A stretch of DNA of 64,000 nt from the NCBI GenBank assembly GCA_021154885.1, contig JAJKHS010000080.1:1-64000 (forward strand). The letters run 5' to 3'. Shown in pieces: positions 1 to 64,000 of the stretch; within the stretch, counting starts at the first letter, position 1; every line of letters begins with the position of its first letter. The notes below the pieces were generated by a model. That model was not told the origin of the DNA and did not search any database. It saw nothing but the letters and a program-made list of their open reading frames with translations. The DNA is from Thermoanaerobaculum sp. (lineage in GTDB: Bacteria > Acidobacteriota > Thermoanaerobaculia > Multivoradales > UBA5704). The position numbers and the translations under genes were made by a program.

Positions 1-94
1 CCCTCGGGACCCACTAACTGCCGTCCCCCAGGGGGGCGGCCCTATCCAGAGGGGGGATTTTTAGCGTCCTGAAGGGGGGGAAATTTGGGGTCCT

Positions 95-358
95 GTTGAC
101 AAGGCGAAGAAGCTCGAGCTCGATATCAGCCCGGAAGGCTCCGTCCTGCTGACGGAGGAAGAGGTCGCGACGGGCTCCGTCCCCAAGACCGTGACGGCGG
201 CGTTCGAGGCGAAGTATCCCAAGACCAAGGCGAGCAAGGCCGAGAAGCAGACCAAGGCCGATGGCACGGTCACCTATGAGATCGCCTTCAAGGACGCCAA
301 AGGCAAGAAGCACGAGGCGACCTTCAAAGAGGACGGGACGTTCGTCGAGGAGGAGTAG
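95..358 (+). pseudogene. 3' fragment of a PepSY-like secreted protein gene
   Basis: The frame ending at the TAG at 356-358 reads as the C-terminal part of a PepSY-like (putative beta-lactamase-inhibitor-like) protein: Lys/Glu/Thr-rich, with a segment VTYEIAFKDAKGKKHEATF and an acidic FVEEE end. Sequence resembling protein starts only near 95. There is no start codon, and an in-frame TAG lies at 62-64. The G-rich sequence at 1-94 does not read as the missing N-terminus. Either the gene was truncated by a rearrangement near 90-95, or this is the joint of an assembly. Family members are usually periplasmic. The family call rests on sequence character only. Confidence 0.5.
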
Positions 359-447
359 CGAGCCGCCGGCCCTCAACGACTCTGGTCGTCAGCAGCAGAC
401 ATGTGGCATCAGGCCCGGACGACCACCCAGGCCCGATGCCGGAGGTT

Positions 448-711
448 TCAATTGGGGGCGATGCAGGCGCACTGGTAGGAGGTGTTGCCCTGGCAATACT
501 GAATGTCGTTGCCGATCTGAAGGCCAGAGCAGTATCCGCGCGCGAGCCGAGTCCCGCAGGGCGATCCGAGAGCGGCGTTCCGGCATTCGAAGTCGCTACT
601 GCGGTGGGATGCGACCAGAGCGGCCCCCGATGGTCTCGGCTCAACCCGCTGATCCCGCGAAGATTCGAGTATTAGGAATAACCTGCCTGCAGGAGGTGTT
701 GTACGCTTCGA
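448..711 (-). pseudogene. Cysteine-rich small peptide remnant
   Basis: On the minus strand a frame stays open from the TAG at 714-712 down to a TGA at 450-448. Its last 48 or so codons read as a believable Cys-rich secreted tail, with seven cysteines, including CRNAALGSPC and CQGNTSYQCACIAPN. No ATG or convincing GTG with a ribosome binding site precedes it, so it is probably a 5'-truncated gene or a degenerate small secreted peptide. Apart from this, I see nothing convincing in the gap 359-847. Confidence 0.3.
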
Positions 712-847
712 CTAGGCAGTGTCGGCCCACTTCGGCCATTCGTCATCGCGGTAGCCAACTCGGATCAGCCGGTCTGCCGGAAGCGATCCGGGTTTCCCTG
801 GATCATCCGAGGACTCTCCTCCTCTGTCATCAAAGGATCTTCACGCT

Positions 848-1120
848 ATGGCCACTAAGGTACATCTTCTGGTACCACCGAGACAGCCGAAGAGCTCCGA
901 TACAGCTCTCTTGAATCTTTTCCTGAGCCTTGACAAGAACGAGAGACGAAAGCATTTCGCATGTACCCTGCGAACCTCGGAGATCGTGGGGGTGTCACGC
1001 CGGACGATTCAGCTTTGGATCGAGCTGGGTCAGATCCAGGCTGTCCGCGTGAGCAAGAGATACCAGGTTCATCTGGCCTCGGTCCACGAGTACCTCAACG
1101 AGTCCATGGCCGCTTCCTAG
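848..1120 (+). CDS. Small helix-turn-helix protein, excisionase/MerR-like
   Basis: A 90-residue protein. Residues about 42-85 form a MerR/excisionase-type (HTH_17) DNA-binding unit: TSEIVGVSRRTIQLWIELG is the helix-turn-helix, followed by the wing and the Leu-rich end ASVHEYL. The N-terminal 40 residues are not recognised. Such proteins act as excisionases or as small transcriptional regulators. No integrase or phage gene lies nearby, so it is probably an orphan regulator or a remnant of a mobile element. The Shine-Dalgarno sequence before the ATG is weak. A strong hairpin follows at 1142-1168. Confidence 0.7.
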   Translation: MATKVHLLVPPRQPKSSDTALLNLFLSLDKNERRKHFACTLRTSEIVGVSRRTIQLWIELGQIQAVRVSKRYQVHLASVHEYLNESMAAS

Positions 1121-1141
1121 CCGGTTGTGGAGCTTGGTTCC

Positions 1142-1168
1142 AAGGGCGCACCTTGCGGGTGCGCCCTT
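1142..1168 (+). terminator. Hairpin terminator after the HTH gene
   Basis: A perfect 11-bp stem (AAGGGCGCACC / GGTGCGCCCTT) with a 5-nt loop, 21 bases past the HTH stop codon. Only a short T run follows, so it may act in combination or in both directions. Confidence 0.6.
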
Positions 1169-1345
1169 TGCGTTGCCAGCAAAAGAATTTCGCGAAATTG
1201 ACGTATTTTAAGAAGCAGACGAAATTAGCGCGAGACGCCGCAGCTCCTTTGTTGTCCAATCCGCAAGGTGACGAAGTGCTCCGACACACTGAAATCATCT
1301 CTGCAGGTTCTACGGACACCCCCTAAACTTTGAAGGAGAAAGTCG

Positions 1346-2844
1346 ATGAAGAAGTTGGTTTTCGCGGCTCTCGCGCTGATGACAGTCACTTCCGCTTGGG
1401 CGCAGGCCGGGCAGCACCGGCAGGACACCGGGTCTCGGCGGTCAGGCGGCCTGAGAACCGCCCCCCCGGTGAACAACACTGTGCAGGAAAACGAGAAGTC
1501 TCTGAATCCCGCTCTTCGGGAGGTCGCTCAGGCACTCGCGGCGGCCCTCGGGGAGAAGCAGACCCGCCGCATCGTCAAGCAGGAAGTGGGCAAGAAGTTC
1601 GACGGCGACTTCGACGTCCTCTATCGGGATATCGCCAACCACAAAGTCGGGAGCGGCCGGACTTTCCGGCAGGCATTGGGCAGCGCGGTCGGAAAGCTGC
1701 AGAAGCGGGCAGGCACGCTGGCGGGCAGGGAAGCCGCTTTCGGTGATCTGGACTCTTACGCCTCCGCTTTGCCGCAGCTTCAGATTTCCATTCCAGTCGG
1801 GTTCAAGGACTGGGACGCAGAGAGCACGGTGCCGCTGGTCGCGTTCGTCCCGGCTGACGTCGACGACGACGACCTCCGAGAGGTGGAGGCCTTCGATGCG
1901 ACCGGCCGTCGCTACCTGATCGATGCTCAGACCGAGCCGAGCTTCCCTGTCGTGGTCGTCGGCCTGAACGAGCGTACGGACCGGAACGGCTATCTGCGCC
2001 CTGAGTTTGCTCAGCCCCACTCAATGGACAGAACCGCGGCAGCCAAGATGATAGTCCAGGACCCCAGCGACCCTTCGGATCCGGGTGGTGACGTTCCGTC
2101 CGAACCCGCATCGCCGGTTTACACGCCCGCTGCCCCTAACGTCTGCGATCCGCGCGCCCACGCCGCCGGAGACCACGAGTTCCTGCACGAGATCAAGATT
2201 AACAACGATCACGAGCCTTGGTTCAAGGGCTCGCCGGAGATCTACGCGACGTACAGCTTCGTGGATAACCAGGGTATTCGAGGGCAGTTCTTCATGAGCA
2301 ACGTAGACGACGAGGGTCGGTGGTATTCGATCAACGGACCGCTGTTCTACTGGCAAGCTACTACGGCGACACGTTCGCCATGGCGGTCTGGGAGCAGGAC
2401 GGCTCGGATTACGGAACCTTCACCTACAACTTCCACGGGCTGAACTACACGGTACAGATTCACGACGGCGATGACTCTCTGGGAGCCACGCCGGTGAGCT
2501 TTCTCGATCCGAACTGCGGCTACTACAGCACGGGGGATGCAGAGTTCAAGCTGAGGTACGAGGGGTCGAGCCCTGCCGGGGGCGGCTGCGGAGAAGGGTC
2601 GTGCGTCCCCGTCCAGGGCACATACGTCAGCCACTTCTCCGGCCCGGGGTGCACCGGGACCGAGTCCTACTACCTCCCCTATGACGGCTTCGCTTACTCG
2701 TGCCGCACCTGGAACGGCACCGGGCAGTGCGGCACGATCCATCGCACCGTCACGAACTATTCGGCCAGGATCAACGGCGGACCCTGCCAGGACCTGTGGC
2801 CGTCGGGGAACACCCTCTCCGACTTCGTCACTATCTACCGCTGA
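1346..2844 (+). pseudogene. Secreted DUF3103-like protein, frameshifted
   Basis: The gene starts at ATG 1346 behind an AAGGAG site with a clear signal peptide (MKKLVFAALALMTVTSAWAQ). The first frame gives about 335 sensible residues with DUF3103-like segments (VPLVAFVPADVDDDDLREV, VVVVGLNERTDRNG, DHEPWFKGSPEIYATYSFV). Near 2350-2370 the protein jumps to the -1 frame, where YYGDTFAMAVWEQDGSDYG continues the family. A Cys-rich tail (GSCVPVQGTYVSHFSGPGC) follows, ending at 2844. One missing base restores an open frame of about 499 codons. I see no slippery heptamer, so programmed frameshifting is unlikely. The family's function is unknown. The intact product would be exported. Confidence 0.7.
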
Positions 2845-2857
2845 TCGTGACGACCAG

Positions 2858-2896
2858 ACTCCCCTCGCTGCGCCGTGCGGACGTCGCGAGGGGAGT
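2858..2896 (+). terminator. Hairpin terminator after the DUF3103 gene
   Basis: A perfect 11-bp stem (ACTCCCCTCGC / GCGAGGGGAGT) around a 17-nt loop, 13 bases after the stop codon. There is no strong T tract. Confidence 0.5.
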
Positions 2897-3237
2897 GTCG
2901 GCAAAGCATCCGGGCAATTCCGAGGAGGATCTGGTCGCCCGCCTCTGTGGGCTGGTAAGCAAGTTAGCGCGTATGGGGATTTCACCACTCGTCTTCGTCC
3001 TCCTCCTCTCCGAAGGTTCACACTCTATGCGGCCCTCGGTCTCGCGACGGCGGCGCTGACGGCCGGCAAAAGCTCGGCGGCCACCAGTGCGAGATCGACT
3101 GCCGGACGCGAGCTCAACCTCAACCGCTGCCTCAACAACTGCGGCTCGGAGTCCTGAGCCCTCCCCGGCCGGGCGCCATCTCCGCGAGCGGTATCTCGCC
3201 TCGGGCAGGGCGGGAAGCACCGGTTGCAGGCCACCTC
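2897..3237. other. Intergenic stretch without a convincing gene
   Basis: No complete gene is supported here. One plus-strand frame ending at 3157 reads like the end of a small exported protein: a hydrophobic stretch LYAALGLATAALTAG, then RELNLNRCLNNCGSES. It has no start codon in a sensible place, so it may be a decayed peptide gene or chance. Confidence 0.4.
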
Positions 3238-3277
3238 TTGACACGTGAACTGGTGTTATGGTTAACTACATCACCAG
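3238..3277 (+). promoter_or_regulatory. Promoter with palindromic operator for the GntR/ABC operon
   Basis: A consensus -35 TTGACA at 3238-3243 is followed 17-18 bases later by a weak -10 (TTAACT). The -10 region lies inside an inverted repeat spanning 3250-3277, with arms CTGGTG and CACCAG around a central GTTAAC palindrome. GntR regulators bind such dyads as dimers. A dyad covering the -10 directly ahead of its own GntR gene suggests autorepression of the whole operon (inference). Confidence 0.6.
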
Positions 3278-3342
3278 AGAGGACGCAGCGGTCGACCAGG
3301 CGACCACTCGCAGCTCTCTCGCAAGGACATCAGGAACACGGG

Positions 3343-3732
3343 ATGGATGGTGAGTGGAACGACAACCAGCCGATTTACCGCCAGCTTCGGGACCGTGTCG
3401 TCGCCCTGATACTCGACGGCATGCTCAAGGAAGGCGATCCGCTGCCGTCCGTGCGCAATGTCGCCGCCGAATATCGGGTCAATCCGATCACGGTTCTGAA
3501 GGGCTATCAACAACTGGTCGACGAGCAGCTTGTCGAGAAGAGGAGAGGTCTCGGCATGTTCATCAAACCCGGCGCGCGCAATCTGCTGCTGCAGGGCGAA
3601 CGCCAGAAGTTTCTCGCGGAACAATGGCCCAGGGTCGTCGCAACCATTCAGCGGCTCGGACTGACACTGGAAGAGTTGCTGGATTCCGCCAACCGCCGGT
3701 CGACCTCGGATACCACAGAGGAGGAGCGCTGA
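3343..3732 (+). CDS. GntR-family regulator, YtrA-like
   Basis: A 129-residue protein starting at ATG 3343 (MDGEWNDNQPIYRQL). The frame is open further upstream, but that part covers the operator and does not look like protein. Residues about 9-75 are a GntR winged helix with the PLPSVRNVAAEY and NPITVLKGYQQL helices and the wing GLGMFI. The short C-terminal helical tail, with no ligand-binding domain, is typical of the YtrA subfamily. YtrA regulators sit in front of ABC transporter genes and repress them, as here: the ATPase gene starts 4 bases after the stop codon. The inducing signal (often cell-envelope stress or antibiotics in this family) cannot be read from the sequence. Confidence 0.9.
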   Translation: MDGEWNDNQPIYRQLRDRVVALILDGMLKEGDPLPSVRNVAAEYRVNPITVLKGYQQLVDEQLVEKRRGLGMFIKPGARNLLLQGERQKFLAEQWPRVVATIQRLGLTLEELLDSANRRSTSDTTEEER

Positions 3733-3736
3733 AGCG

Positions 3737-4612
3737 ATGGCATGCATAGAAGCAAACGGCCTCCGCAAGGCCTTCGGCACCACGATCGCGCTGGACGGCC
3801 TCGACTTGCGTGTCGAAGAGGGCCGCATCCTCGGACTCATCGGCCCCAACGGCGCGGGCAAGACCACCGCGCTCAACGCGATCCTCGGTCTCACCCCCTA
3901 TCAGGGAGAGTTGAAGGTGCTCGGACGCGACCCCTGGACCGCGCGCGATCAGCTCATGCGCGATGTGTCGTTCATTGCCGACGTCGCCGTGATGCCGCGC
4001 TGGATGCGGGTCTCCCAGGCTCTCGACTACGTCGCCGGCGTGCATCCCCGGTTCGATCGCGCGAAGGCGGAGGGTTTTCTTGCCAGGACCGCCATCCGGC
4101 GCGCCAGCAAGGTCAGAGAATTGTCGAAGGGCATGGTGGCCCAGTTGCACCTCGCTCTGGTCATGGCCATTGACGCGAGACTGCTGGTGCTGGACGAGCC
4201 GACGCTCGGCCTGGACATTTTGTATCGCAAACAGTTCTACGACTCACTGCTGAACGACTACTTCGATCGCAGCCGCACCATCGTGGTGACGACACATCAG
4301 GTGGAAGAGATCCAGGACGTCCTCACCGACGTCATGTTCATCAACCGCGGCCGCATCGTGCTCGATTGCAGCATGGAAGAATTCGAGTCGCGCTATCTGC
4401 AAGTGATGGTGAACCCTGAGCATGTCGCCGCAGCCCGGGTGCTCAATCCGATTCACGAGCGCCAGGTGTTCGGCCGCAGCATCCTGCTGTTCGATCAGGC
4501 CGATCGCCACCAGCTCGCCGCGCTGGGCGACGTGCGCACGCCCAGCATCGCCGACCTGTTCGTCGCCGTGATCAGCAATCAGGCCGGCGAGGCCCAAGGA
4601 GCGGCGCAATGA
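3737..4612 (+). CDS. ABC transporter ATP-binding protein
   Basis: A 291-residue ATPase subunit. It has Walker A GPNGAGKTT (about residues 35-43), a Q-loop region, a signature-like LSKGM in place of LSGGQ, Walker B LLVLDEPTLGLD and the switch histidine in TTHQVEEI. The altered signature is common in YtrB/Ccm-type exporter ATPases. It lies between the YtrA-like regulator and the membrane subunit, and its stop overlaps the permease start (ATGA). It should energise export or a related envelope function at the inner membrane. The substrate is unknown. Confidence 0.92.
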   Translation: MACIEANGLRKAFGTTIALDGLDLRVEEGRILGLIGPNGAGKTTALNAILGLTPYQGELKVLGRDPWTARDQLMRDVSFIADVAVMPRWMRVSQALDYVAGVHPRFDRAKAEGFLARTAIRRASKVRELSKGMVAQLHLALVMAIDARLLVLDEPTLGLDILYRKQFYDSLLNDYFDRSRTIVVTTHQVEEIQDVLTDVMFINRGRIVLDCSMEEFESRYLQVMVNPEHVAAARVLNPIHERQVFGRSILLFDQADRHQLAALGDVRTPSIADLFVAVISNQAGEAQGAAQ

Positions 4613-5508
4613 CGACTCCAGCGAGCTCAATGTCGGCGATGCCGGCGACCCGCCCCATATACTGGTCGGTGCGGCGTGAATTGTGGGAGAACCGTTCCAT
4701 CTATATCGCGCCGCTGGCCGCCGCCGCCGTCGCGCTGTTCGGCTTCCTGATCAGAACGATCACTCTGCCGCACCGCATGCGTGCCGTCCTGGCGCTCGAC
4801 CCGGCGAAGCAGCGCCAGGCGGTCGCCCTGCCCTACAGCGCCGTTGCGGCTCTGCTCATCCTGACCGCGTTCATCGTCGGAGTGTTCTACTGTCTCGACG
4901 CGCTGCACGGCGAACGCCGCGATCGCAGCCTCCTGTTCTGGAAATCGCTGCCGGTTTCGGATCGCACGACCGTGCTCTCGAAGGCGAGCATTTCGCTCGT
5001 GGTCCTGCCGCTGCTCATCTTCGCGATCATCCTTGCCACGCAGTGGATCATGCTGCTGCTGAGCTCGGCAGTGCTGCTGGGGAACGGTTCAAGCGTGGCG
5101 ATGCTGTGGACCCGGCTGCCGTTGTTCAGGATGTCGCTGGGGCTGCTCTACGCCCTGACCGCGATTGCGCTCTGGCATGCGCCCCTGTATGGCTGGCTGC
5201 TGCTGGTCTCCGGCTGGGCGCGGCGCGCGACGTTTCTTTGGGCCGTGCTGCCGCTGCTCGCGATCACCGTCTTCGAGGGGATTGCGTTTCGTACGGCGCA
5301 TTTCGCCTCCTTCCTGAAATACCGCCTGATTGGCTGGTTCACGCAAGGTTTCGACTTCAAACTGCCGGGGACGCCCCCGATCGATCCGCTGACCCAGCTC
5401 ACTCCGGGAAAATTCCTGAGCAGCCCGGGTCTGTGGCTCGGGCTGGGAGCCGCCGCGATCTTCCTCGCCGCGGCGGTGCGGCTGCGCCGCTATCGGGAAC
5501 CGATCTGA
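4609..5508 (+). CDS. ABC transporter permease (ABC-2-like)
   Basis: A 299-residue hydrophobic protein with about six membrane segments, including IAPLAAAAVALFGFLI, AVAALLILTAFIVGVFYCL, VVLPLLIFAIILATQWIML and a C-terminal LGLGAAAIFLAAAV. It partners the ATPase encoded just upstream, with a 4-bp ATGA overlap. An ATG at 4630 (MSAMPATRPIYW) is an alternative start. The motif DALHGERRDRSLLFWKSLP is typical of permeases in YtrA-regulated systems. It forms the transmembrane part of the transporter. The cargo is unknown. Confidence 0.85.
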   Translation: MTTPASSMSAMPATRPIYWSVRRELWENRSIYIAPLAAAAVALFGFLIRTITLPHRMRAVLALDPAKQRQAVALPYSAVAALLILTAFIVGVFYCLDALHGERRDRSLLFWKSLPVSDRTTVLSKASISLVVLPLLIFAIILATQWIMLLLSSAVLLGNGSSVAMLWTRLPLFRMSLGLLYALTAIALWHAPLYGWLLLVSGWARRATFLWAVLPLLAITVFEGIAFRTAHFASFLKYRLIGWFTQGFDFKLPGTPPIDPLTQLTPGKFLSSPGLWLGLGAAAIFLAAAVRLRRYREPI

Positions 5509-5660
5509 TTCGCATGCGCGATTGAATGGAATCCTTCACCTGAGGAGGGCAGAGTATGAGCGCAGCAGTAACGATGGAACGGATGGCAGAGGTGTCGCCT
5601 CATGATCGGCTACCTCGACCTTCCTGCCGTATTCACCAACCTTCAACCAAGGAGAAAAAA

Positions 5661-6208
5661 ATGCAAGCCACCGTCAAGGTCGGTCAAGTCCTGCGGACAC
5701 TTCTGGTTTTGTTTCTGGCGTCAGCCGCCGTCGCCTTCGCCCAGGACAACCCGCTCAGCACATGGAACAAGAGCACGTACGGGAAGGTGAAGGACGTCCT
5801 GCTCCGCTCAGCCGAAAAAGTGCCCGAGGAGAATTACAGCTTCAAGCCCACGGACGCGGTCCGCAGCTTCGGCCAGATCGTTGGCCACGTCGCCGACGCG
5901 CAGTACACGTTTTGTTCCATCGTGCTCGGCGAGAAGAATCCTGCCCCGAAGGTCGAGGAGACCAAGACCGCGAAAGCCGATCTGTTCGCCGCGCTCAAGG
6001 ACGCCTTCGCCTACTGCGACAGGGCCACGATGGCATGACCGACGCCTCCGCGACTCAAATGGTGAAGCTCTTCGGAGCCGACACACCGAAACTGAGCGTG
6101 CTGACGGTCAACCAGATGCACAATCTGGAACACTACGGCAACCTCGTCACCTACATGCGGCTGAAGAACATCGTGCCGCCAACCAGCGAGCCAAAGCCAA
6201 AGAAATAA
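5661..6208 (+). pseudogene. Secreted DinB-family protein, frameshifted
   Basis: The gene starts at ATG 5661 behind a perfect AAGGAG site, with the signal peptide LVLFLASAAVAFAQ. The first frame covers most of a DinB four-helix fold, including FGQIVGHVADAQYTF with the first metal-ligand His, and hits a TGA at 6036-6038. The -1 frame continues with MTDASATQMVKLFG and NQMHNLEHYGNLVTYMRL, which carries the other His ligands, ending at 6208. One lost base near 6036 explains this. DinB proteins are metal-dependent enzymes often acting on thiols. This exported branch is common in Acidobacteriota and has no known substrate. Confidence 0.8.
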
Positions 6209-6236
6209 TGTACCTCCGGGCCGGCCGCCCGCCCGG

Positions 6237-8765
6237 CTACTCGTAGCGGAGGGCCTGGACAGGATCGACGCGGGTGGCGCGGGAGCCCGGGATGACGCCG
6301 GCGAGCAGGGCGACGAGGATCAGGATGCCGGTGGCCGTGGCGAGCATCGCGGGATCGGAAGCGGAGAGCCCGAAGAGCCGGCTCGCCACGGCGCGCGCCG
6401 AGCCGAGAGCCGCGGGCACGCCGAGGGCGATGCCGGCGAGCGCCAGCAGCAGGGTTTCGCGCAACACCATCCAGAGCACGCGCGTGCGTCTCGCTCCCAG
6501 AGCCATGCGGATGCCGATCTCGTTGACGCGCCGGGCGATGGTGTACGAGATGACACCATAGAGACCGAGGGCGGCGAGCAGCAACGCCAGCAGACCGAAG
6601 ACGGCCGAGAGCTTGGCGATGATCCGTTCATTCGTGATCGAATCGTCGATCATGATGGTGAGCGGGTGGACATCCCGCATGGGCAGGTTGCGATCGTAGG
6701 CCTGGATTGACTTGCGGACCGGCTCGACGAGGGCCGCGGGCACGCGGGCGCGAATTTCGAAATTGGGTGCGACGTCGAGGTCGCCGGACGACTGCAGCAA
6801 AGGGATGTAGAAGCGGGGCGACACCGCGGCGCGCAGCTCGTGGTCTCTGGCGTCGCGAGCCACGCCGACGATCTCGTACTCGACGTCCGGCGGCCCGGTG
6901 ATCACCAGACGCTTGCCGAGCGGACTCCCCGCCGCGAAGTACAGTTTCGCCATGGCCTCATTGATCACCGCGACGCGGGGCGCGCCGACCCCGTCCCGCG
7001 GCCCGATATCGCGCCCGCCGACGAGGGGAATGCCGACCGTCTGGAAGTAACCGGCGCCCACGCGGTCGTAGTTGACGGCGGGATCGCCGGCCGGAGGCGA
7101 TTTGAAGCCTTCGACGCGGACCATGGTGGCGGACTCGGTGCCGCTGAAGATGCCGTTCTCGGAGAAGGTGACAGCGCTCACGCCGGGGAGGGCCTGCAGC
7201 CGCTCGACCAGCTCGCGTGGGAAGGTCGCGAGGCGCGCGCCCTTGTAACCGGCGGCCACGGGATCGACGTTGACCAGCAGGAGGCTGTCGCGGGCGTACC
7301 CGAGGTCGAGGCGCTGGAGGTTCTGCAGCGTCCGCACGAAGAGGCCGGCGCCCATCAGCAGGAGCAGCGACACGGCGAACTGGGCGACGACCAGCAGCTT
7401 GGTCAGCGGCCAGCGGGCTCCCGAGCCCCTTCCCGCCACGCTGCGGGCGCTCTCCTTGAGGGTGGCAGCGAGCTCGACGCGGGTGGCGCGGAGCGCCGGC
7501 GCCATCCCGAAGAGGAGCCCGGTGAGGATCGAGACGCCCGCGGTGAAAGCCAGGACGAGAGGATCGGGATGGAGATCGAGCGCCGCGGAGGTGGAGACAC
7601 CCACCAGCCGCAGGAGCGCCGTGCCGGCCCAGAGAGCGAAGAGCAGCCCCAGCGCGCCGCCCAGGCCGGAGAGCAGGATGCTCTCGGTGAGGAGCTGGCG
7701 GATCAGCCGAGCCGGGCCGGCGCCGAGAGCGAGCCGGACCGCGATCTCCTTCTGACGCGCCATCGCCCGTTCGAGCAGCAGGTTGGCGACGTTGGCGCAC
7801 GCCACCACCAGCACCAGCGCGACGATGGCCATCAGGGTGAACAGGGGCTGCGAGAACTCGCGACGCAGCAGCGAGAAGCCCGCCGCGCCGGGGGTGACCT
7901 CCACGCGCATTCGGTCGGAGCTGGGCAGCAGGTCGCGGGAGAAGCTCGAGCCCGCCCGCTCGGCGAGAATCCGTGGGAAGAGGACGTTGACCTCGGCCCG
8001 CGCCCGCGCCATCGACACGCCCGGCTTGAGCCGCCCCATCAGGAGGAGCCAACTGACGTCCCAGCGGTCCTTGTAGACGCGGCCGGGATTGACCTGAGGC
8101 TGCATCGACAAGGGAATCCAGAGCTCGGTGGCAACGCCCACGATGTCGCCGAAAAACTCCGGCGGCGCGACCCCGATGATCGTGAAGGGATAGCCGTTGA
8201 GCGTGATCCTCCGGCCGATGACCGCGTCATCGCGGGCGAAGCGCCGTTGCCAGTACGCGTGGCTGATGACCACGAAGGGCGCGGACCCGGAGCCGCGATC
8301 CTCCTGCGCGGTGAAGGTGCGCCCGCGCACGGCATGCACCCCGAGCAGCGAGAAGTAGTTGCCGCTGACGAGCCGGCCGCGCGCGGTTTCGCTCGCCTCG
8401 GAGGCGGGCGCGATGCCGACGGTCAGCTTGCCGGTTCGGCCTGAGGCGAACACCCCCGTGAACACCTGGCTCTGGTCGCGGATCTGCTCGTACAGCGGGC
8501 AGGAAAAGAGGTCGTTGCGCACGCTGCCCGAGGACAGGGAGCCGACCCGCGCCGGATCGCCGACGGCGACCAGCCGGGCCGGATCGTGGACGGGGAGAGT
8601 GCGGAGAAGAAGGGCATCGATGAGGCTGAAGATCGCGGTGTTGGCGCCGATCCCGAGGGCGAGGGAGAGCACCGCGACGAGCGCGAAGACAGGGCTTCGG
8701 CGGAGAGTCCGCAACGCATAGCTCAGGTCCTGGAAGAGCTGCTCGAGCCAACGGTTGCCACGCAT
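6237..8765 (-). CDS. ADOP-type ABC permease (FtsX/MacB-like)
   Basis: An 842-residue permease with the duplicated architecture of acidobacterial orphan permeases. An N-terminal membrane helix ([20 protein letters not shown]) leads into a MacB-type periplasmic domain. Three membrane helices sit around residues 320-410. A second periplasmic domain follows, and a final FtsX-like set ends the protein (LYGVISYTIARRVNEIGIR). MacB relatives power efflux or lipoprotein/peptide handling with a separate ATPase; no ATPase gene is adjacent. Unlike the copy at 26151-28799, no PadR gene precedes it. It ends with VDPVQALRYE, the typical tail. Confidence 0.93.
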   Translation of the reverse strand: MRGNRWLEQLFQDLSYALRTLRRSPVFALVAVLSLALGIGANTAIFSLIDALLLRTLPVHDPARLVAVGDPARVGSLSSGSVRNDLFSCPLYEQIRDQSQVFTGVFASGRTGKLTVGIAPASEASETARGRLVSGNYFSLLGVHAVRGRTFTAQEDRGSGSAPFVVISHAYWQRRFARDDAVIGRRITLNGYPFTIIGVAPPEFFGDIVGVATELWIPLSMQPQVNPGRVYKDRWDVSWLLLMGRLKPGVSMARARAEVNVLFPRILAERAGSSFSRDLLPSSDRMRVEVTPGAAGFSLLRREFSQPLFTLMAIVALVLVVACANVANLLLERAMARQKEIAVRLALGAGPARLIRQLLTESILLSGLGGALGLLFALWAGTALLRLVGVSTSAALDLHPDPLVLAFTAGVSILTGLLFGMAPALRATRVELAATLKESARSVAGRGSGARWPLTKLLVVAQFAVSLLLLMGAGLFVRTLQNLQRLDLGYARDSLLLVNVDPVAAGYKGARLATFPRELVERLQALPGVSAVTFSENGIFSGTESATMVRVEGFKSPPAGDPAVNYDRVGAGYFQTVGIPLVGGRDIGPRDGVGAPRVAVINEAMAKLYFAAGSPLGKRLVITGPPDVEYEIVGVARDARDHELRAAVSPRFYIPLLQSSGDLDVAPNFEIRARVPAALVEPVRKSIQAYDRNLPMRDVHPLTIMIDDSITNERIIAKLSAVFGLLALLLAALGLYGVISYTIARRVNEIGIRMALGARRTRVLWMVLRETLLLALAGIALGVPAALGSARAVASRLFGLSASDPAMLATATGILILVALLAGVIPGSRATRVDPVQALRYE

Positions 8766-8778
8766 CTCACGACACCTC

Positions 8779-9594
8779 TCAGCGCCCCTGCTCGATGGCG
8801 CGGCGGGCGATACGGTCCACGAGCCCGGGGGCCAGCAGCTTGAGCCACATCCCGAGGCGGCCGCGGCCGGTCATCACCAGCTCGCGGCGGCGCGCCGCGG
8901 CGGCGGCGAGGATCAGGCGGGCGCAGGTGTCGACCGTCATCACCTCGGCCTCCCGCACCGGGCTCTTGCCCAAAGGCTGGCCGTCGGCGCCGAAGGCCCG
9001 CTCGCGGATGCCGGTGGCCACGAAGCCCGGGTAGACCATGGTCACAGTCACGCCCGAGCCCGCCAGCTCGATGCGCAGGGAGTCGAAGAAGCCCGCCATG
9101 GCGTGCTTGCTGGCGGCGTAGCCGCTGCGGGTGGGCACGCCGGTCTTCCCCGTCAGGCTCGACACCCCCACGATCCGGCCGCGGGCGCTCTTCAAATGCG
9201 GCAGGGCGTGCCAAGTGCAGTAGACGCTCCCCAGGTAGTTGACCCGCATCAGCCGGTCGAAGACGGTGAGGTCTGACATCGCGTCGAAGCGGGCCCACAT
9301 GCCGATGCCGGCGTTGTTGATCAGCGTGTCCAGGCGGCCGAGGGCGGCCACGGCGCCACGGACGAGCTCGCCGCACTGGGCTTCCTCGGCGACGTCGGCC
9401 GGGATGGCGAACGCCTCGGCGCCGCGGGCGCGGCACTCCGCGGCCACGGCCTCCAGGGGCGCCGCCTCGCGGGCCGAGAGGACGAGCCGGGCTCCCTGGG
9501 CCGCGAGCTGAAGGGCCATCTCGCGGCCGATCCCCCGCGAGGCCCCGGTGAGGAGGACGGCGTTGCCCCGGAAAGGCCCGGCGCTCACCCCCAC
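8779..9594 (-). CDS. SDR-family NAD(P)-dependent oxidoreductase
   Basis: A 271-residue classical short-chain dehydrogenase. It has the cofactor loop TGASRGIG (residues about 16-23), NNAG (about 92-95), the catalytic Ser in VSSLTGKTG, and YAASK with the catalytic Tyr and Lys. A C-terminal basic, amphipathic segment (MWLKLLAPGLVDRIARRAI) resembles DltE/YqjQ-like members that act on lipophilic substrates. Its start overlaps the end of the DinB-like gene at 9585-10115, and 13 bases separate it from the permease gene, so the three may be co-transcribed. The substrate is unknown. Confidence 0.9.
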   Translation of the reverse strand: MGVSAGPFRGNAVLLTGASRGIGREMALQLAAQGARLVLSAREAAPLEAVAAECRARGAEAFAIPADVAEEAQCGELVRGAVAALGRLDTLINNAGIGMWARFDAMSDLTVFDRLMRVNYLGSVYCTWHALPHLKSARGRIVGVSSLTGKTGVPTRSGYAASKHAMAGFFDSLRIELAGSGVTVTMVYPGFVATGIRERAFGADGQPLGKSPVREAEVMTVDTCARLILAAAAARRRELVMTGRGRLGMWLKLLAPGLVDRIARRAIEQGR

Positions 9595-10115
9595 CCCTCG
9601 CGTTCACGCAGGGAGGTGACGTGGGCCACGTGGTGGCGGCCGTGCCAGGCGTAGAGGGCGAGCATCTGGTCGAGGGTGAGGAGCCCCTTCTCCGGATGCT
9701 GCAGGGTGCGGGCGAAGCCTTCGTCGTCCAAGGCGCGCAGCAGGATCACCCAGCGCTTGTGGAGGGCGTCGAGCAGGGTGAGGGAGACCTCCGGCGCCGT
9801 GCGGCCGGTGTCCGGCAGCGCCGCCCAGAGGGCCTCGGCGTAGAGCTTGACGGTGGGCGTCTCCTCGGTGAGCGCCAGCTTGAAGCGCACGTAGGCGTTG
9901 AGGTGGCTGTCCGGGACGTGGTGGATCACCTGCCGGACGGTCCAGCCGCCGGGCCGGTAGGGGGTGTCGAGCTGCTGGTGGCTGAGCCCATGGACGGCGG
10001 CGCGCAGCCGCTCCGGGGTCTCGGCGATCTGCTCGATGAGCTCCAGCCGCCGCGCCGCGCCAAGCGGCCCTTCCTCCTGCAGCTTGCCGACGGGATACCG
10101 CAGATCCTCATTCAT
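9585..10115 (-). CDS. YfiT-like DinB protein (bacillithiol-transferase family)
   Basis: A 176-residue protein starting MNEDLRYPVGKLQ, with the conserved block RPGGWTVRQVIHHVPDSHLN carrying one His ligand and YAWHGRHHVAHV near the C-terminus carrying the others. This pattern fits the YfiT/BstA branch of DinB four-helix metal enzymes, which in Firmicutes transfer bacillithiol. Many homologues occur in organisms without that thiol, so the substrate here is open. Its 3' end overlaps the SDR gene by 10 bases, which suggests translational coupling. Confidence 0.88.
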   Translation of the reverse strand: MNEDLRYPVGKLQEEGPLGAARRLELIEQIAETPERLRAAVHGLSHQQLDTPYRPGGWTVRQVIHHVPDSHLNAYVRFKLALTEETPTVKLYAEALWAALPDTGRTAPEVSLTLLDALHKRWVILLRALDDEGFARTLQHPEKGLLTLDQMLALYAWHGRHHVAHVTSLREREGWG

Positions 10116-10224
10116 CGTCTCTCCTCCAGGTCCACCGTGGTCCGCGAAGCATAGCAGCGCCCGCGGCCGGTTGGCACACGGCTTGCGGTGTTTCTCCAGT
10201 TCGCCAGATCAAGGAGGTCTCTTC

Positions 10225-10599
10225 ATGGACAGAAACGTAGGCACCCTCGAACGCTGGATCTCGACCCTGGGCGGCGGCGCGCTCCTCGCCTGGGGCCTGG
10301 GGCGCGACCCTCGCCGGTCGCCGCTGGCCGGGACCCTCGCCCTGGGCGGGGCGGCCCTCCTCTATCGCGGCACCACCGGCCACTGCCCGATCTACGGAGC
10401 CCTGGGAATGAACACGGCGGAGAGCGGCGCCGGGGTGGACGACGGCAGCGCCAAGGCGTTCCGCGGGAAGTGGCCCCTGCCGGAGGGCGCGCGGCTGATC
10501 CGGCCGGGGCAGGCCCGGCGAGACCCGGTGGATGAGGCCTCCGAGGCGTCCTTCCCCGCCAGCGACCCGCCGTCGTCGACCCCCGCCCGGATCGGCTGA
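10225..10599 (+). CDS. DUF2892-type membrane protein with acidic tail
   Basis: A 124-residue protein from ATG 10225 behind an AAGGAGG site. Residues 1-60 (MDRNVGTLERWISTLGGGAL, then a second small hydrophobic hairpin ending GHCPIYGALG) match YgaP-like DUF2892 membrane domains, with Cys before PIYGALG. The last 22 residues include DEASEASFPASDPPS, a tail found on many unrelated bacterial proteins. It diverges from the YfiT-like gene, so a shared promoter region lies at 10116-10224. Function unknown. Confidence 0.85.
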   Translation: MDRNVGTLERWISTLGGGALLAWGLGRDPRRSPLAGTLALGGAALLYRGTTGHCPIYGALGMNTAESGAGVDDGSAKAFRGKWPLPEGARLIRPGQARRDPVDEASEASFPASDPPSSTPARIG

Positions 10600-10756
10600 G
10601 GGCGGGCGATCCCTCCCCCGCCGGGGCGAGGCGCCCCCACCGTTTCCTGCTTCTCTACTGGACAGCTTGAGAAATCTCCGCTCCTTCTCTATGATAGGGG
10701 CCAATTTCACCCCTGTCGTGTCCCTGGGCCGTCGCCCTCTGAGGAGGAACGTCGCG

Positions 10757-11182
10757 ATGTCGATGTACAGAACCAATCAGTGTGGTCGTCAGAGTACCAG
10801 CCTGGAGCTTCCGGACATCGTCCACATGAAGCTCGTGGGCGATGTCACGCTCGAGGAGTGCCGGCAGCTCAATCAGGCGCACCTCGACTATGCCAAGGAA
10901 GTGAGCTACTTCTTCTACTGGATCGACATGACCGAGCTGGAGGATCTCCCGGCCGCCGTGCGCCGCGAAGCCTCGGCCACGGTCAAGCTCCTCCCGGTGC
11001 GGGGCACGGTGGTCTTCAACGCCCCGCTCCGGGCCCGGGTGCTGGCCAAGCTGCTCCTCACCGCCGCCAACCTGTTCCGCTCGGGCCCCGAGAAGAACCC
11101 GGTGGTGTTCGCGGACAACGAGGACGATGCCCGCCTCCACTTCGACAAGTGGCGGCGGGAGATCTCGGCCGAGGCCGCCTAG
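10757..11182 (+). CDS. STAS/SpoIIAA-like domain protein
   Basis: A 141-residue soluble protein starting at ATG 10757 behind a GAGGAGGA site. It begins with a strand-rich segment (SLELPDIVHMKLVGDVTLEE), and YFFYWIDMTELEDLP aligns with the core of SpoIIAA-like/STAS folds. A basic amphipathic C-terminal half (NAPLRARVLAKLLLTAANLF) follows. Members of this group are often found alone in delta-proteobacteria and Acidobacteriota and have no assigned role; regulation by phosphorylation is known only for true SpoIIAA. The fold call is moderate. Confidence 0.55.
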   Translation: MSMYRTNQCGRQSTSLELPDIVHMKLVGDVTLEECRQLNQAHLDYAKEVSYFFYWIDMTELEDLPAAVRREASATVKLLPVRGTVVFNAPLRARVLAKLLLTAANLFRSGPEKNPVVFADNEDDARLHFDKWRREISAEAA

Positions 11183-11448
11183 GCCCCGCCAGGACGGCTC
11201 CAGCCACCCGCGCCGGGGGCCACACCCCGGGGTCCTGCGATCCCGGGGTGCGGCGGCCCTGTCCCGCAACCGCGAATCCGCGGCACTGATGAAGTGTGTC
11301 TCCCGTCAGAGAATCGTCTCTGGGTGCCCGGTCACCAGGAACCTATTCTCCCCAGGCGCACCGGGAGAGCCGCGGAGGGCGGGGAAAGCGCCCTCTTCCA
11401 ACGCCTTTTTCTTCATTATCTGCGCCAAACTCGTTGAGCTGCAAGCAC

Positions 11449-11477
11449 TTGACAGCCCCTCAGGGGGGGCGTAGTGT
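11449..11477 (+). promoter_or_regulatory. Predicted sigma70 promoter for the PQQ-like pair
   Basis: TTGACA at 11449-11454, a 17-bp spacer and TAGTGT at 11472-11477. Transcription would start near 11484, leaving a leader of about 175 nt before the start codon at 11660. The rest of the gap 11183-11448 holds nothing I recognise. Confidence 0.55.
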
Positions 11478-11623
11478 CGATGCCGCTCCAGCCTTTTTCG
11501 GAGCCTTTGGTCGTTGGTCCGGCTCGCGGGACCCAGCCCCTGGCAGGCAGCAGCCCTGCCGAGAGACCCTGGCTGCGGCCGCGCGGGCCGCCGTTCGTTC
11601 TTTTTCATAGAAGCCGTGCTATC

Positions 11624-11653
11624 GCTTTTACCCCAGAGAAACTGGGAAGGAGG
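11624..11653 (+). promoter_or_regulatory. Leader hairpin next to the ribosome binding site, copy 1
   Basis: A T-rich run is followed by CCCAG-AGAAA-CTGGG (11632-11646), a 5-bp stem with a 5-nt loop. The Shine-Dalgarno AAGGAGG follows immediately. The same layout precedes the paralogue at 13548. The hairpin directly abuts the ribosome binding site, so it could affect translation or mRNA stability (inference). Confidence 0.5.
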
Positions 11654-11659
11654 TCATGT

Positions 11660-13399
11660 ATGTCTATGCGACGGAGTGCGTTGGCCGCGTTTGCGGTGCT
11701 GCTGCTGGCCGGTCTGCCGGTCCGGTCCGACGATTGGGGCCAGTGGGGACGGAACGCGCAGCACACGGGCGCGACGAACGTCGTGGGGCAGCGGGCGCAA
11801 GACCTGCTCGACGACATCATCTACGATCCGTTCGTGGAGGCCGAGAAGGCGGATCCCGATGCAGGGGGCGACCTGCTCGTCCACTACCAGGTGCCGCTGC
11901 TCGACAACGACGACGTGTTTATGGAGTTCAAGAGCGGAACGTTCACGGACATGGAGCACTGGGGCACGCAGACCTGGAACGAGAAGAAGCTGCATTGGGA
12001 CAATGGCCACCTGTCGGTGAAGTGGACGTTCCAGAGCGATTGGAAGCCGGTGCCGTTCGCCAGCCTGGTCACCTTCAACGGCCCCTTCTGGGAGCCGGTG
12101 TTCCACGCCGCGCTGGCCGGCTCCTTCGTCTATGTCCCGGGCTTCGGCGGCTCGATCTTCAAGGTCAACAAGACCACCGGCGCGCAGGTGGCCCGGATCT
12201 CGCCCTTCGGCGCTCTCGATCCCAATACCTTCGTCGCCAGCCCGCTCACCACGGACGCCGCCGGCAACGTCTACTACAACGTCATGAAGCTCGATGCCAC
12301 CAATCCGTGGGACGTGGACGTCGTGAACTCGTGGCTGGTGAAGGTCTCGGCCAACGGCACGGTGAAGACCGCCACCTACAAGTCCCTGACCCCCGGCGCG
12401 CCGGGCGGCAATGACCAGTGCCTGGGCGTCTTCGACACCGCCGATCTGCCCTGGCCGCCGAGCCCGAACGCCGTGCCGGCCACGGTGCCCTGCGGCACCC
12501 AGCGCCCCGGCAACAACGTCGCTCCCGCCGTGGCGCCGGACGGCACCATCTACACCGTCAGCGTCGCCCACCTGTGGAGCCGTCAGTCCTACATCATCGC
12601 CGCCAACTCCAATCTGACGCCGAAGTGGCACACCTCGCTGCGCGACCGGTTCAACGACGGCTGCAACGTGCTCCTGCCGCCCAATGGCACGCCGGACGGC
12701 TGCCGCACCGGTTCCCACAACGGCGTCGACCCGGCGCAGAACCGGCCCGGCGCCGGCCGCGTGATCGACGACTCGACCTCGTCGCCGGTGGTCGCTCCGG
12801 ACGGCAGCGTCTTCTACGGCGCTTACACCCGCTACAACTACGCCCAGGGGCACATGATGAAGTTCGCCGCCAACGGCAGCTTCCAGACCTCCTATCGCTT
12901 TGGCTGGGACGACACGCCGGCCGTCTATGCTCACGACGGCACCTACTCCCTCCTCACCAAGGACAATCAGTACGGCGGCGTGGGCTCCTACTGCAACGAC
13001 GAGACGTTCTGCCCGTCCGACCGCACACCCAACAACCCGGCCTTCCCGGAGGCCTACTTCATCACCCGCCTCAACAGCAACCTGGTGCCGGAGTGGCGCT
13101 GGCAGAACACCAACACCCTGAGCTGCACCCGCGACGACAGCGGTCACGTGACCTGCGTCTCCGACCACCCTGCGGGCTTCGAATGGTGCGTCAACGCGCC
13201 GGCCGTGGACCGCAATGGCGTCGTCTACAACAACAGCGAGGATGGCGGCGTCTACGTCATCCGCAACAACGGCACGCTGCGCGATCACATCTTCCTCAAG
13301 CTCGCCCTGGGTGCCGCCTACACGCCGATTTCCATCGCCAGCGACGGCAGGATCCTGACCCAGAACGACGGTCACCTCTTCGTCGTCGGCGACAACTAG
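11660..13399 (+). CDS. Secreted PQQ-like beta-propeller protein, copy 1
   Basis: A 579-residue protein from ATG 11660 (MSMRRSALAAFAVLLLAGLP), chosen because GGAAGGAGG lies just upstream. After the signal peptide, DWGQWGRNAQHTG is the opening typical of PQQ-like/BamB-type beta-propellers. Repeated blade motifs (VAPDGTIYTVSVAHLW, VAPDGSVFYGAYTRYN, SIASDGRILTQNDGHLF) run to the end. A Cys-containing insert lies around GTPDGCRTGSHNG. It is presumably extracytoplasmic, and no cofactor residues can be assigned. It is a close paralogue of the next gene and is separated from it by a strong hairpin, so the two are probably transcribed separately. Confidence 0.85.
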   Translation: MSMRRSALAAFAVLLLAGLPVRSDDWGQWGRNAQHTGATNVVGQRAQDLLDDIIYDPFVEAEKADPDAGGDLLVHYQVPLLDNDDVFMEFKSGTFTDMEHWGTQTWNEKKLHWDNGHLSVKWTFQSDWKPVPFASLVTFNGPFWEPVFHAALAGSFVYVPGFGGSIFKVNKTTGAQVARISPFGALDPNTFVASPLTTDAAGNVYYNVMKLDATNPWDVDVVNSWLVKVSANGTVKTATYKSLTPGAPGGNDQCLGVFDTADLPWPPSPNAVPATVPCGTQRPGNNVAPAVAPDGTIYTVSVAHLWSRQSYIIAANSNLTPKWHTSLRDRFNDGCNVLLPPNGTPDGCRTGSHNGVDPAQNRPGAGRVIDDSTSSPVVAPDGSVFYGAYTRYNYAQGHMMKFAANGSFQTSYRFGWDDTPAVYAHDGTYSLLTKDNQYGGVGSYCNDETFCPSDRTPNNPAFPEAYFITRLNSNLVPEWRWQNTNTLSCTRDDSGHVTCVSDHPAGFEWCVNAPAVDRNGVVYNNSEDGGVYVIRNNGTLRDHIFLKLALGAAYTPISIASDGRILTQNDGHLFVVGDN

Positions 13400-13410
13400 C
13401 CCGAGCTACG

Positions 13411-13450
13411 AAGATCGGAAAGGGCGCCGCAAGCTGCCCTTTCCGATCTT
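13411..13450. terminator. Bidirectional-type hairpin terminator
   Basis: A perfect 15-bp stem (AAGATCGGAAAGGGC and its complement) with a 10-nt loop, 11 bases after the stop codon of the first PQQ-like gene. Confidence 0.8.
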
Positions 13451-13514
13451 CCGCTCATGCTTGCAAAATCTTTTTGCTGTAACCAGTTCGGTTTATTTTC
13501 ATCGTTGTTTGAGC

Positions 13515-13541
13515 TTTTTTACCCAGAGACTCTGGGAGGAG
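13515..13541 (+). promoter_or_regulatory. Leader hairpin next to the ribosome binding site, copy 2
   Basis: A T run, then CCCAG-AGACT-CTGGG at 13522-13536, running straight into GGAGGAGG. The stem is identical to that at 11632-11646, while the loop differs at two positions, which fits conservation of the structure. Confidence 0.5.
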
Positions 13542-13547
13542 GCAAAC

Positions 13548-15278
13548 ATGTCCACGCGAAGAAGTGTCTCGATGCTGCTTGCAGCCCTGGTTCTGACCGT
13601 CCTGCCGGCCCGGTCCCAGGACTGGGGCCAGTGGGGGAAGAACCCGCAGCACACCGGCTTCACCACCGCCGTCGGGCAGACGGCGAGTCACATCCTCGAC
13701 GACGTCGTCTACGATCCATTCGTCGCTGCGGAGAAGGCGGATCCCAACGGCTTCGGCGACCTGCTGGTCCACTATCAGGTGCCGCTCCTGGACGGCAACA
13801 ACGTCTACATGGAGTTCAAGAGCGGAACGTTCACGACCATGGCACACTGGGACACGCAGACCTGGAACGAGAAGCGGCTGCAATGGCAGGGCGGAGGTCT
13901 GGTGGAGAAGTGGAGCTTCGAGAGCGACTGGAAACCGGTGCCCTTCGGCACCAACTTCGGCGGCCCGTTCTGGGAGCCGGTGTTCCACGCTGCGCTCACC
14001 GGGTCGTTCGTCTACGTGCCCGGCGCCGGCGGCTCGGTGTTCAAGCTGAACAAGACGACGGGCGCGCAGGTGGCGCGCATCTCGCCGTTCGGCGCCATCG
14101 ATCCGGACACCTTCGTGGCCGGCCCCTTGAGCGTCGACGCCGCCGGCAACGTCTACTACAACGCCATCAAGCTCACCCACGGCAATGCCTGGAACTCCGA
14201 CGTCAACAATTCCTGGCTGGTGAAGATCGCGGCCAATGGCACCTCCCAGACGGCCACCTTCGCCTCGCTGACCCCCGGCGCGCCGGCGGGCAACGACAAG
14301 TGCGTCGGCGTCTTCAACCTCAACCAGCTCCCGTGGCCGCCCGCTCCGGACGCGGTGGCGCCCGCGGTGCAGTGCGGTTCGCAGCGCCCCGGGATCAACG
14401 TCGCCCCCGCGGTCGCGCCGGACGGCACGATCTACACCATCAGCGTCGCCCACCTGTGGACCCGGCACGGCTACCTGGTCGCCGTCAACCCCAACCTGAC
14501 GCCGAAGTGGACCGCCTCGCTGCGCGACCGGTTCAACGATGGCTGCAACGTCCTGCTGCCGGCCAACGGCACGCCCAACGGCTGCCGCACCGGCGCGACC
14601 ACCGGCGTCGATCCGGCGCAGAACCGGCCGGGCGCCGGCCGCGTGCTCGACGACTCGACGTCCTCGCCCCTCGTGGCCCCGGATGGCAGCGTCTTCTATG
14701 GCGCCTATACCCGCTACAACTACGCCCAGGGGCACCTGATGAAGTTCAGCTCCAGTGGCCAGTTCCTGACCTCCTACCGCTTCGGCTGGGACGACACGCC
14801 GGCGCTCTACGCCCACGACGGCACCTACTCGATCCTCACCAAGGACAACCAGTACGGCGACGTTGGCTCCTACTGCAACGACCCCGGTTTCTGCCCGCCG
14901 GACCGCACCACCTGGAACCCCTCCTTCCCGGAGGCCTACTTCATCACCCGGCTGAGCAGCAACCTGGTGCCCGAGTGGCGCTGGCAGAACACCAACACCC
15001 TGAGCTGCAGCCGGGACGCCAACGGCAACGTGACCTGCGTCTCCGACCATCCCGCGGGCTTCGAGTGGTGCGTCAACGCGCCGGCCGTGGACGGCACCGG
15101 CACCGTCTTCAACAACAGCGAGGACGGCAACGTCTACGTCATCCGTCCGGACGGCACCCTGCGCGAGAACCTGTTCCTCGATCTCGCCATCGGCGCCGCC
15201 TACACGCCGCTCTCCATCTCGGCCGACGGCAAGATCCTGGCCCAGAACGACGGCCACCTCTTCGTGGTCGGCAACTAG
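13548..15278 (+). CDS. Secreted PQQ-like beta-propeller protein, copy 2
   Basis: A 576-residue paralogue of the protein at 11660-13399, from ATG 13548 (MSTRRSVSMLLAALVLTVLP) behind GGAGGAGG. It has the same DWGQWGKNPQHTG opening, the same order of blades and a nearly identical C-terminal 200 residues. Differences cluster in the signal peptide, around residues 120-135 and in surface loops. The pair arose by tandem duplication that included the leader hairpin. Exported; function unknown. Confidence 0.85.
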   Translation: MSTRRSVSMLLAALVLTVLPARSQDWGQWGKNPQHTGFTTAVGQTASHILDDVVYDPFVAAEKADPNGFGDLLVHYQVPLLDGNNVYMEFKSGTFTTMAHWDTQTWNEKRLQWQGGGLVEKWSFESDWKPVPFGTNFGGPFWEPVFHAALTGSFVYVPGAGGSVFKLNKTTGAQVARISPFGAIDPDTFVAGPLSVDAAGNVYYNAIKLTHGNAWNSDVNNSWLVKIAANGTSQTATFASLTPGAPAGNDKCVGVFNLNQLPWPPAPDAVAPAVQCGSQRPGINVAPAVAPDGTIYTISVAHLWTRHGYLVAVNPNLTPKWTASLRDRFNDGCNVLLPANGTPNGCRTGATTGVDPAQNRPGAGRVLDDSTSSPLVAPDGSVFYGAYTRYNYAQGHLMKFSSSGQFLTSYRFGWDDTPALYAHDGTYSILTKDNQYGDVGSYCNDPGFCPPDRTTWNPSFPEAYFITRLSSNLVPEWRWQNTNTLSCSRDANGNVTCVSDHPAGFEWCVNAPAVDGTGTVFNNSEDGNVYVIRPDGTLRENLFLDLAIGAAYTPLSISADGKILAQNDGHLFVVGN

Positions 15279-15292
15279 CCTTCACCAGCCCC

Positions 15293-15321
15293 GCCCTCCT
15301 CTCTCTGTGGGAGAGGAGGGC
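15293..15321. terminator. Hairpin terminator before dnaE2
   Basis: A perfect 11-bp stem (GCCCTCCTCTC / GAGAGGAGGGC) with a 7-nt loop, 15 bases after the second PQQ-like gene. It resembles the CTCTTCTCCC-type intergenic hairpins at 29253 and 36674. Confidence 0.65.
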
Positions 15322-15363
15322 CTCCTCTTGCCTTACGCCCCTCTTCCGCCATAACCTTCCGTA

Positions 15364-18300
15364 ATGGCGAGGAAACCCGCCCCGCCCCCTTACGCCGAGC
15401 TGCATGCCGCTTCGGCCTTCTCCTTCCTCGACGGCGCCTCGCTCCCCGAGGACCTGATCGAGCGGGCGGCGGCCCTGGAGCTGCCGGCCGTGGCCCTGGT
15501 GGACGCCAACGGCGTCTACGCCGCGCCCCGTTTCCACCAGGCGGCAAAGCAGGCGGGGGTCAAGGCCCTCGTCGGGGCCGAGGTGACGCTGGCGGACGAG
15601 CCCAGCCTCTTCCAGCAGCGAGCCCGCTTCGGGCCGATCGGCCTGGTGCCCAATCCCAAGCCTGACGTCGAGCGCAGGGGGGTGGACACCCAGGCCCGCC
15701 TCACACTGCTCGCCGCCAACCAGGCCGGCTACCGCAACCTCTGCCGGCTGGCGACCGCCGCCGCACGCGGCCGGCCCAAGGGCGAGGCGCGGGTCTCCTG
15801 GGACCTCCTCGCCGAGCACGCCGGCGGCCTCCACTGCCTGACCGGCGGCGACGAGGGCCCGCTGGCCCGCGAGCTCGCCGAGGGTGGTGTCGATCCTGCC
15901 CGCCGGCTGCTGGAGCGCCTCGGCCACCTCTTCCCCGGCCGCCTCCATGTCGAGCTGCAGCGCCATCGTCTGCGCGAGGAGGAGCACCGCAATCAAGCCC
16001 TGGTGGACCTCGCCCGCCGGTTGCGCCTCCCCCTCGTCGCCACCAACGGCGTGCGCTACGCCCGTCCGGAGGACAAGCCGCTCCACGACGTGCTCACCGC
16101 CATCCGCCACCACACCACCCTCGACGCCGGGGGCCGGCTCCTCGCCGCACATCGCGAGCGCCACTTCAAGAGCGCCGCCGAGATGGGCCGCCTCTTCGCC
16201 GACCTTCCCGAAGCGCTCGCCGGCAGCGTCCGCCTCGCCGGGGAGCTCGACTTCACCCTCGCCAACCTCGGCTACCGCTTCCCCGACTACCCGCTGCCGC
16301 CGGGCGAGACGCCGGCCTCCTATCTGCGCCACGTCACCTGGAACGGCGCCAGGGCCCGCTTCCGGCCGCTGACGGCCAAGGCTCAAGGCCAGATCCAGAA
16401 GGAGCTGGACCTGATCGAGAAGCTCAACCTCGCCGGCTACTTCCTTATCGTCTGGGACATCGTCAACTTCTGTCTGCGCGAGAAGATCCTCGCGCAGGGG
16501 CGGGGCTCGGCGGCCAACAGCGCGGTCTGCTACGCCCTGTCCATCACCGCCGTCGATCCGGTGAAGATGGAGCTCCTCTTCGAGCGCTTCCTCTCCGAGG
16601 AGCGGGGCGAGTGGCCGGACATCGACCTCGACCTCCCCTCAGGGGACCAGCGCGAGCGGGTCATCCAGCACGTCTACCAGCGCTACGGCCCCCACGGCGC
16701 GGCCATGACGGCGACCGTCATCACCTACCGCGACCGCTCGGCCACCCGCGAGGTGGCCAAGGTCTTCGGCTACTCCGAGGAGCAGATCGAGAAGCTGGCC
16801 GGCCAGCTCGGGAATTTCACCTACGACATCCACAGCGGCGACGACAAGTCGCTCACCGCCGAGCTGGCCGCCGCCGGCTTCGACCCGAGCGAGCCGCGCC
16901 TCGCGCACTTCATGGAGCTGTGGACGCGCATCCACAACCTCCCCCGCCACCTCGGCCAGCACACGGGAGGCATGGTGATCGCCGCCGGCCGGCTGGACGA
17001 GGTCGTCCCCCTGGAGCCCGCCACCATGCCCGGCCGCGTGGTCATCCAGTGGGACAAGGACGACTGCGCGGACCTCGGCATCATCAAGGTGGACCTGCTG
17101 GGGCTGGGCATGCTCGCCGCCCTGGAGGAGATGGTCCCCACCATCAAGCAGCGCGAGGGGGTGCACGTCGACCTCGCCCACCTGCCGCCGGACGACCCCA
17201 AGGTCTTTCGCATGCTCCAGGAGGCGGACACCGTGGGCTGCTTCCAGATCGAGAGCCGGGCCCAGATGGCCTCCCTGCCCCGCAACCACCCCACGCGGTT
17301 CTACGACATCGTCATCCAGGTGGGAATCATCCGCCCCGGTCCCATCGCGGGGAACCTGGCGAGCCCCTACTTCGAGCGGCGCAACGGCCGGCAGCCGGTG
17401 GAATACCCGCACCCAAGCCTCAAGCCCATCCTGGAGCGGACGCTCGGCGTGCCCATCTTCCAGGAGCAGCTCCTGAAGGTCGCCATGGTGGCAGCGGGCT
17501 TCACCGGCGGCGAAGCCGAGGAGCTGCGCCGGGCCATGGGCTCCAAACGCTCGGTCGAGCGGATGAACGCCATCGTGGACAAGCTGCGCCGTGGCATGAC
17601 GGCCAAGGGGATCACCGGCAAGCCGCAGGACGAGATCGTCCAGGGGATCACCTCCTTCGCGCTCTACGGCTTCCCCGAGTCGCACGCCGCGAGCTTCGCC
17701 CTCATCGCCTACGCCAGTGCCTACTTGAAGGCCCACCACCCGACCGCCTTCTACCTCGGCCTGCTCAACGCCTGGCCCATGGGCTTCTACCACCCGGCCA
17801 CCCTGGTCAAGGACGCCCAGCGCCACGGCGTCGAGATCCGGCCCGTGGACGTCCAGACCTCCGGCGTGCAGTGCCGCTGGGAGGACCGGGTGCTGCGGGA
17901 GGGGGCGCGCGGTGTCCGCGACATTCGGACCGGCCTGGCGCCGGCGGTGGGGGCGATCCGCATCGGCTTCCGTTTCCTGCGGGGATTGCGCAACCGGGCG
18001 GCGGCGGCCATTGAAGCCGAGCAGGCGAAGGCGCCATTCGCCGACGCCGAGGACCTGGTGCGGCGTTGCGACCTCCACGAGGACGAGCTCCAGACCCTGG
18101 CCGCCAGCGGGGCGCTGGCCTGCTTCGGCCTCACCCGCCGCGCCGCCCTCTGGCAGGTGGCCCGCCTGGGACGGCCCGCCGGCCCTCTGCTCGATCGCCT
18201 GACCGATCCCGAGCCCTCGCCGCTCCCCGAGATGACTCCGGCCGAAGAGACGATGACGGACTATGGCACCGCGCAGCTCACCCTGGGTCCCCACCCGATG

Positions 18301-18645
18301 AGCTACTTCCGGGAGCAGCTCGAGAAGAAGGGGGTCACTCCCGCCGCCCGTCTCGACGCCCTGCCCAACGGCGCCCGCGTGCGCACGGCCGGCTCGGTGA
18401 TCGTCCGCCAGCGCCCGGGCACGGCCAAGGGCCTCCTCTTCCTCACCCTGGAGGACGAGACCGGCATGTCCCAGGCCGTGGTCCCCCCGGACCTCCTCCA
18501 GCAGCACCGCAAGCTCATCGTCGGCTCCCCCGGCCTGCTGGTCGAGGGCATCCTCCAGAAGCGGGACGGGACGATCTCGGTCAAGGGCGAGAAGTTCTGG
18601 TCCCTGAAGGATCTGGTGGCGGTGCCGAGCCACGATTTCCGGTGA
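15364..18645 (+). CDS. dnaE2: Error-prone DNA polymerase III alpha subunit DnaE2 (ImuC)
   Basis: A 1093-residue C-family polymerase of normal length. An N-terminal PHP domain (YAELHAASAFSFLDGASLPE) leads to the palm, with catalytic acidic residues in PDIDLDLPSG at 418-427 and a conserved GRGSAANSAVCYAL block. The fingers follow (RPGPIAGNLASPYF, MGSKRSVERM, FPESHAASFALIAYASAY), then tandem helix-hairpin-helix and a C-terminal OB domain. DnaE2 works with ImuA/ImuB in SOS mutagenesis to copy damaged DNA, but neither partner gene is nearby. The 3' end is partly duplicated twice downstream (19331-19412, 20270-20461), around small toxin/antitoxin-like genes. Confidence 0.95.
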   Translation: MARKPAPPPYAELHAASAFSFLDGASLPEDLIERAAALELPAVALVDANGVYAAPRFHQAAKQAGVKALVGAEVTLADEPSLFQQRARFGPIGLVPNPKPDVERRGVDTQARLTLLAANQAGYRNLCRLATAAARGRPKGEARVSWDLLAEHAGGLHCLTGGDEGPLARELAEGGVDPARRLLERLGHLFPGRLHVELQRHRLREEEHRNQALVDLARRLRLPLVATNGVRYARPEDKPLHDVLTAIRHHTTLDAGGRLLAAHRERHFKSAAEMGRLFADLPEALAGSVRLAGELDFTLANLGYRFPDYPLPPGETPASYLRHVTWNGARARFRPLTAKAQGQIQKELDLIEKLNLAGYFLIVWDIVNFCLREKILAQGRGSAANSAVCYALSITAVDPVKMELLFERFLSEERGEWPDIDLDLPSGDQRERVIQHVYQRYGPHGAAMTATVITYRDRSATREVAKVFGYSEEQIEKLAGQLGNFTYDIHSGDDKSLTAELAAAGFDPSEPRLAHFMELWTRIHNLPRHLGQHTGGMVIAAGRLDEVVPLEPATMPGRVVIQWDKDDCADLGIIKVDLLGLGMLAALEEMVPTIKQREGVHVDLAHLPPDDPKVFRMLQEADTVGCFQIESRAQMASLPRNHPTRFYDIVIQVGIIRPGPIAGNLASPYFERRNGRQPVEYPHPSLKPILERTLGVPIFQEQLLKVAMVAAGFTGGEAEELRRAMGSKRSVERMNAIVDKLRRGMTAKGITGKPQDEIVQGITSFALYGFPESHAASFALIAYASAYLKAHHPTAFYLGLLNAWPMGFYHPATLVKDAQRHGVEIRPVDVQTSGVQCRWEDRVLREGARGVRDIRTGLAPAVGAIRIGFRFLRGLRNRAAAAIEAEQAKAPFADAEDLVRRCDLHEDELQTLAASGALACFGLTRRAALWQVARLGRPAGPLLDRLTDPEPSPLPEMTPAEETMTDYGTAQLTLGPHPMSYFREQLEKKGVTPAARLDALPNGARVRTAGSVIVRQRPGTAKGLLFLTLEDETGMSQAVVPPDLLQQHRKLIVGSPGLLVEGILQKRDGTISVKGEKFWSLKDLVAVPSHDFR

Positions 18646-18649
18646 GGGG
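18568..18649 (+). repeat. dnaE2 3'-end repeat, parental copy
   Basis: The last 78 bases of dnaE2 plus its immediate downstream bases. They recur at 19331-19412 with four mismatches over 82 bp, and the last 38 bases (18609-18646) recur at 20424-20461 with one mismatch. Confidence 0.9.
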
Positions 18650-18685
18650 GAGTATGATACGGAGCGCCTGGATTGGAGTGGCTCG

Positions 18686-19126
18686 GTGAAACCCACGGTC
18701 TACATAGAAACGACGATCATCAGCTATCTCGCTGCCCGACTCAGCAGGGACTTGCTCGTGGCCGCTCACCAGCAGTTGACTGTGGAATGGTGGATGGACC
18801 GACGGTTCGAATTCGAAGTCTTTAGCTCCGAATTCGTGGCCACCGAGATTGCCGCCGGTGATCAAACCATAGCGAGAAAACGTCTTGATTTCTTGGCTGG
18901 AATACCGTTCCTCCCAACCACGGAAGCGTCTTTGGCATTGGCCCAACGGTTGGTCCAGCGACAGGTAATTCCCCTAAAGTTTGCTGCTGACGCTTCTCAC
19001 GTTTCAATTTCTACGGTCCATGGGATAGACTACCTCTTGACCTGGAACTGCAAGCACATAGCCAATGCGCAAATCCAACGCCAGCTCAATACTATCGTCG
19101 AGAGGCGGGATACGAACCACCCGTGA
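18686..19126 (+). CDS. PIN-domain protein, likely VapC-type toxin
   Basis: A 146-residue protein with GTG start 18686 behind a GGAG. It has the PIN nuclease layout: an N-terminal strand with the first acidic residue (VYIETTIISYL), a mid-protein SSEFVATEI with a conserved Glu, and the C-terminal block KFAADASHVSIST then GIDYLLTWNCKHI carrying the remaining acidic and Asn residues. The family cuts RNA (often tRNA or rRNA) and is usually blocked by a cognate antitoxin. The gene at 19161 follows 34 bases later and is the likely partner. Its base composition is visibly more AT-rich than dnaE2, suggesting acquisition. Confidence 0.8.
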   Translation: MKPTVYIETTIISYLAARLSRDLLVAAHQQLTVEWWMDRRFEFEVFSSEFVATEIAAGDQTIARKRLDFLAGIPFLPTTEASLALAQRLVQRQVIPLKFAADASHVSISTVHGIDYLLTWNCKHIANAQIQRQLNTIVERRDTNHP

Positions 19127-19160
19127 TCTGTACACCGGAAGAGTTGATGGGAGAATAGCC

Positions 19161-19370
19161 ATGTGGGACGACCCAATCGTTGAAGAAGTAAGGAAGGCAC
19201 GAGACGAATACGCTGCAAAGTTCGATTACGATCTCGAAAGGATCTTTCAAGACATCAAGGAGCGAGAGAGGCAAAGCGAGCACAGGTTCGTTTCGCTCGC
19301 GCCGAAGCTCGTCGCGCCGCCCGAAAAGCTGGGACGATCTCGGTCAAGGGCGAGAAGTTCTGGTCCTTGA
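19161..19370 (+). CDS. Small PIN-partner (antitoxin-like) protein with dnaE2-derived tail
   Basis: A 69-residue protein from ATG 19161 (MWDDPIVEEVRKARDEYAAK). The helical segment FDYDLERIFQDIKERERQSE and the end RFVSLAPK fit small proteins commonly encoded beside PIN toxins. The last dozen or so residues come from the dnaE2 3' repeat that starts at 19331, read out of frame, so the original C-terminus has probably been replaced. That makes the tail a scar of the duplication. The same helical motif appears in the decayed gene at 34690-34908. Confidence 0.6.
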   Translation: MWDDPIVEEVRKARDEYAAKFDYDLERIFQDIKERERQSEHRFVSLAPKLVAPPEKLGRSRSRARSSGP

Positions 19371-19412
19371 AGGATCTGGTGGCAGTGCCGAGCCATGATT
19401 TCCGGCGAGGGG
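19331..19412 (+). repeat. dnaE2 3'-end repeat, second copy
   Basis: 82 bp matching 18568-18649 with four mismatches (positions equivalent to 18604, 18621, 18632 and 18643). It lies directly behind the PIN module and before the HepT gene. Confidence 0.9.
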
Positions 19413-19437
19413 ACGATCATCTGTGCCTTTGCTTGAC

Positions 19438-19857
19438 TCACATCCCAGCTTCATCGGCAACCAGAGCCAGGAACTTTCGCAACGCCTCGACACCCTCCCG
19501 ATATTCTTTATGGATCCGCTCATGATCCACCGTCGAGTAGCCGTGAGCGATCCGATTCCTCAGACCGACGGCGCCTTTCAGCTTGACGGCAAGATCGTGA
19601 TCGATTGCCCGCCGACTCACCAGGACACCGAACAGGGCGCCGGCCTCGTCGGGAGACTCCCACCCAGCGTCGGCGATCCAATGTGCAGCAAGATCGATGC
19701 ACTCCTGAATGGCGAGAAGTAGATGGAAGCTCGCCAGGTCCTGACTGTCATCATCAGAAAGAAACTCCGCAGAGGGCCGTGACAGTCTCTCCTCGGCCTT
19801 GTCGAGCCACTCCGTGGCGCGGGACAGCTTCCTTCCAACCACGTCAGGTTTGACCAT
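19438..19857 (-). CDS. hepT: HepT-like HEPN toxin (DUF86 type)
   Basis: A 139-residue helical protein with the HEPN active-site motif RNRIAHGY (an R-x4-H with downstream Tyr) at about residues 104-111, in the context VGLRNRIAHGYSTVDHERIHKE. HepT proteins cleave RNA and are kept inactive by the MntA nucleotidyltransferase, which AMPylates the Tyr of this motif. The mntA gene is directly upstream and overlaps by 14 bases. The pair is convergent to the PIN module and lies between two dnaE2 3'-end copies. Confidence 0.85.
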   Translation of the reverse strand: MVKPDVVGRKLSRATEWLDKAEERLSRPSAEFLSDDDSQDLASFHLLLAIQECIDLAAHWIADAGWESPDEAGALFGVLVSRRAIDHDLAVKLKGAVGLRNRIAHGYSTVDHERIHKEYREGVEALRKFLALVADEAGM

Positions 19858-20260
19858 GTCTCACCCTTTCTCGCAGCCGCTGGACCGCCGCCTTGGTGAA
19901 CATCCTCGCGTACGGCGCCCAGTCCCACCAGTCGACCATGGCCCGGACCTTGAAATCCGTCCAGAGGCCATCTTCCCTTTCGAAAAGCAGCACGCCGTCC
20001 CGGGAGATCTCGAAGCGCAGCAGGGGCGGCGCTTCGCCGAGGAAGATCAGGTCGACCTCGCGCTCCGCGGCCCGGCCGAGCTCGGCTCCGACGTGAAGGC
20101 GGACGTCCCGAGTGTCCGGATCGAGGAGGACGCCGAGATCGACATCGCTCCGCGATCTCGCCTCTCCCCGGGCCGTCGAGCCGAAAAGCACGGCCAGCCG
20201 CACGGCCGGGAGCGACGCGATGCTGCTGCGGAGGCGGTCCACGAGATCCATCGCGAACAT
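19844..20260 (-). CDS. mntA: MntA-type nucleotidyltransferase antitoxin
   Basis: A 138-residue protein starting at ATG 20260 (MFAMDLVDRL) or 20251. The open frame continues upstream to 20311, but that part is the complement of the dnaE2 fragment, so the later start is preferred. It has the minimal nucleotidyltransferase signature GSTARGEARSRSDVDLGV (GS...S.D.D) at residues 27-44, then a third acidic region around EVDLIFLG. It AMPylates and neutralises the HepT partner in studied systems. It starts within 10 bases of the third dnaE2 copy, so its promoter must lie in that copy. Confidence 0.85.
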   Translation of the reverse strand: MFAMDLVDRLRSSIASLPAVRLAVLFGSTARGEARSRSDVDLGVLLDPDTRDVRLHVGAELGRAAEREVDLIFLGEAPPLLRFEISRDGVLLFEREDGLWTDFKVRAMVDWWDWAPYARMFTKAAVQRLRERVRHGQT

Positions 20261-20269
20261 CTTACCCCG

Positions 20270-20461
20270 TTCGCCGACGCCGAGGACCTGGTGAGGCGCT
20301 ACGATCTGCACGAGGACGAGCTCCAGACCCTGGCCGCCAGCGGGGCGCTCGCCTGCTTCGGGCTCACCCGGCGGGTTGCCCTCTGGCAGGTGGCCCGCCT
20401 GGGCCGGCCCGCCGGCCCCGCAGGGATCTGGTGGCGGTGCCGAGCCATGATTTCCGGTGAG
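20270..20461 (+). repeat. dnaE2 3'-end repeat, internally deleted third copy
   Basis: Positions 20270-20418 match dnaE2 18037-18185 closely. After a 5-base joint, 20424-20461 match 18609-18646 with one mismatch. The 423 bases in between are missing. It is a chimaeric, non-coding copy of the dnaE2 end. It separates the HepT/MntA pair from the gene at 20513. Confidence 0.9.
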
Positions 20462-20512
20462 ATCCTGAGCGACCCGTGCTTTTTCTGCGGAACTAGGAGA
20501 TACTTTCTGGGA

Positions 20513-20845
20513 ATGACCGACGCGCCTTCACCAGAGAGTTGGCTCTTCGATGTCCCGACGCCTTTGGGCTTCCGAGTCCACGTGCCGCGTTCGTATTGGT
20601 CTATCATCATCATGGAGAAGCACCCTGCGATGGTCGGCCGGGAAGCCGATGTCGAGGAGGTGTTGAGGGATCCTGTGGAGATCAGAGCCAGCCGGGTTGA
20701 TCCGAGCGTCTATCTCTTCTACCGAGTGGAGAAAAGAGGACGTTGGATCTGCGCAGTTGCAAAGAGGACCGATGGCGAGGGTTTTCTCATTACAACCTAT
20801 CCTACGGATGCCATCAAAGAAGGAGAACGGATATGGCCCAGGTAA
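20513..20845 (+). CDS. Putative small toxin, possible BECR/PBECR-like fold
   Basis: A 110-residue protein from ATG 20513. Its core reads as a compact alpha/beta domain: YWSIIIMEKHPAMVGREADV, a helix VEEVLRDPVEIRAS, then strands VYLFYRVEKRGRWICAVAKR and EGFLITTYPTDAIKEGERIW. This order (His in the first helix, Arg/Ser, a Lys/Arg strand, a C-terminal TxYPTDAIKEG) resembles phage- and toxin-associated RNase folds (PBECR/DUF4258-like). The following DUF2283 gene overlaps by 13 bases, a pairing expected of a toxin-antitoxin module. The nuclease assignment is an inference. Confidence 0.6.
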   Translation: MTDAPSPESWLFDVPTPLGFRVHVPRSYWSIIIMEKHPAMVGREADVEEVLRDPVEIRASRVDPSVYLFYRVEKRGRWICAVAKRTDGEGFLITTYPTDAIKEGERIWPR

Positions 20846-21051
20846 AAGTCTTTCATGACCAGACCGGCAACACCCTGACGGTGTGGTTCGGGGAACCGCA
20901 GGACGAGTATATCTGTGAAGAGACCGGGGATGAGGTTATCCTGATGAAGGATCGTGGCGGGAAAGTCATTGGATTTGAAAAACTCAACTTCTCAACGGCC
21001 AAATCCGAGCACGAGCAACTGCGTGTCGCGTTCGAAACGATGATCGCCTGA
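20833..21051 (+). CDS. DUF2283 family protein, likely antitoxin partner
   Basis: A 72-residue protein from ATG 20833 behind AAGGAG. The body KVFHDQTGNTLTVWFGEPQD, then EVILMKDRGGKVIGFEKLNF, is the DUF2283 beta-sheet unit. It overlaps the previous gene by 13 bases, so the two are translationally coupled. DUF2283 genes are regularly found beside small toxin-like genes, but a biochemical role is not established. Confidence 0.8.
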   Translation: MAQVKVFHDQTGNTLTVWFGEPQDEYICEETGDEVILMKDRGGKVIGFEKLNFSTAKSEHEQLRVAFETMIA

Positions 21052-21133
21052 CTCAGCGCTATAAGTCTGCTTGGTCGACAACCAGCGCCTCGATGCCATT
21101 AAGGTCCATCGCGGGCATGCTGGTTCTCGCCTC

Positions 21134-22555
21134 TCACTCCTTCCGATAAACCCAGATGAGCATCTGCAGATACCCCGGCCGGCCCTCCGCCTCCGGAAAG
21201 ATCAGAAACTCCTGCGGCGGCGCCCCCCGCGGCGTGACGCGGAAGCGGTGCTCGCCGATCTTGGTCACGGGCAACGGGCCCTCGTTGCGGGACAGGAAGA
21301 GCCGGCCGTCGTTCACGTAGAAATCCACGTGCCCGCGGTTGACGTAGCTGCCGGCGTAGGATGCCATCTCCTCGGCGGTCATCTTGACGATCTTCAGCGG
21401 GGGTGACGGCTCCTCCTTGGGCTTCGGCCCCAGCAGCAGGTCGAACGCCTTGTCGAAGGTCTGATTGAAGCGGACCCCCTCGCGATTCATCAGGACGATC
21501 ACCGCCACCCGGCGCTCCGGAAACATGCGGATCTCGGCGCCATAGCCCGGCAGCTCGCCGCCGTGTTCGGCCCGGCGCATCCCGCGGTCGTCCTGGAGGA
21601 AGAAGCCGTAGCCGTACGCGCCGTTCTTGAAGACGTTGGTGGGGATTGGAACGTGCGGCGTGAGGAGCTGCGCGCTCACCCCCGTACGCAGCGCCTGGCG
21701 CCCGTCGAGCTGGCCGCCGTTGAGCACCGCGCGGATAAAGCGGGCGACGTCGTTCGCGCTGGAGAAGGCGTAGCCGGCGGGCCAGAGCCGCGAGTCGTCC
21801 GCCACGGGCCGCACCACGGCGAGCCTCCCGCTCTCGCCGGCCGCGTGCCCGACGGCCAAGGGATAGGTCATCGCCATCGTGGGCCGCAGCGTGGTGCGGG
21901 TCATTCCCAGCGGCTTGAAGAGGATCTCCTCCATGGCGTCGGCGTAGCGCTTGCCGACGGCCCGGGTCAGCAGCGAGCCCGCCACGGCGTAGCCCGCGTT
22001 CGAGTAGGAGAAGGCCGTACCGGGCGGAAGCAGGGTGGTGTTGTCACGGGTCCCCAGCCAGTCGACGAAGCGGTCCAGGGCTTCCTCGCCGTGTTCCCAG
22101 CCATGCCCGCCAGCCTCGTCCCGAAGTCCCGCCGTCTGGCTGAGGAGCTGATCGAGGGTGAGCTGTCCGAGCTTGGGATCGAGTCTCTTGTCCTTCTTGC
22201 TCAAGGGAGCGTCGAGGCTGAGCGTCCCATCACGAGCCAGGGTCAACACCGCGGCGGCCGTGAGCATCTTGGTGAGCGAGCCGACGCGGAACAGGGTGTC
22301 GGGTGTGACCGGCTCGCCCGTCTCGACATTGGCCATGCCGAGGCCGCGGACGAAGATCACGCGGTCACCCTGGATCACCGCCACGGCCGCGCCCGGCGTG
22401 GCGGTGGCCGACATCTCGTCGAGCACCGTCCGTTCCAACTCCGAGAAGTCGGGGCCGGAAGCGGGCTCAACGGGCTGGGCATGCAACGGCACAGCGAGGG
22501 ACGAGACGACGAGGAGGACGGGCAGCAAGGCGAGGCTTCGGCGCATGGCGTTCAT
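21134..22555 (-). CDS. Secreted serine hydrolase, class C beta-lactamase/PBP-like
   Basis: A 473-residue protein with the signal peptide SLALLPVLLVVSSLAVPLHA. Catalytic motifs are SLTK (in FRVGSLTKMLTAAAV), YSN (in FSYSNAGYAVAGSLL) and HGGELPGYGAEI in place of KTG. The last 120 residues form a beta-rich domain (YAGSYVNRGHVDFYVNDGRLF) common in this group. Likely a periplasmic peptidase or esterase. True beta-lactam hydrolysis cannot be claimed from sequence. The start is ambiguous between 22555 (3 bases from GAGGAG) and ATG 22546. Confidence 0.9.
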   Translation of the reverse strand: MNAMRRSLALLPVLLVVSSLAVPLHAQPVEPASGPDFSELERTVLDEMSATATPGAAVAVIQGDRVIFVRGLGMANVETGEPVTPDTLFRVGSLTKMLTAAAVLTLARDGTLSLDAPLSKKDKRLDPKLGQLTLDQLLSQTAGLRDEAGGHGWEHGEEALDRFVDWLGTRDNTTLLPPGTAFSYSNAGYAVAGSLLTRAVGKRYADAMEEILFKPLGMTRTTLRPTMAMTYPLAVGHAAGESGRLAVVRPVADDSRLWPAGYAFSSANDVARFIRAVLNGGQLDGRQALRTGVSAQLLTPHVPIPTNVFKNGAYGYGFFLQDDRGMRRAEHGGELPGYGAEIRMFPERRVAVIVLMNREGVRFNQTFDKAFDLLLGPKPKEEPSPPLKIVKMTAEEMASYAGSYVNRGHVDFYVNDGRLFLSRNEGPLPVTKIGEHRFRVTPRGAPPQEFLIFPEAEGRPGYLQMLIWVYRKE

Positions 22556-22750
22556 GGTCTCCTCAAGAGATCGGCCTGATGATTATTTCTTACGTTCGTC
22601 CTGATCGGATCGTCTAGGAGCCGGCCCTACGCCTACCCCCTTCCGGCATAGGCGGCCACCCGGGCATCGACAGGCTAGGAGCCTGCGCGGCAGAAAGCCA
22701 AAGCAGGGACAACAAGGACGAGGAAAGCTCTCGTCTCGGCGATTTTCTTC

Positions 22751-22795
22751 GTGTCCCTGATGTCCTTGGCGTCCTTGGTGTCCTTGCTGTCCCAG
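22751..22795. repeat. 9-bp tandem repeat, five units
   Basis: Units GTGTCCCTG, ATGTCCTTG, GCGTCCTTG, GTGTCCTTG, CTGTCCCAG (consensus NNGTCCYTG) in the gap upstream of the flavoprotein gene. The rest of the gap 22583-22850 shows no gene. Related units lie at 26049-26136. Confidence 0.7.
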
Positions 22796-22853
22796 AGCTT
22801 GGGCCACCAACACTGCTTCGAGCCTTTCTTTCTGCGGCGCAGGCTCCTAGGAT

Positions 22854-24146
22854 GTGTGTCACGTGACCTCCCCCCTCCCCACCCTCATCCTCGGCGCCGG
22901 GGCCGCCGGGATCATGGCGGCGATCTTCGCGGCGGGCCGGGACCGCCGGGTCCTGGTCCTGGAGCGGACGCGGGACGGCGGACGCAAGATCCTGGTCAGC
23001 GGCGGCGGGCGCTGCAACGTCCTGCCGTCCGTGGCCGATCCTTCTCGATTCGTCACCGACTCCTCGCCCAACACGCTGCGCAAGATCCTCACCTCCTGGC
23101 CCCTGGAGGAGCAGCGGCGCTTCTTCGAGATCGAGGCGGGCATCCCCTTGGCGCTGGAGACCGAAACCGGCAAGCTCTTCCCCGCCTCCAACAGCGCCCG
23201 GCAGGTGCGGGACCAGCTCCTCGCCCTGGCCCGCCGGCGCGGCGCCGAGATCCGCTTCGCTGCCCTGGTGACGGACCTCCTGCCGCCGGATGGTTCCAAC
23301 CCCTGGCGGGTCCGCCTCGGAGACGGCGAAGAGATCGCCGCCGCAGCCGTGATCGTGGCCACCGGCGGGCTCTCCCTGCCAGGCACCGGGAGCGACGGCA
23401 CCGGCCTCGACCTCGTCCGCCGGCTCGGCCACACGATCCACGAGACCTATCCCGCCCTCACGCCGCTGACCCTGGAGCCGCCCCGCTATGCCCCGCTCGC
23501 CGGGATCTCGCGGACGGTGACACTCCGCGCTCCTGGCGCTCCCGGCGGCAGCCGCACCTTCACCACCGAAGGCGGCTTCCTCTTCACCCACTGCGGCTAC
23601 AGCGGCCCGGCCGTCCTGAACGTCTCGCATCTCGCCGTGCGCTCCCGCCTGGCCGGCGGCCCGCCCCAGACGATCCGGGTGCAATGGACCCCGCTGGACG
23701 CTGCCGCCTGGGACAGCCTCCTGCGGGAGACCCCTGGCACCGCCTTCGGCCTCCTCCGCCGCCATCTCCCGGACCGGCTGGCCGAGGCCCTCCTCGCGGA
23801 CACGGGCGTCGAAGGTGGCCGTCCCCTCCCGCAGCTCCGCCGCGACGAGCGCCGCCGGCTCGTGGAAGCGCTCGCCGATCACCTCCTCCCCTGGACGGGT
23901 GACGAGGGCTACGCCAAGGCCGAGGTCACCGGCGGCGGCGTGGCCCTCTCGGAAATCGATCCCCGCACCCTGGAGAGCCGTCGCTACCCCGGCCTCTTCC
24001 TCTGCGGCGAGATCCTGGACGCCTTCGGACCCATCGGCGGCCACAACTTCCTCTGGGCCTGGGCCACGGGGAGAGCGGCGGGACTGGGCGCGGTCAGAGA
24101 TGGAGAGAGGTACACTCCCTCCGGAAACCAAGAGGAGGCCTCATGA
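22854..24146 (+). CDS. HI0933/BaiN-like FAD-dependent oxidoreductase
   Basis: A 430-residue flavoprotein. It has an N-terminal dinucleotide fold (TLILGAGAAGIMAAIFAAGR) and the family hallmark GRKILVSGGGRCN. An internal ATGGLSLPGTGSDGTG sits in the second FAD region, and the C-terminal GHNFLWAWATGRAAG closes the FAD site. Members include aminoacetone-oxidase-like and bile-acid BaiN proteins; most have no known substrate. The start is GTG at 22854 or 22863, without an obvious ribosome binding site. The stop overlaps the next start (ATGA). Confidence 0.9.
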   Translation: MCHVTSPLPTLILGAGAAGIMAAIFAAGRDRRVLVLERTRDGGRKILVSGGGRCNVLPSVADPSRFVTDSSPNTLRKILTSWPLEEQRRFFEIEAGIPLALETETGKLFPASNSARQVRDQLLALARRRGAEIRFAALVTDLLPPDGSNPWRVRLGDGEEIAAAAVIVATGGLSLPGTGSDGTGLDLVRRLGHTIHETYPALTPLTLEPPRYAPLAGISRTVTLRAPGAPGGSRTFTTEGGFLFTHCGYSGPAVLNVSHLAVRSRLAGGPPQTIRVQWTPLDAAAWDSLLRETPGTAFGLLRRHLPDRLAEALLADTGVEGGRPLPQLRRDERRRLVEALADHLLPWTGDEGYAKAEVTGGGVALSEIDPRTLESRRYPGLFLCGEILDAFGPIGGHNFLWAWATGRAAGLGAVRDGERYTPSGNQEEAS

Positions 24147-26017
24147 CATCTGCCAGCTTCCGCAGGCGTATCGCGCTCACGCTCGCCGCCGCGATCCTCA
24201 CCGCCGGCCTCGGCACCCGGCCTGGAACGGCCCGCACGGCCAAGCCGCCGCTCCATGGCCGCCACTGGATGGCCGTCACCGGCAAGCCCCTGGCCGCGAC
24301 CGCCGGGGCCATGATGTTCCAGAAGGGAGGCAACGCAGTCGATGCGACGTGCGCGATGCTGGCCGCCGTCTGCACCATGTGGGACACCCTGGGCTGGGGC
24401 GGCGAGACCCAGGCCCTGATCTGGAACCCCAAGACCGGCAAGGTAATCGCCATCGACGCCCTGGGCGTCGCGCCCACGGGCGCGACCCCCGAATTCTTCC
24501 ACGCCAAAGGCATGGAGTTCCCGCCCGAATTCGGTCCCCTGGCCGCGGTGACGCCCGGCACGCCCGGCGGCCTCCTCGTCATGCTCGCCGAGTACGGCAA
24601 GCTGAGCCTCGCGGACGTCCTCGGGCCGGCCCTGCAAATGGCCGAGGGCTACCCCATCGAGGCGCAGCTCGCCAACACGATCGAGCACGAGAAGGCGCAC
24701 ATCAAGGAGTGGCCGGCCTCCCGCGCCACCTTCCTCCCCCATCTTGGCGAGGCCTGGGAGGCGCCCCACGCCGGCGAGGTCTTCCGCCAGCCGGACCTCC
24801 TCGCCACCCTGCGCAAGCTGGTGGACGCCGAGCGCCAGGCCAAGGCCGCCGGCAAGAGCCGCAAAGAGGCGATCCTCGCCGCCTACGACCGCTTCTACAA
24901 AGGCGACATCGCCGTCGAGCTCGCCCGCGGCACCCGCGAGCAGGGCGGGCTCATCACCCCGGAGGACCTGGCGCGCTGGCAGGTGCGCATTGAAGAGCCG
25001 GTCAAGACGACCTACAAAGGGACCGATGTCTACAAGCTCACGAGCTGGACTCAAGGGCCCGCCATGCTCCAGTCCCTCAACCTCCTCGAGCCCATGGACC
25101 TGCGCGGCATGGGCTTCAACAGCGCACGCTACATCCACACCCTCTACCAGGTGATGAACCTCGCCTTCGCGGACCGCGACTTCTACTACGGCGATCCCTA
25201 CTTTCCACCCGAGCAGCCGCTCCAGACCCTGCTGTCCAAAGGCTACGCCGACGCGCGGCGCAAGGAGATCGACTGGAAGCGCAACGATCCGGCGGTGAAA
25301 CCCGGCGATCCCTATGGTTTCGCGGGGAAGGAAAATCCTTACAAGAGCTTCCTGGAAAAGTGGGGCACGCCCGCTGCGGCGAAGAAATATACGCAGCCGC
25401 AGAATTCATCCATGACCTTCGACGAGAGCTTCCGCGCCGGCACCACCTCCATCATCGCCGCCGACGAAGAGGGCTGGGTGGTCTCCGCCACGCCGAGCGG
25501 CGGCTGGACCCCCGCCTTCATCGCCGGCCGCACGGGCATCGGCCTCTCACAGCGGATGCAGAGCTTCGTGCTCGACGCCGCCCAGAGTCCCTTCAACGTC
25601 CTGGCGCCCGGCAAGAAGCCGCGCGTGACCCTCACGCCCAGCCTGGCCGTGAAGGACGGCAAGCCCTGGCTGGCCGCCGCGGTGCAGGGAGGAGACACCC
25701 AGGACCAGAACCTCCTGCAGCTCTTCCTCGATATCGCGGAGTTCGGGATGACCGTCCAGGAGGCCACGGAAGCCCCCAACATCACGAGCTATCAGATGCA
25801 CAGCTCCTTCGGTAACCACGAATCTCAGCCCGGAAGGATCACCGTCCACGCCAGCACGCCGCCCTGGGTCCGGCAGGAGCTCCAGAAGATGGGCTACAAA
25901 GTCGAAGTCGAAGACCGCACCTCCGGCCCCATCAACGCCATCCTCCTCGATCACGAGCATGGCACGATCTGGGGCGGCTCCAGCGACTATGGGGAGGATT
26001 ATGGGATTGGGTGGTGA
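24143..26017 (+). CDS. Gamma-glutamyltransferase family protein
   Basis: A 624-residue exported protein (N-terminal FRRRIALTLAAAILTAGLG). The N-terminal half has GGNAVDATCAMLAA and TPGTPGGLLVMLAEYGKLSL, as in the large subunit. The autoprocessing Thr is in AGTTSIIAADEEG, and the C-terminal half has PRVTLTPSLAVKDGKPW and AVQGGDTQDQN. In canonical enzymes the nucleophile is followed by TH; here it is followed by TS, so substrate handling may differ. Translation is coupled to the flavoprotein gene by a 4-bp overlap. Likely periplasmic peptide or glutathione metabolism. Confidence 0.9.
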   Translation: MTSASFRRRIALTLAAAILTAGLGTRPGTARTAKPPLHGRHWMAVTGKPLAATAGAMMFQKGGNAVDATCAMLAAVCTMWDTLGWGGETQALIWNPKTGKVIAIDALGVAPTGATPEFFHAKGMEFPPEFGPLAAVTPGTPGGLLVMLAEYGKLSLADVLGPALQMAEGYPIEAQLANTIEHEKAHIKEWPASRATFLPHLGEAWEAPHAGEVFRQPDLLATLRKLVDAERQAKAAGKSRKEAILAAYDRFYKGDIAVELARGTREQGGLITPEDLARWQVRIEEPVKTTYKGTDVYKLTSWTQGPAMLQSLNLLEPMDLRGMGFNSARYIHTLYQVMNLAFADRDFYYGDPYFPPEQPLQTLLSKGYADARRKEIDWKRNDPAVKPGDPYGFAGKENPYKSFLEKWGTPAAAKKYTQPQNSSMTFDESFRAGTTSIIAADEEGWVVSATPSGGWTPAFIAGRTGIGLSQRMQSFVLDAAQSPFNVLAPGKKPRVTLTPSLAVKDGKPWLAAAVQGGDTQDQNLLQLFLDIAEFGMTVQEATEAPNITSYQMHSSFGNHESQPGRITVHASTPPWVRQELQKMGYKVEVEDRTSGPINAILLDHEHGTIWGGSSDYGEDYGIGW

Positions 26018-26048
26018 AAAGGCCTGAAGTGATTCCCGCGGAGCTCAC

Positions 26049-26136
26049 GGACTTCAGGGACTCCAGGGACGGCAGGGACGAGGAAGCCCTGTCATCCTTC
26101 GTCTCCCTGAAGTCCCTGGAGTCTCTGTAGTCCCTG
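26049..26136. repeat. Inverted pair of 9-bp tandem repeats between convergent genes
   Basis: The left half is built of GGACTTCAG, GGACTCCAG, GGACGGCAG. The right half is the complementary form (CCCTGAAGT, CCCTGGAGT, CTCTGTAGT). Together they can fold as a long imperfect hairpin, and they lie between two convergent genes, so they may end transcription from both sides. The unit matches the repeat at 22751-22795. Confidence 0.65.
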
Positions 26137-26150
26137 CTTCTTCCTCCTGG

Positions 26151-28799
26151 CTACTCGTACCGCAACGTCACCACCGGCTCCACCCGCGAACCCCTCCGTG
26201 CGGGCAGATAGCTCGCCGCGAGCGCGACGCCAATCAGCAGCAGGGCGACCGCTGAAAGTGTCAGCGGATCGCCGGGTTGCACTCCAGGCAGGAGATGGGT
26301 GAGGACTCGCGTCACTGCCAGCCCTCCGGCGAGGCCGATCACGGTGCCGGTCAGGGTGAGACTCAGGCCCTGGCGCAACACCAGCCAGACGACATCGCCA
26401 CGCTCGGCGCCGAGCGCCATGCGGATTCCGAGCTCGTGCATCCGCTGCGTCACCGTGTAGGACACGACGCCGTAGAGCCCGACGGCTGCCAGGGCCAGCG
26501 CGAGCGTCGCGAAAAAAACGAGCAACAACGTATAGACGCGCGGCTGCGCGAGGGTGCCGGAAAGGACGTCGTCCATTGTCCGCACTCGGGAGACCGGCAC
26601 GTTGCGATCGACTGACTGCGCCATGTTCCGGATTGCGCCCGTCAGGGCCGCCGGATCTCCGGTCGTGCGCACGACCAGGACGAGCCAGGGCCATGCCGGC
26701 CCTGGCTGCGCATAATTGAGGAAGATCTCGGGTTGTGGCGCGCTGCCGAGGCTTCTCTGTCGCACGTCGCCGGTGACGCCTACGACGGTGAGGGTGCCGC
26801 TGTCGCCAGCACCCGGCACGGTGATCTGTTTTCCCAGCGCGTCCCCACCCGGCCAGAAGGTTCGTGCCGCGGTGTCATTGACGACGATCACGCCCGGTGC
26901 GCCCACCGAGTCCCGCTCTGTAAACTCGCGTCCCGCACGCAACGGGATCGCCATGGTGTGGAAATAACCTGCGCTGACGATGTTGAAGCTCGCGCTGAAC
27001 GCTCCGTCCGGCGCCGGGTCCGGCCGTCCGGCGATGTGAAATCCGAGCGAGTCCGACCCGCCGCCCAGGGGCAGGTCGGCCACCAGCGCCGCGGAGCGCA
27101 CGCCGGGCAGAGCCGCGACGCGCGCCAGCATGTTGGTGAAGAATCCCGATCGTTCGATGGTGTTACTGAACTTGTTTTTCGGTAGCGAGAAATCCACCGT
27201 CAAAAGGTTTTCGGTACTGAATCCCGGGGCCGTGTTGCGCAGCACGAGAAGACTCTTCAGCAACAAGCCGGCGCCGGAGAGCAAGATCAACGCCAGAGAG
27301 ACTTCCGCGATCACGAGAAGGGAACGCGCGCGCCGGCCGCCGGCGCCTTCGGTGGCCGTACGGCTCGATTCGCGCAGGACTTCATTCAGGTCCGGCGAAG
27401 CGGCGGGGACGGCGAGCACGGAGCCAAAGAGGATGCCGGTGACGAGCGACAGCGCCAGCGTGAACAACAGCACCCAGCCGTCGATGTGGGTGTTTTCGAG
27501 GCGGGGAATGGGGAAGCTCTGCGCCAGCAGCGCCACCAGCAGCCGGGTCCCCCAACTCGCCAGCAGCAGACCGAGCAGGCCGCCGGCGAGCGCCAGCAGC
27601 GTGCTCTCGGTCAGCAGTTGCTGCAGCAACCGCTTGCGGCTGGCGCCGAGCGCCGAGCGCACGGTCAGCTCTCGCTGGCGCGTTGCGGAGCGCGCCGACA
27701 TCAAAGCCGCCACGTTGATGCAGGCGATCACCAGCACCACCGCCACCACGCTGAGAAAGATCAGCAAACCGGTGCGCCCCTTCCCCACCATTGCCGTCAC
27801 CAGCAGCACAATGCGCGCGCCGACTCTTTCGTTGGTCTTCGGATACTCCTTCGCCAGACGGCTCGTGATGACGTCCATCTCTGCCTGTGCCGCCGCGGTC
27901 TGGGTACCCGGCCGCAACCGGCCCAGCACGCGCAGGAAGCCGTGGCCCCGGCTGGGATCGCGGACCAGCGGCGTATAGATCTGCTCCACCTCGTTCGGAG
28001 AAAACTTGAATCCTGGCGGCATGACGCCGATGATGGTATAGGTCTCCTCGTTCCCACGGAACGTCCGGCCTACGACGTCCACACGGCCGGCAAAGCGGCT
28101 TTTCCATGCGCCATCACTCAGCAGTGCGACGTGGGACGCTCCCGCTTCCGACTCTTCGGGCCGAAACGTCCGGCCCAGCGCGGGCTGAATTTTCAACGTC
28201 TCAAAAAATCCGGGCGTCGCCTGAACGGCGGCCACGTCTTCGGCCTGGTCTCCGCCCGCGAGGATCATGCCGCGGGTGGTGAAAGCCGCCATGTTTTCGA
28301 AGCTCTTGCTGCCGGCTCTCCACGCTTCGAAATCCGGATAGGAAGCGACGTCGTCCGTCCTGCCGCTCTCCGCGTTCGTCGCCCAGATCAGGACGAGACG
28401 CTCAGACTGCGGAAACGGCAGCGGACGCAGGAGCACGGCGTTGACCACGCTGAAGATCGCCGTGTTGGCGCCGATGCCGAGGGCGAGCGTCAGCACCGCG
28501 ATGGCGGTGAAGCTGGGATCCTTGCGCAGCATGCGCGCGCCGAAGCGCAGGTCCCGTGCCAAGTGCTCCAGACCGGGAACGCCGCGACGGTCCCGCACCT
28601 GCTCCTTGATCGATTCGACGCCGCCGAGTTTGAGCACCGCGTCCCGGCGCGCCGCTTCGGGCGTCATGCCCGCCCGCAGGTTGTCCTCGACGTGCAATGC
28701 CACGTGGCTCTCGAGCTCCTCCGCAAGCTCGCGGTCCCGCCGCTCCCGATTGAACAACCCGCCCAGACGCAGCACCCCGGCTCGCAGTTGCCGTGTCAT
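26151..28799 (-). CDS. ADOP-type ABC permease (FtsX/MacB-like), PadR-linked
   Basis: An 882-residue permease starting at ATG 28799 ([20 protein letters not shown]). Residues 1-75 form the N-terminal ADOP helical extension ([22 protein letters not shown]). A first membrane helix ([20 protein letters not shown]), MacB periplasmic domain, three helices around residues 380-475, a second periplasmic domain and the FtsX end ([19 protein letters not shown]) follow. It is coupled to padR by a TGATG overlap, which is the diagnostic arrangement in Acidobacteriota. Role: probably efflux or envelope transport with an ATPase encoded elsewhere. Confidence 0.94.
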
Positions 28800-29149
28800 C
28801 ACGACCTCCCTTCGGGAGCGAAGAAGCGGGCGATGATGCCGGTCGTCCGCTCCCATTCGCGCGCCTGTTTTTCGAGCTGCTTGCGGCCCGCCCGCGTCAG
28901 CTTGTAGAACTTGGCCTTGCGGTTGTTGTCCGAGACGCCCCACTCGGACGCGATGTACCCCTCCTGCTCCAGCTTGAGCAGCGCCGGGTACAGCGTTCCG
29001 TAGTTGACGGACAGCAGGTCGCCGCTCGTCTGCTCGATCCGCCGTGCGATGCCGTAGCCGTGGAGGGGCCCCAGGGTCTCCAGGGTCTTCAGTGCCATCA
29101 ACGCGAGAGTGCCTTGCCAGACGTCAGCCTTCGGTTCCGTGTCTTTCAT
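28799..29149 (-). CDS. PadR-family transcriptional regulator
   Basis: A 116-residue regulator taken from ATG 29149 ([20 protein letters not shown]). A GTG 18 bases upstream is possible. The winged helix runs through [18 protein letters not shown] and [18 protein letters not shown], with the wing at [11 protein letters not shown]. The C-terminal dimerisation helix is short, as in PadR subfamily 2 proteins linked to ADOP permeases. It probably represses its own operon through the duplicated site at 29147-29190. Confidence 0.92.
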
Positions 29150-29190
29150 ATGGGATACCAATAGCACGAAGTCATATGGGATGGCAATAG
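29147..29190 (-). promoter_or_regulatory. Direct-repeat candidate operator at the padR start
   Basis: Two 18-bp copies of CATATGGGATNNCAATAG (29147-29164 and 29173-29190) spaced 26 bp start to start. The first contains the padR start codon itself, and each contains a CATATG palindrome. No Shine-Dalgarno separates them from the ATG. Binding of PadR dimers here would block expression of padR and the permease gene (inference). Confidence 0.5.
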
Positions 29191-29230
29191 GTGGGTTTGG
29201 CTCTCCTCATGTCGTTGCCGTGGCCGAACC

Positions 29231-29290
29231 GTTGGCCCTCATCACCCCGGCACTCTTCTCCCAGCCTCCCCCCGTCCGCCGGGAGAAGAG
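29231..29290. repeat. Intergenic REP-like element, copy 1
   Basis: GTTGGCCCTCATCACCCCGG followed by CTCTTCTCCC-type sequence (29231-29274), repeated at 36654-36697 with one mismatch. Here the CTCTTCTCCC arm (29253-29262) also pairs with GGGAGAAGAG at 29281-29290, making a hairpin. Confidence 0.65.
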
Positions 29291-29347
29291 GGAGGGGTTA
29301 GTCTGAAGAAAGACGTGAAGGTGCGCACAGCGCACCCTACAAAGCTC

Positions 29348-29385
29348 CCTCTCTCCCGGCGGAAGGAGGGAGGCCGGGAGAGAGG
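29348..29385. terminator. Hairpin terminator after the decarboxylase gene
   Basis: A perfect 13-bp stem (CCTCTCTCCCGGC / GCCGGGAGAGAGG) with a 12-nt loop, 22 bases beyond the stop codon of the minus-strand decarboxylase gene. Confidence 0.65.
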
Positions 29386-29407
29386 TAGGAGAGGAGGGCA
29401 CCCTACG

Positions 29408-31087
29408 TCATTGGAAGCCGCGGCCCGAGAGCGGGACCACGGCGAGCGGCTCGAGGCCGGACGCGGCGGCGAAGCTCGCGTCCGAAGCCAACAGCTCGGG
29501 GGCCAGCACCTGCTCGGCCACAGCGGCCAGCCGGGAGGTATCGCGCGGGACGTCGAACGCGTCGCGCGCCTTGAGGTCCTCGATCAGACGCTGGACACGT
29601 CCGTCCCGCGCATGGTCCATCATGTAGATATGCGAGTAGTAGCGCTTCCCTGCGCCCTCCCCGATCTCGTCGTTGGACAGGGAGTACTTGGCGACGATCC
29701 GCGGGTTGGCCTGACGAAAGAGGATGGTCAGCGACAGCGGTGAGCGCGAGATCTGGAGGTCCAGATTGGGCCAGTTCTCCTTCTGCAATTTCCAGAGGTC
29801 TTTCTCCGTCTGCTCGGCGAGCTTCAGCAGCCCGACAGCCTTCTCGGTCTGCGCCCCGTACGAATTCCTGGCCAGGTAATACCAAAGGATCATGGCGGAG
29901 AAGCCGTTGCGGGAGCCGGCGAAAGTGCTGTCGCGCGAGCCGATGTAGGCCGGATCGCTGGTGGGGCTCAGTTGATATTTGGTGCGGGTCATGTAGATGC
30001 CACACGGCCACGGCGCGCCGATCCACTTGTGCCCGCTCATGGAGATGGAGTGGACGAACGGCAGGCGGAAGTCGAATTGTGGGATTGGGACTCTGGCCCT
30101 TTCGAGGAAGGGCATGTAAGCCGCACCGAGAGCTCCATCCACATGCGACCAGTAGCCGGTGCGCTCGACGGGCTTGTAGCCAGGGTTCTTGATGATCCGG
30201 CTGTCCTGCCCGTACTTCTTGAAAATCGGCATCAGCGCCTCACCCGCCGCCTTCACGTCGTCGTAGGCCCCCTTGAAAGTCGTGCCATAGTTGAAACAGA
30301 GCAGGATGGGATGCTTCCTGGCGGCGTACGCCTTCACCTTTTCGACCAGGTCCTTGACGTCGATGGTGCCGGGACCGAACGGGCCTCCCGTGGATTTGAC
30401 CTTCACGGCTTGGATTCCCAGGACACGGAGAATCTTGACGATCGAATAGTGGGTGGAATCCGAGTAGAACGCGACCGGGACGAAGTATTCCTCGGGCTCG
30501 CCGGCGGGCAGGGGCGCCTGAACGTAAAGCAGCTCGGAAGGCAGCTCGAAACTCTCGTTCGCCTGGCTGGCGGCGAACAGCCGGGCCAGCTCTCGCGGGT
30601 CGTAGAGCAGGAACTTGCCGCTGAGATAGTCGCGCGCGTTCCAGAGACCGTAAAGATTGCCTTCCGTGCTCCCCATGGCCAGCACATAGCCCCAATACGA
30701 GTTCGGATTCTTGGGGTTGTGCGGCCACGGCGCGTTCCACAGGCGCGCGTAGTAATCCAGGACCGCGCGCTCCATCCACTTCGAATTGGTCCCGAAGCTC
30801 CCCTGCTGGAAGGGGTCGCCGATGTTGTTGACGTGATAATCGAGATATTCGGCGAGCTCCTGGAGATCGAGCTTCTGGTTGGCCTGGAAGCCGAGGAAGC
30901 TCGCCTTTTTTTCGGCCTGGTACGCGCGGAGCTGACGGAGGGCCCGCTGCAGCCCCTCGGGAGCGAGCCCTTCGGGGGGCAATTGGAAGCTCTGGCAGTC
31001 GATTCCCGGGACCTGCGGATAGACGCTGCAGGGGTCCTGCTCCGGGATCGCCTCGGGCACACGGTCGTCCAACAAGGCGTTGCTCAT
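29408..31087 (-). CDS. PLP-dependent group II-like decarboxylase
   Basis: A 559-residue enzyme from ATG 31087 (MSNALLDDRVPEAIPEQDPC), with GAGGAGG upstream. The fold-type I core shows GSTEGNLYGLWNARDYL, the HYSIVKILRVLGI segment with the His that stacks on PLP, VDGALGAAYMPFL with the Asp, and SISMSGHKWIGAPWPCG with the Schiff-base Lys. This pattern fits histidine/glutamate-type decarboxylases. The substrate could be His, Glu or another amino acid. The gene diverges from the DJ-1/PfpI gene, with both promoters in 31088-31289. Confidence 0.88.
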   Translation of the reverse strand: MSNALLDDRVPEAIPEQDPCSVYPQVPGIDCQSFQLPPEGLAPEGLQRALRQLRAYQAEKKASFLGFQANQKLDLQELAEYLDYHVNNIGDPFQQGSFGTNSKWMERAVLDYYARLWNAPWPHNPKNPNSYWGYVLAMGSTEGNLYGLWNARDYLSGKFLLYDPRELARLFAASQANESFELPSELLYVQAPLPAGEPEEYFVPVAFYSDSTHYSIVKILRVLGIQAVKVKSTGGPFGPGTIDVKDLVEKVKAYAARKHPILLCFNYGTTFKGAYDDVKAAGEALMPIFKKYGQDSRIIKNPGYKPVERTGYWSHVDGALGAAYMPFLERARVPIPQFDFRLPFVHSISMSGHKWIGAPWPCGIYMTRTKYQLSPTSDPAYIGSRDSTFAGSRNGFSAMILWYYLARNSYGAQTEKAVGLLKLAEQTEKDLWKLQKENWPNLDLQISRSPLSLTILFRQANPRIVAKYSLSNDEIGEGAGKRYYSHIYMMDHARDGRVQRLIEDLKARDAFDVPRDTSRLAAVAEQVLAPELLASDASFAAASGLEPLAVVPLSGRGFQ

Positions 31088-31289
31088 GATCGATACCTCC
31101 TCGGGTCGAAGCTCGGCCGGGCGGCGAACCGCCTCCACCGAACCGGGTTCACCAGAAGAGGTGACGTGGCCTCGCCGGAAATTGCACCTGTATTTTTCGG
31201 ACGGCTCTGTCATTTCCGCCGGGCGCCCGTCACTCTGAGGATAGGGACGCGTGGCAGACACGACGCCCCTTTCGTGGAGGAGCCATCTC

Positions 31290-32003
31290 ATGAGCCAGGA
31301 CAACGCAATCCTCGTCGGCTTCCCCCTCTTCGAGGAGGCCGACCTCCTGGACGTCACGGTCCCCTTGGAGCTGCTGGCGTTCCTGGAGCGACCCGCGGTT
31401 CGCATCCAACTCATCGGCCGCAGCCTGACCGAGCCCGTCACTCTGGCGCCGGGGAAGGTAAGGGTGATGCCCGACACGACGTTCCAGAGCTGCCCGCAGC
31501 TCGACGTCCTGATGGTCCCAGGCGGCAGTGGCGTCCTGGCTGCCATGAAAGACAGAAACTACCTCGACTTCATCCGCTATCAGGCGGCCAAGGCGCGCTA
31601 TGTGGCCGCCGTCTGCGCGGGCTCACTCCCCTTGGCAGCCGCGGGGTTGCTGAACGGCTACACGGCGACCACCCACTGGGCATCCCTCAGCGCCCTCCAC
31701 CTCTTCCCCCAGGTGAACGTGGCCTTGGGCTATCCCCGCTACGTCCTCAGCGGCAATCGCATCACCACCGGCGGAGTCAGCTCGGGCATCGACATGGCCC
31801 TGGCTCTCTGTGCCCTGCTCGGCGGCGAGGAGCAGGCGAAGCAGGTGCAACTGCTGATCCAATATGCTCCTCAGCCTCCTTATCAGGCTGGCGATCCCAC
31901 GACCGCGGATCCGATCACCTGGGGCGAGGCCTGCAAGCGGTTGGAGCCCCTCCGCGAAAGCCGGGTCGACTTCATCCGGACGCTGCTGGGGCTCAAACCT
32001 TAG
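31290..32003 (+). CDS. DJ-1/PfpI family protein (isonitrile hydratase-like)
   Basis: A 237-residue protein from ATG 31290 (MSQDNAILVGFPLFEEADLL), with GGAGG just upstream. The nucleophile is Cys109 in AAVCAGSLPLAAAG, with TTHWA following at the expected distance and a conserved acidic residue in FPLFEEAD. This fits the isonitrile-hydratase/ThiJ branch rather than PfpI proteases. The divergent decarboxylase gene may share regulation. Substrate unknown. Confidence 0.88.
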   Translation: MSQDNAILVGFPLFEEADLLDVTVPLELLAFLERPAVRIQLIGRSLTEPVTLAPGKVRVMPDTTFQSCPQLDVLMVPGGSGVLAAMKDRNYLDFIRYQAAKARYVAAVCAGSLPLAAAGLLNGYTATTHWASLSALHLFPQVNVALGYPRYVLSGNRITTGGVSSGIDMALALCALLGGEEQAKQVQLLIQYAPQPPYQAGDPTTADPITWGEACKRLEPLRESRVDFIRTLLGLKP

Positions 32004-32006
32004 GGT

Positions 32007-33599
32007 CTACTGTGAGTAGTAGACGCGGCACACGCAGTTTGTATAGTCAAACTCAGCGCAAGAACCGGTCGGCACGCACTGCGACGTACAGTTGCACGTC
32101 CAGGGATCCCAATTGCCGCCGGTGTCGTAGCAGGCCTGCTCGTCGTTGGGATTGCAAGCGGGCGGCGGGGGTGGAGGCGGCGGCGGAGTGGTCGAGACCC
32201 AGCCGTACGGGGGAGTGCAGACCTTCTTGCCGCCGTCGAGCGTGCAGACGTAATCCTGGGTGCCGTCGCAGGGGACGTCCGCGCACGAGTGGGCCGGGCG
32301 GCCGAGCAGGTAGCCCCAGGAGGTCTTCGCCTCGCAGGTGCCGCAACCGCCGCACCACTGCCGCTCGCAGCCCGTGGGGGCCCACTCGTAGTCGGGGCCG
32401 GCGAAGGAGCCCGCGAGGTACGGGTGCTGGCGGGCGTAGATCATCCGGCCCGGCCCGTCGGAGAAGCCGGCCCGGTCCCATGCCGATCTGCACGTATCAC
32501 AACCGCCGGTGTCGTAGCTGCACTCGGTGCTCGACGGGTGGTTCCAGTCATAATCCTGGTCGATCTCCATGATGTTGTAATCCACGATGCCGTTGACGCC
32601 GGTCCTGTAGACGGGCGTCCAGTAACCGCTGCTGGAGCCCCAGAACTGGTTCTGGCCGCGCGGATGGCCGTAGGCCGTCTCGTCGCTCATGTCGAAGGGG
32701 GAGTGAGGACCGAAAAAATCGTTGCTCGCCTTCCAATAGTTGTTTCGGTTCTGATCGATCGTCATGGTGTAGCCGTAGTTGGCGTAGATCATGGCATTGT
32801 GCAGGGTGGTGTCCATGGACACGAAGATCCGGTGATAATCCACGCCGCCGCAGCCGTTGCTCCCCGGCTGGTCGCCGAGGATGGCGTAGCAGCCGTTCAC
32901 GTGATCCAGAGGCGTCGTGTAATCCGACAGCACCGAGACCTGAAGCCGGTGCGTGAGGGTCAGGAAGGACCCTTTCGCGGAGCAGCTCATCGTCTGCCAG
33001 GCCTGGCAAAGGTTGCCGGACTGCCCGTTGCGCGCGGCCCAATCGGCGAACAGCCGGTTGCGGTTGGCGTCCAGCGAACGGCTGTAGGGGGTGTTGGTGA
33101 ATCTCCCGCGGTACCGCTCGTCGTTGATGAACAAGCGGATCACGGAGTTGTAGTCGGCGTTGGGAATGCCCGCGTTCAAAAGGTTTACGTAGGTATCCCA
33201 GGCCGGCAGCGGCATCCGCCAGTAGCGGCGGTACGCGGCGTCCACGAAGGCCTGGTTGTAATCGGCGGTGTTGCGGGCGCTGGCGTCCAGCCGCCGGCGG
33301 CCGTAGAGGTCCCGGCTCTGTTCGAGATTGATGAATTCGTCCGAGAAAAAGAAAGCCCGTGCGACGTCGACCCGTTTCTGGGCAACGCAGGATGAGTCCC
33401 CGTTGCACTGCGTGATCTGACCGGTCCAGAACGCCTCACCGGCGGAGTCGGCGGCATGCTCCAGGAAGTCGAGGTAGTGCTGCCGCACGAAGAAGCCCGC
33501 ATCGTCGATCGGATTGGCCGCCAGGGCGGGGACCGCGCTGAGCGGTACGCCTGAAAGGAGGAGGACGTACAGCAGAGGTCGGAAAAGCTTCGGACTCAT
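32007..33599 (-). CDS. Secreted DUF4214-containing protein with Cys-rich end
   Basis: A 530-residue protein from ATG 33599 (MSPKLFRPLLYVLLLSGVPL) with signal peptide. Residues about 25-170 contain DUF4214-like repeats (FFVRQHYLDFLEHAADSAGE, YRRYWRMPLPAWDTYVNLLN, SVIRLFINDERYRGRF). DUF4214 occurs in exported adhesin/S-layer-type proteins. A Trp/Tyr/Asn-rich middle follows, then an eight-Pro linker and a tail with many cysteines (CNPNDEQACYDTGG, CVPTGSCAEFDYTNCVCR). It resembles other exported proteins of this genome in carrying a Cys-rich end. Function unknown. Confidence 0.75.
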   Translation of the reverse strand: MSPKLFRPLLYVLLLSGVPLSAVPALAANPIDDAGFFVRQHYLDFLEHAADSAGEAFWTGQITQCNGDSSCVAQKRVDVARAFFFSDEFINLEQSRDLYGRRRLDASARNTADYNQAFVDAAYRRYWRMPLPAWDTYVNLLNAGIPNADYNSVIRLFINDERYRGRFTNTPYSRSLDANRNRLFADWAARNGQSGNLCQAWQTMSCSAKGSFLTLTHRLQVSVLSDYTTPLDHVNGCYAILGDQPGSNGCGGVDYHRIFVSMDTTLHNAMIYANYGYTMTIDQNRNNYWKASNDFFGPHSPFDMSDETAYGHPRGQNQFWGSSSGYWTPVYRTGVNGIVDYNIMEIDQDYDWNHPSSTECSYDTGGCDTCRSAWDRAGFSDGPGRMIYARQHPYLAGSFAGPDYEWAPTGCERQWCGGCGTCEAKTSWGYLLGRPAHSCADVPCDGTQDYVCTLDGGKKVCTPPYGWVSTTPPPPPPPPPACNPNDEQACYDTGGNWDPWTCNCTSQCVPTGSCAEFDYTNCVCRVYYSQ

Positions 33600-33908
33600 C
33601 TTGATTCTCCCAAGGGGCAGAGCCATTCCTGGTGATGTTCGCCAGGACTCCGCTTGGCTGGCGAACCTTTTCAGCCGAACGTCAGCAGACAGCTTAACCC
33701 TGATGGACTGCCGGTGTCACCCTCTCGGCATGTGGGGAGGATCGGATGGGACGGAATGGCGCTCGATCACCCGATCGGGTGGGTGGGCGTCAGCGGCCTG
33801 GGATCTCCCTGGCGGCCATGGTGAACGATCGCCGCAGCCGACCTGGACGCCCATGCTCATTACGTCGGGATGATCGCGGCGGACAAGCTGGGCGACGCCC
33901 CGCCCGCA
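33600..33908. other. Intergenic stretch without a recognisable gene
   Basis: Holds the 5' region of the DUF4214 gene and the 3' flank of ridA. No frame reads as a known protein, and I see no strong hairpin. Confidence 0.5.
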
Positions 33909-34304
33909 TCATTCCGCACAAGCGACCGCTTCGACTTCAACGAGCCACTCCGGAGAGACGAGGCCAGCTACGAACAGCGTTGTGACAGCGGGTCGGACGC
34001 CATCGAGCATTTCCTTGCGCACCGAGACCAATGTGCTCATATCCTCGCGCCGCACGAGGAAAAAAGTCATCTTCACGATGTCACGGAAGGACATATTGGC
34101 TTCGCGCAAGACGGATTCGAGGTCTAGAAGCGCTTGCCGGCATTGACCCGCAAAATCAGCCTCCAATACCCCTTCTGGAGACTCACCAATCTGCCCAGAG
34201 ACATGGAGCATCCGCGCGCCGGCGCGAGTCTCGACGCCGTGTGCATAGATGCCATGATAGGGGTCCTTCACCGGAAAGGGGTCGTGTCGGATCGAGACAG
34301 GCAT
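33909..34304 (-). CDS. RidA family protein
   Basis: A 131-residue YjgF/YER057c/UK114 protein. ATG 34304 (MPVSIRHDPFPVKDPYHG) is preferred because CAGGAG lies 6 bases upstream; the open frame continuing upstream belongs to the decayed FRG-like gene. It has ARMLHVSGQIGESPEG, QCRQALLDLESVLREANMSF, DIVKMTFFLV and the C-terminal RPAVTTLFVAGL, whose Arg holds the substrate carboxylate in active RidA enzymes. Role: likely deamination of reactive enamine/imine intermediates from PLP enzymes. Confidence 0.88.
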   Translation of the reverse strand: MPVSIRHDPFPVKDPYHGIYAHGVETRAGARMLHVSGQIGESPEGVLEADFAGQCRQALLDLESVLREANMSFRDIVKMTFFLVRREDMSTLVSVRKEMLDGVRPAVTTLFVAGLVSPEWLVEVEAVACAE

Positions 34305-34908
34305 TTTTTGCTCCTGTGAGCTCATCGCTAAGCGCTCCTCCGGTCGAAGTACATAGCCGTACTTTACGGCCGACTCGATCTCAACTGCCAGACCGTCGAG
34401 CCCTGGAAACAAGCTGGCATGGGTAATTCCATAGTCATAGAGAGTGCGGCGAAGTGTAGAACGTGTTGGAGCCTGGGATCGTGATCTTCACGAGATCTTC
34501 AGGCGCATAATCACGCTCTGGTTCTGGATGGACTGTGAAGACCCCAGACTGAGTTTCAATGCGCGGCGCCAGATGCGGCGGCGAGAATTTCCTTACGTCG
34601 CCAAGATCAAAAGGACCAACCGATTTTGGGTCGATCGAGCGGCCAGGCCTGCAGACGTACACCGCAGCGTCCTCAACACCATCGGGTTTTAGCGACTCGG
34701 GTCTAGCTCCGCCCCGAAAACCTTCAGACCTACCCGCCTCTTTCGCGGGTAAAGGCTTCCTCGGAGGAAGGCGTGCGAACGTTCGGCCGCTCTTGACTTC
34801 CCGTGCTCTGACAGCCTCGGCGATCTTCGCGATGTCATAGTCACACTCCTTCGCGATCGCGTCGCGGAGTCGTGGTTTTTCTCCCCGGACGCCACTTCGC
34901 GGGCTAGT
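34305..34908 (-). pseudogene. Decayed antitoxin-like/FRG-domain gene
   Basis: On the minus strand a frame without a start codon is open from 34908 to 34435. Its first part (DAIAKECDYDIAKIAEAVRA then EVKSGRTFARLPPRK) resembles the small PIN-partner protein at 19161. Its second part (EDAAVYVCRPGRSIDPK, APRIETQSGVFTVHPEPERD, DLVKITIPGSNTFYTSPHSL) reads like the C-terminal half of an FRG domain. A frameshift near 34437 then gives YDYGITHASLFPGLDGLA, the usual FRG end, running into ridA. The first half of the FRG domain is missing, so this is a fused, decayed remnant. The family calls are moderate. Confidence 0.5.
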
Positions 34909-35033
34909 CTACACCAGCCCCGCCCCCGTGCTACAATCCCGCGTTCCCTTCCCCGGGAAGGTAGAGGGGCTCTCCCGTGTTCACCACGGAGAGACTGCCC
35001 TGCCGGACACCTGTCCGGCGGAGCGCGGCACCC

Positions 35034-36623
<1,590 letters not shown>

Positions 36624-36653
36624 GTCTGCTTCGCCGGATTGCCCGGCACGGCC

Positions 36654-36697
36654 GTTGGCCCTCATCACCCCGGCCCTCTTCTCCCAGCCTCCCCCCC
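36654..36697. repeat. Intergenic REP-like element, copy 2
   Basis: 44 bp matching 29231-29274 with one mismatch, 30 bases after prfC. The pairing arm present in copy 1 is absent here, so this copy is truncated. Confidence 0.65.
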
Positions 36698-36794
36698 GGA
36701 TCGTTTCAGGCCCTTCGCTGCACTAAGGATTCAGAGCCGCGATGCCGCCAAGGCCGGCTCCACAGGAACCGAATCAACCAAGGAGATCCGACGA

Positions 36795-38081
36795 ATGAAT
36801 TCACTCCAGCGAAAGGCGACCCTCCTGCTCCTCGGCGCGATCCTCGCGCTTCCCGCGCTGGCCGCGGCCCGGGCGTCCTCCAGTCCCGTCTCCCCCATCG
36901 AGCGGCGCGCCCTCACCGCCAACGTGGCCGAGTACTTCTTCAAGGTGCGGGTCGGCACCGGCCCCTTTGACGAGATCGGCGTCCATCGCGTGGTCAAGGA
37001 GGTCGCGCCCAACGTGCCGGCCCATGCTCGGAACGCCGTGTTCCTCACCCACGGCGACATCTGGAATTTCCGGGCCGCCTTCCTCACCGGCGCCCACCCG
37101 ATCCCCGTCTTCCTCGCCGAGAACGGCGTCGACGTCTGGGGGATCGACTTCCGCTGGACCTTCGTCCCGGCGACCGTGACGGACCTCAGCTTCATGAAGA
37201 CCTGGGGCCTCGAGCAGGACGCCCGCGACCTCGGCATCGCCATCGGCGCGGCGCGCATCACCCGGGCGCTCACCGGCAGTGGCCTCGGCAAGATCGACCT
37301 CCTGGGCTGGAGCCGCGGCGGCCAGATCGGCTACGCCTATCTCAACTCTGAGACCCAGTTCCCATCCGGCCTGCGCCAGGTGAAGGGCTTCATCCCGGTG
37401 GACATCTACCTCAAAACCAACGTGCCGCAGTTCCAGGCCTTCGCCTGCCAGCGTCAGCAGAACACCGAGGCCACGATCGCCGGCGGCGGCTTCGCGAACC
37501 CCTCGGGCGGCCTGATCCAGGCCCTGGGCGTGCTGGCCGCGACCGATCCGAACGGCTCGTCGATCCTCAACGGCCCGCCGTTCAACCTGCCAGGCTACAA
37601 CAACCGGCAGGCGGGCCTGCTCGTGGGCGAGGCGACCTTCCTCTTCCTGGCCGGCCTCGAGCCCACGCCCTTCTACCACTTCACCGGTGGCACCTTCGAC
37701 GCGCAGGGCAAACCGTCCGGCCTTCTCTACACGAAGGAGCAGAACCTCTTCGGACTGGAGCAGGCCTCCGCGCCCGTCCAGCCCAACCAGGAGCTGGCGG
37801 ACGCCGACGCTGCCACCTGCGGCCAGACCAACGTACATTTCGACGACCACCTCGCGCAGATCACCGTACCCATCCTCTACATCGGGGCCGGCGGCGGCTT
37901 CGGCGAGTTTGGTGTTTACACGACGACCCTGCTGGGCAGCCGGGACGTGACCGTCCATATCGTCCACAAGGTACCGGCCGACCAGCGGCTCGCCGACTTC
38001 GGCCACGCCGACCTGTTCCTCGCCAACGACGCCCAGACGCTCGTCTGGCAGCCGATCCTGGACTGGGTGCGGGGGCACTGA
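36795..38081 (+). CDS. Secreted alpha/beta hydrolase
   Basis: A 428-residue protein from ATG 36795 behind AAGGAGAT, with the signal peptide ATLLLLGAILALPALAAARA. The nucleophile elbow is GWSRGG (in KIDLLGWSRGGQIGYAYL). The core strand FLTHGDIWNFR carries the oxyanion region, and ADFGHADLFL near the end supplies the His. The extra segment around residues 230-330 forms a lid. Exported esterase/lipase-like enzyme of unknown substrate. Single gene. Confidence 0.8.
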   Translation: MNSLQRKATLLLLGAILALPALAAARASSSPVSPIERRALTANVAEYFFKVRVGTGPFDEIGVHRVVKEVAPNVPAHARNAVFLTHGDIWNFRAAFLTGAHPIPVFLAENGVDVWGIDFRWTFVPATVTDLSFMKTWGLEQDARDLGIAIGAARITRALTGSGLGKIDLLGWSRGGQIGYAYLNSETQFPSGLRQVKGFIPVDIYLKTNVPQFQAFACQRQQNTEATIAGGGFANPSGGLIQALGVLAATDPNGSSILNGPPFNLPGYNNRQAGLLVGEATFLFLAGLEPTPFYHFTGGTFDAQGKPSGLLYTKEQNLFGLEQASAPVQPNQELADADAATCGQTNVHFDDHLAQITVPILYIGAGGGFGEFGVYTTTLLGSRDVTVHIVHKVPADQRLADFGHADLFLANDAQTLVWQPILDWVRGH

Positions 38082-38165
38082 GGGGGAGGAGGCTCGGAGT
38101 CGGCGACTTCGAGCCCCGAGTCTTCCCTCTTGCCAGATCGTCTCGACGTGGGGTATAGTTCCTCC

Positions 38166-38375
38166 ATGGCGAAACACATAGCACCTCCTGCGACGGCTGA
38201 GCAGATCATGCGAGCTCTCGGGGTGACCCGCGAAGACAGGGAGATCATTGACCGAGTCTTGAGGGAGGTCGATGAAGAGGAGGCTCAAGCCTCGTGCTCT
38301 TCCGTCCAGCCCTCTATCCAACGACCGGGCCCTGAAGACGACTCCTCCAGCCCCAAGAAGGAACCGAAGTCCTGA
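38166..38375 (+). CDS. Small hypothetical protein, partner of the next gene
   Basis: A 69-residue protein from ATG 38166 (MAKHIAPPATAEQIMRALGV). Residues 10-38 form an amphipathic helical unit (EQIMRALGVTREDREIIDRV), followed by an acidic and Ser/Pro-rich tail. It does not look like a complete known fold, but similar short proteins with a TxEQxRxALGIT helix are common beside toxin-like genes. It lies 6 bases before the next gene, so the two are probably one operon. Function unknown; antitoxin-like role is an inference. Confidence 0.55.
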   Translation: MAKHIAPPATAEQIMRALGVTREDREIIDRVLREVDEEEAQASCSSVQPSIQRPGPEDDSSSPKKEPKS

Positions 38376-38381
38376 TCCAGA

Positions 38382-39002
38382 ATGGAATCCTCAGAATCTT
38401 CGGCTCTGAACGAGCAGAGCGTCTTTCTCAATGTCCCCTTCGACCCTGAGTACAATTCTCTCTTCATCGCGCTGATCGCCGGTCTCACTGCTCTCGGTCG
38501 TAGGCCTCGCTGTGTTCTCGAAGTGCCCAGCGACGGCAGGAACAGACTCGAGAGGATCTTTAGTCTCATTGCAGGCTGCGGTTCTTCCATCCACGACTTG
38601 AGCCGCGTTACGCTTTCCGGAGACCTGAATGTCCCCCGGTTCAATATGCCGTTCGAGTTGGGAATGGCCTGTGCTCTTGGCCAACTACGGCCCCACAGCT
38701 TCTTCATTCTGGAGGAGAAGCCGCTCCGGCTTCAGGCGAGCCTCAGTGACCTGAACGGCCATGATCCCCACATCCATGGAGGAGATCCGTCTGGAGTCCT
38801 CCGCTGTGTTCTGGACTGCTTCGGCACCCCATTGTATGCGCCTCCTCTATCATCATTGGAGTCGCTGAACCGTCGGTTGACGACCACTGCCAACAAGCTC
38901 CAGAAGGACCACAGAACGGACGGCCCATTCCATCCTTTCCTCTTCCGTCAGCTCGCTGGAGCTGCAACTCAGAGCGCTCGCGCACGAGGGCTGATTCGGT
39001 AG
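38382..39002 (+). CDS. Deoxyribosyltransferase/TIR-like protein of unknown function
   Basis: A 206-residue protein from ATG 38382. It has the order of a small Rossmann-like domain: NEQSVFLNVPFDPEYNSLFI, a helix GLTALGRRPRCVLEVP, IHDLSRVTL, then VPRFNMPFELGMACALG with a conserved Glu, and FILEEKPLRLQASLSDLNGH. That order (first strand, D-LSRV, N-MPFELG) recalls nucleoside 2-deoxyribosyltransferases and TIR/SLOG-like NAD-consuming domains, where such a Glu is catalytic. The fold comparison is by eye. The product could be an immune effector with the small upstream gene. Confidence 0.5.
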   Translation: MESSESSALNEQSVFLNVPFDPEYNSLFIALIAGLTALGRRPRCVLEVPSDGRNRLERIFSLIAGCGSSIHDLSRVTLSGDLNVPRFNMPFELGMACALGQLRPHSFFILEEKPLRLQASLSDLNGHDPHIHGGDPSGVLRCVLDCFGTPLYAPPLSSLESLNRRLTTTANKLQKDHRTDGPFHPFLFRQLAGAATQSARARGLIR

Positions 39003-39101
39003 AACTCGGAAGCCTTTCCCTCTCTGCCTTGTTGAGACAAGGAGGCGACCGACCTCCCCGGTCCTTGCCTCCCCCCACCCAATCCGCTTATCGTGAGGGC
39101 C

Positions 39102-39439
39102 ATGGGCCAGTGGGATTTCGACCGGGAGCGCGACGAGGAATTCGCCGTCGAGGAGCGCCGCAAGACCCGGCGCCCCCGGAAGTGGAAGGTCATCCTCCAC
39201 AACGACGACTTCACGACGATGGAGTTCGTCATCCACGTCCTGGTGACACACTTCCACAAGCCGCCGGCCGAGGCGGTCCACGTCATGCTCCAGGTCCACC
39301 AGAAGGGAATCGGCGTCGCGGGCGTATATTCCAGAGAGGTGGCCGAGACCAAGGTGGCCGAGGTCACCGACGAAGCGCGGGCCAACGGCATGCCCCTGCG
39401 GCTGACGACCGAGCCCGCCGAGGAAAGAGACGAAGAAGA

Positions 39440-39443
<4 letters not shown>
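39102..39443 (+). CDS. clpS: ATP-dependent Clp protease adaptor ClpS
   Basis: A 113-residue adaptor from ATG 39102 (GTG 39093 is possible). It has the conserved core KWKVILHNDDFTTMEFVIHV, with the N-degron pocket Asn/Asp-Asp and Met, followed by VMLQVHQKGIGVAGVYSREV. It brings N-end-rule substrates to ClpA. Its stop overlaps the clpA start (ATGA), the usual arrangement. Confidence 0.96.
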
Positions 39444-41755
<2,312 letters not shown>

Positions 41756-41783
41756 TCCCTATCGATAAGCACCAGTGGAGTGC

Positions 41784-41811
41784 TTGACGAAGCAGGCACT
41801 TACGGTATACT
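41784..41811 (+). promoter_or_regulatory. Promoter giving a leaderless methyltransferase message
   Basis: TTGACG at 41784-41789, a 16-bp spacer and TATACT at 41806-41811, close to consensus. The expected start point falls 7-8 bases further, at the A of ATG 41819, with no room for a ribosome binding site. The message would therefore be leaderless. Confidence 0.6.
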
Positions 41812-41818
41812 TCGCCAC

Positions 41819-43102
41819 ATGTTCACCAATCCGAAGCAATGGGCTGATCGCACTGAGGGCACCCGATCGTTTTATGAGTACTACGCTGGTTTTTCTCGCC
41901 TATTCGTCCGAAACGCGATGGAGCAAATAGGCGTTGGTTCCGCCGCGACAATTCTCGACCCTTGGAATGGCGCAGGAACAACCACTGAAGCTGGCGTCGC
42001 AGCCGGCCTTAGCGTCCGAGGCTACGATATAAATCCGGCGATGGTGCTAGTTGCTAAAGCGCGGCTCCTTACCAATACGGTATTGGGAAGTGTCGAACCC
42101 ATCTGTAGCGACATTCTCCTGAAAGCCAAGAAAACGATAAAAATAATAGACCGCGAACCCTTAGAGACTTGGCTGTCGCCATCCACAGCAGTGGCCGTTC
42201 GCGCCATTGAAACGTCGATTCAGCGTCTGCTCGTCGATTCTAAAAAGTACTGTCCAATCGCGAACTTTCCGACGCTTGCTGGTGTTTCATCGCTTGCAGC
42301 GTTCTACTATACGGCACTCTTCAAGACTCTTAGGCAATTGCTGGCGCCATTGCGCGGTTCAAATCCGACGTGGTTCAAACAGCGAGGCGCAATGCCACGC
42401 CTGCAGGCACCCGTTGGAACAATTCACAACATCTTCAGGCGTGAAGTCTGCCTACTTCTCTCCTCGCTAGATGCGGGCGTGACTGCCAATCAGCGGATAG
42501 AAGCAACCCTCGATATTTCGTCCTCAACTACTCTATCACTCAGTGATAAATCAGTCGACGCGGTAATCGCGTCTCCGCCGTACTGCACACGCCTAGACTA
42601 TGCTGTCGCCACCATGCCCGAACTCGCGCTCATTGGCGTCGACGACGTTGCGTTCCGCGGCCTGCGTAATTCTATGATTGGCTCACCCACCGTCGTCACC
42701 GGGGCACTAGACGATTCCACCAACTGGGGACTGGCCTGTTCGCAATTCCTGGAGAACGTCCGGGCCCATCCCTCCAAGGCATCGGCAGGATATTACTTGA
42801 AGGTATTTATAAGTTATTTCTGGAAAATGAACCATTCTCTCTCCGAGTTGGCACGTGTCATGATCCCGTCGGCGCCCATGGTACTCGTCGTACAGGATTC
42901 CTACTACAAAGATGTGCACAACGATCTTGCAGCGATTCTGTCGGAGATTGCTGTCAATAGGGGATTCACCCTTATCCACAGAGATGATTTTGTAGTTGGA
43001 ACCTCATTGCGAAGTATAAACACCCGATCGCGGTCATACCGTCGAAGTTGCTCTGTCGTTGAGAGCGTGCTGTTGTTTAGGCGACGAGCTTCTTTACTCT
43101 AA
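41819..43102 (+). CDS. SAM-dependent DNA methyltransferase (amino-methyltransferase type)
   Basis: A 427-residue protein from ATG 41819 (MFTNPKQWADRTEGTRSFYE). Motif I-like DPWNGAGTT is at residues 47-55 with GYDINP after it, and the catalytic motif IV SPPY is at 252-255 (VIASPPYCTRLDYAV). SPPY occurs in enzymes methylating exocyclic amino groups (N4-cytosine or N6-adenine). The roughly 200 residues between motifs probably hold target recognition. Codon use and base composition differ visibly from clpA. It heads an island with a DUF262 gene and a HEPN-like gene, where it could mark self DNA. Confidence 0.8.
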   Translation: MFTNPKQWADRTEGTRSFYEYYAGFSRLFVRNAMEQIGVGSAATILDPWNGAGTTTEAGVAAGLSVRGYDINPAMVLVAKARLLTNTVLGSVEPICSDILLKAKKTIKIIDREPLETWLSPSTAVAVRAIETSIQRLLVDSKKYCPIANFPTLAGVSSLAAFYYTALFKTLRQLLAPLRGSNPTWFKQRGAMPRLQAPVGTIHNIFRREVCLLLSSLDAGVTANQRIEATLDISSSTTLSLSDKSVDAVIASPPYCTRLDYAVATMPELALIGVDDVAFRGLRNSMIGSPTVVTGALDDSTNWGLACSQFLENVRAHPSKASAGYYLKVFISYFWKMNHSLSELARVMIPSAPMVLVVQDSYYKDVHNDLAAILSEIAVNRGFTLIHRDDFVVGTSLRSINTRSRSYRRSCSVVESVLLFRRRASLL

Positions 43103-43120
43103 GCGGAGGGAGGTTAAGCA

Positions 43121-44167
43121 GTGCAAGTAACCCAGACACCCTTTAACGTCGGCGACTACTGCGCCGCCATGGATAGACACGAGATCATAGTCAATCACGA
43201 CTACCAGCGTAGCGCGAAGGTATGGCCGCCAGCCGCACGTTCCTTCCTCATAGAAACCTTGCTTCTAGGCTATCCGATGCCGAAGCTCTCGCTGTTTCAG
43301 AATACGGACGTAAAAACACGAAAAACGATCAAGGAAATTGTTGATGGACAGCAGCGTAGCATCGCGATTCACGACTTTTATCACGACAAGTTTGCAACCT
43401 CGAGGAAGGCCGAACTCGCAGCTGCGGCCGGCCGTTCGTATACACAATTGGACGAAGATCTTCAAGCGAAATTTTTATCCTATGCGTTGTCGGTCGATCT
43501 CTTCATAGGCGCGACAAAGGAAGACATCCGCGAGGTCTTCAGACGTATGAATTCATACACTGCGCCGCTTAATGCCGAAGAGAAACGGCACGCGAAGTAT
43601 CAGGGCGACTTCAAGTGGTTCATCTATCGACTTTCGAGTAAATTAGGCGAGACGTTCCGTAATATTGGCGCCTTCACCGAGAAGCAACTCAATCGTATGC
43701 AAGAGGCGAAATTACTAGCGGATTTAACATACGCAATTCTGAATGGCATAACGACTACTAAAGCCGCCCAGCTTGATCAGCTATATGATAAATATGATAA
43801 AGGCTTCGCGGAAAGCGAGTTGATAGAAAAGCAAATTGGAGAAGCTATAGATCGTGTTGTTGGCTGGAAGCCTCTTCACGGCACTCCATTGATGAAACCT
43901 TATCACCTCTATGCGCTGCTCCTTGCAATAGAGCATACGTTGCATCCTCTGAAAACGCTTGCGCAAAGTTACGACGCGAAACGTCATAAGATCGAAGACG
44001 ATATGGCATTGGCGAACCTCACGACATTGGTGGCAGTGTTGGAGGACGAAGAATCAGATCCGCGCTTCGCAGATTTCGCAAAGGCTGGCACAGCAACAAA
44101 CGTCGCAGAACAGCGCAAAGTACGTTTCGCTTGGATGTGTAGAGCGCTCGAGCCAGAGTTGATCTGA
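43121..44167 (+). CDS. DUF262 domain protein
   Basis: A 348-residue protein with GTG start 43121 and a strong GGAGGGAGG site 7-8 bases upstream. N-terminal DUF262 features: NHDYQRSAKVWPPAARSFLI at 25-44, IETLLLGYPMPKL, and the nucleotide-binding/nuclease motif IVDGQQRS at 73-80. Later come VFRRMNSYTAPLNAEEKRHA and a helical C-terminal half. In GmrSD-type enzymes DUF262 is the NTPase/sensor part joined to a DUF1524 HNH nuclease; no HNH motif is present here. The next gene supplies a HEPN-like motif instead. AT-rich, probably acquired. Confidence 0.85.
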   Translation: MQVTQTPFNVGDYCAAMDRHEIIVNHDYQRSAKVWPPAARSFLIETLLLGYPMPKLSLFQNTDVKTRKTIKEIVDGQQRSIAIHDFYHDKFATSRKAELAAAAGRSYTQLDEDLQAKFLSYALSVDLFIGATKEDIREVFRRMNSYTAPLNAEEKRHAKYQGDFKWFIYRLSSKLGETFRNIGAFTEKQLNRMQEAKLLADLTYAILNGITTTKAAQLDQLYDKYDKGFAESELIEKQIGEAIDRVVGWKPLHGTPLMKPYHLYALLLAIEHTLHPLKTLAQSYDAKRHKIEDDMALANLTTLVAVLEDEESDPRFADFAKAGTATNVAEQRKVRFAWMCRALEPELI

Positions 44168-44818
44168 ATGCGCCCAAGTCGCGAACTCGGAACGATGCGT
44201 CGTCGGACGGTAGCCCTACTGGATCGACTCCGCACTGACGCGAACTCGGTGATTGCCGACTTCAGCCCGCATTCGCGAAAGATCATCGGCCACGTCGCGA
44301 TCGATCTCCTCAATGCTTGGGCCACCTTCTCTCGCAGCTACTATCTTTCGTGCGTACTTCGGCCAAAACGCGAACGCGGAGGCCGCGTAATCGCAACAGC
44401 ATTCGTAGGTACTGGGTTCACCGACGCGATCACGGTGGCAATGCGGCGACACCGACCCTCCCGAATGCCACTCCCCGGTGGCAGTTGGGATCGGCGAGAT
44501 GAACCACCCTGGCATGATACCGCCGTGCTCTTGACGTCGTGTGACGATCTTGGCTGCTCAAATCTAATACAAATTCAAGCGGCTCTTTCGACGGGCACAG
44601 GCGTCTTCAATCACCTGCCTACCTTTCGCAATTTCTTCGCACACCGAAACGCGGCTACGGCACAATCAGCGCGGAATGCTGCTGGTTTTTATAGTATCTC
44701 AGTCGCCGGCCGCCATCCTGCGGAAATTCTTAGATCGCGGCCGCACGGACGTCCGTTCCCGCTCCTCTTCGAGTGGCTTGACGACATGCAAGTTACAATT
44801 GAATTGATGTGTGAATGA
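44168..44818 (+). CDS. HEPN-like protein, candidate RNase effector
   Basis: A 216-residue protein whose ATG 44168 immediately follows the DUF262 stop codon, so it is translationally coupled. It is mostly helical, and at residues 154-160 it has RNFFAHR, an R-x4-H motif in the polar context typical of HEPN ribonucleases (TFRNFFAHRNAATAQSA). No other known domain is visible. Position at the end of the MTase-DUF262 island suggests the toxic arm of a defence system. The HEPN call rests on the motif and helical character only. Confidence 0.6.
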   Translation: MRPSRELGTMRRRTVALLDRLRTDANSVIADFSPHSRKIIGHVAIDLLNAWATFSRSYYLSCVLRPKRERGGRVIATAFVGTGFTDAITVAMRRHRPSRMPLPGGSWDRRDEPPWHDTAVLLTSCDDLGCSNLIQIQAALSTGTGVFNHLPTFRNFFAHRNAATAQSARNAAGFYSISVAGRHPAEILRSRPHGRPFPLLFEWLDDMQVTIELMCE

Positions 44819-44855
44819 TCCGTAGTGACAGAAGGAGCGGAGCTGGCGCCCAAGG

Positions 44856-45144
44856 CTACATACGCACATTAGCGCTGAGGTCCGTGATGAGCTGCGTGCA
44901 GAGCGGAACGCGGGCCTGGCGCAGCGGCGTGGGGTCTTGTAGAACCCGGTCAGTTGGCTGGTCTGGCTCGACGACAGGTGCAGGACTTGGCCAATGCTTG
45001 CGGATGGTGCAGCAGGTAATAGGCTGTCGAGGAGTCGCCGGCCGCCGCCAGCGCGGAGGCGGGTTGTGCGGCGCCGGCCGGCACGGCGAAGGCGATCGAG
45101 AGAAAGACCAGGGCGAGGGCGCAGGACTTGATCTGCAGCTTCAT
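44856..45144 (-). pseudogene. Spy/CpxP-like exported protein, wrecked at the island edge
   Basis: Starts at ATG 45144 behind AAGGAGA with signal peptide CALALVFLSIAFAVPAGAA. The annotated-length frame stops at 44950, but the continuation appears in other frames: LHLSSSQTSQLTGFYK, then TPLRQARVPLCTQLITDLSA, ending at a TAG at 44858-44856. Read across two frameshifts this resembles an LTxxQ (Spy/CpxP-like) periplasmic protein. It lacks its C-terminal part just where the AT-rich island begins, so the island's insertion may have truncated it. Confidence 0.55.
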
Positions 45145-45363
45145 GGCATTTCTCCTTGTCGTTGAGCCAAGCGGGTCCGGTTCAAGAAGTTTTTTTCTCC
45201 TCCCTCATTTCGGTACGCCCGCTTCGGCGCTGACGGTGGAACCCACGAAGCAGGAGAATCCTGCGCTCATCGTTGGAGGGAACGGAGCGTTGCGATAGAG
45301 TCGTTACGGGTTCGTCACGGCGGAGAGCCGGGCAGGCGATCATGTTTCCATCGGAGGTACGAC

Positions 45364-46008
45364 ATGTCCAAGCTGCGGTTCAGGATCTCGATTTCTCTCG
45401 ACGGGTTCGTTGCCGGTCCCAGCCAGAGCGTGGAAAACCCGCTCGGGATCGGCGGCACGCGGCTGCACGAGTGGGCCTTTGCACTCGCGGTCACGCGCGC
45501 GCAGCACGGCCTCGAAGGCGGCGAGGTCAACGAAAGCACCCCGGTCGTCGAGGAATCGCTGGCCAACATCGGCGCCACGGTGATGGGACGCAACATGTTC
45601 GGCGGCCACCCTGGACCTTGGGATGCCAAGGAACCATGGAACGGTTGGTGGGGAGTCGACCCGCCGTTCCATCACCCCGTGTTCGTACTCACGCATTACG
45701 CACGCGAGCCCCTCGCGCTTGAAGGCGGAACGACATTCACGTTCGTCACGGACGGCATCGAGGCGGCGCTCGAACAGGCACGCCGAGCCGCCGACGGTAA
45801 GGATGTATCTCTCGCCGGCGGAGCGCGTGCCGCACAGCAGTATCTCGCGGCCGGCCTCGTGGACGAGATGGAGATCAACCTCGTGCCGACGCTCCTCGGG
45901 AGCGGTGAGCGGCTTTTCGATGGCGTCGGCGACGATCTGCACGGGCTCGACCTCGTGCGGACGGTCGCCCCGCCAAACGTAACGCACCTCAAGTTTGCAA
46001 GGCGCTGA
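45364..46008 (+). CDS. Dihydrofolate-reductase-like (RibD C-terminal) protein
   Basis: A 214-residue protein from ATG 45364 behind GGAGG. It has the RibD_C/DHFR-fold start FRISISLDGFVAGPSQS, GATVMGRNMFGG in the cofactor region, then VFVLTHYAREPL, VSLAGGARAAQQYLAAGLVD and EINLVPTLLGSGERLF. This family reduces pyrimidine or related compounds with NADPH; most stand-alone members, including YyaP/YwjB-like ones, lack a known substrate. Single gene. Confidence 0.9.
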   Translation: MSKLRFRISISLDGFVAGPSQSVENPLGIGGTRLHEWAFALAVTRAQHGLEGGEVNESTPVVEESLANIGATVMGRNMFGGHPGPWDAKEPWNGWWGVDPPFHHPVFVLTHYAREPLALEGGTTFTFVTDGIEAALEQARRAADGKDVSLAGGARAAQQYLAAGLVDEMEINLVPTLLGSGERLFDGVGDDLHGLDLVRTVAPPNVTHLKFARR

Positions 46009-46025
46009 GAGGGAGCATCAAGGTC

Positions 46026-46385
46026 TCAGACTCTCTGGCGTTTCTGTTTCCTGGGTGCGGCAGACTGAAAGTAGCTGGCTGTTGCCTGCTCCAGAATCAG
46101 AGCCGCAACCTGCATTGGACTCACCTGCCGCTCTCCCGCGCTCAGCAGGTGAGCCAGCTCTTTGAGACGTTGCTCGGTCTCTGGCGCCATGGGCACCTTC
46201 GGCCTTTTGCTCCATGCCGGATTCGAAGGACGTCCCGGTCGCTTACCGACACTCGGTTCCAGCCGCTCTCGCAGGATATCCGCCAGCACGGCCATGCCAA
46301 AAGCGCCGGGGGAGTAATCGGGCACGGTCCCCACCATGGTGGCGCCAAGCTTCTTCGCCAGGGACTCAATGTTCTTAGCCATCAT
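46026..46385 (-). CDS. Hypothetical small protein, antitoxin-like
   Basis: A 119-residue protein (MMAKNIESLAKKLGATMVGT; ATG at 46385 or 46382). The first 50 residues contain the segment VGTVPDYSPGAFGMAVLADI. A basic GRPSNPAWSKRPKVPM follows, then a helical C-terminal part (VSPMQVAALILEQATASYFQ). I recall similar sequences as orphan small proteins, but no function is known. The basic middle and helical end suggest DNA binding; an orphan antitoxin is possible. Confidence 0.5.
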   Translation of the reverse strand: MMAKNIESLAKKLGATMVGTVPDYSPGAFGMAVLADILRERLEPSVGKRPGRPSNPAWSKRPKVPMAPETEQRLKELAHLLSAGERQVSPMQVAALILEQATASYFQSAAPRKQKRQRV

Positions 46386-46613
46386 TCCTCACGGTCGACG
46401 CTAGGAACAAAGAGCACCAGCACCGTCGATGCGCTCTTTTGAGCCTGCAGGATCTCGGACCACTCGTCACCCCCTCCTCAGGCTAGAGGATGAAACTTTT
46501 GGGGCAATAAGTCAAGACTCGGCTCCCACGAGCCGGGACAATCCTGCACCGCTGCCAGAGATCTTCAGGTAGCGTTGCCCCCGCCCCCGGGCCCTGTGTT
46601 AGCCTGCTGGGTC

Positions 46614-48002
46614 ATGGGCGACGGACCTTGCGAGCTGCCGGCGCGGGTGCTTGCGCGCAGGCTGAGACGGCGGCAACTGACCGCCGTCGAGGCCCTGGAG
46701 GCTCACCTCGAGCGGATCGAAGAGCGCAACCCGGTGCTCAACGCGGTCGTCTCGCTCGACGCCGGCCGAGCGCGCAAACGGGCCGAGGCGGCCGATGCCG
46801 CCCTCCGGCGCGACGAGGTCTGGGGTCCGCTCCACGGCGTCCCAATGACGCTCAAGGATGCGCACGACGTGGCCGGCCTGCGAACGACGGTGGGCACGGC
46901 GGCGCTCGACCGGATCGCGGAGGAGGACGGCACGGTGGCGGCCCGGCTGCGCGCGGCCGGCGCGATCGTCATCGGCCACACGAACGTGGCGGCCTGGTTG
47001 GCCGACCCCCTCCAGACGGCGAATCCGGTCTTTGGCCGCACCTGCAATCCCTGGGATCCGGAACGCACCCCAGGCGGCTCGAGCGGTGGCGCCGCCGCCG
47101 CGCTCGCCGCCGGCCTGACGCCCCTCGAGGTCGCCTCGGACCTCGCGGGCTCGATCCGGCTGCCGGCGCACTTTTGCGGCGTCTATGGCCTCAAGACGAC
47201 GGAGCATCGCGTGCCCTTCACCGGTTTCTTTCGCCAGCCGGACGGCGTCCCGCGATCGGTCCGCATCCTGTCCTGCCTCGGTCCCATGGCGCGCGACCTC
47301 GGCGACCTGGAGTTTGCCCTCCGCATCATCGCCGGTCCGGATGGACAGGATGGCGACGTGCCGCCGGTCCCCCTCGGTCCGCGGCGCCGGCGCCGGCTCC
47401 AGGATCTGCGTCTGGCCGTGGCCCCGGCGCTGCCCGGCGATAAAGTTGCAAAGAGCGTCCGGCAGCAGGTCGAGCGCGTGGCGGCGCAGGCTTCCGACGC
47501 TGGCGCGAGGGTGGACGAGCGTCTGCCGGACGTCGACTGGGAGGATCTTTACAAGCTGTTCGGCGATCTGGTGGCGACGATCACCGGTCTCTTTTCCCCC
47601 GGCGCCCACTTGCGGGACGAGCAACAGAAGCTGTCCTGGTATTTCGCGGCCCTCGAACGGCGCGATCGCCTGATCGCTGCCTGGCAGAAATACTTCGAAA
47701 ACCTCGACGGTCTCCTCCTGGCTCCGGCCATGACGAGCGCCTTTCCTCACTGCGAGCCGGGCACGCCGATCAAAGTCGACGGGAAGCCCGTGAGCTACTG
47801 GGAGATCGGCCGCGTGCAGACGATCTGCAATCTCACGGGCCTGCCCGGGCTGGCCGTCCCGGCCGGCCGCGACGACGACGGCCTGCCGATCGGCCTTCAG
47901 ATCGTCGGCCCCCTCTGGTCCGAGATGCGCCTGCTGGAGATCGCCCGCGAGTTGGAAAGGGCGGGGATCCTGCCCGGGTTCCAGGCACCGCCGGGCTTCT
48001 GA
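46614..48002 (+). CDS. Amidase signature family enzyme
   Basis: A 462-residue amidase from ATG 46614 (MGDGPCELPARVLARRLRRR). The Ser-cisSer-Lys triad is present: Lys in VPMTLKDAHDVAG, cis-Ser in TPGGSSGGAAAALAAG and the nucleophile in SDLAGSIRLPAHFCGVYG. The C-terminal region has NLTGLPGLAVPAG and LPIGLQIVG. It hydrolyses amide bonds; the substrate is unknown. It resembles GatA but is not adjacent to gatB or gatC, so an indoleacetamide- or 6-aminohexanoate-type role is as likely. No clear ribosome binding site. Confidence 0.92.
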   Translation: MGDGPCELPARVLARRLRRRQLTAVEALEAHLERIEERNPVLNAVVSLDAGRARKRAEAADAALRRDEVWGPLHGVPMTLKDAHDVAGLRTTVGTAALDRIAEEDGTVAARLRAAGAIVIGHTNVAAWLADPLQTANPVFGRTCNPWDPERTPGGSSGGAAAALAAGLTPLEVASDLAGSIRLPAHFCGVYGLKTTEHRVPFTGFFRQPDGVPRSVRILSCLGPMARDLGDLEFALRIIAGPDGQDGDVPPVPLGPRRRRRLQDLRLAVAPALPGDKVAKSVRQQVERVAAQASDAGARVDERLPDVDWEDLYKLFGDLVATITGLFSPGAHLRDEQQKLSWYFAALERRDRLIAAWQKYFENLDGLLLAPAMTSAFPHCEPGTPIKVDGKPVSYWEIGRVQTICNLTGLPGLAVPAGRDDDGLPIGLQIVGPLWSEMRLLEIARELERAGILPGFQAPPGF

Positions 48003-48259
48003 TCTGATGAAGTCAACCGATTCGAGCTTGGGGAGGCCCACGGATGCGCTGGATTTCCGTTCGGGGCGGACCCTCTTCTCCCGGCGGTACCTCTGAACTT
48101 GCAAGAGCTCGTCGACCTTTCGAAGAGCACCTAGCCTGTCAACGACGAGAGGTCCGCCGTTCGTGAGCTTGGCGGCGCCTCCTCTCCGCTACGGCACCAA
48201 CTGCCCGTGCACACTCGGGGCGAGAGACTGTGGTAGACTTTTTTCCGGAGGTCCGGAAG

Positions 48260-48544
48260 ATGCCCAAGGTTATCGAAGTCAAAGCTTTGTCGGATTATAG
48301 GATCTGGGTCCGCTTCGCGGACGGTACTGCTGGCGAGGTGGACTTGTCGCATCTTGCGGGGCGTGGCGTCTTCTCTCTGTGGCAAGACTACACGGCCTTT
48401 AGAGGGGTGCACCTCGGACCCAGCGGGGAGATCGCATGGAACGACGAGGTTGAGCTCTGTCCAGATAGCATTTACCTGAAGATCACCGGAAAGACCCCAG
48501 AAGAGGCCTTCCCAAACTTGGTTCGGACGGAAGTCGGTGCCTGA
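48260..48544 (+). CDS. DUF2442 domain protein
   Basis: A 94-residue protein from ATG 48260 (MPKVIEVKALSDYRIWVRFA). It has the DUF2442 beta-rich pattern: FADGTAGEVDLSHL, then GVFSLWQDYTAFRGVHLG, IAWNDEVELCPDSIYLKITG. DUF2442 genes are commonly paired with DUF4160, as here with an 8-base overlap, and the pair looks like a toxin/antitoxin-type module, although activity is unproven. Confidence 0.85.
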   Translation: MPKVIEVKALSDYRIWVRFADGTAGEVDLSHLAGRGVFSLWQDYTAFRGVHLGPSGEIAWNDEVELCPDSIYLKITGKTPEEAFPNLVRTEVGA

Positions 48545-48796
48545 GCTCTGCCGGTTCTACGGGATCATCATTAAGATGTATTTTGAAGATCATAATCCAC
48601 CCCACTTTCATGCCGAATATGGCTCGGAGGGAGCGATCGTCGACATCAATACCCTCGCCATAATATACGGTCACCTTCCTCCGCGCGCTCTTGGACTCGT
48701 TGCCGAATGGGCGTCCTTACACCAAGAGGACTGAGAGCGAACTGGCAGCGGGCAAGGAGTCTCGAACCACTCGGGAAGATCGACCCGCTGCGTTAG
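48537..48796 (+). pseudogene. DUF4160 protein, frameshifted near its end
   Basis: GTG start 48537, overlapping the DUF2442 gene. The first frame (GIIIKMYFEDHNPPHFHAEY, ALGLVAEWASLHQED) is a DUF4160 protein but hits a TGA at 48732-48734. In the -1 frame the usual end follows (ELRANWQRARSLEPLGKIDP), stopping at TAG 48794-48796. A single missing G in GAGGAGCTG would restore it. DUF4160 proteins carry the conserved HNPPHFHAEY metal-like motif. Confidence 0.75.
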
Positions 48797-48859
48797 CCTC
48801 CCAGGAGGCAAAGGTGCAGGACCGACCGGTCACCACCAATGAGCTTGAGGCGCCTCGCC

Positions 48860-49280
48860 ACAGGCCTGCGGCGAGCCGGCCAGGCTTGCGCCGGCTCTTC
48901 GCGCCCTAGCGGCACTCCCTGCCAGGATTGCGCCGCTTCATGGCAAGCCTGGCACCTCCCGTCTCGAGCTTCGCACGCCTGGTTCCAAGCCGGAGACGAG
49001 ACGCGTCGAGCTTGCCGCGACGCGTTCAGGTACTGGATCGACTCCTTCCAGGTTTGAGTCGACCCGTCAAAGGCTCGCGCCGCTTCGATCAAGCCTGCGA
49101 TGGGTCGTTCCAGGCTCGCGGCGACAGACGTCGAGCTCGCGGCGGCAGGAGGCAAGGCCGGGAGTCGAGACGTCAGGCCTGAGACGCGACGAGGCAGGCC
49201 TGGCCACCTCTCCACGAGCCTGGCCCATCTCTCCTGAAGCTTGAGGGGCGACGTCGCGAGATTGCGATGAGGTGTAGCAA
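48860..49280. repeat. Degenerate 21-bp minisatellite
   Basis: About 20 diverged units with a strict 21-bp period: consecutive units at 49153-49257 are each 21 bases long and share a core (A)GGCCTG or (A)AGCTTG near the middle. Reading either strand gives 7-residue periodic peptides, so the open frames here (for example minus 49284-48793 with RWARLVE, RWPGLPR, RVSGLTS) are by-products. No coding role is supported. The rest of 48797-49432 shows nothing else. Confidence 0.7.
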
Positions 49281-49432
49281 GCACGGGAGACTGCGAAAGG
49301 AGAACGCCGGGATCATGGGAGGCCCTCCTGAGGGAAAGACCAAGTCTGGTTCGTTAGCTCAATCGTATGCCTCTTGCGATAGACACCAGAGATCCTGCCT
49401 TACAATCAGTCCGATTTCCAAGGAGACCTCCC

Positions 49433-51217
49433 GTGCCCCAGCCCATTCGCCGCGCCGTGCTATACGTCCTTCTCCTGCTCGTCCTCGCCGCCGCCGCCGC
49501 CCCTGTGGCCGAGAAGCCGCCGGACGTGGACCTCCAGTGGGGCGTCCGCATCCCGCTGCGCGACGGCGTGGAGCTGGCCGCCACCGTTTACAAACCGGCT
49601 GGACAGAAGGAGGGTCTGCCCGTCGTCTTCACGCTCACTCCGTACATCGGCGACAGCTATCACCCGCGGGCCATGTACTTCGCCCGTCACGGCTTCGTGT
49701 ACGTGCTGGTCGACGTGCGGGGGCGCGGCAGCTCGGGCGGCACCTTCGATCCTTTTGCTCAGGAGAGCCGGGATGGTTACGACGTCGTCGAGTGGCTGGC
49801 CCGCCAGCCATGGTCGAACGGCAAGGTGGCGATGTGGGGCGGCTCCTACGCCGGCTACGACCAGTGGGCCACGGCGCGGGAGCGGCCGCCCCACCTGGCG
49901 ACCATCGTTCCCGCCGCCTCCGTCCGCCCGGGAGTGGACTTCCCCGCTCCCAAGAACATCTTCTATGCCTACGATACCCAGTGGCTGACGTTCACCAGCG
50001 GCAAGACCGGGAACGCCCAGCTCTTCGGCGAGTCGTCCTACTGGATCCAGAAGTACCGCGAGATGTACGTCAACCACCGCCCGTTCCGCGAGCTGGACCG
50101 GATCGTGGGCAATCCGAATCCCGTGTTCCAGAGATGGGTCGCCCACCCCGCGGTCGACGACTTCTGGAAGTCGATGACGCCCACTCCCGAGCAGTTTGCC
50201 AGGCTCGATCTGCCCATCCTCACCATCACCGGCCACTACGACGGCGATCAGGGCGGCGCCCTCTCTCATTACCGCGAGCATATGCTCCATGCCTCGCCGG
50301 CGGCCCGCGACCGCCACTACCTCATCATCGGCCCCTGGGATCACCCCGGCACCCGCACCCCGGTCCGCGAGGTGAGCGGCCTGACTTTCGGCGAGGCGAG
50401 CGTCCTCGACCTCAACGACCTGCACCGGCAGTGGTACGACTGGACGATGAAGAGCGGCCCCAAGCCTGCCTTCCTCAAGAAGCGGGTGGCCTACTACGTG
50501 GTGGGCCCCGGGGCCGAGGAGTGGAAGTACGCCGACTCGCTGGAGGAGATCGGCGCCCAGAAGCGCACTCTCTATCTCGCGTCCCAGAACGGCCAGGCAG
50601 GCGACGCCTATCGCTCGGGCGCCCTCGCGGACACGAAGGCCGCCGGGGCCACGGAGCCCGACCGTTGGGTTTACGATCCCCTGGACGTTCGCCCTGGCGA
50701 GGAGCTGGAGCGCGGGGACGGTGAGGCCTACCTCACCGATCAGCGCGGGGCCCTCAGCCTCTTCGGCAACGGCGCCGTCTATCACAGCGCGCCGTTCGCC
50801 GAGGCCACGGAGGTCTCCGGGCAGGTGAGGCTCTCTCTCTGGATGGCCCTCGACGTACCCGACACCGATTTTCAGGCCAGCCTCTACGAGATCCTCGCCG
50901 ACGGCAAGAGCGTCCTCCTCACCTCGGACTTCCTGCGCGCCCGCTACCGGGATTCGCTGGAGAAGGAGAGCCTGGTTCCGAAGGGCGAGATCGTGCGCTA
51001 CGAATTCACCGGCTTCTCCTGGTTCTCCCGCCGGGTCTCGAAGGGCAGCCGGCTGCGCCTGGTGGTCTCCTGCCCGAACTCCATAGCGCTCGAGAAGAAC
51101 TACAACTCGGGCGGCGTGGTGGCGGACGAGACGGCGAAAGACGCCCGCACCACCCACGTCGTCCTCTACCACGACGCCGAGCACCCGAGCGCGCTGGAGA
51201 TTCCGATCGTGAAGTGA
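49433..51217 (+). CDS. CocE/NonD family hydrolase, exported
   Basis: A 594-residue enzyme, GTG start 49433 chosen because AAGGAG lies 8 bases upstream (an ATG at 49367 is possible). Signal peptide VLYVLLLLVLAAAAAPV. The alpha/beta hydrolase core has the nucleophile in WGGSYAGYDQW, Asp in TGHYDGDQGG and His in GPWDHPGTR. The C-terminal jelly-roll (EVSGQVRLSLWMALDVPDTD) is the PepX_C domain. It is a likely X-Pro dipeptidyl-peptidase-like or ester/cocaine-esterase-like hydrolase. Substrate unknown. Confidence 0.93.
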   Translation: MPQPIRRAVLYVLLLLVLAAAAAPVAEKPPDVDLQWGVRIPLRDGVELAATVYKPAGQKEGLPVVFTLTPYIGDSYHPRAMYFARHGFVYVLVDVRGRGSSGGTFDPFAQESRDGYDVVEWLARQPWSNGKVAMWGGSYAGYDQWATARERPPHLATIVPAASVRPGVDFPAPKNIFYAYDTQWLTFTSGKTGNAQLFGESSYWIQKYREMYVNHRPFRELDRIVGNPNPVFQRWVAHPAVDDFWKSMTPTPEQFARLDLPILTITGHYDGDQGGALSHYREHMLHASPAARDRHYLIIGPWDHPGTRTPVREVSGLTFGEASVLDLNDLHRQWYDWTMKSGPKPAFLKKRVAYYVVGPGAEEWKYADSLEEIGAQKRTLYLASQNGQAGDAYRSGALADTKAAGATEPDRWVYDPLDVRPGEELERGDGEAYLTDQRGALSLFGNGAVYHSAPFAEATEVSGQVRLSLWMALDVPDTDFQASLYEILADGKSVLLTSDFLRARYRDSLEKESLVPKGEIVRYEFTGFSWFSRRVSKGSRLRLVVSCPNSIALEKNYNSGGVVADETAKDARTTHVVLYHDAEHPSALEIPIVK

Positions 51218-51282
51218 TTGGTAACAACCGTCGTCCTTCCGCGTTCTGAGAAGGAGAACAGCTTCAGAGAGAGGAGACGGCG

Positions 51283-52389
51283 ATGAGGAAGTTGTTATTG
51301 ACGATCCTTGCCTGCCTAGCTTTCGCCTGGCCGGCCGGAGCCGCCGAGGCCGGCGTGACGGTCCGGGTACGGCCTGATCCCGTGTACGTGGAGCGCGCGG
51401 GCGACCGGCAGCTCCTGAGCTTCGACTTCGAGCTGGTCAACGGTACTCAGGGCCCTCTGGAGCTGTCTCAGATCCGCATGCAGGCCTACGACAAGGCGGG
51501 GAGGCTCCTCGTCTGGGACAAGGTGGACAGCAACGGCTCCCGCCCCTCCGTCGAAGTCCTGGGTCCGCGTCGCCTGGAGCCCGGCAAGCCGCTCACGGTG
51601 TTCAATCCCTTCTCCCAGGTCGAAACGGCGGTGCCCGTCGACCACCTCCGCTTCACGTTCGTCTCCACAGGGACGGGTGGCGGCCGCGAGACCTCCACGA
51701 TCGAGGTGCGGCCCGTGGAGTACAAGCAGAAGACGGCGCTCATCCTGCCGGTCCCCGGCGCCCGCGTCTGGGCCTACGAGGCTCCCGGCTTCTACTCACA
51801 TCACCGGCGGCTCGACCTTAACGACCCGTTCAACCGCGACGTCATGAAGATGCGGCGCAACAGCCAGCGCTACGCCTTGGACCTTTCCGTAGTGGATGAG
51901 CAGGGAGAGGCCTTTCATGGCGACATCAACAAAAAGGAGAATTGGGTGGGCTTCGGAGTCCCCGTCGTGGCTCCAGCGCCCGGGACCGTCGTGGCCGCGG
52001 TGGGCGACAAGCCGAACGACATCCCCTACGACGAGGCCCTGCTCCCCAAGGACCCGACCCTCATGATCGGCAATTACGTGATCCTCGATCATGGCAACGG
52101 CGAGCACAGCCTGCTGGCCCACTTTCAGCAGGGCAGTCTCGCGGTCAAACCGGGTGATCGGGTGCGGCGCGGACAGCTCCTGGGGAGGATGGGGCGATCC
52201 GGCATGGGCTCGATCCTCGTCCACGTGCACTACGAGCTGCGCAACACTCCCGATCTCTTCGATGCGGACGGCCTGCCGGCGAGCTTCGAAGGGTTTCGTC
52301 GCGTCGGGAGCCCGAAGCCGGAGAATGGGCGGATCGCTCCGGGATGGATCGTGATCACCGAGCCGGTTGCGATCAGGAAACCGGACTGA
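51283..52389 (+). CDS. Secreted M23-family (LytM-like) protein
   Basis: A 368-residue protein with signal peptide LLLTILACLAFAWPAGAAEA. The N-terminal 130 residues are a beta-sandwich. The M23 domain at about 180-340 has QRYALDLSVVD where many members have HxxxD (this QRYAxD variant is usual in one subgroup), HSLLAHFQQGS and HVHYELRNTP with the metal and catalytic His. It probably cuts peptidoglycan peptides or related targets in the periplasm. Follows the CocE-like gene by 65 bases. Confidence 0.82.
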   Translation: MRKLLLTILACLAFAWPAGAAEAGVTVRVRPDPVYVERAGDRQLLSFDFELVNGTQGPLELSQIRMQAYDKAGRLLVWDKVDSNGSRPSVEVLGPRRLEPGKPLTVFNPFSQVETAVPVDHLRFTFVSTGTGGGRETSTIEVRPVEYKQKTALILPVPGARVWAYEAPGFYSHHRRLDLNDPFNRDVMKMRRNSQRYALDLSVVDEQGEAFHGDINKKENWVGFGVPVVAPAPGTVVAAVGDKPNDIPYDEALLPKDPTLMIGNYVILDHGNGEHSLLAHFQQGSLAVKPGDRVRRGQLLGRMGRSGMGSILVHVHYELRNTPDLFDADGLPASFEGFRRVGSPKPENGRIAPGWIVITEPVAIRKPD

Positions 52390-52442
52390 GAGCGGAGAAA
52401 CGGCCCGGCGATCCCGCCCGGACCGTTCCTCGGGTGATTCGA

Positions 52443-52730
52443 TCAGTGCTTGTCGTGATGCTCGTCAAACTTCAGAGCGAGATTCAATTGCTCGATGGCG
52501 CGCTTGCTGGCCTCGATCGCCTCCACCCGGTGACCGCCGAAGTCGTGCGGGGCCTTCTGCATATAGTCGACGGCATCCTGCAGGTCCTTGATGGCAATGG
52601 CGATCCGCGGATGCTCCCGCTTCTCCTTGCCAAGCCCCTTCGCGGCGAACGACGGCGACAGCGGCAGAACGAGGAGCAGCAAGGCGGCGAGGGCGACGAG
52701 AGCGAGCTTGCGGGGGAGGCTGAAACGCAT
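52443..52730 (-). CDS. Small exported protein of unknown function
   Basis: A 95-residue protein behind a clear AAAGGAGA site. Signal peptide LALVALAALLLLVLPLSPSF. The mature part has IKDLQDAVDYMQKAPHDFGG, then HRVEAIEASKRAIEQLNLAL, an amphipathic helical pair with His near both ends. Similar short proteins are widespread in Acidobacteriota and related bacteria. Function unknown. Confidence 0.75.
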   Translation of the reverse strand: MRFSLPRKLALVALAALLLLVLPLSPSFAAKGLGKEKREHPRIAIAIKDLQDAVDYMQKAPHDFGGHRVEAIEASKRAIEQLNLALKFDEHHDKH

Positions 52731-52842
52731 GGGAAATCTCCTTTGGGTTCATGGGTTCTTGGCAGATCTCTGCTGCCGAGGATGGAACCCGCCAACGCCC
52801 GATCTCCTGCGGCCTCGCCCACAGCCTGCTAAGATCCGAACC

Positions 52843-53094
52843 ATGAGCGATCCCAAACCCGAAGTGGGCACCATCGCCTGGGTGGACCTCACCGTCCCCG
52901 AGACCCTGCGCGATTTCTACCGCGACGTCGCCGGCTGGCGGCCGGCGCCGGTCGCGGACCTCGACGCCAGCATCGCCCGCTGCCTCGAACGGGGCGGCAA
53001 GGTCGTCGCCGGTCGCAGGTCCATGGGTCAGGCCCGTTTCTGCGTCATCCAGGACCCCGCCGGCGCCGTGGCGGCGCTCTATCAGGCGGCGTAG
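52843..53094 (+). CDS. VOC/glyoxalase-like protein with an internal deletion
   Basis: An 83-residue protein from ATG 52843. The ends match VOC proteins: TIAWVDLTVPETLRDFYRDV at the N-terminus and ADLDASIARCLERGGKVVAG plus RFCVIQDPAGAVAALYQ at the C-terminus. Roughly 45 residues that normally lie between GWRPAPV and ADLDAS are missing in frame, which removes one beta-alpha-beta unit. So it is either a remnant or a minimal domain. No metal-ligand set is complete. Confidence 0.65.
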   Translation: MSDPKPEVGTIAWVDLTVPETLRDFYRDVAGWRPAPVADLDASIARCLERGGKVVAGRRSMGQARFCVIQDPAGAVAALYQAA

Positions 53095-53121
53095 ACCGGA
53101 GGCGAAGAGGCCCGGCGCCCG

Positions 53122-53394
53122 TTAGGTGTTCTTGTCGTAGGACTCTACAACCGGCCTCAGTTGCCTGACGAGATCCGGTGCCTTTGTTTCGGCAACGTCC
53201 CAGACAATGAAATAGTCAACGTCCGAGTAATTATGAATGAGACGGTCCCTCATACCGGCAACTTTCTTCCATTCAATCTCGGAAATTGTTCTCGGAAGGG
53301 AGAAGTCCTCAAAGGACGTCTCCGCTACCTGAGTCATCAGGAACTCAGCCTCAAGAAGGATGTCGCGGAGAAGCTCAAGCGTCGATGGTTGCAT
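53122..53394 (-). CDS. hepT: HepT-like HEPN toxin, shortened
   Basis: A 90-residue protein (MQPSTLELLRDILLEAEFLM). It keeps the active motif RDRLIHNY in VAGMRDRLIHNYSDVDYFIV, with Tyr in place. About 25 residues are missing between SLPRT and EWKKVAGM, where the second HEPN helix (usually RNLEIIGEAA-like) should be. Fold and activity are doubtful. It follows mntA with a 20-base overlap, in the standard order. Confidence 0.7.
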   Translation of the reverse strand: MQPSTLELLRDILLEAEFLMTQVAETSFEDFSLPRTISEIEWKKVAGMRDRLIHNYSDVDYFIVWDVAETKAPDLVRQLRPVVESYDKNT

Positions 53395-53668
53395 AGCGAA
53401 CGGTCGGAAGAATCAGCCGCGCTTTTCTTTGACTCAATGAGCCGTCGGTCACAAGATCGATAGATCTCTGGAAGAGTCCTTGAAGAAGCTCGTAGATGGC
53501 GAAGAAATTATCATAAGACTTCATCTCCGCAGCGAATTCGAGATAGACGTCAACGTCGCTCTCCGGCGTGTCCTCGCCTCTGGCGAAAGAGCCGAACACG
53601 CCAATTCGCCGCGCACCGAGGGCGCGCAACTCAGCGCCATGAGTTTCCATCAATCTGAGTGGATTCAT
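53375..53668 (-). CDS. mntA: MntA-like nucleotidyltransferase
   Basis: A 97-residue protein (MNPLRLMETHGAELRALGAR) with the signature GSFARGEDTPESDVDVYLEF (GS..RG......SD.DV). This is the minimal nucleotidyltransferase typical of HepT antitoxins, ending with the third acidic region IDLVTDGSLSQ. It is followed by the shortened hepT. Part of a second HEPN/MNT pair, unrelated in sequence to that at 19438-20260. Confidence 0.85.
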   Translation of the reverse strand: MNPLRLMETHGAELRALGARRIGVFGSFARGEDTPESDVDVYLEFAAEMKSYDNFFAIYELLQGLFQRSIDLVTDGSLSQRKARLILPTVRYATIDA

Positions 53669-53690
53669 ATCGTTGGCCTCTCAATAGCCT

Positions 53691-54679
53691 CTACTCCCGC
53701 CGATTCACCCACTCCCACCCGAACCGCCCCTTGATACAGAGGTGGCCGCGGGTGACGTCGTTGTCGAGAGGCGAGGTGACCTTGACGATCTTCTCTTCCT
53801 GGACGTGGACGGTGAGCGTGCAGCCGACGCCGCAGTAGGGGCAGATGGTGTCGGTGGCGGTCTGTTGGGATTCGTCCCAGGTGCCGGCCTGGCGCATGTC
53901 GAATTCGCTCTTGAACATCAGCGCGCCCGTGGGGCAGACGCCGATGCAGTTGCCGCAGTAGACGCAGGCCGAGTCCGGCAGCGGCACGTCGTACTCGGTG
54001 GAGATGCGGGCGTCGAAGCCGCGGCCGGCGAGCGCGATGGCGAAGGTGTTCTGCGCGTCCGTGCCGCAGGCCTCGACGCATTTGTAGCAGACGATGCACT
54101 TCGAGTAATCGCGGACGTAGAGCTCATTGTCCACTTTTACCGGCTGGCCCACGGTGGCGGCGCAGCCGTCGTGAGGAACACCCGGCGGATGATGATGGCC
54201 GGGCCGGGCGGCGTCGCGCTCGCCGGCGCGGGCCGGGGGTGCCGGCGGACCGAAGCGCTCGGGCTTGGCGTCGTACCGCTCCATATAATCCTGGATCTGC
54301 GGCGCGGTCGAAAGGTCCACGGAGGAGCCCAGCAGCTCCAGCACGAGCTTGCGGGAGAGGCGCACACGCTCGGAGTCGGTGCTCACCTTCATCCCCGGCT
54401 CGGCCTTGCGCGAGCAGGCGGGGACGAGCGTGCGCGAGCCCTCGACCTCCACCACGCAGATGCGGCAGACGTTGACCGGCGTCAGGTTTTCCAGGAAGCA
54501 GAGCGTGGGCGTCTCGATCCCGAGCTGGCGCGCGGCGTCGAGCAGTGTCGCGCCTTCGGGCACGGCGACGCTCTGGCCGTCGATCGTCAGCTCCACCGTG
54601 CGGCGCGGGCGCGGCGGCGGGGGCATCGGCACCGGACCGCGGGGGACGGGGATCTTGGCGTCGGGCGCATCCTGGGAAA

Positions 54680-54683
<4 letters not shown>
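53691..54683 (-). CDS. Formate dehydrogenase iron-sulfur arm (split N-terminal part of FdhA)
   Basis: A 330-residue protein from ATG 54683, overlapping fdhB by ATGA. Residues 28-120 are a plant-type 2Fe-2S domain (ETPTLCFLENLTPVNVCRIC). The HHHPPGVPHDG ligand set, two 4Fe-4S ferredoxin motifs (CIVCYKCVEACGTDAQ and CVYCGNCIGVCPTGAL) and a terminal CPYCGVGCTLTV 4Fe-4S motif follow. It ends GHLCIKGRFGWEWVNRRE, exactly where the FdhA catalytic part begins (DTRLTTPLVRDNG). In many bacteria these are one polypeptide. It passes electrons from the molybdenum site to FdhB. Confidence 0.88.
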
Positions 54684-56479
<1,796 letters not shown>

Positions 56480-56493
56480 GCAGGCTCTCCGGC

Positions 56494-58452
56494 TCAAACG
56501 AGCACCGGAACCTCCGCCGCTTCCACTGCCTTTTTGGCGGGCCGTCCCACCGGCTCGATGCGCACGGCCGTGGCCTTGAACTCCGAGGTGCCGGACTGCG
56601 GATCGACGGCGTCGATGGTCAACTCGTTAGTGGCCATCTGCTCGGGGAAGTGGAGAGTCATGAACGCGAGGCCCGGCCGCAGACCGGCGTCGAAGCGCAC
56701 GGGGGCGACCACGGCGCCGCGCCGCGATACCACGCGCACGGGGTCACCCTCGGCGACACCCAGCCGTTGGCCGTCCGCGGGGTGGAGGTCGACGGACGCG
56801 GCCCGCCGGTTGGGCGAGGCGTAGAGCCCGGTCTGGACGCCGGTGTTGTAGGAGTCCAGGTGCCGGCCCGTGGTCAGGCGGATGGGGAACTCCGCCGTCA
56901 GCTCGTCGACCGGCGGCTCATGCTCCACGGCCGCGAACGGCGCCCGCGGTCCCACGATGGGCCGCTCCCAGAGCCGCCCGTGCAGATACATCTCGCCGGG
57001 GTGCGACTCGTCGTAGCAGGGCCACTGGAGACCGCCCTCGGCCTCCAGCCGCGCGTAGGACATGCCGGCGTGTACGGGTGAAAGGGACCGCAGCTCGTTC
57101 CACAGCTCCTCGGCCGTCGGATCGCCAAGGTCGCGGCCCATGCGGCGGGCGAGGTCGCAGAGGATCTCGATGTCGTCGCGCACGCCGGCCGGCGGCGGCA
57201 GGGCCCGGCGTACCCGCTGGACGCGCCGCTCGCTGTTGGTCACCGTGCCCTCGGACTCGCACCAGCCGGCGGCGGCCGGCAGCACCACGTCCGCCAGCTC
57301 GGCGGTGGCGGTGAGGAGCATGTCCTGCACGACGAGGATCTCCAGGCCCTTGAGACGTTTGACGGCGAGGTGCTGGTCCGCCTCGGAATTGGCCGGGTTC
57401 TCGCCGATGACATAGAGGGCCGTGAGCTCGCCGTGGTCCATGGCCTCGAACATGTCGGAGAGGTGCCAGCCGCGCTTGGGCGGCACCGGCACGCCCCAGG
57501 CGCGCTCGAACTTCGCCCGCAGTGGAGCGCTCTCCACGTGCTGGAAGCCGGGGAGGCGGTCGGGCAGCGCGCCCATATCGCCGCCGCCCTGGACGTTGTT
57601 CTGACCCCGCAGGGGATTGACGCCGGAGCCGTAGCGTCCCACGTGGCCGGTGAGCAGAGAGAGGTTGATCAGCGCGCGGACGTTGTCCACCGCGTTGTGG
57701 TGCTCGGTGATGCCCAGCGTCCAGCAGATCACGGCGCGGTCGGCCCGGGCATAGGCATGGGCGAGCTCGCGGATCTGCGCCGCGGGAACGCCGGCGACGG
57801 CCTCGGCGCGCTCCAGCGTCCAAGGCTCGACGCTGCGGCGGAAATCTTCAAAGCCGCTGGTGGCGTGCTCGACGAAACTGCGATTTTCGAGGCCCGCCGC
57901 GAGGATCTCCCGCGCCACGGCGTTGGCCAGCGGGATGTCCGTGCCGACGTGGAGCGGCAGGTGCCCGACCTCATCGCCAGAATTGACCGCCCATTGCGCG
58001 GAGGTGGTCCTCCTCGGGTCCACCACATAGAGCTTCGCCCCGTTGTGGATCCCCTGCAACACGTGATGAAAGAAGATCGGATGCGCCTCCCGGGCATTGC
58101 TGCCCCAGAGGACGACGAGGTCCGTCTCCTCCATCTCGCGATAGGAGGTGGTGCCGCCGCCCATTCCGAAGACCGTCGCCAGACCGACGACGCTGGGGGC
58201 GTGTCAGGTCCGGTTGCAGGAATCGATGTTGTTGCTGCCCACCACCGTCCGCGCGAATTTCTGCGCCAGGTAGTTCATCTCGTTCGTGGTCTTGGAGCAA
58301 CTGAACAGCCCGAACGTCTGCGGGCCGTGCTTCTCCACCGCGGCACGGAATCCCGCCGCGGCGCGGTCGAGCGCCTCGTCCCAGGTGGCGGGACGCAGAG
58401 CGCCGTTGTCGCGAACGAGCGGGGTGGTGAGACGAGTGTCGTGCTTGGACAT
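56494..58452 (-). CDS. fdhA: Formate dehydrogenase catalytic subunit, selenocysteine-containing
   Basis: A 652-residue molybdopterin enzyme from ATG 58452 (MSKHDTRLTTPLVRDNGALR) behind AAGGAGG. The in-frame TGA at 58206-58204 is codon 83 in the context NIDSCNRT-TGA-HAPSVVGLAT, exactly where FDHs have the Sec/Cys ligand of Mo/W. The frame continues with GMGGGTTSYREMEETDLVVL, VVDPRRTTSAQWA, GITEHHNAVDNVRALIN, GVNPLRGQNNVQGGGDMGAL and a C-terminal molydop-binding domain. A SECIS-like hairpin lies just downstream of the TGA. It oxidises formate to CO2. The N-terminal iron-sulfur part is encoded separately at 53691-54683. selA/selB/selC are not in the window. Confidence 0.92.
58174..58206 (-). promoter_or_regulatory. 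SECIS element for UGA readthrough in fdhA
   Basis: On the minus strand the UGA (58206-58204) is followed 14 bases later by a hairpin with stem CGTCG/CGACG around GTCTGG (58189-58174), giving the GGUCU apical loop seen in bacterial SECIS elements such as E. coli fdhF. The position and loop fit SelB binding. Confidence 0.75.
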
Positions 58453-58610
58453 GGGGCCTCCTTCGGCTCGGGGCCGAGTATATCGCGGTGCGTAGGGGAG
58501 GCGGTAACCGACCCTCATGGGTACAGGGGCGGCGGGGACCTGGGAGCGGCATGCCCTTCGAGGCCTCACCCCCCCATAGGCGCTAACGTTGCGAAGAGGC
58601 GATTCCGTTG

Positions 58611-58778
58611 CCCTCTGTAGAGACGCCCCGTGGGGAACCCCCGCGGGGCGTCTCCGGGGCGGAGAGGACGATCCAATCGGCCACGGGGTGCCCGCGGGGC
58701 GACGGCGAGAGGACAGCCGACAGCGCCGCACCCCGAGACGCCCCACGGGGTTCCCCGTGGGCGTCTCTACATTGAGGG
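58611..58778. repeat. Long inverted-repeat element, two palindromic arms
   Basis: Arms at 58611-58655 and 58734-58778 are inverted copies of each other, about 45 bp. Each arm is itself an imperfect palindrome (GTAGAGACGCCCC ... GGGGCGTCTC). About 78 bp lie between them. It sits in the gap upstream of the thioesterase gene, and no gene is visible in 58453-58843. It has the form of a REP-pair or a small non-autonomous element. Confidence 0.8.
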
Positions 58779-58847
58779 CGAACCCTTACTAGGGGACGAG
58801 CCTCCGGAGGCCTCTGCCCGTATGAAGACGCGGTTGCCTGCCGGCGG

Positions 58848-58863
58848 GTTTCGTGCTGTGATC
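58848..58863 (+). promoter_or_regulatory. Conserved upstream motif, copy 1
   Basis: GTTTCGTGCTGTGATC, ending 27 bases before the thioesterase ATG. The same 16-mer (one variable base) lies at 59408-59423 and 63188-63203 at nearly the same distance from start codons. Confidence 0.5.
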
Positions 58864-58890
58864 GGCGAAGCCTGAGGCCTCTCTTCCACC

Positions 58891-59349
58891 ATGCCCGCCC
58901 CTCCATTCTCCAGGACGTTCCAAGTGCGCTGGGGCGACATGGACTTGAACGCCCATATGCGCAACACCGCCTACCTGGACACGGCGGTCGACGTCCGCAT
59001 GATGTATTTCGCGGAGCAGGGCTTTCCGTTGCGCGAGTTCGAGAGGCTTCGCCTCGGGCCCGTCGTGCAGCGCGACGAGCTCGAATACTACCGGGAGCTC
59101 CACCTGCTCGATGCCGTGACGGTCACCCTCGAGCTCGCCGGCATCAGCTCCGACGCCTCGCGCTTCCGGCTGCGCAACGACTTCCTCCGCCCGGACGGCT
59201 CCCTGGCCGCACGCCTCATCACCACCGGCGGCTGGCTCGACCTCGGCCGGCGCCGGCTCGTCGCCCCGCCGGAAGCTCTCGCCACCCTGCTGAGCGCCCT
59301 GCCGCGGACCGCGGATTTCGAGGAGCTCGCGCCGGCGCTGAAGCTCTGA
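58891..59349 (+). CDS. Thioesterase, hotdog fold (4-hydroxybenzoyl-CoA-like)
   Basis: A 152-residue protein starting MPAPPFSRTFQVRWGDMDLN. WGDMDLNAHMRNTAYLD carries the catalytic Asp and the start of the hotdog helix. ELEYYRELHLLDAVTVTLEL and FRLRNDFLRPDGSLAARLIT are the following strands. It hydrolyses acyl-CoA or related thioesters. The substrate is unknown. Confidence 0.9.
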   Translation: MPAPPFSRTFQVRWGDMDLNAHMRNTAYLDTAVDVRMMYFAEQGFPLREFERLRLGPVVQRDELEYYRELHLLDAVTVTLELAGISSDASRFRLRNDFLRPDGSLAARLITTGGWLDLGRRRLVAPPEALATLLSALPRTADFEELAPALKL

Positions 59350-59407
59350 GCGCTGCCGCTCTCCACCTCGACTCGTGTTACCATCGGTAGGCGTTACGTC
59401 GTCACGG

Positions 59408-59423
59408 GTTTCGTGGTGTGATC
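59408..59423 (+). promoter_or_regulatory. Conserved upstream motif, copy 2
   Basis: GTTTCGTGGTGTGATC, ending 29 bases before the first Uma2 start codon. The similarity to copy 3 extends through the whole leader. Confidence 0.5.
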
Positions 59424-59452
59424 CCGCAACCCGCCGGGAAAGGCAGTCACAG

Positions 59453-60245
59453 ATGAGCGCTCTTCCGCTTGAGCAGGAGATCGAATACCCCACCCCCGGC
59501 GGCGGCCCCATAGCCGAGACGCAACAGCACGTCCAGGCAATCCTCGATCTCTTGCTCGCCCTGCAACTCCGCTATGCCGCGGCTCCGGACATCTGGGTGG
59601 GAGCTACCTCCTTCCTCTTTTATGAGGAGGGAAATACCAAGGCCCATGTGTCCCCGGACGTGATGCTTGCCAAGGGGGTCGTCAAGTGGAAACCGGCCCA
59701 ACTACCTGCTCTGGAAGGAGAGGCCGCCGAGCCTGATCGTGGAGGTGACGTCACAGAAGACCCGGCGCAAGGATCTGGGCCTCAAAAAGTCGCTCTACGA
59801 GCGCATCGGCACGGAGGAGTACATCCTCTTCGATCCTTTCGGCGAGTACCTGAAGCCACGGCTGCAGGGCTTCACACTATTTCACGACTGCTATCAGCCC
59901 ATTCCCTTGGAGCCGGACGGCTCGCTGCTGAGCCGCACGACGGGCCTGTGGATGAAGCCCGAAGGGAAACGATTGCGGCTGGCGGAAGCCGTCGAAGAGG
60001 TGATCCTGTGGCCGGAGGAGTTGGAAGCGGCCCGCGCCCGGGAGGCGGCTGCACGGCGGGCCGCGGAGGATGAGCGGCGTGCTGAGGCGGTTGCGCGGCG
60101 CGCTGCGGAGACCGCGCAACGCCTTGCGGAGGCGAGGGCACAGGCCGCGGAATTGGAGGCCGCCGAAGAGAAGGCCGCACGGCGCGCCACCGAGGAGCGG
60201 CTCCGGGCGCTGGAAGAGGAGCTGAGCCGGTTGCGGAAAACCTGA
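59453..60245 (+). pseudogene. Uma2-family nuclease-like protein, frameshifted, copy 1
   Basis: From ATG 59453 (MSALPLEQEIEYPTPGGGPI). Up to about 59694 the frame reads HVSPDVMLAKGVVK; then the +1 frame continues with NRPNYLLWKERPPSLIVEV, TSQKTRRKDLGLKKSLYER and YILFDPFGEYLKPRLQG. These are the Uma2 core (PD-(D/E)xK-like, SPDV and EVTS). A long Ala/Arg/Glu coiled-coil tail ends at 60245. The break is at the same place as in the second copy at 63234. Uma2 function is unknown. Confidence 0.75.
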
Positions 60246-60267
60246 GGCGCGGGCCGGCCGAAATTCC

Positions 60268-60293
60268 CCAGAGGGGGGCAAGCCCCCCTCTGG
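60268..60293. terminator. Hairpin terminator after Uma2 copy 1
   Basis: A perfect 11-bp stem (CCAGAGGGGGG / CCCCCCTCTGG) with a CAAG loop, between the convergent Uma2 and NACHT genes. Confidence 0.7.
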
Positions 60294-60326
60294 ACTCCCC
60301 CCGTCCAGAGATCAGAGAGCAGAGGG

Positions 60327-63101
60327 TCAGAGCTCAGAGGAGAATGGGAGCAGCACGACGCGGAATCCAATGGGGTCGAGCCGGTAGCCCGGGCCGTGCC
60401 TGTGGCGCACGGCGCAGCGGACGAACCCGGAGTTGTAGAAGTACGAGCCGCCGCGCAACACACGGAGCATGTTCGCATCTACTTTCAAATCCTCTCTGCC
60501 GCCCGCCGGATCGTAGGGGTACTCGAAATGTAGGCTCCGCGTCCACTCCCAAACGTTCCCGGCCATGTCCACACAGCCATAGGGGGAATCGCCCTTCGGC
60601 GAAAACAGACCGACCGGAGTCGTCGTGCGACTTCCCTGGTATGGACCCCACGGAAGGCGGAGTCTCCTTCCTGTGGCCCCCCAATACTCCGCAGTGTTGG
60701 CAAGGCCGCTTTTCCATTCGTTCCCCCACGGATACACCCGGCCGTCCGTTCCCCGCGCCGCCTTCTCCCACTCCGCCTCGCTCGGCAATCCAAAGCCGTG
60801 CCACTCCGCGAAGGCCAGAGCGTCGTGCCAGCTCACTGCGACGACGGGATGATCGGCGCTCCTGTTGTAGGCTTCAAAGCGTCTCTCCTCCTCCAGAGGG
60901 TGACCGCTTTTAGCAAGGAATTCCCGATACGTTTCCACGGTCACTGGGGTCTTCCCAATGTAAAACGTGGGGAGGTAGAGGGCGTGCTGCGGCCGCTCGT
61001 CCTCGGCACCCTCGTCCGCCTTGCTCCCCATCAGGAACTCTCCGGCCGGCACCTTGACCAGACCGAGATCTTCGAACCGCCCCAATTCGCACCACGCCCA
61101 GACAGCGGCCTTCCTGAGCTCCGGCTCGCCATGCCGTGCCGACTCCAGCGCCTGCCAGACCTCGGCATCGGGCGAGAACCGGATTCCAGCCAGGGCCCGC
61201 GCCGCCCGGCTTCGCACTGCTGTCTCCCCGGAGCCGTCTCCCACCAGCCGCACGAGGAGAGAGGCCAGGGGCCGTGCCTGCGCCTCTCCCACCTCGGGAA
61301 TCAGCTCCAGAACACGCTTCTGGCGCTCCACGTTGCGCCCGCGCAGCTCCTCCTCCATCCACCGGCGAGCGGCCTCCAGGTCCGCGGCCACGAGGGCGCC
61401 TGCCAGCCGCCGGAAGGGGCCGGCCACCTCCTCGCGGGTGAGCCGCTCGATCAGCCGCTTCTTGACCTCGGCCCGCAGGTCGTCCCCGAGCTGAATGTCC
61501 TCGGCGAGCGTCAGGCCCGCCATCTCCAGCTCCGCGCCGGACTCTCCAGTCCGCGCCAGCAACGCTTCGACGAACCGCTCGGCCCGATCGGCGGGAGCGA
61601 GGCCGGCGGCGATCAGGATCACCTCCCGCCAGCGCTCCTCGCCAGCCCGCTCCAGGAGCAGACTGTCGAGCTGATGCTCCACGAGGTATTCGGCGGACAA
61701 GTAATCGTGGAGGGCGCGGTGGGCGAAGCCGAAGAAGCCCAGGCGCTGTTCCTGGAGGATGCCGGAGCGCTCCCAGATCTGGCGGATCAGCCCCTCCCCG
61801 GAAATCGTGGCCTTGAGCTTCGGCAGCAGCGGCTCGATCAGACCGCAGAGAGTCGGGAGGTCCGCTTCGAGAAGATCCTCCTTCAGATAATGGAAAGCGA
61901 TCACCTGGAGGACCATCCTCTTTTCTTTGAGCGTGGGTGGTACCTCGGGGAGTTGGAGACGTTTGTCCTGCCGGTCCCAGAGGTCGAGGAGGATGTCCAC
62001 GCACTTCTCATACAGCTCGGCCCGGCCCTTCGGCAGGTCGGTGACGCGGTGGTAGTGGACGAGCGTGATCAGCGACAGGAGGAGCGGCGTGGAGGCGATG
62101 CGCAGGAGGTTCTCGTTCCCCTTCAGAGATCCCCAGAGCGCTTCGGCTCGCTGCCCGGCCTCCTCGAACGCCCGGCGCTCCACCTTCTGTACCTTCGCCG
62201 GATCGGGCGAGGCCCCCAGGAGGCCCACCGCGCGGGTGCGCAGGACCTCGCGATACCAGACTCCGAGAAAACGGCGGATGTCGTCGGCGGTGAACGGCTG
62301 GATCTCGTAGGTGCGGAGGGCGGGGAGCTGGTTGTGCCAGCCGGCGACCCGGCAGGTCACGACGTAGTAGTTCTCAGGATAGTCGGCGACCAACCTCTCG
62401 ATCTCCTCGACGGCCTGGGCGTGGCGCGTCTCGTCCAGCACCTCGTCGAGACCGTCGAGGAGAACGAGGCAGCCGCCGCGCTTCAGCCAGCGCTCGGGAT
62501 AGCCGGCCGGGATCTGTTTAAGCGGCGAGGACTTCGCCAGCAGGGCGGTGAGCGTCTCGTTCCCGGCGCTCCCGAGCTCTCGCAGGCGCGCCAGCAAAGG
62601 AAAGGGGCGACGGAGCCGATCGCGCAGCGGGTTCTTCTGGTAACCGGTGAAGACGAGGACGAGATAATCGAGCAGCGTCGACTTGCCCGCTCCCGGGCTG
62701 CCCAGGATCGCCAGGCGCCGCTCTTCGGGCTTGAAGATCTCGTTCCAGCCAAAGCGGGGACTGTCCTCGTCTCGCCCGGCGGCCACGCGCAGCGAGACGT
62801 AGACCTCCTGCAGCCGCGGCGGATGGAGGTCCGCTTGGTTGTAGACGCCGATCAGCTTGAGCCAGCGGTGGCGGTCCGCCAGCGCTGTCAGATAGCGCTT
62901 GCGGAAGCGCCAGCCGAGTCCGGCGAAGGCGGTCTCCAGCCATTTTCCAATCTTCACGGACACCGCCGGGAGCACCTTGGTAAAGAGAAGCGTCACGGCG
63001 GCCGTGATGACGACGAGGAGGACCTTGTCCCCGTTCTGTTGCCAGAAACCGGGAGGCGGTGCCGCAGGGGCAGCCTGGAGGAGGACGAGGATTCCGCTCA
63101 T
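60327..63101 (-). CDS. Membrane-anchored NACHT ATPase with C-terminal FGE-sulfatase-like domain
   Basis: A 924-residue protein. Residues 27-46 form an N-terminal membrane helix (VLLVVITAAVTLLFTKVLPA). The NACHT NTPase has Walker A GSPGAGKS at 134-141 and Walker B LVLLDGLDEV at 212-221, then a winged-helix/helical region (FGFAHRALHDYLSAEYLVEH) and HEAT-like helices to about 690. The last 230 residues are an FGE-sulfatase fold (VPAGEFLMGSKADEGAEDER, MAGNVWEWT, LRGGSYFYNSGFVRC). NACHT proteins of this kind act as signal-transducing immune ATPases; the FGE domain is the probable ligand sensor. It is flanked by two Uma2 copies. Confidence 0.9.
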   Translation of the reverse strand: MSGILVLLQAAPAAPPPGFWQQNGDKVLLVVITAAVTLLFTKVLPAVSVKIGKWLETAFAGLGWRFRKRYLTALADRHRWLKLIGVYNQADLHPPRLQEVYVSLRVAAGRDEDSPRFGWNEIFKPEERRLAILGSPGAGKSTLLDYLVLVFTGYQKNPLRDRLRRPFPLLARLRELGSAGNETLTALLAKSSPLKQIPAGYPERWLKRGGCLVLLDGLDEVLDETRHAQAVEEIERLVADYPENYYVVTCRVAGWHNQLPALRTYEIQPFTADDIRRFLGVWYREVLRTRAVGLLGASPDPAKVQKVERRAFEEAGQRAEALWGSLKGNENLLRIASTPLLLSLITLVHYHRVTDLPKGRAELYEKCVDILLDLWDRQDKRLQLPEVPPTLKEKRMVLQVIAFHYLKEDLLEADLPTLCGLIEPLLPKLKATISGEGLIRQIWERSGILQEQRLGFFGFAHRALHDYLSAEYLVEHQLDSLLLERAGEERWREVILIAAGLAPADRAERFVEALLARTGESGAELEMAGLTLAEDIQLGDDLRAEVKKRLIERLTREEVAGPFRRLAGALVAADLEAARRWMEEELRGRNVERQKRVLELIPEVGEAQARPLASLLVRLVGDGSGETAVRSRAARALAGIRFSPDAEVWQALESARHGEPELRKAAVWAWCELGRFEDLGLVKVPAGEFLMGSKADEGAEDERPQHALYLPTFYIGKTPVTVETYREFLAKSGHPLEEERRFEAYNRSADHPVVAVSWHDALAFAEWHGFGLPSEAEWEKAARGTDGRVYPWGNEWKSGLANTAEYWGATGRRLRLPWGPYQGSRTTTPVGLFSPKGDSPYGCVDMAGNVWEWTRSLHFEYPYDPAGGREDLKVDANMLRVLRGGSYFYNSGFVRCAVRHRHGPGYRLDPIGFRVVLLPFSSEL

Positions 63102-63187
63102 ACTGAACCTGGAGAGTCTACATCCTTGCCGCCGCCTTATCGCTCACCCGTGCTACCATAGAGACGGTCGGAGTTGCGTGGTCACAA

Positions 63188-63203
63188 GTTTCGTGATGTG
63201 ATC
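63188..63203 (+). promoter_or_regulatory. Conserved upstream motif, copy 3
   Basis: GTTTCGTGATGTGATC, ending 30 bases before the second Uma2 start codon. Confidence 0.5.
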
Positions 63204-63233
63204 CCGCGACCCGTCGGGGAAAGGCAGGCACGC

Positions 63234-63714
63234 ATGAGCGCTCTTTTGCTCGAGCAGGAGATCGAATACCCCACCTCCGACGGCCAGCCCATGGCCGAAA
63301 CCCCAGAGCACGTCCAGGCGATCTTCGACCTCCTCCACGGGTTGCAACGTCGCTATGTCACGACGCCGGACGTCTGGGTGGGAGCCAACTTCTTCCTCTT
63401 CTACGAGAGGGGAAATCCCAAGGCCCGCGTGTCTCCGGACGTGATGCTGGCCAAGGGGGTCGCCCCAAGGGGACCGGCAAAACTACCTGCTCTGGCGGGA
63501 GCCTCCCCCGAGCCTGGTGGTGGAGGTGACGTCGCGCAAGACCCGGCGCAAGGACTCGGGACCCAAGAAAACGCTATACGAGCGGATCGGCACCGAGGAG
63601 TACATCCTCTTCGATCCCTTCGGGGATTACCTGCGGCCGCGGTTGCAGGGCTTCAGGCTGCGGCGCAGCCGCTATCAGCCCATTCCTGAAACGAAGAGAG
63701 ACGCGAGAAAATGA
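63234..63714 (+). pseudogene. Uma2-family nuclease-like protein, frameshifted and short, copy 2
   Basis: From ATG 63234 (MSALLLEQEIEYPTSDGQPM). The first frame gives VSPDVMLAKGVAPRG; near 63468 the +1 frame continues RQNYLLWREPPPSLVVEVTS and YERIGTEEYILFDPFGDYLR. It stops at 63714, without the coiled-coil tail of copy 1. The DNA, including the leader and the site of the frameshift, is closely related to copy 1. Confidence 0.75.
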
Positions 63715-63746
63715 GAGGATGAGGCAGGAGTAAGACTACCGCGTCG

Positions 63747-64000
63747 ATGAAGACTTCAGTTCCGTGGCCAAGGCTCGAGGCTGCCTACGAAGCGCGGGTC
63801 AGCACTCGGGCGCAGCGCTCGGTGTCCGCTCACGAGGCGCAAGATCTGAAGTTTGCGGCTGGTCGGTTGGCCGAAGGCAAGGCGATCGGCGAGCTCCTAG
63901 CGGCCAGGTTCAGCGGGCCGGTGCGCGTCCTCGACCTGGGATCTGGCAATGGCGGAGTCGCGTCCGGTGTTGCGAACTTCGAGAGGATGACCGTCGTGGC
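63747..64000 (+). CDS. Class I SAM-dependent methyltransferase, 5' part
   Basis: Runs off the window. Starts at ATG 63747 (MKTSVPWPRLEAAYEARVST). After a helical lead (HEAQDLKFAAGRLAEGKAIG) it has SAM motif I, VRVLDLGSGNGGVASGVANF. The substrate cannot be told from the first 84 residues. Confidence 0.75.
   Translation, partial: MKTSVPWPRLEAAYEARVSTRAQRSVSAHEAQDLKFAAGRLAEGKAIGELLAARFSGPVRVLDLGSGNGGVASGVANFERMTVV

Follow-up and report, generated by a model that had tools for sequence, protein, structure and literature searches.

Dispersed minisatellites and MITE-like repeats occur as blocks at many intergenic sites with unrelated flanks. A class closer to the array described here, noncoding tandem repeats of constant length (20–21 and 52 nt) and variable sequence, was reported by Subirana and Messeguer in 2021 from Bacillus and other bacteria (PMC8161180). 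In the portion of that paper drawn on here, the repeats are species-specific, a few related arrays of 40–41 nt occur, and no obvious function is described; the authors note that the repeat length equals two helical turns and suggest the involvement of nucleoid proteins or RNA. Among the literature matches listed, only the work of this group appears relevant by title and abstract, and no report of 21-bp intergenic tandem repeats in Acidobacteria was found. An earlier paper of the same authors reportedly describes a 22/44-nt class.

The window analyzed here is a stretch of 64,000 nucleotides from an Acidobacteriota genome of 8.2 Mb (Thermoanaerobaculum sp., G000). At 48841–49279 it contains an intergenic tandem array of 21–23 degenerate units of ~21 bp, to which no strand is assigned. 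Each unit is formed by a 7-bp core near RRGCYTG and a ~14-bp spacer with a weak consensus. The autocorrelation of 48800–49300 is 0.450, 0.425, and 0.352 at lags of 21, 42, and 63 bp (z = 7.9, 6.9, and 2.9 against 300 first-order Markov shuffles), and the comparison lags of 18 and 24 bp are lower (0.234 and 0.256). When 48800–49310 is parsed with a core matrix and almost unconstrained spacing, 23 units are recognized at a score of 142.9, compared to a maximum of 21.8 in 100 shuffles. The core list made by eye has 21 cores spanning 48841 to 49258. We will use the term “family A” for this array and its relatives; the assignment of the window array is based on the autocorrelation, the core list, a unit table, the matrix parse, the spectral period, and a partly self-complementary unit profile (palindrome z 4.4).

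An earlier note on this DNA had placed the array at 48860–49280, with strongly diverged units and an exact 21-bp period, and had made an autocorrelation peak at 21 bp beyond the 3-bp periodicity of codons its test. The location and the divergence are borne out and the test is passed, the spacing being kept far better than the sequence. The array is slightly longer than proposed, and its period is near 21 bp rather than exact, since the matrix parse gives nineteen intervals of 21 bp and three of 20 bp, and the spectral peak lies at 20.86 bp. Tandem Repeats Finder, even at a score of 30, reports nothing across 48841–49279, which reflects a detection criterion and not a defining property of the 20–21 nt satellite class. 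A CRISPR array was also considered and dismissed, as the repeats share only a degenerate 7-bp core and are not near-identical; five proteins near the array match amidase, DUF2442, DUF4160, S15 peptidase, and M23 families, with no cas protein among them.

A DUF2442/DUF4160 gene pair lies on one side of the array and an S15-type peptidase gene on the other. The pair directly 5′ of it (48230–48734) resembles the DhiA/DhiT toxin-antitoxin system, with both genes under the NCBIfam cut-offs: the DhiA-like antitoxin (48230–48544, + strand) matches PF10387 with 43.1 bits and NF048016 with 34.7 bits (cut-off 200), and the DhiT-like toxin (48537–48734, + strand) matches PF13711 with 70.8 bits and NF048015 with 69.8 bits (cut-off 100). 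Downstream, ~150 bp separate the array end from the modeled GTG start of the S15-type peptidase gene (49433–51217, + strand), whose matches to PF02129 and PF08530 were obtained with the protein taken from a start at 49367. Among named genomes, this gene is best matched in MAGs of Terriglobia and Acidobacteriota, at 66% and 65%, respectively. A preference of the arrays for gaps between convergent genes was also considered. In G000, 7/16 gaps that hold an array are of this kind, compared to 15/98 other gaps of at least 200 bp (p = 0.014), but the loci not picked by pattern give 2/5 vs 13/73 (p = 0.24) and the same-family genome G003 gives 4/7 vs 3/13 (p = 0.17), and the result is not relied on.

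Since 21 bp is seven codons, the array could encode, or could formerly have encoded, a heptad-repeat protein. In the extracted segment of the window copy, one minus-strand frame runs through 148 codons without a stop, and an open frame of 163 aa covers the array (48793–49284, − strand). The latter has no Pfam or NCBIfam match and is judged spurious; the array translation likewise matches no family in either collection. The closest comparison is provided by a homologous array on another contig of the same genome (G000:C23:17751–18199, minus strand), which aligns to 48838–49264 of the window with 72% identity over 446 columns. This C23 copy has 2–8 stops in each of its six frames, so the heptad-like open frames pointed out in the earlier note are incidental. 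Divergence between the two copies is equal at all three codon phases (103/141, 109/142, and 108/140 identical). Steps of 20 and 22 bp break the frame, and other families have non-integer periods. A protein origin is thus extremely improbable, and coding heptads, discarded on the equal codon-phase divergence and the stops of the C23 copy, are refuted on these data. The window array is noncoding, in agreement with the absence of a gene reported earlier.

The array is not a single occurrence. A pattern of three cores 21 bp apart, allowing two mismatches, has 104 overlapping matches in the genome, compared to 15 for the reversed pattern, and these matches led to further family A arrays. Inspection of other loci revealed arrays that are unrelated in sequence but identical or almost identical in period. 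In an 864-kb sample of G000, made up of the window and 40 pieces of 20 kb each, placed arbitrarily on contigs to which matches had already pointed and which are therefore not a random choice, 14 noncoding periodic arrays were found. Eleven of them have a period of 20–21 bp or a multiple (41, 61, 62), and the other three have a period of 9 bp. Leaving out the window array, the count is 10/13, found in 800 kb (about 12.5 per Mb); for a representative sample, this would extrapolate to a genome total of the order of 100 such satellites. Outside the window array and its closest copy, the noncoding status is taken from gene models made with a simple gene finder, by which a few loci that look like satellites are classed as coding (L065 in G000; L165 and L256 in G003); in another run of it the coding overlap of L165 is just 9%. 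In the remaining intergenic DNA, a residual 21-bp period was considered and rejected, being inseparable from a 3-bp periodicity that probably comes from missed genes. The search of the genome for the same period, which had been proposed earlier, thus yields many arrays in unrelated families, a point that the earlier note missed; the window array is a real feature, and a more general one than that note held.

Several of these families are unrelated by all-against-all comparison (E up to 1e-6) and by inspection of the printed arrays. Besides family A there is a second large family, with a core near GGCTTCGCGAAGCCC and the same period, at G000:C74:35479–35739 and about twenty other places (L045, L048, L050); the loci L046 and L051 are related, and the family matches itself on both strands. 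Family B occupies at least 21 places in G000 among the 40 scored candidates listed. At L058:11130–11640 there is a satellite with a 62-bp higher-order unit made up of three units of 20.74 bp each, and ten places in the genome match this family, some over a short length. Arrays of 9-bp period form a second size class (25876–26275 of the window; L240:11001–11375; L240:14276–14675). There are also coding arrays of 63 bp, which appear WD40- or beta-propeller-like by sequence alone (L056:4276–5875; L063:16726–17075).

The families are largely species-specific. Family A has 28 matches in G000, with none for the control, and the other 71 genomes have no clear excess over controls; one family-A-like array is present in G001. 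Families B and B2 have matches in none of three relatives, and family C has a single short match in G001. In G003, which belongs to the same family of organisms, all four noncoding arrays in 340 kb have a period of 21 or 63 bp. Eight genomes from other families of the order have five noncoding arrays in 740 kb, with periods of 61, 23, 28, 23, and 17 bp; the noncoding arrays with 23- and 28-bp periods in G023, a genome from one of these families, are L174, L176, and L177. A ninth genome, G012, also from another family, has a 21-bp peak on a contig chosen for its pattern match. No periodic peaks were found at 42 loci in other named genomes, the two peaks of that scan being those of G002 and G003. 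These two genomes, from the same family as G000, have 21-bp arrays of different sequence at the S15 locus, located downstream of the gene, whereas the window array is upstream.

The period has also been determined as a fractional value. The spectral peaks of 41 of 43 arrays have a mean of 20.86 bp, with L044 and G012_L191 left out for their weak peaks, and 15 families have a mean of 20.84 bp (s.e. 0.07), which is 2 × 10.42 and thus near two B-DNA turns. Both means are values measured within the class and not measures of prevalence, as the search covered 17–26 bp and most arrays had been chosen as periodic. Single arrays lie at 20.02, 20.50, and 20.74 bp, and the higher-order units are 41, 61, and 62 bp. 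Based on this mean and the non-integer arrays, the period looks like a better fit to a helical step than to a multiple of the codon.

The phase between homologous arrays also bears on the spacing. Net phase shifts over the alignment were determined for 50 homologous pairs; 45 of these have a shift of 1 bp or less (0 in 26), and the remaining five drift by 2, 8, 9, 9, and 9 bp. In neutral simulations with the same aligner, a drift of at most 1 bp is seen in 28% of pairs at an indel:substitution ratio of 0.1 and in 76% at 0.0125; in this comparison the 50 pairs share arrays, the seed arrays were chosen as periodic, the baseline is the simulation and not neutral DNA of the genome, and the alignment minimum was 140 columns for the observed and 120 for the simulated pairs. 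All 12 disjoint pairs have a shift of at most 1 bp. Of the 14 pairs that compare a seed array with its own copies, 13 drift by at most 1 bp, and 13 of these copies came from DNA searches and were not selected for periodicity; 16 copies are named, and C136 and C80b, which have no 140-column alignment, are absent from the list. Due to the five drifting pairs, the mean absolute drift (1.12) is close to that of the simulation at a ratio of ~0.0125 (0.94) and is not zero. A random-sign drift test (19/43 gapped pairs in phase, 7.7 expected) was set aside in favor of the simulation because the paired one-base gaps of the aligner favor an in-phase result.

These ratios can be compared to mutation rates. 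The values given in part of PMC4978911 yield indel:substitution mutation ratios of 0.10–0.36 for four bacteria, and a ratio of 0.35 for Acidobacterium capsulatum is given in the portion of PMC8717266 used here. The measured range exceeds what the observed drift implies, so the phase looks constrained, with the spacing and not the sequence being maintained. The gap count taken by itself is less marked: over the 50 pairs there are 0.049 gaps per mismatch, a value that simulated pairs reach when the indel ratio is near 0.05, only 2–7 times below the mutation-accumulation values. The earlier proposal of selection on spacing with two-turn phasing is partly supported, by the 45/50 pairs in phase (28% in the neutral simulation at a ratio of 0.1) and the mean of 20.84 bp; specific binding of a protein to the core finds no support.

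The most likely mechanism, to which we assign a probability of roughly 0.45, is that the spacing is kept for a helically phased assembly. The array, a noncoding satellite, would be of a kind that spreads in blocks to new intergenic positions, the sequence drifting afterwards. What would be kept is the step from one unit to the next, two helical turns (~20.8 bp), so that all units face the same side of the double helix. The candidate partner would be a DNA-binding or DNA-wrapping assembly of little sequence specificity that polymerizes or bridges in two-turn steps; because such an assembly would step along the DNA in two-turn units, out-of-phase insertions and deletions would be selected against. 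This mechanism is favored because 11/14 sampled arrays share the period, its mean is 20.84 bp, and the phase is held in 45/50 and 13/14 pairs, and because the S15 locus of G002 and of G003 also has 21-bp arrays, with a different sequence. On the other hand, the five drifting pairs, the gap ratio of 0.049, and the finding that only 3/138 gaps in the 50-pair alignments are exactly 21 or 42 bp argue against it. The histone fold PF00808 is present in 0/12 genomes and no binding protein was identified, which also counts against a phased assembly; HU was found in 12/12 genomes.

The copying of whole blocks is consistent with the edges of the homology. The local alignment between the window array (C80) and C23 begins and ends at the array edges. 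For one family aligned at four sites, the flanks are unrelated, and the homology starts at the array edge in three copies; the fourth has additional units there. Inspection of this single four-copy alignment by eye revealed neither terminal inverted repeats nor target duplications.

Within the blocks, the core does not stand out. Between C80 and C23, the two closest family A copies, 109/143 core positions (76%) and 211/280 spacer positions (75%) are identical; conservation of the RRGCYTG core is not detectably above that of the spacer. Since core and spacer diverge equally, there is no sign of special protection of the core, and core-centered protein binding is unsupported. Over 17 pooled array pairs, the high-information columns are 81.7% identical and the low-information columns 73.6%, a pattern that misregistered units can also produce. 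A simple roll model, in which the signal lies at half the period, gives no excess of in-phase bending over column-permuted units (2/15 families below 0.05). The equal divergence and the lack of a bending excess are further points against the phased assembly.

The main rival to a phased assembly explains the constant length by origin and not by function. In this lineage, replication slippage or template switching would tend to lengthen or duplicate DNA by two helical turns at a time, which the folding back of partly palindromic units could, for example, bring about; neutral decay of the arrays would follow. The equal divergence of core and spacer and the largely species-specific families agree with it, as do the gaps of exactly 21 bp between array copies (10/67 gaps in the 17 pairs, four of them in one pair). 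Self-complementarity points in the same direction: in a set of 28 array profiles, some from arrays found by pattern and others from the sampled stretches, 15 are more self-complementary than their column permutations (z ≥ 3), ten of them in families A, B, and B2. However, the other 13 profiles are below z 3, adjacent spacers in seven arrays are not significantly more complementary than shuffled ones (lowest p 0.058, in C80; 0.195 in C23), and the phase after copying is held better than neutral indel rates predict. We regard a mutational step as quite possible.

A further possibility is that the array is transcribed as a structured RNA of many small hairpins. The window array folds more stably than shuffled sequences on both strands (z −2.45 for the + strand and −4.17 for the − strand), several of its cores are flanked by inverted repeats, and the 52-nt Bacillus satellites are described as transcribed in the part of PMC8625621 used here. 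Double changes in stem pairs restore pairing in 64/116 cases compared to 39% for the control, in a test of 24 array pairs each read in both directions and therefore not independent; for C80 read against C23, the counts are 6/9 and 126/307. This excess would fit a maintained RNA stem, and it would equally be given by templated copying between the arms, as expected from a mutational step. Single changes nevertheless disrupt 28.0% of stem pairs, much like the 29.2% of control pairs, and 35/104 stem pairs are lost between C80 and C23. The hairpins are thus not clearly maintained, with restoring changes in excess and breakage ordinary. The lack of significant complementarity between neighboring spacers also speaks against an RNA. 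There is no Rfam match in 47900–49700 (E up to 1), and a consensus scan of 48000–49600 gives no terminator and a single site resembling a promoter, which is on the − strand at 48616–48589 and thus beyond the array. A structured RNA appears improbable.

A wider reading would extend the phased assembly to constant-length satellites of bacteria in general. These could be sequence-independent spacing devices of whole helical turns (20–21, 40–41, ~52, and 61–62 bp corresponding to 2, 4, 5, and 6 turns of ~10.4 bp), acting as phased platforms for a polymerizing nucleoid protein, with the phase under purifying selection and the letters free. This generalization is doubtful, since the 22/44-nt class, as it is reportedly defined, fits less well, as do the arrays of 23 and 28 bp in G023. 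With many unrelated families of nearly one period, and with homologous pairs that drift in sequence and stay in phase, selection on spacing becomes measurable. The lineage is one in which to search for whatever protein or process might measure out turns of the helix, and the function of the constant-length satellites is at stake.

The present arrays resemble dispersed minisatellites and MITE-like repeats in their many intergenic sites with unrelated flanks. They differ in being phased arrays internally and in the lack of visible terminal inverted repeats or target duplications in the four-copy alignment mentioned above. The 52-nt Bacillus satellites, as far as the portion of PMC8161180 drawn on here describes them, are likewise of constant size, dispersed, and without sequence conservation, with signals and their reverse in one unit; they differ from the window array in their length of 52 instead of 21 nt, which we interpret as five turns of 10.4 bp. 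The 20–21 nt repeats of the same portion are closer. They share with the arrays of G000 a period of 20–21 nt or a multiple (20.86 bp in the window array; 11/14 arrays), several unrelated families per genome, species-specific sequences, and noncoding units with a short common signal. The window array differs from them in its lineage and G+C-rich sequence and in being too diverged for Tandem Repeats Finder, and the fractional-period, phase-drift, and core-versus-spacer tests are those of the present analysis. In the properties tested, the window array fits as a member of this known but unexplained class of 20–21 nt satellites, in another lineage.
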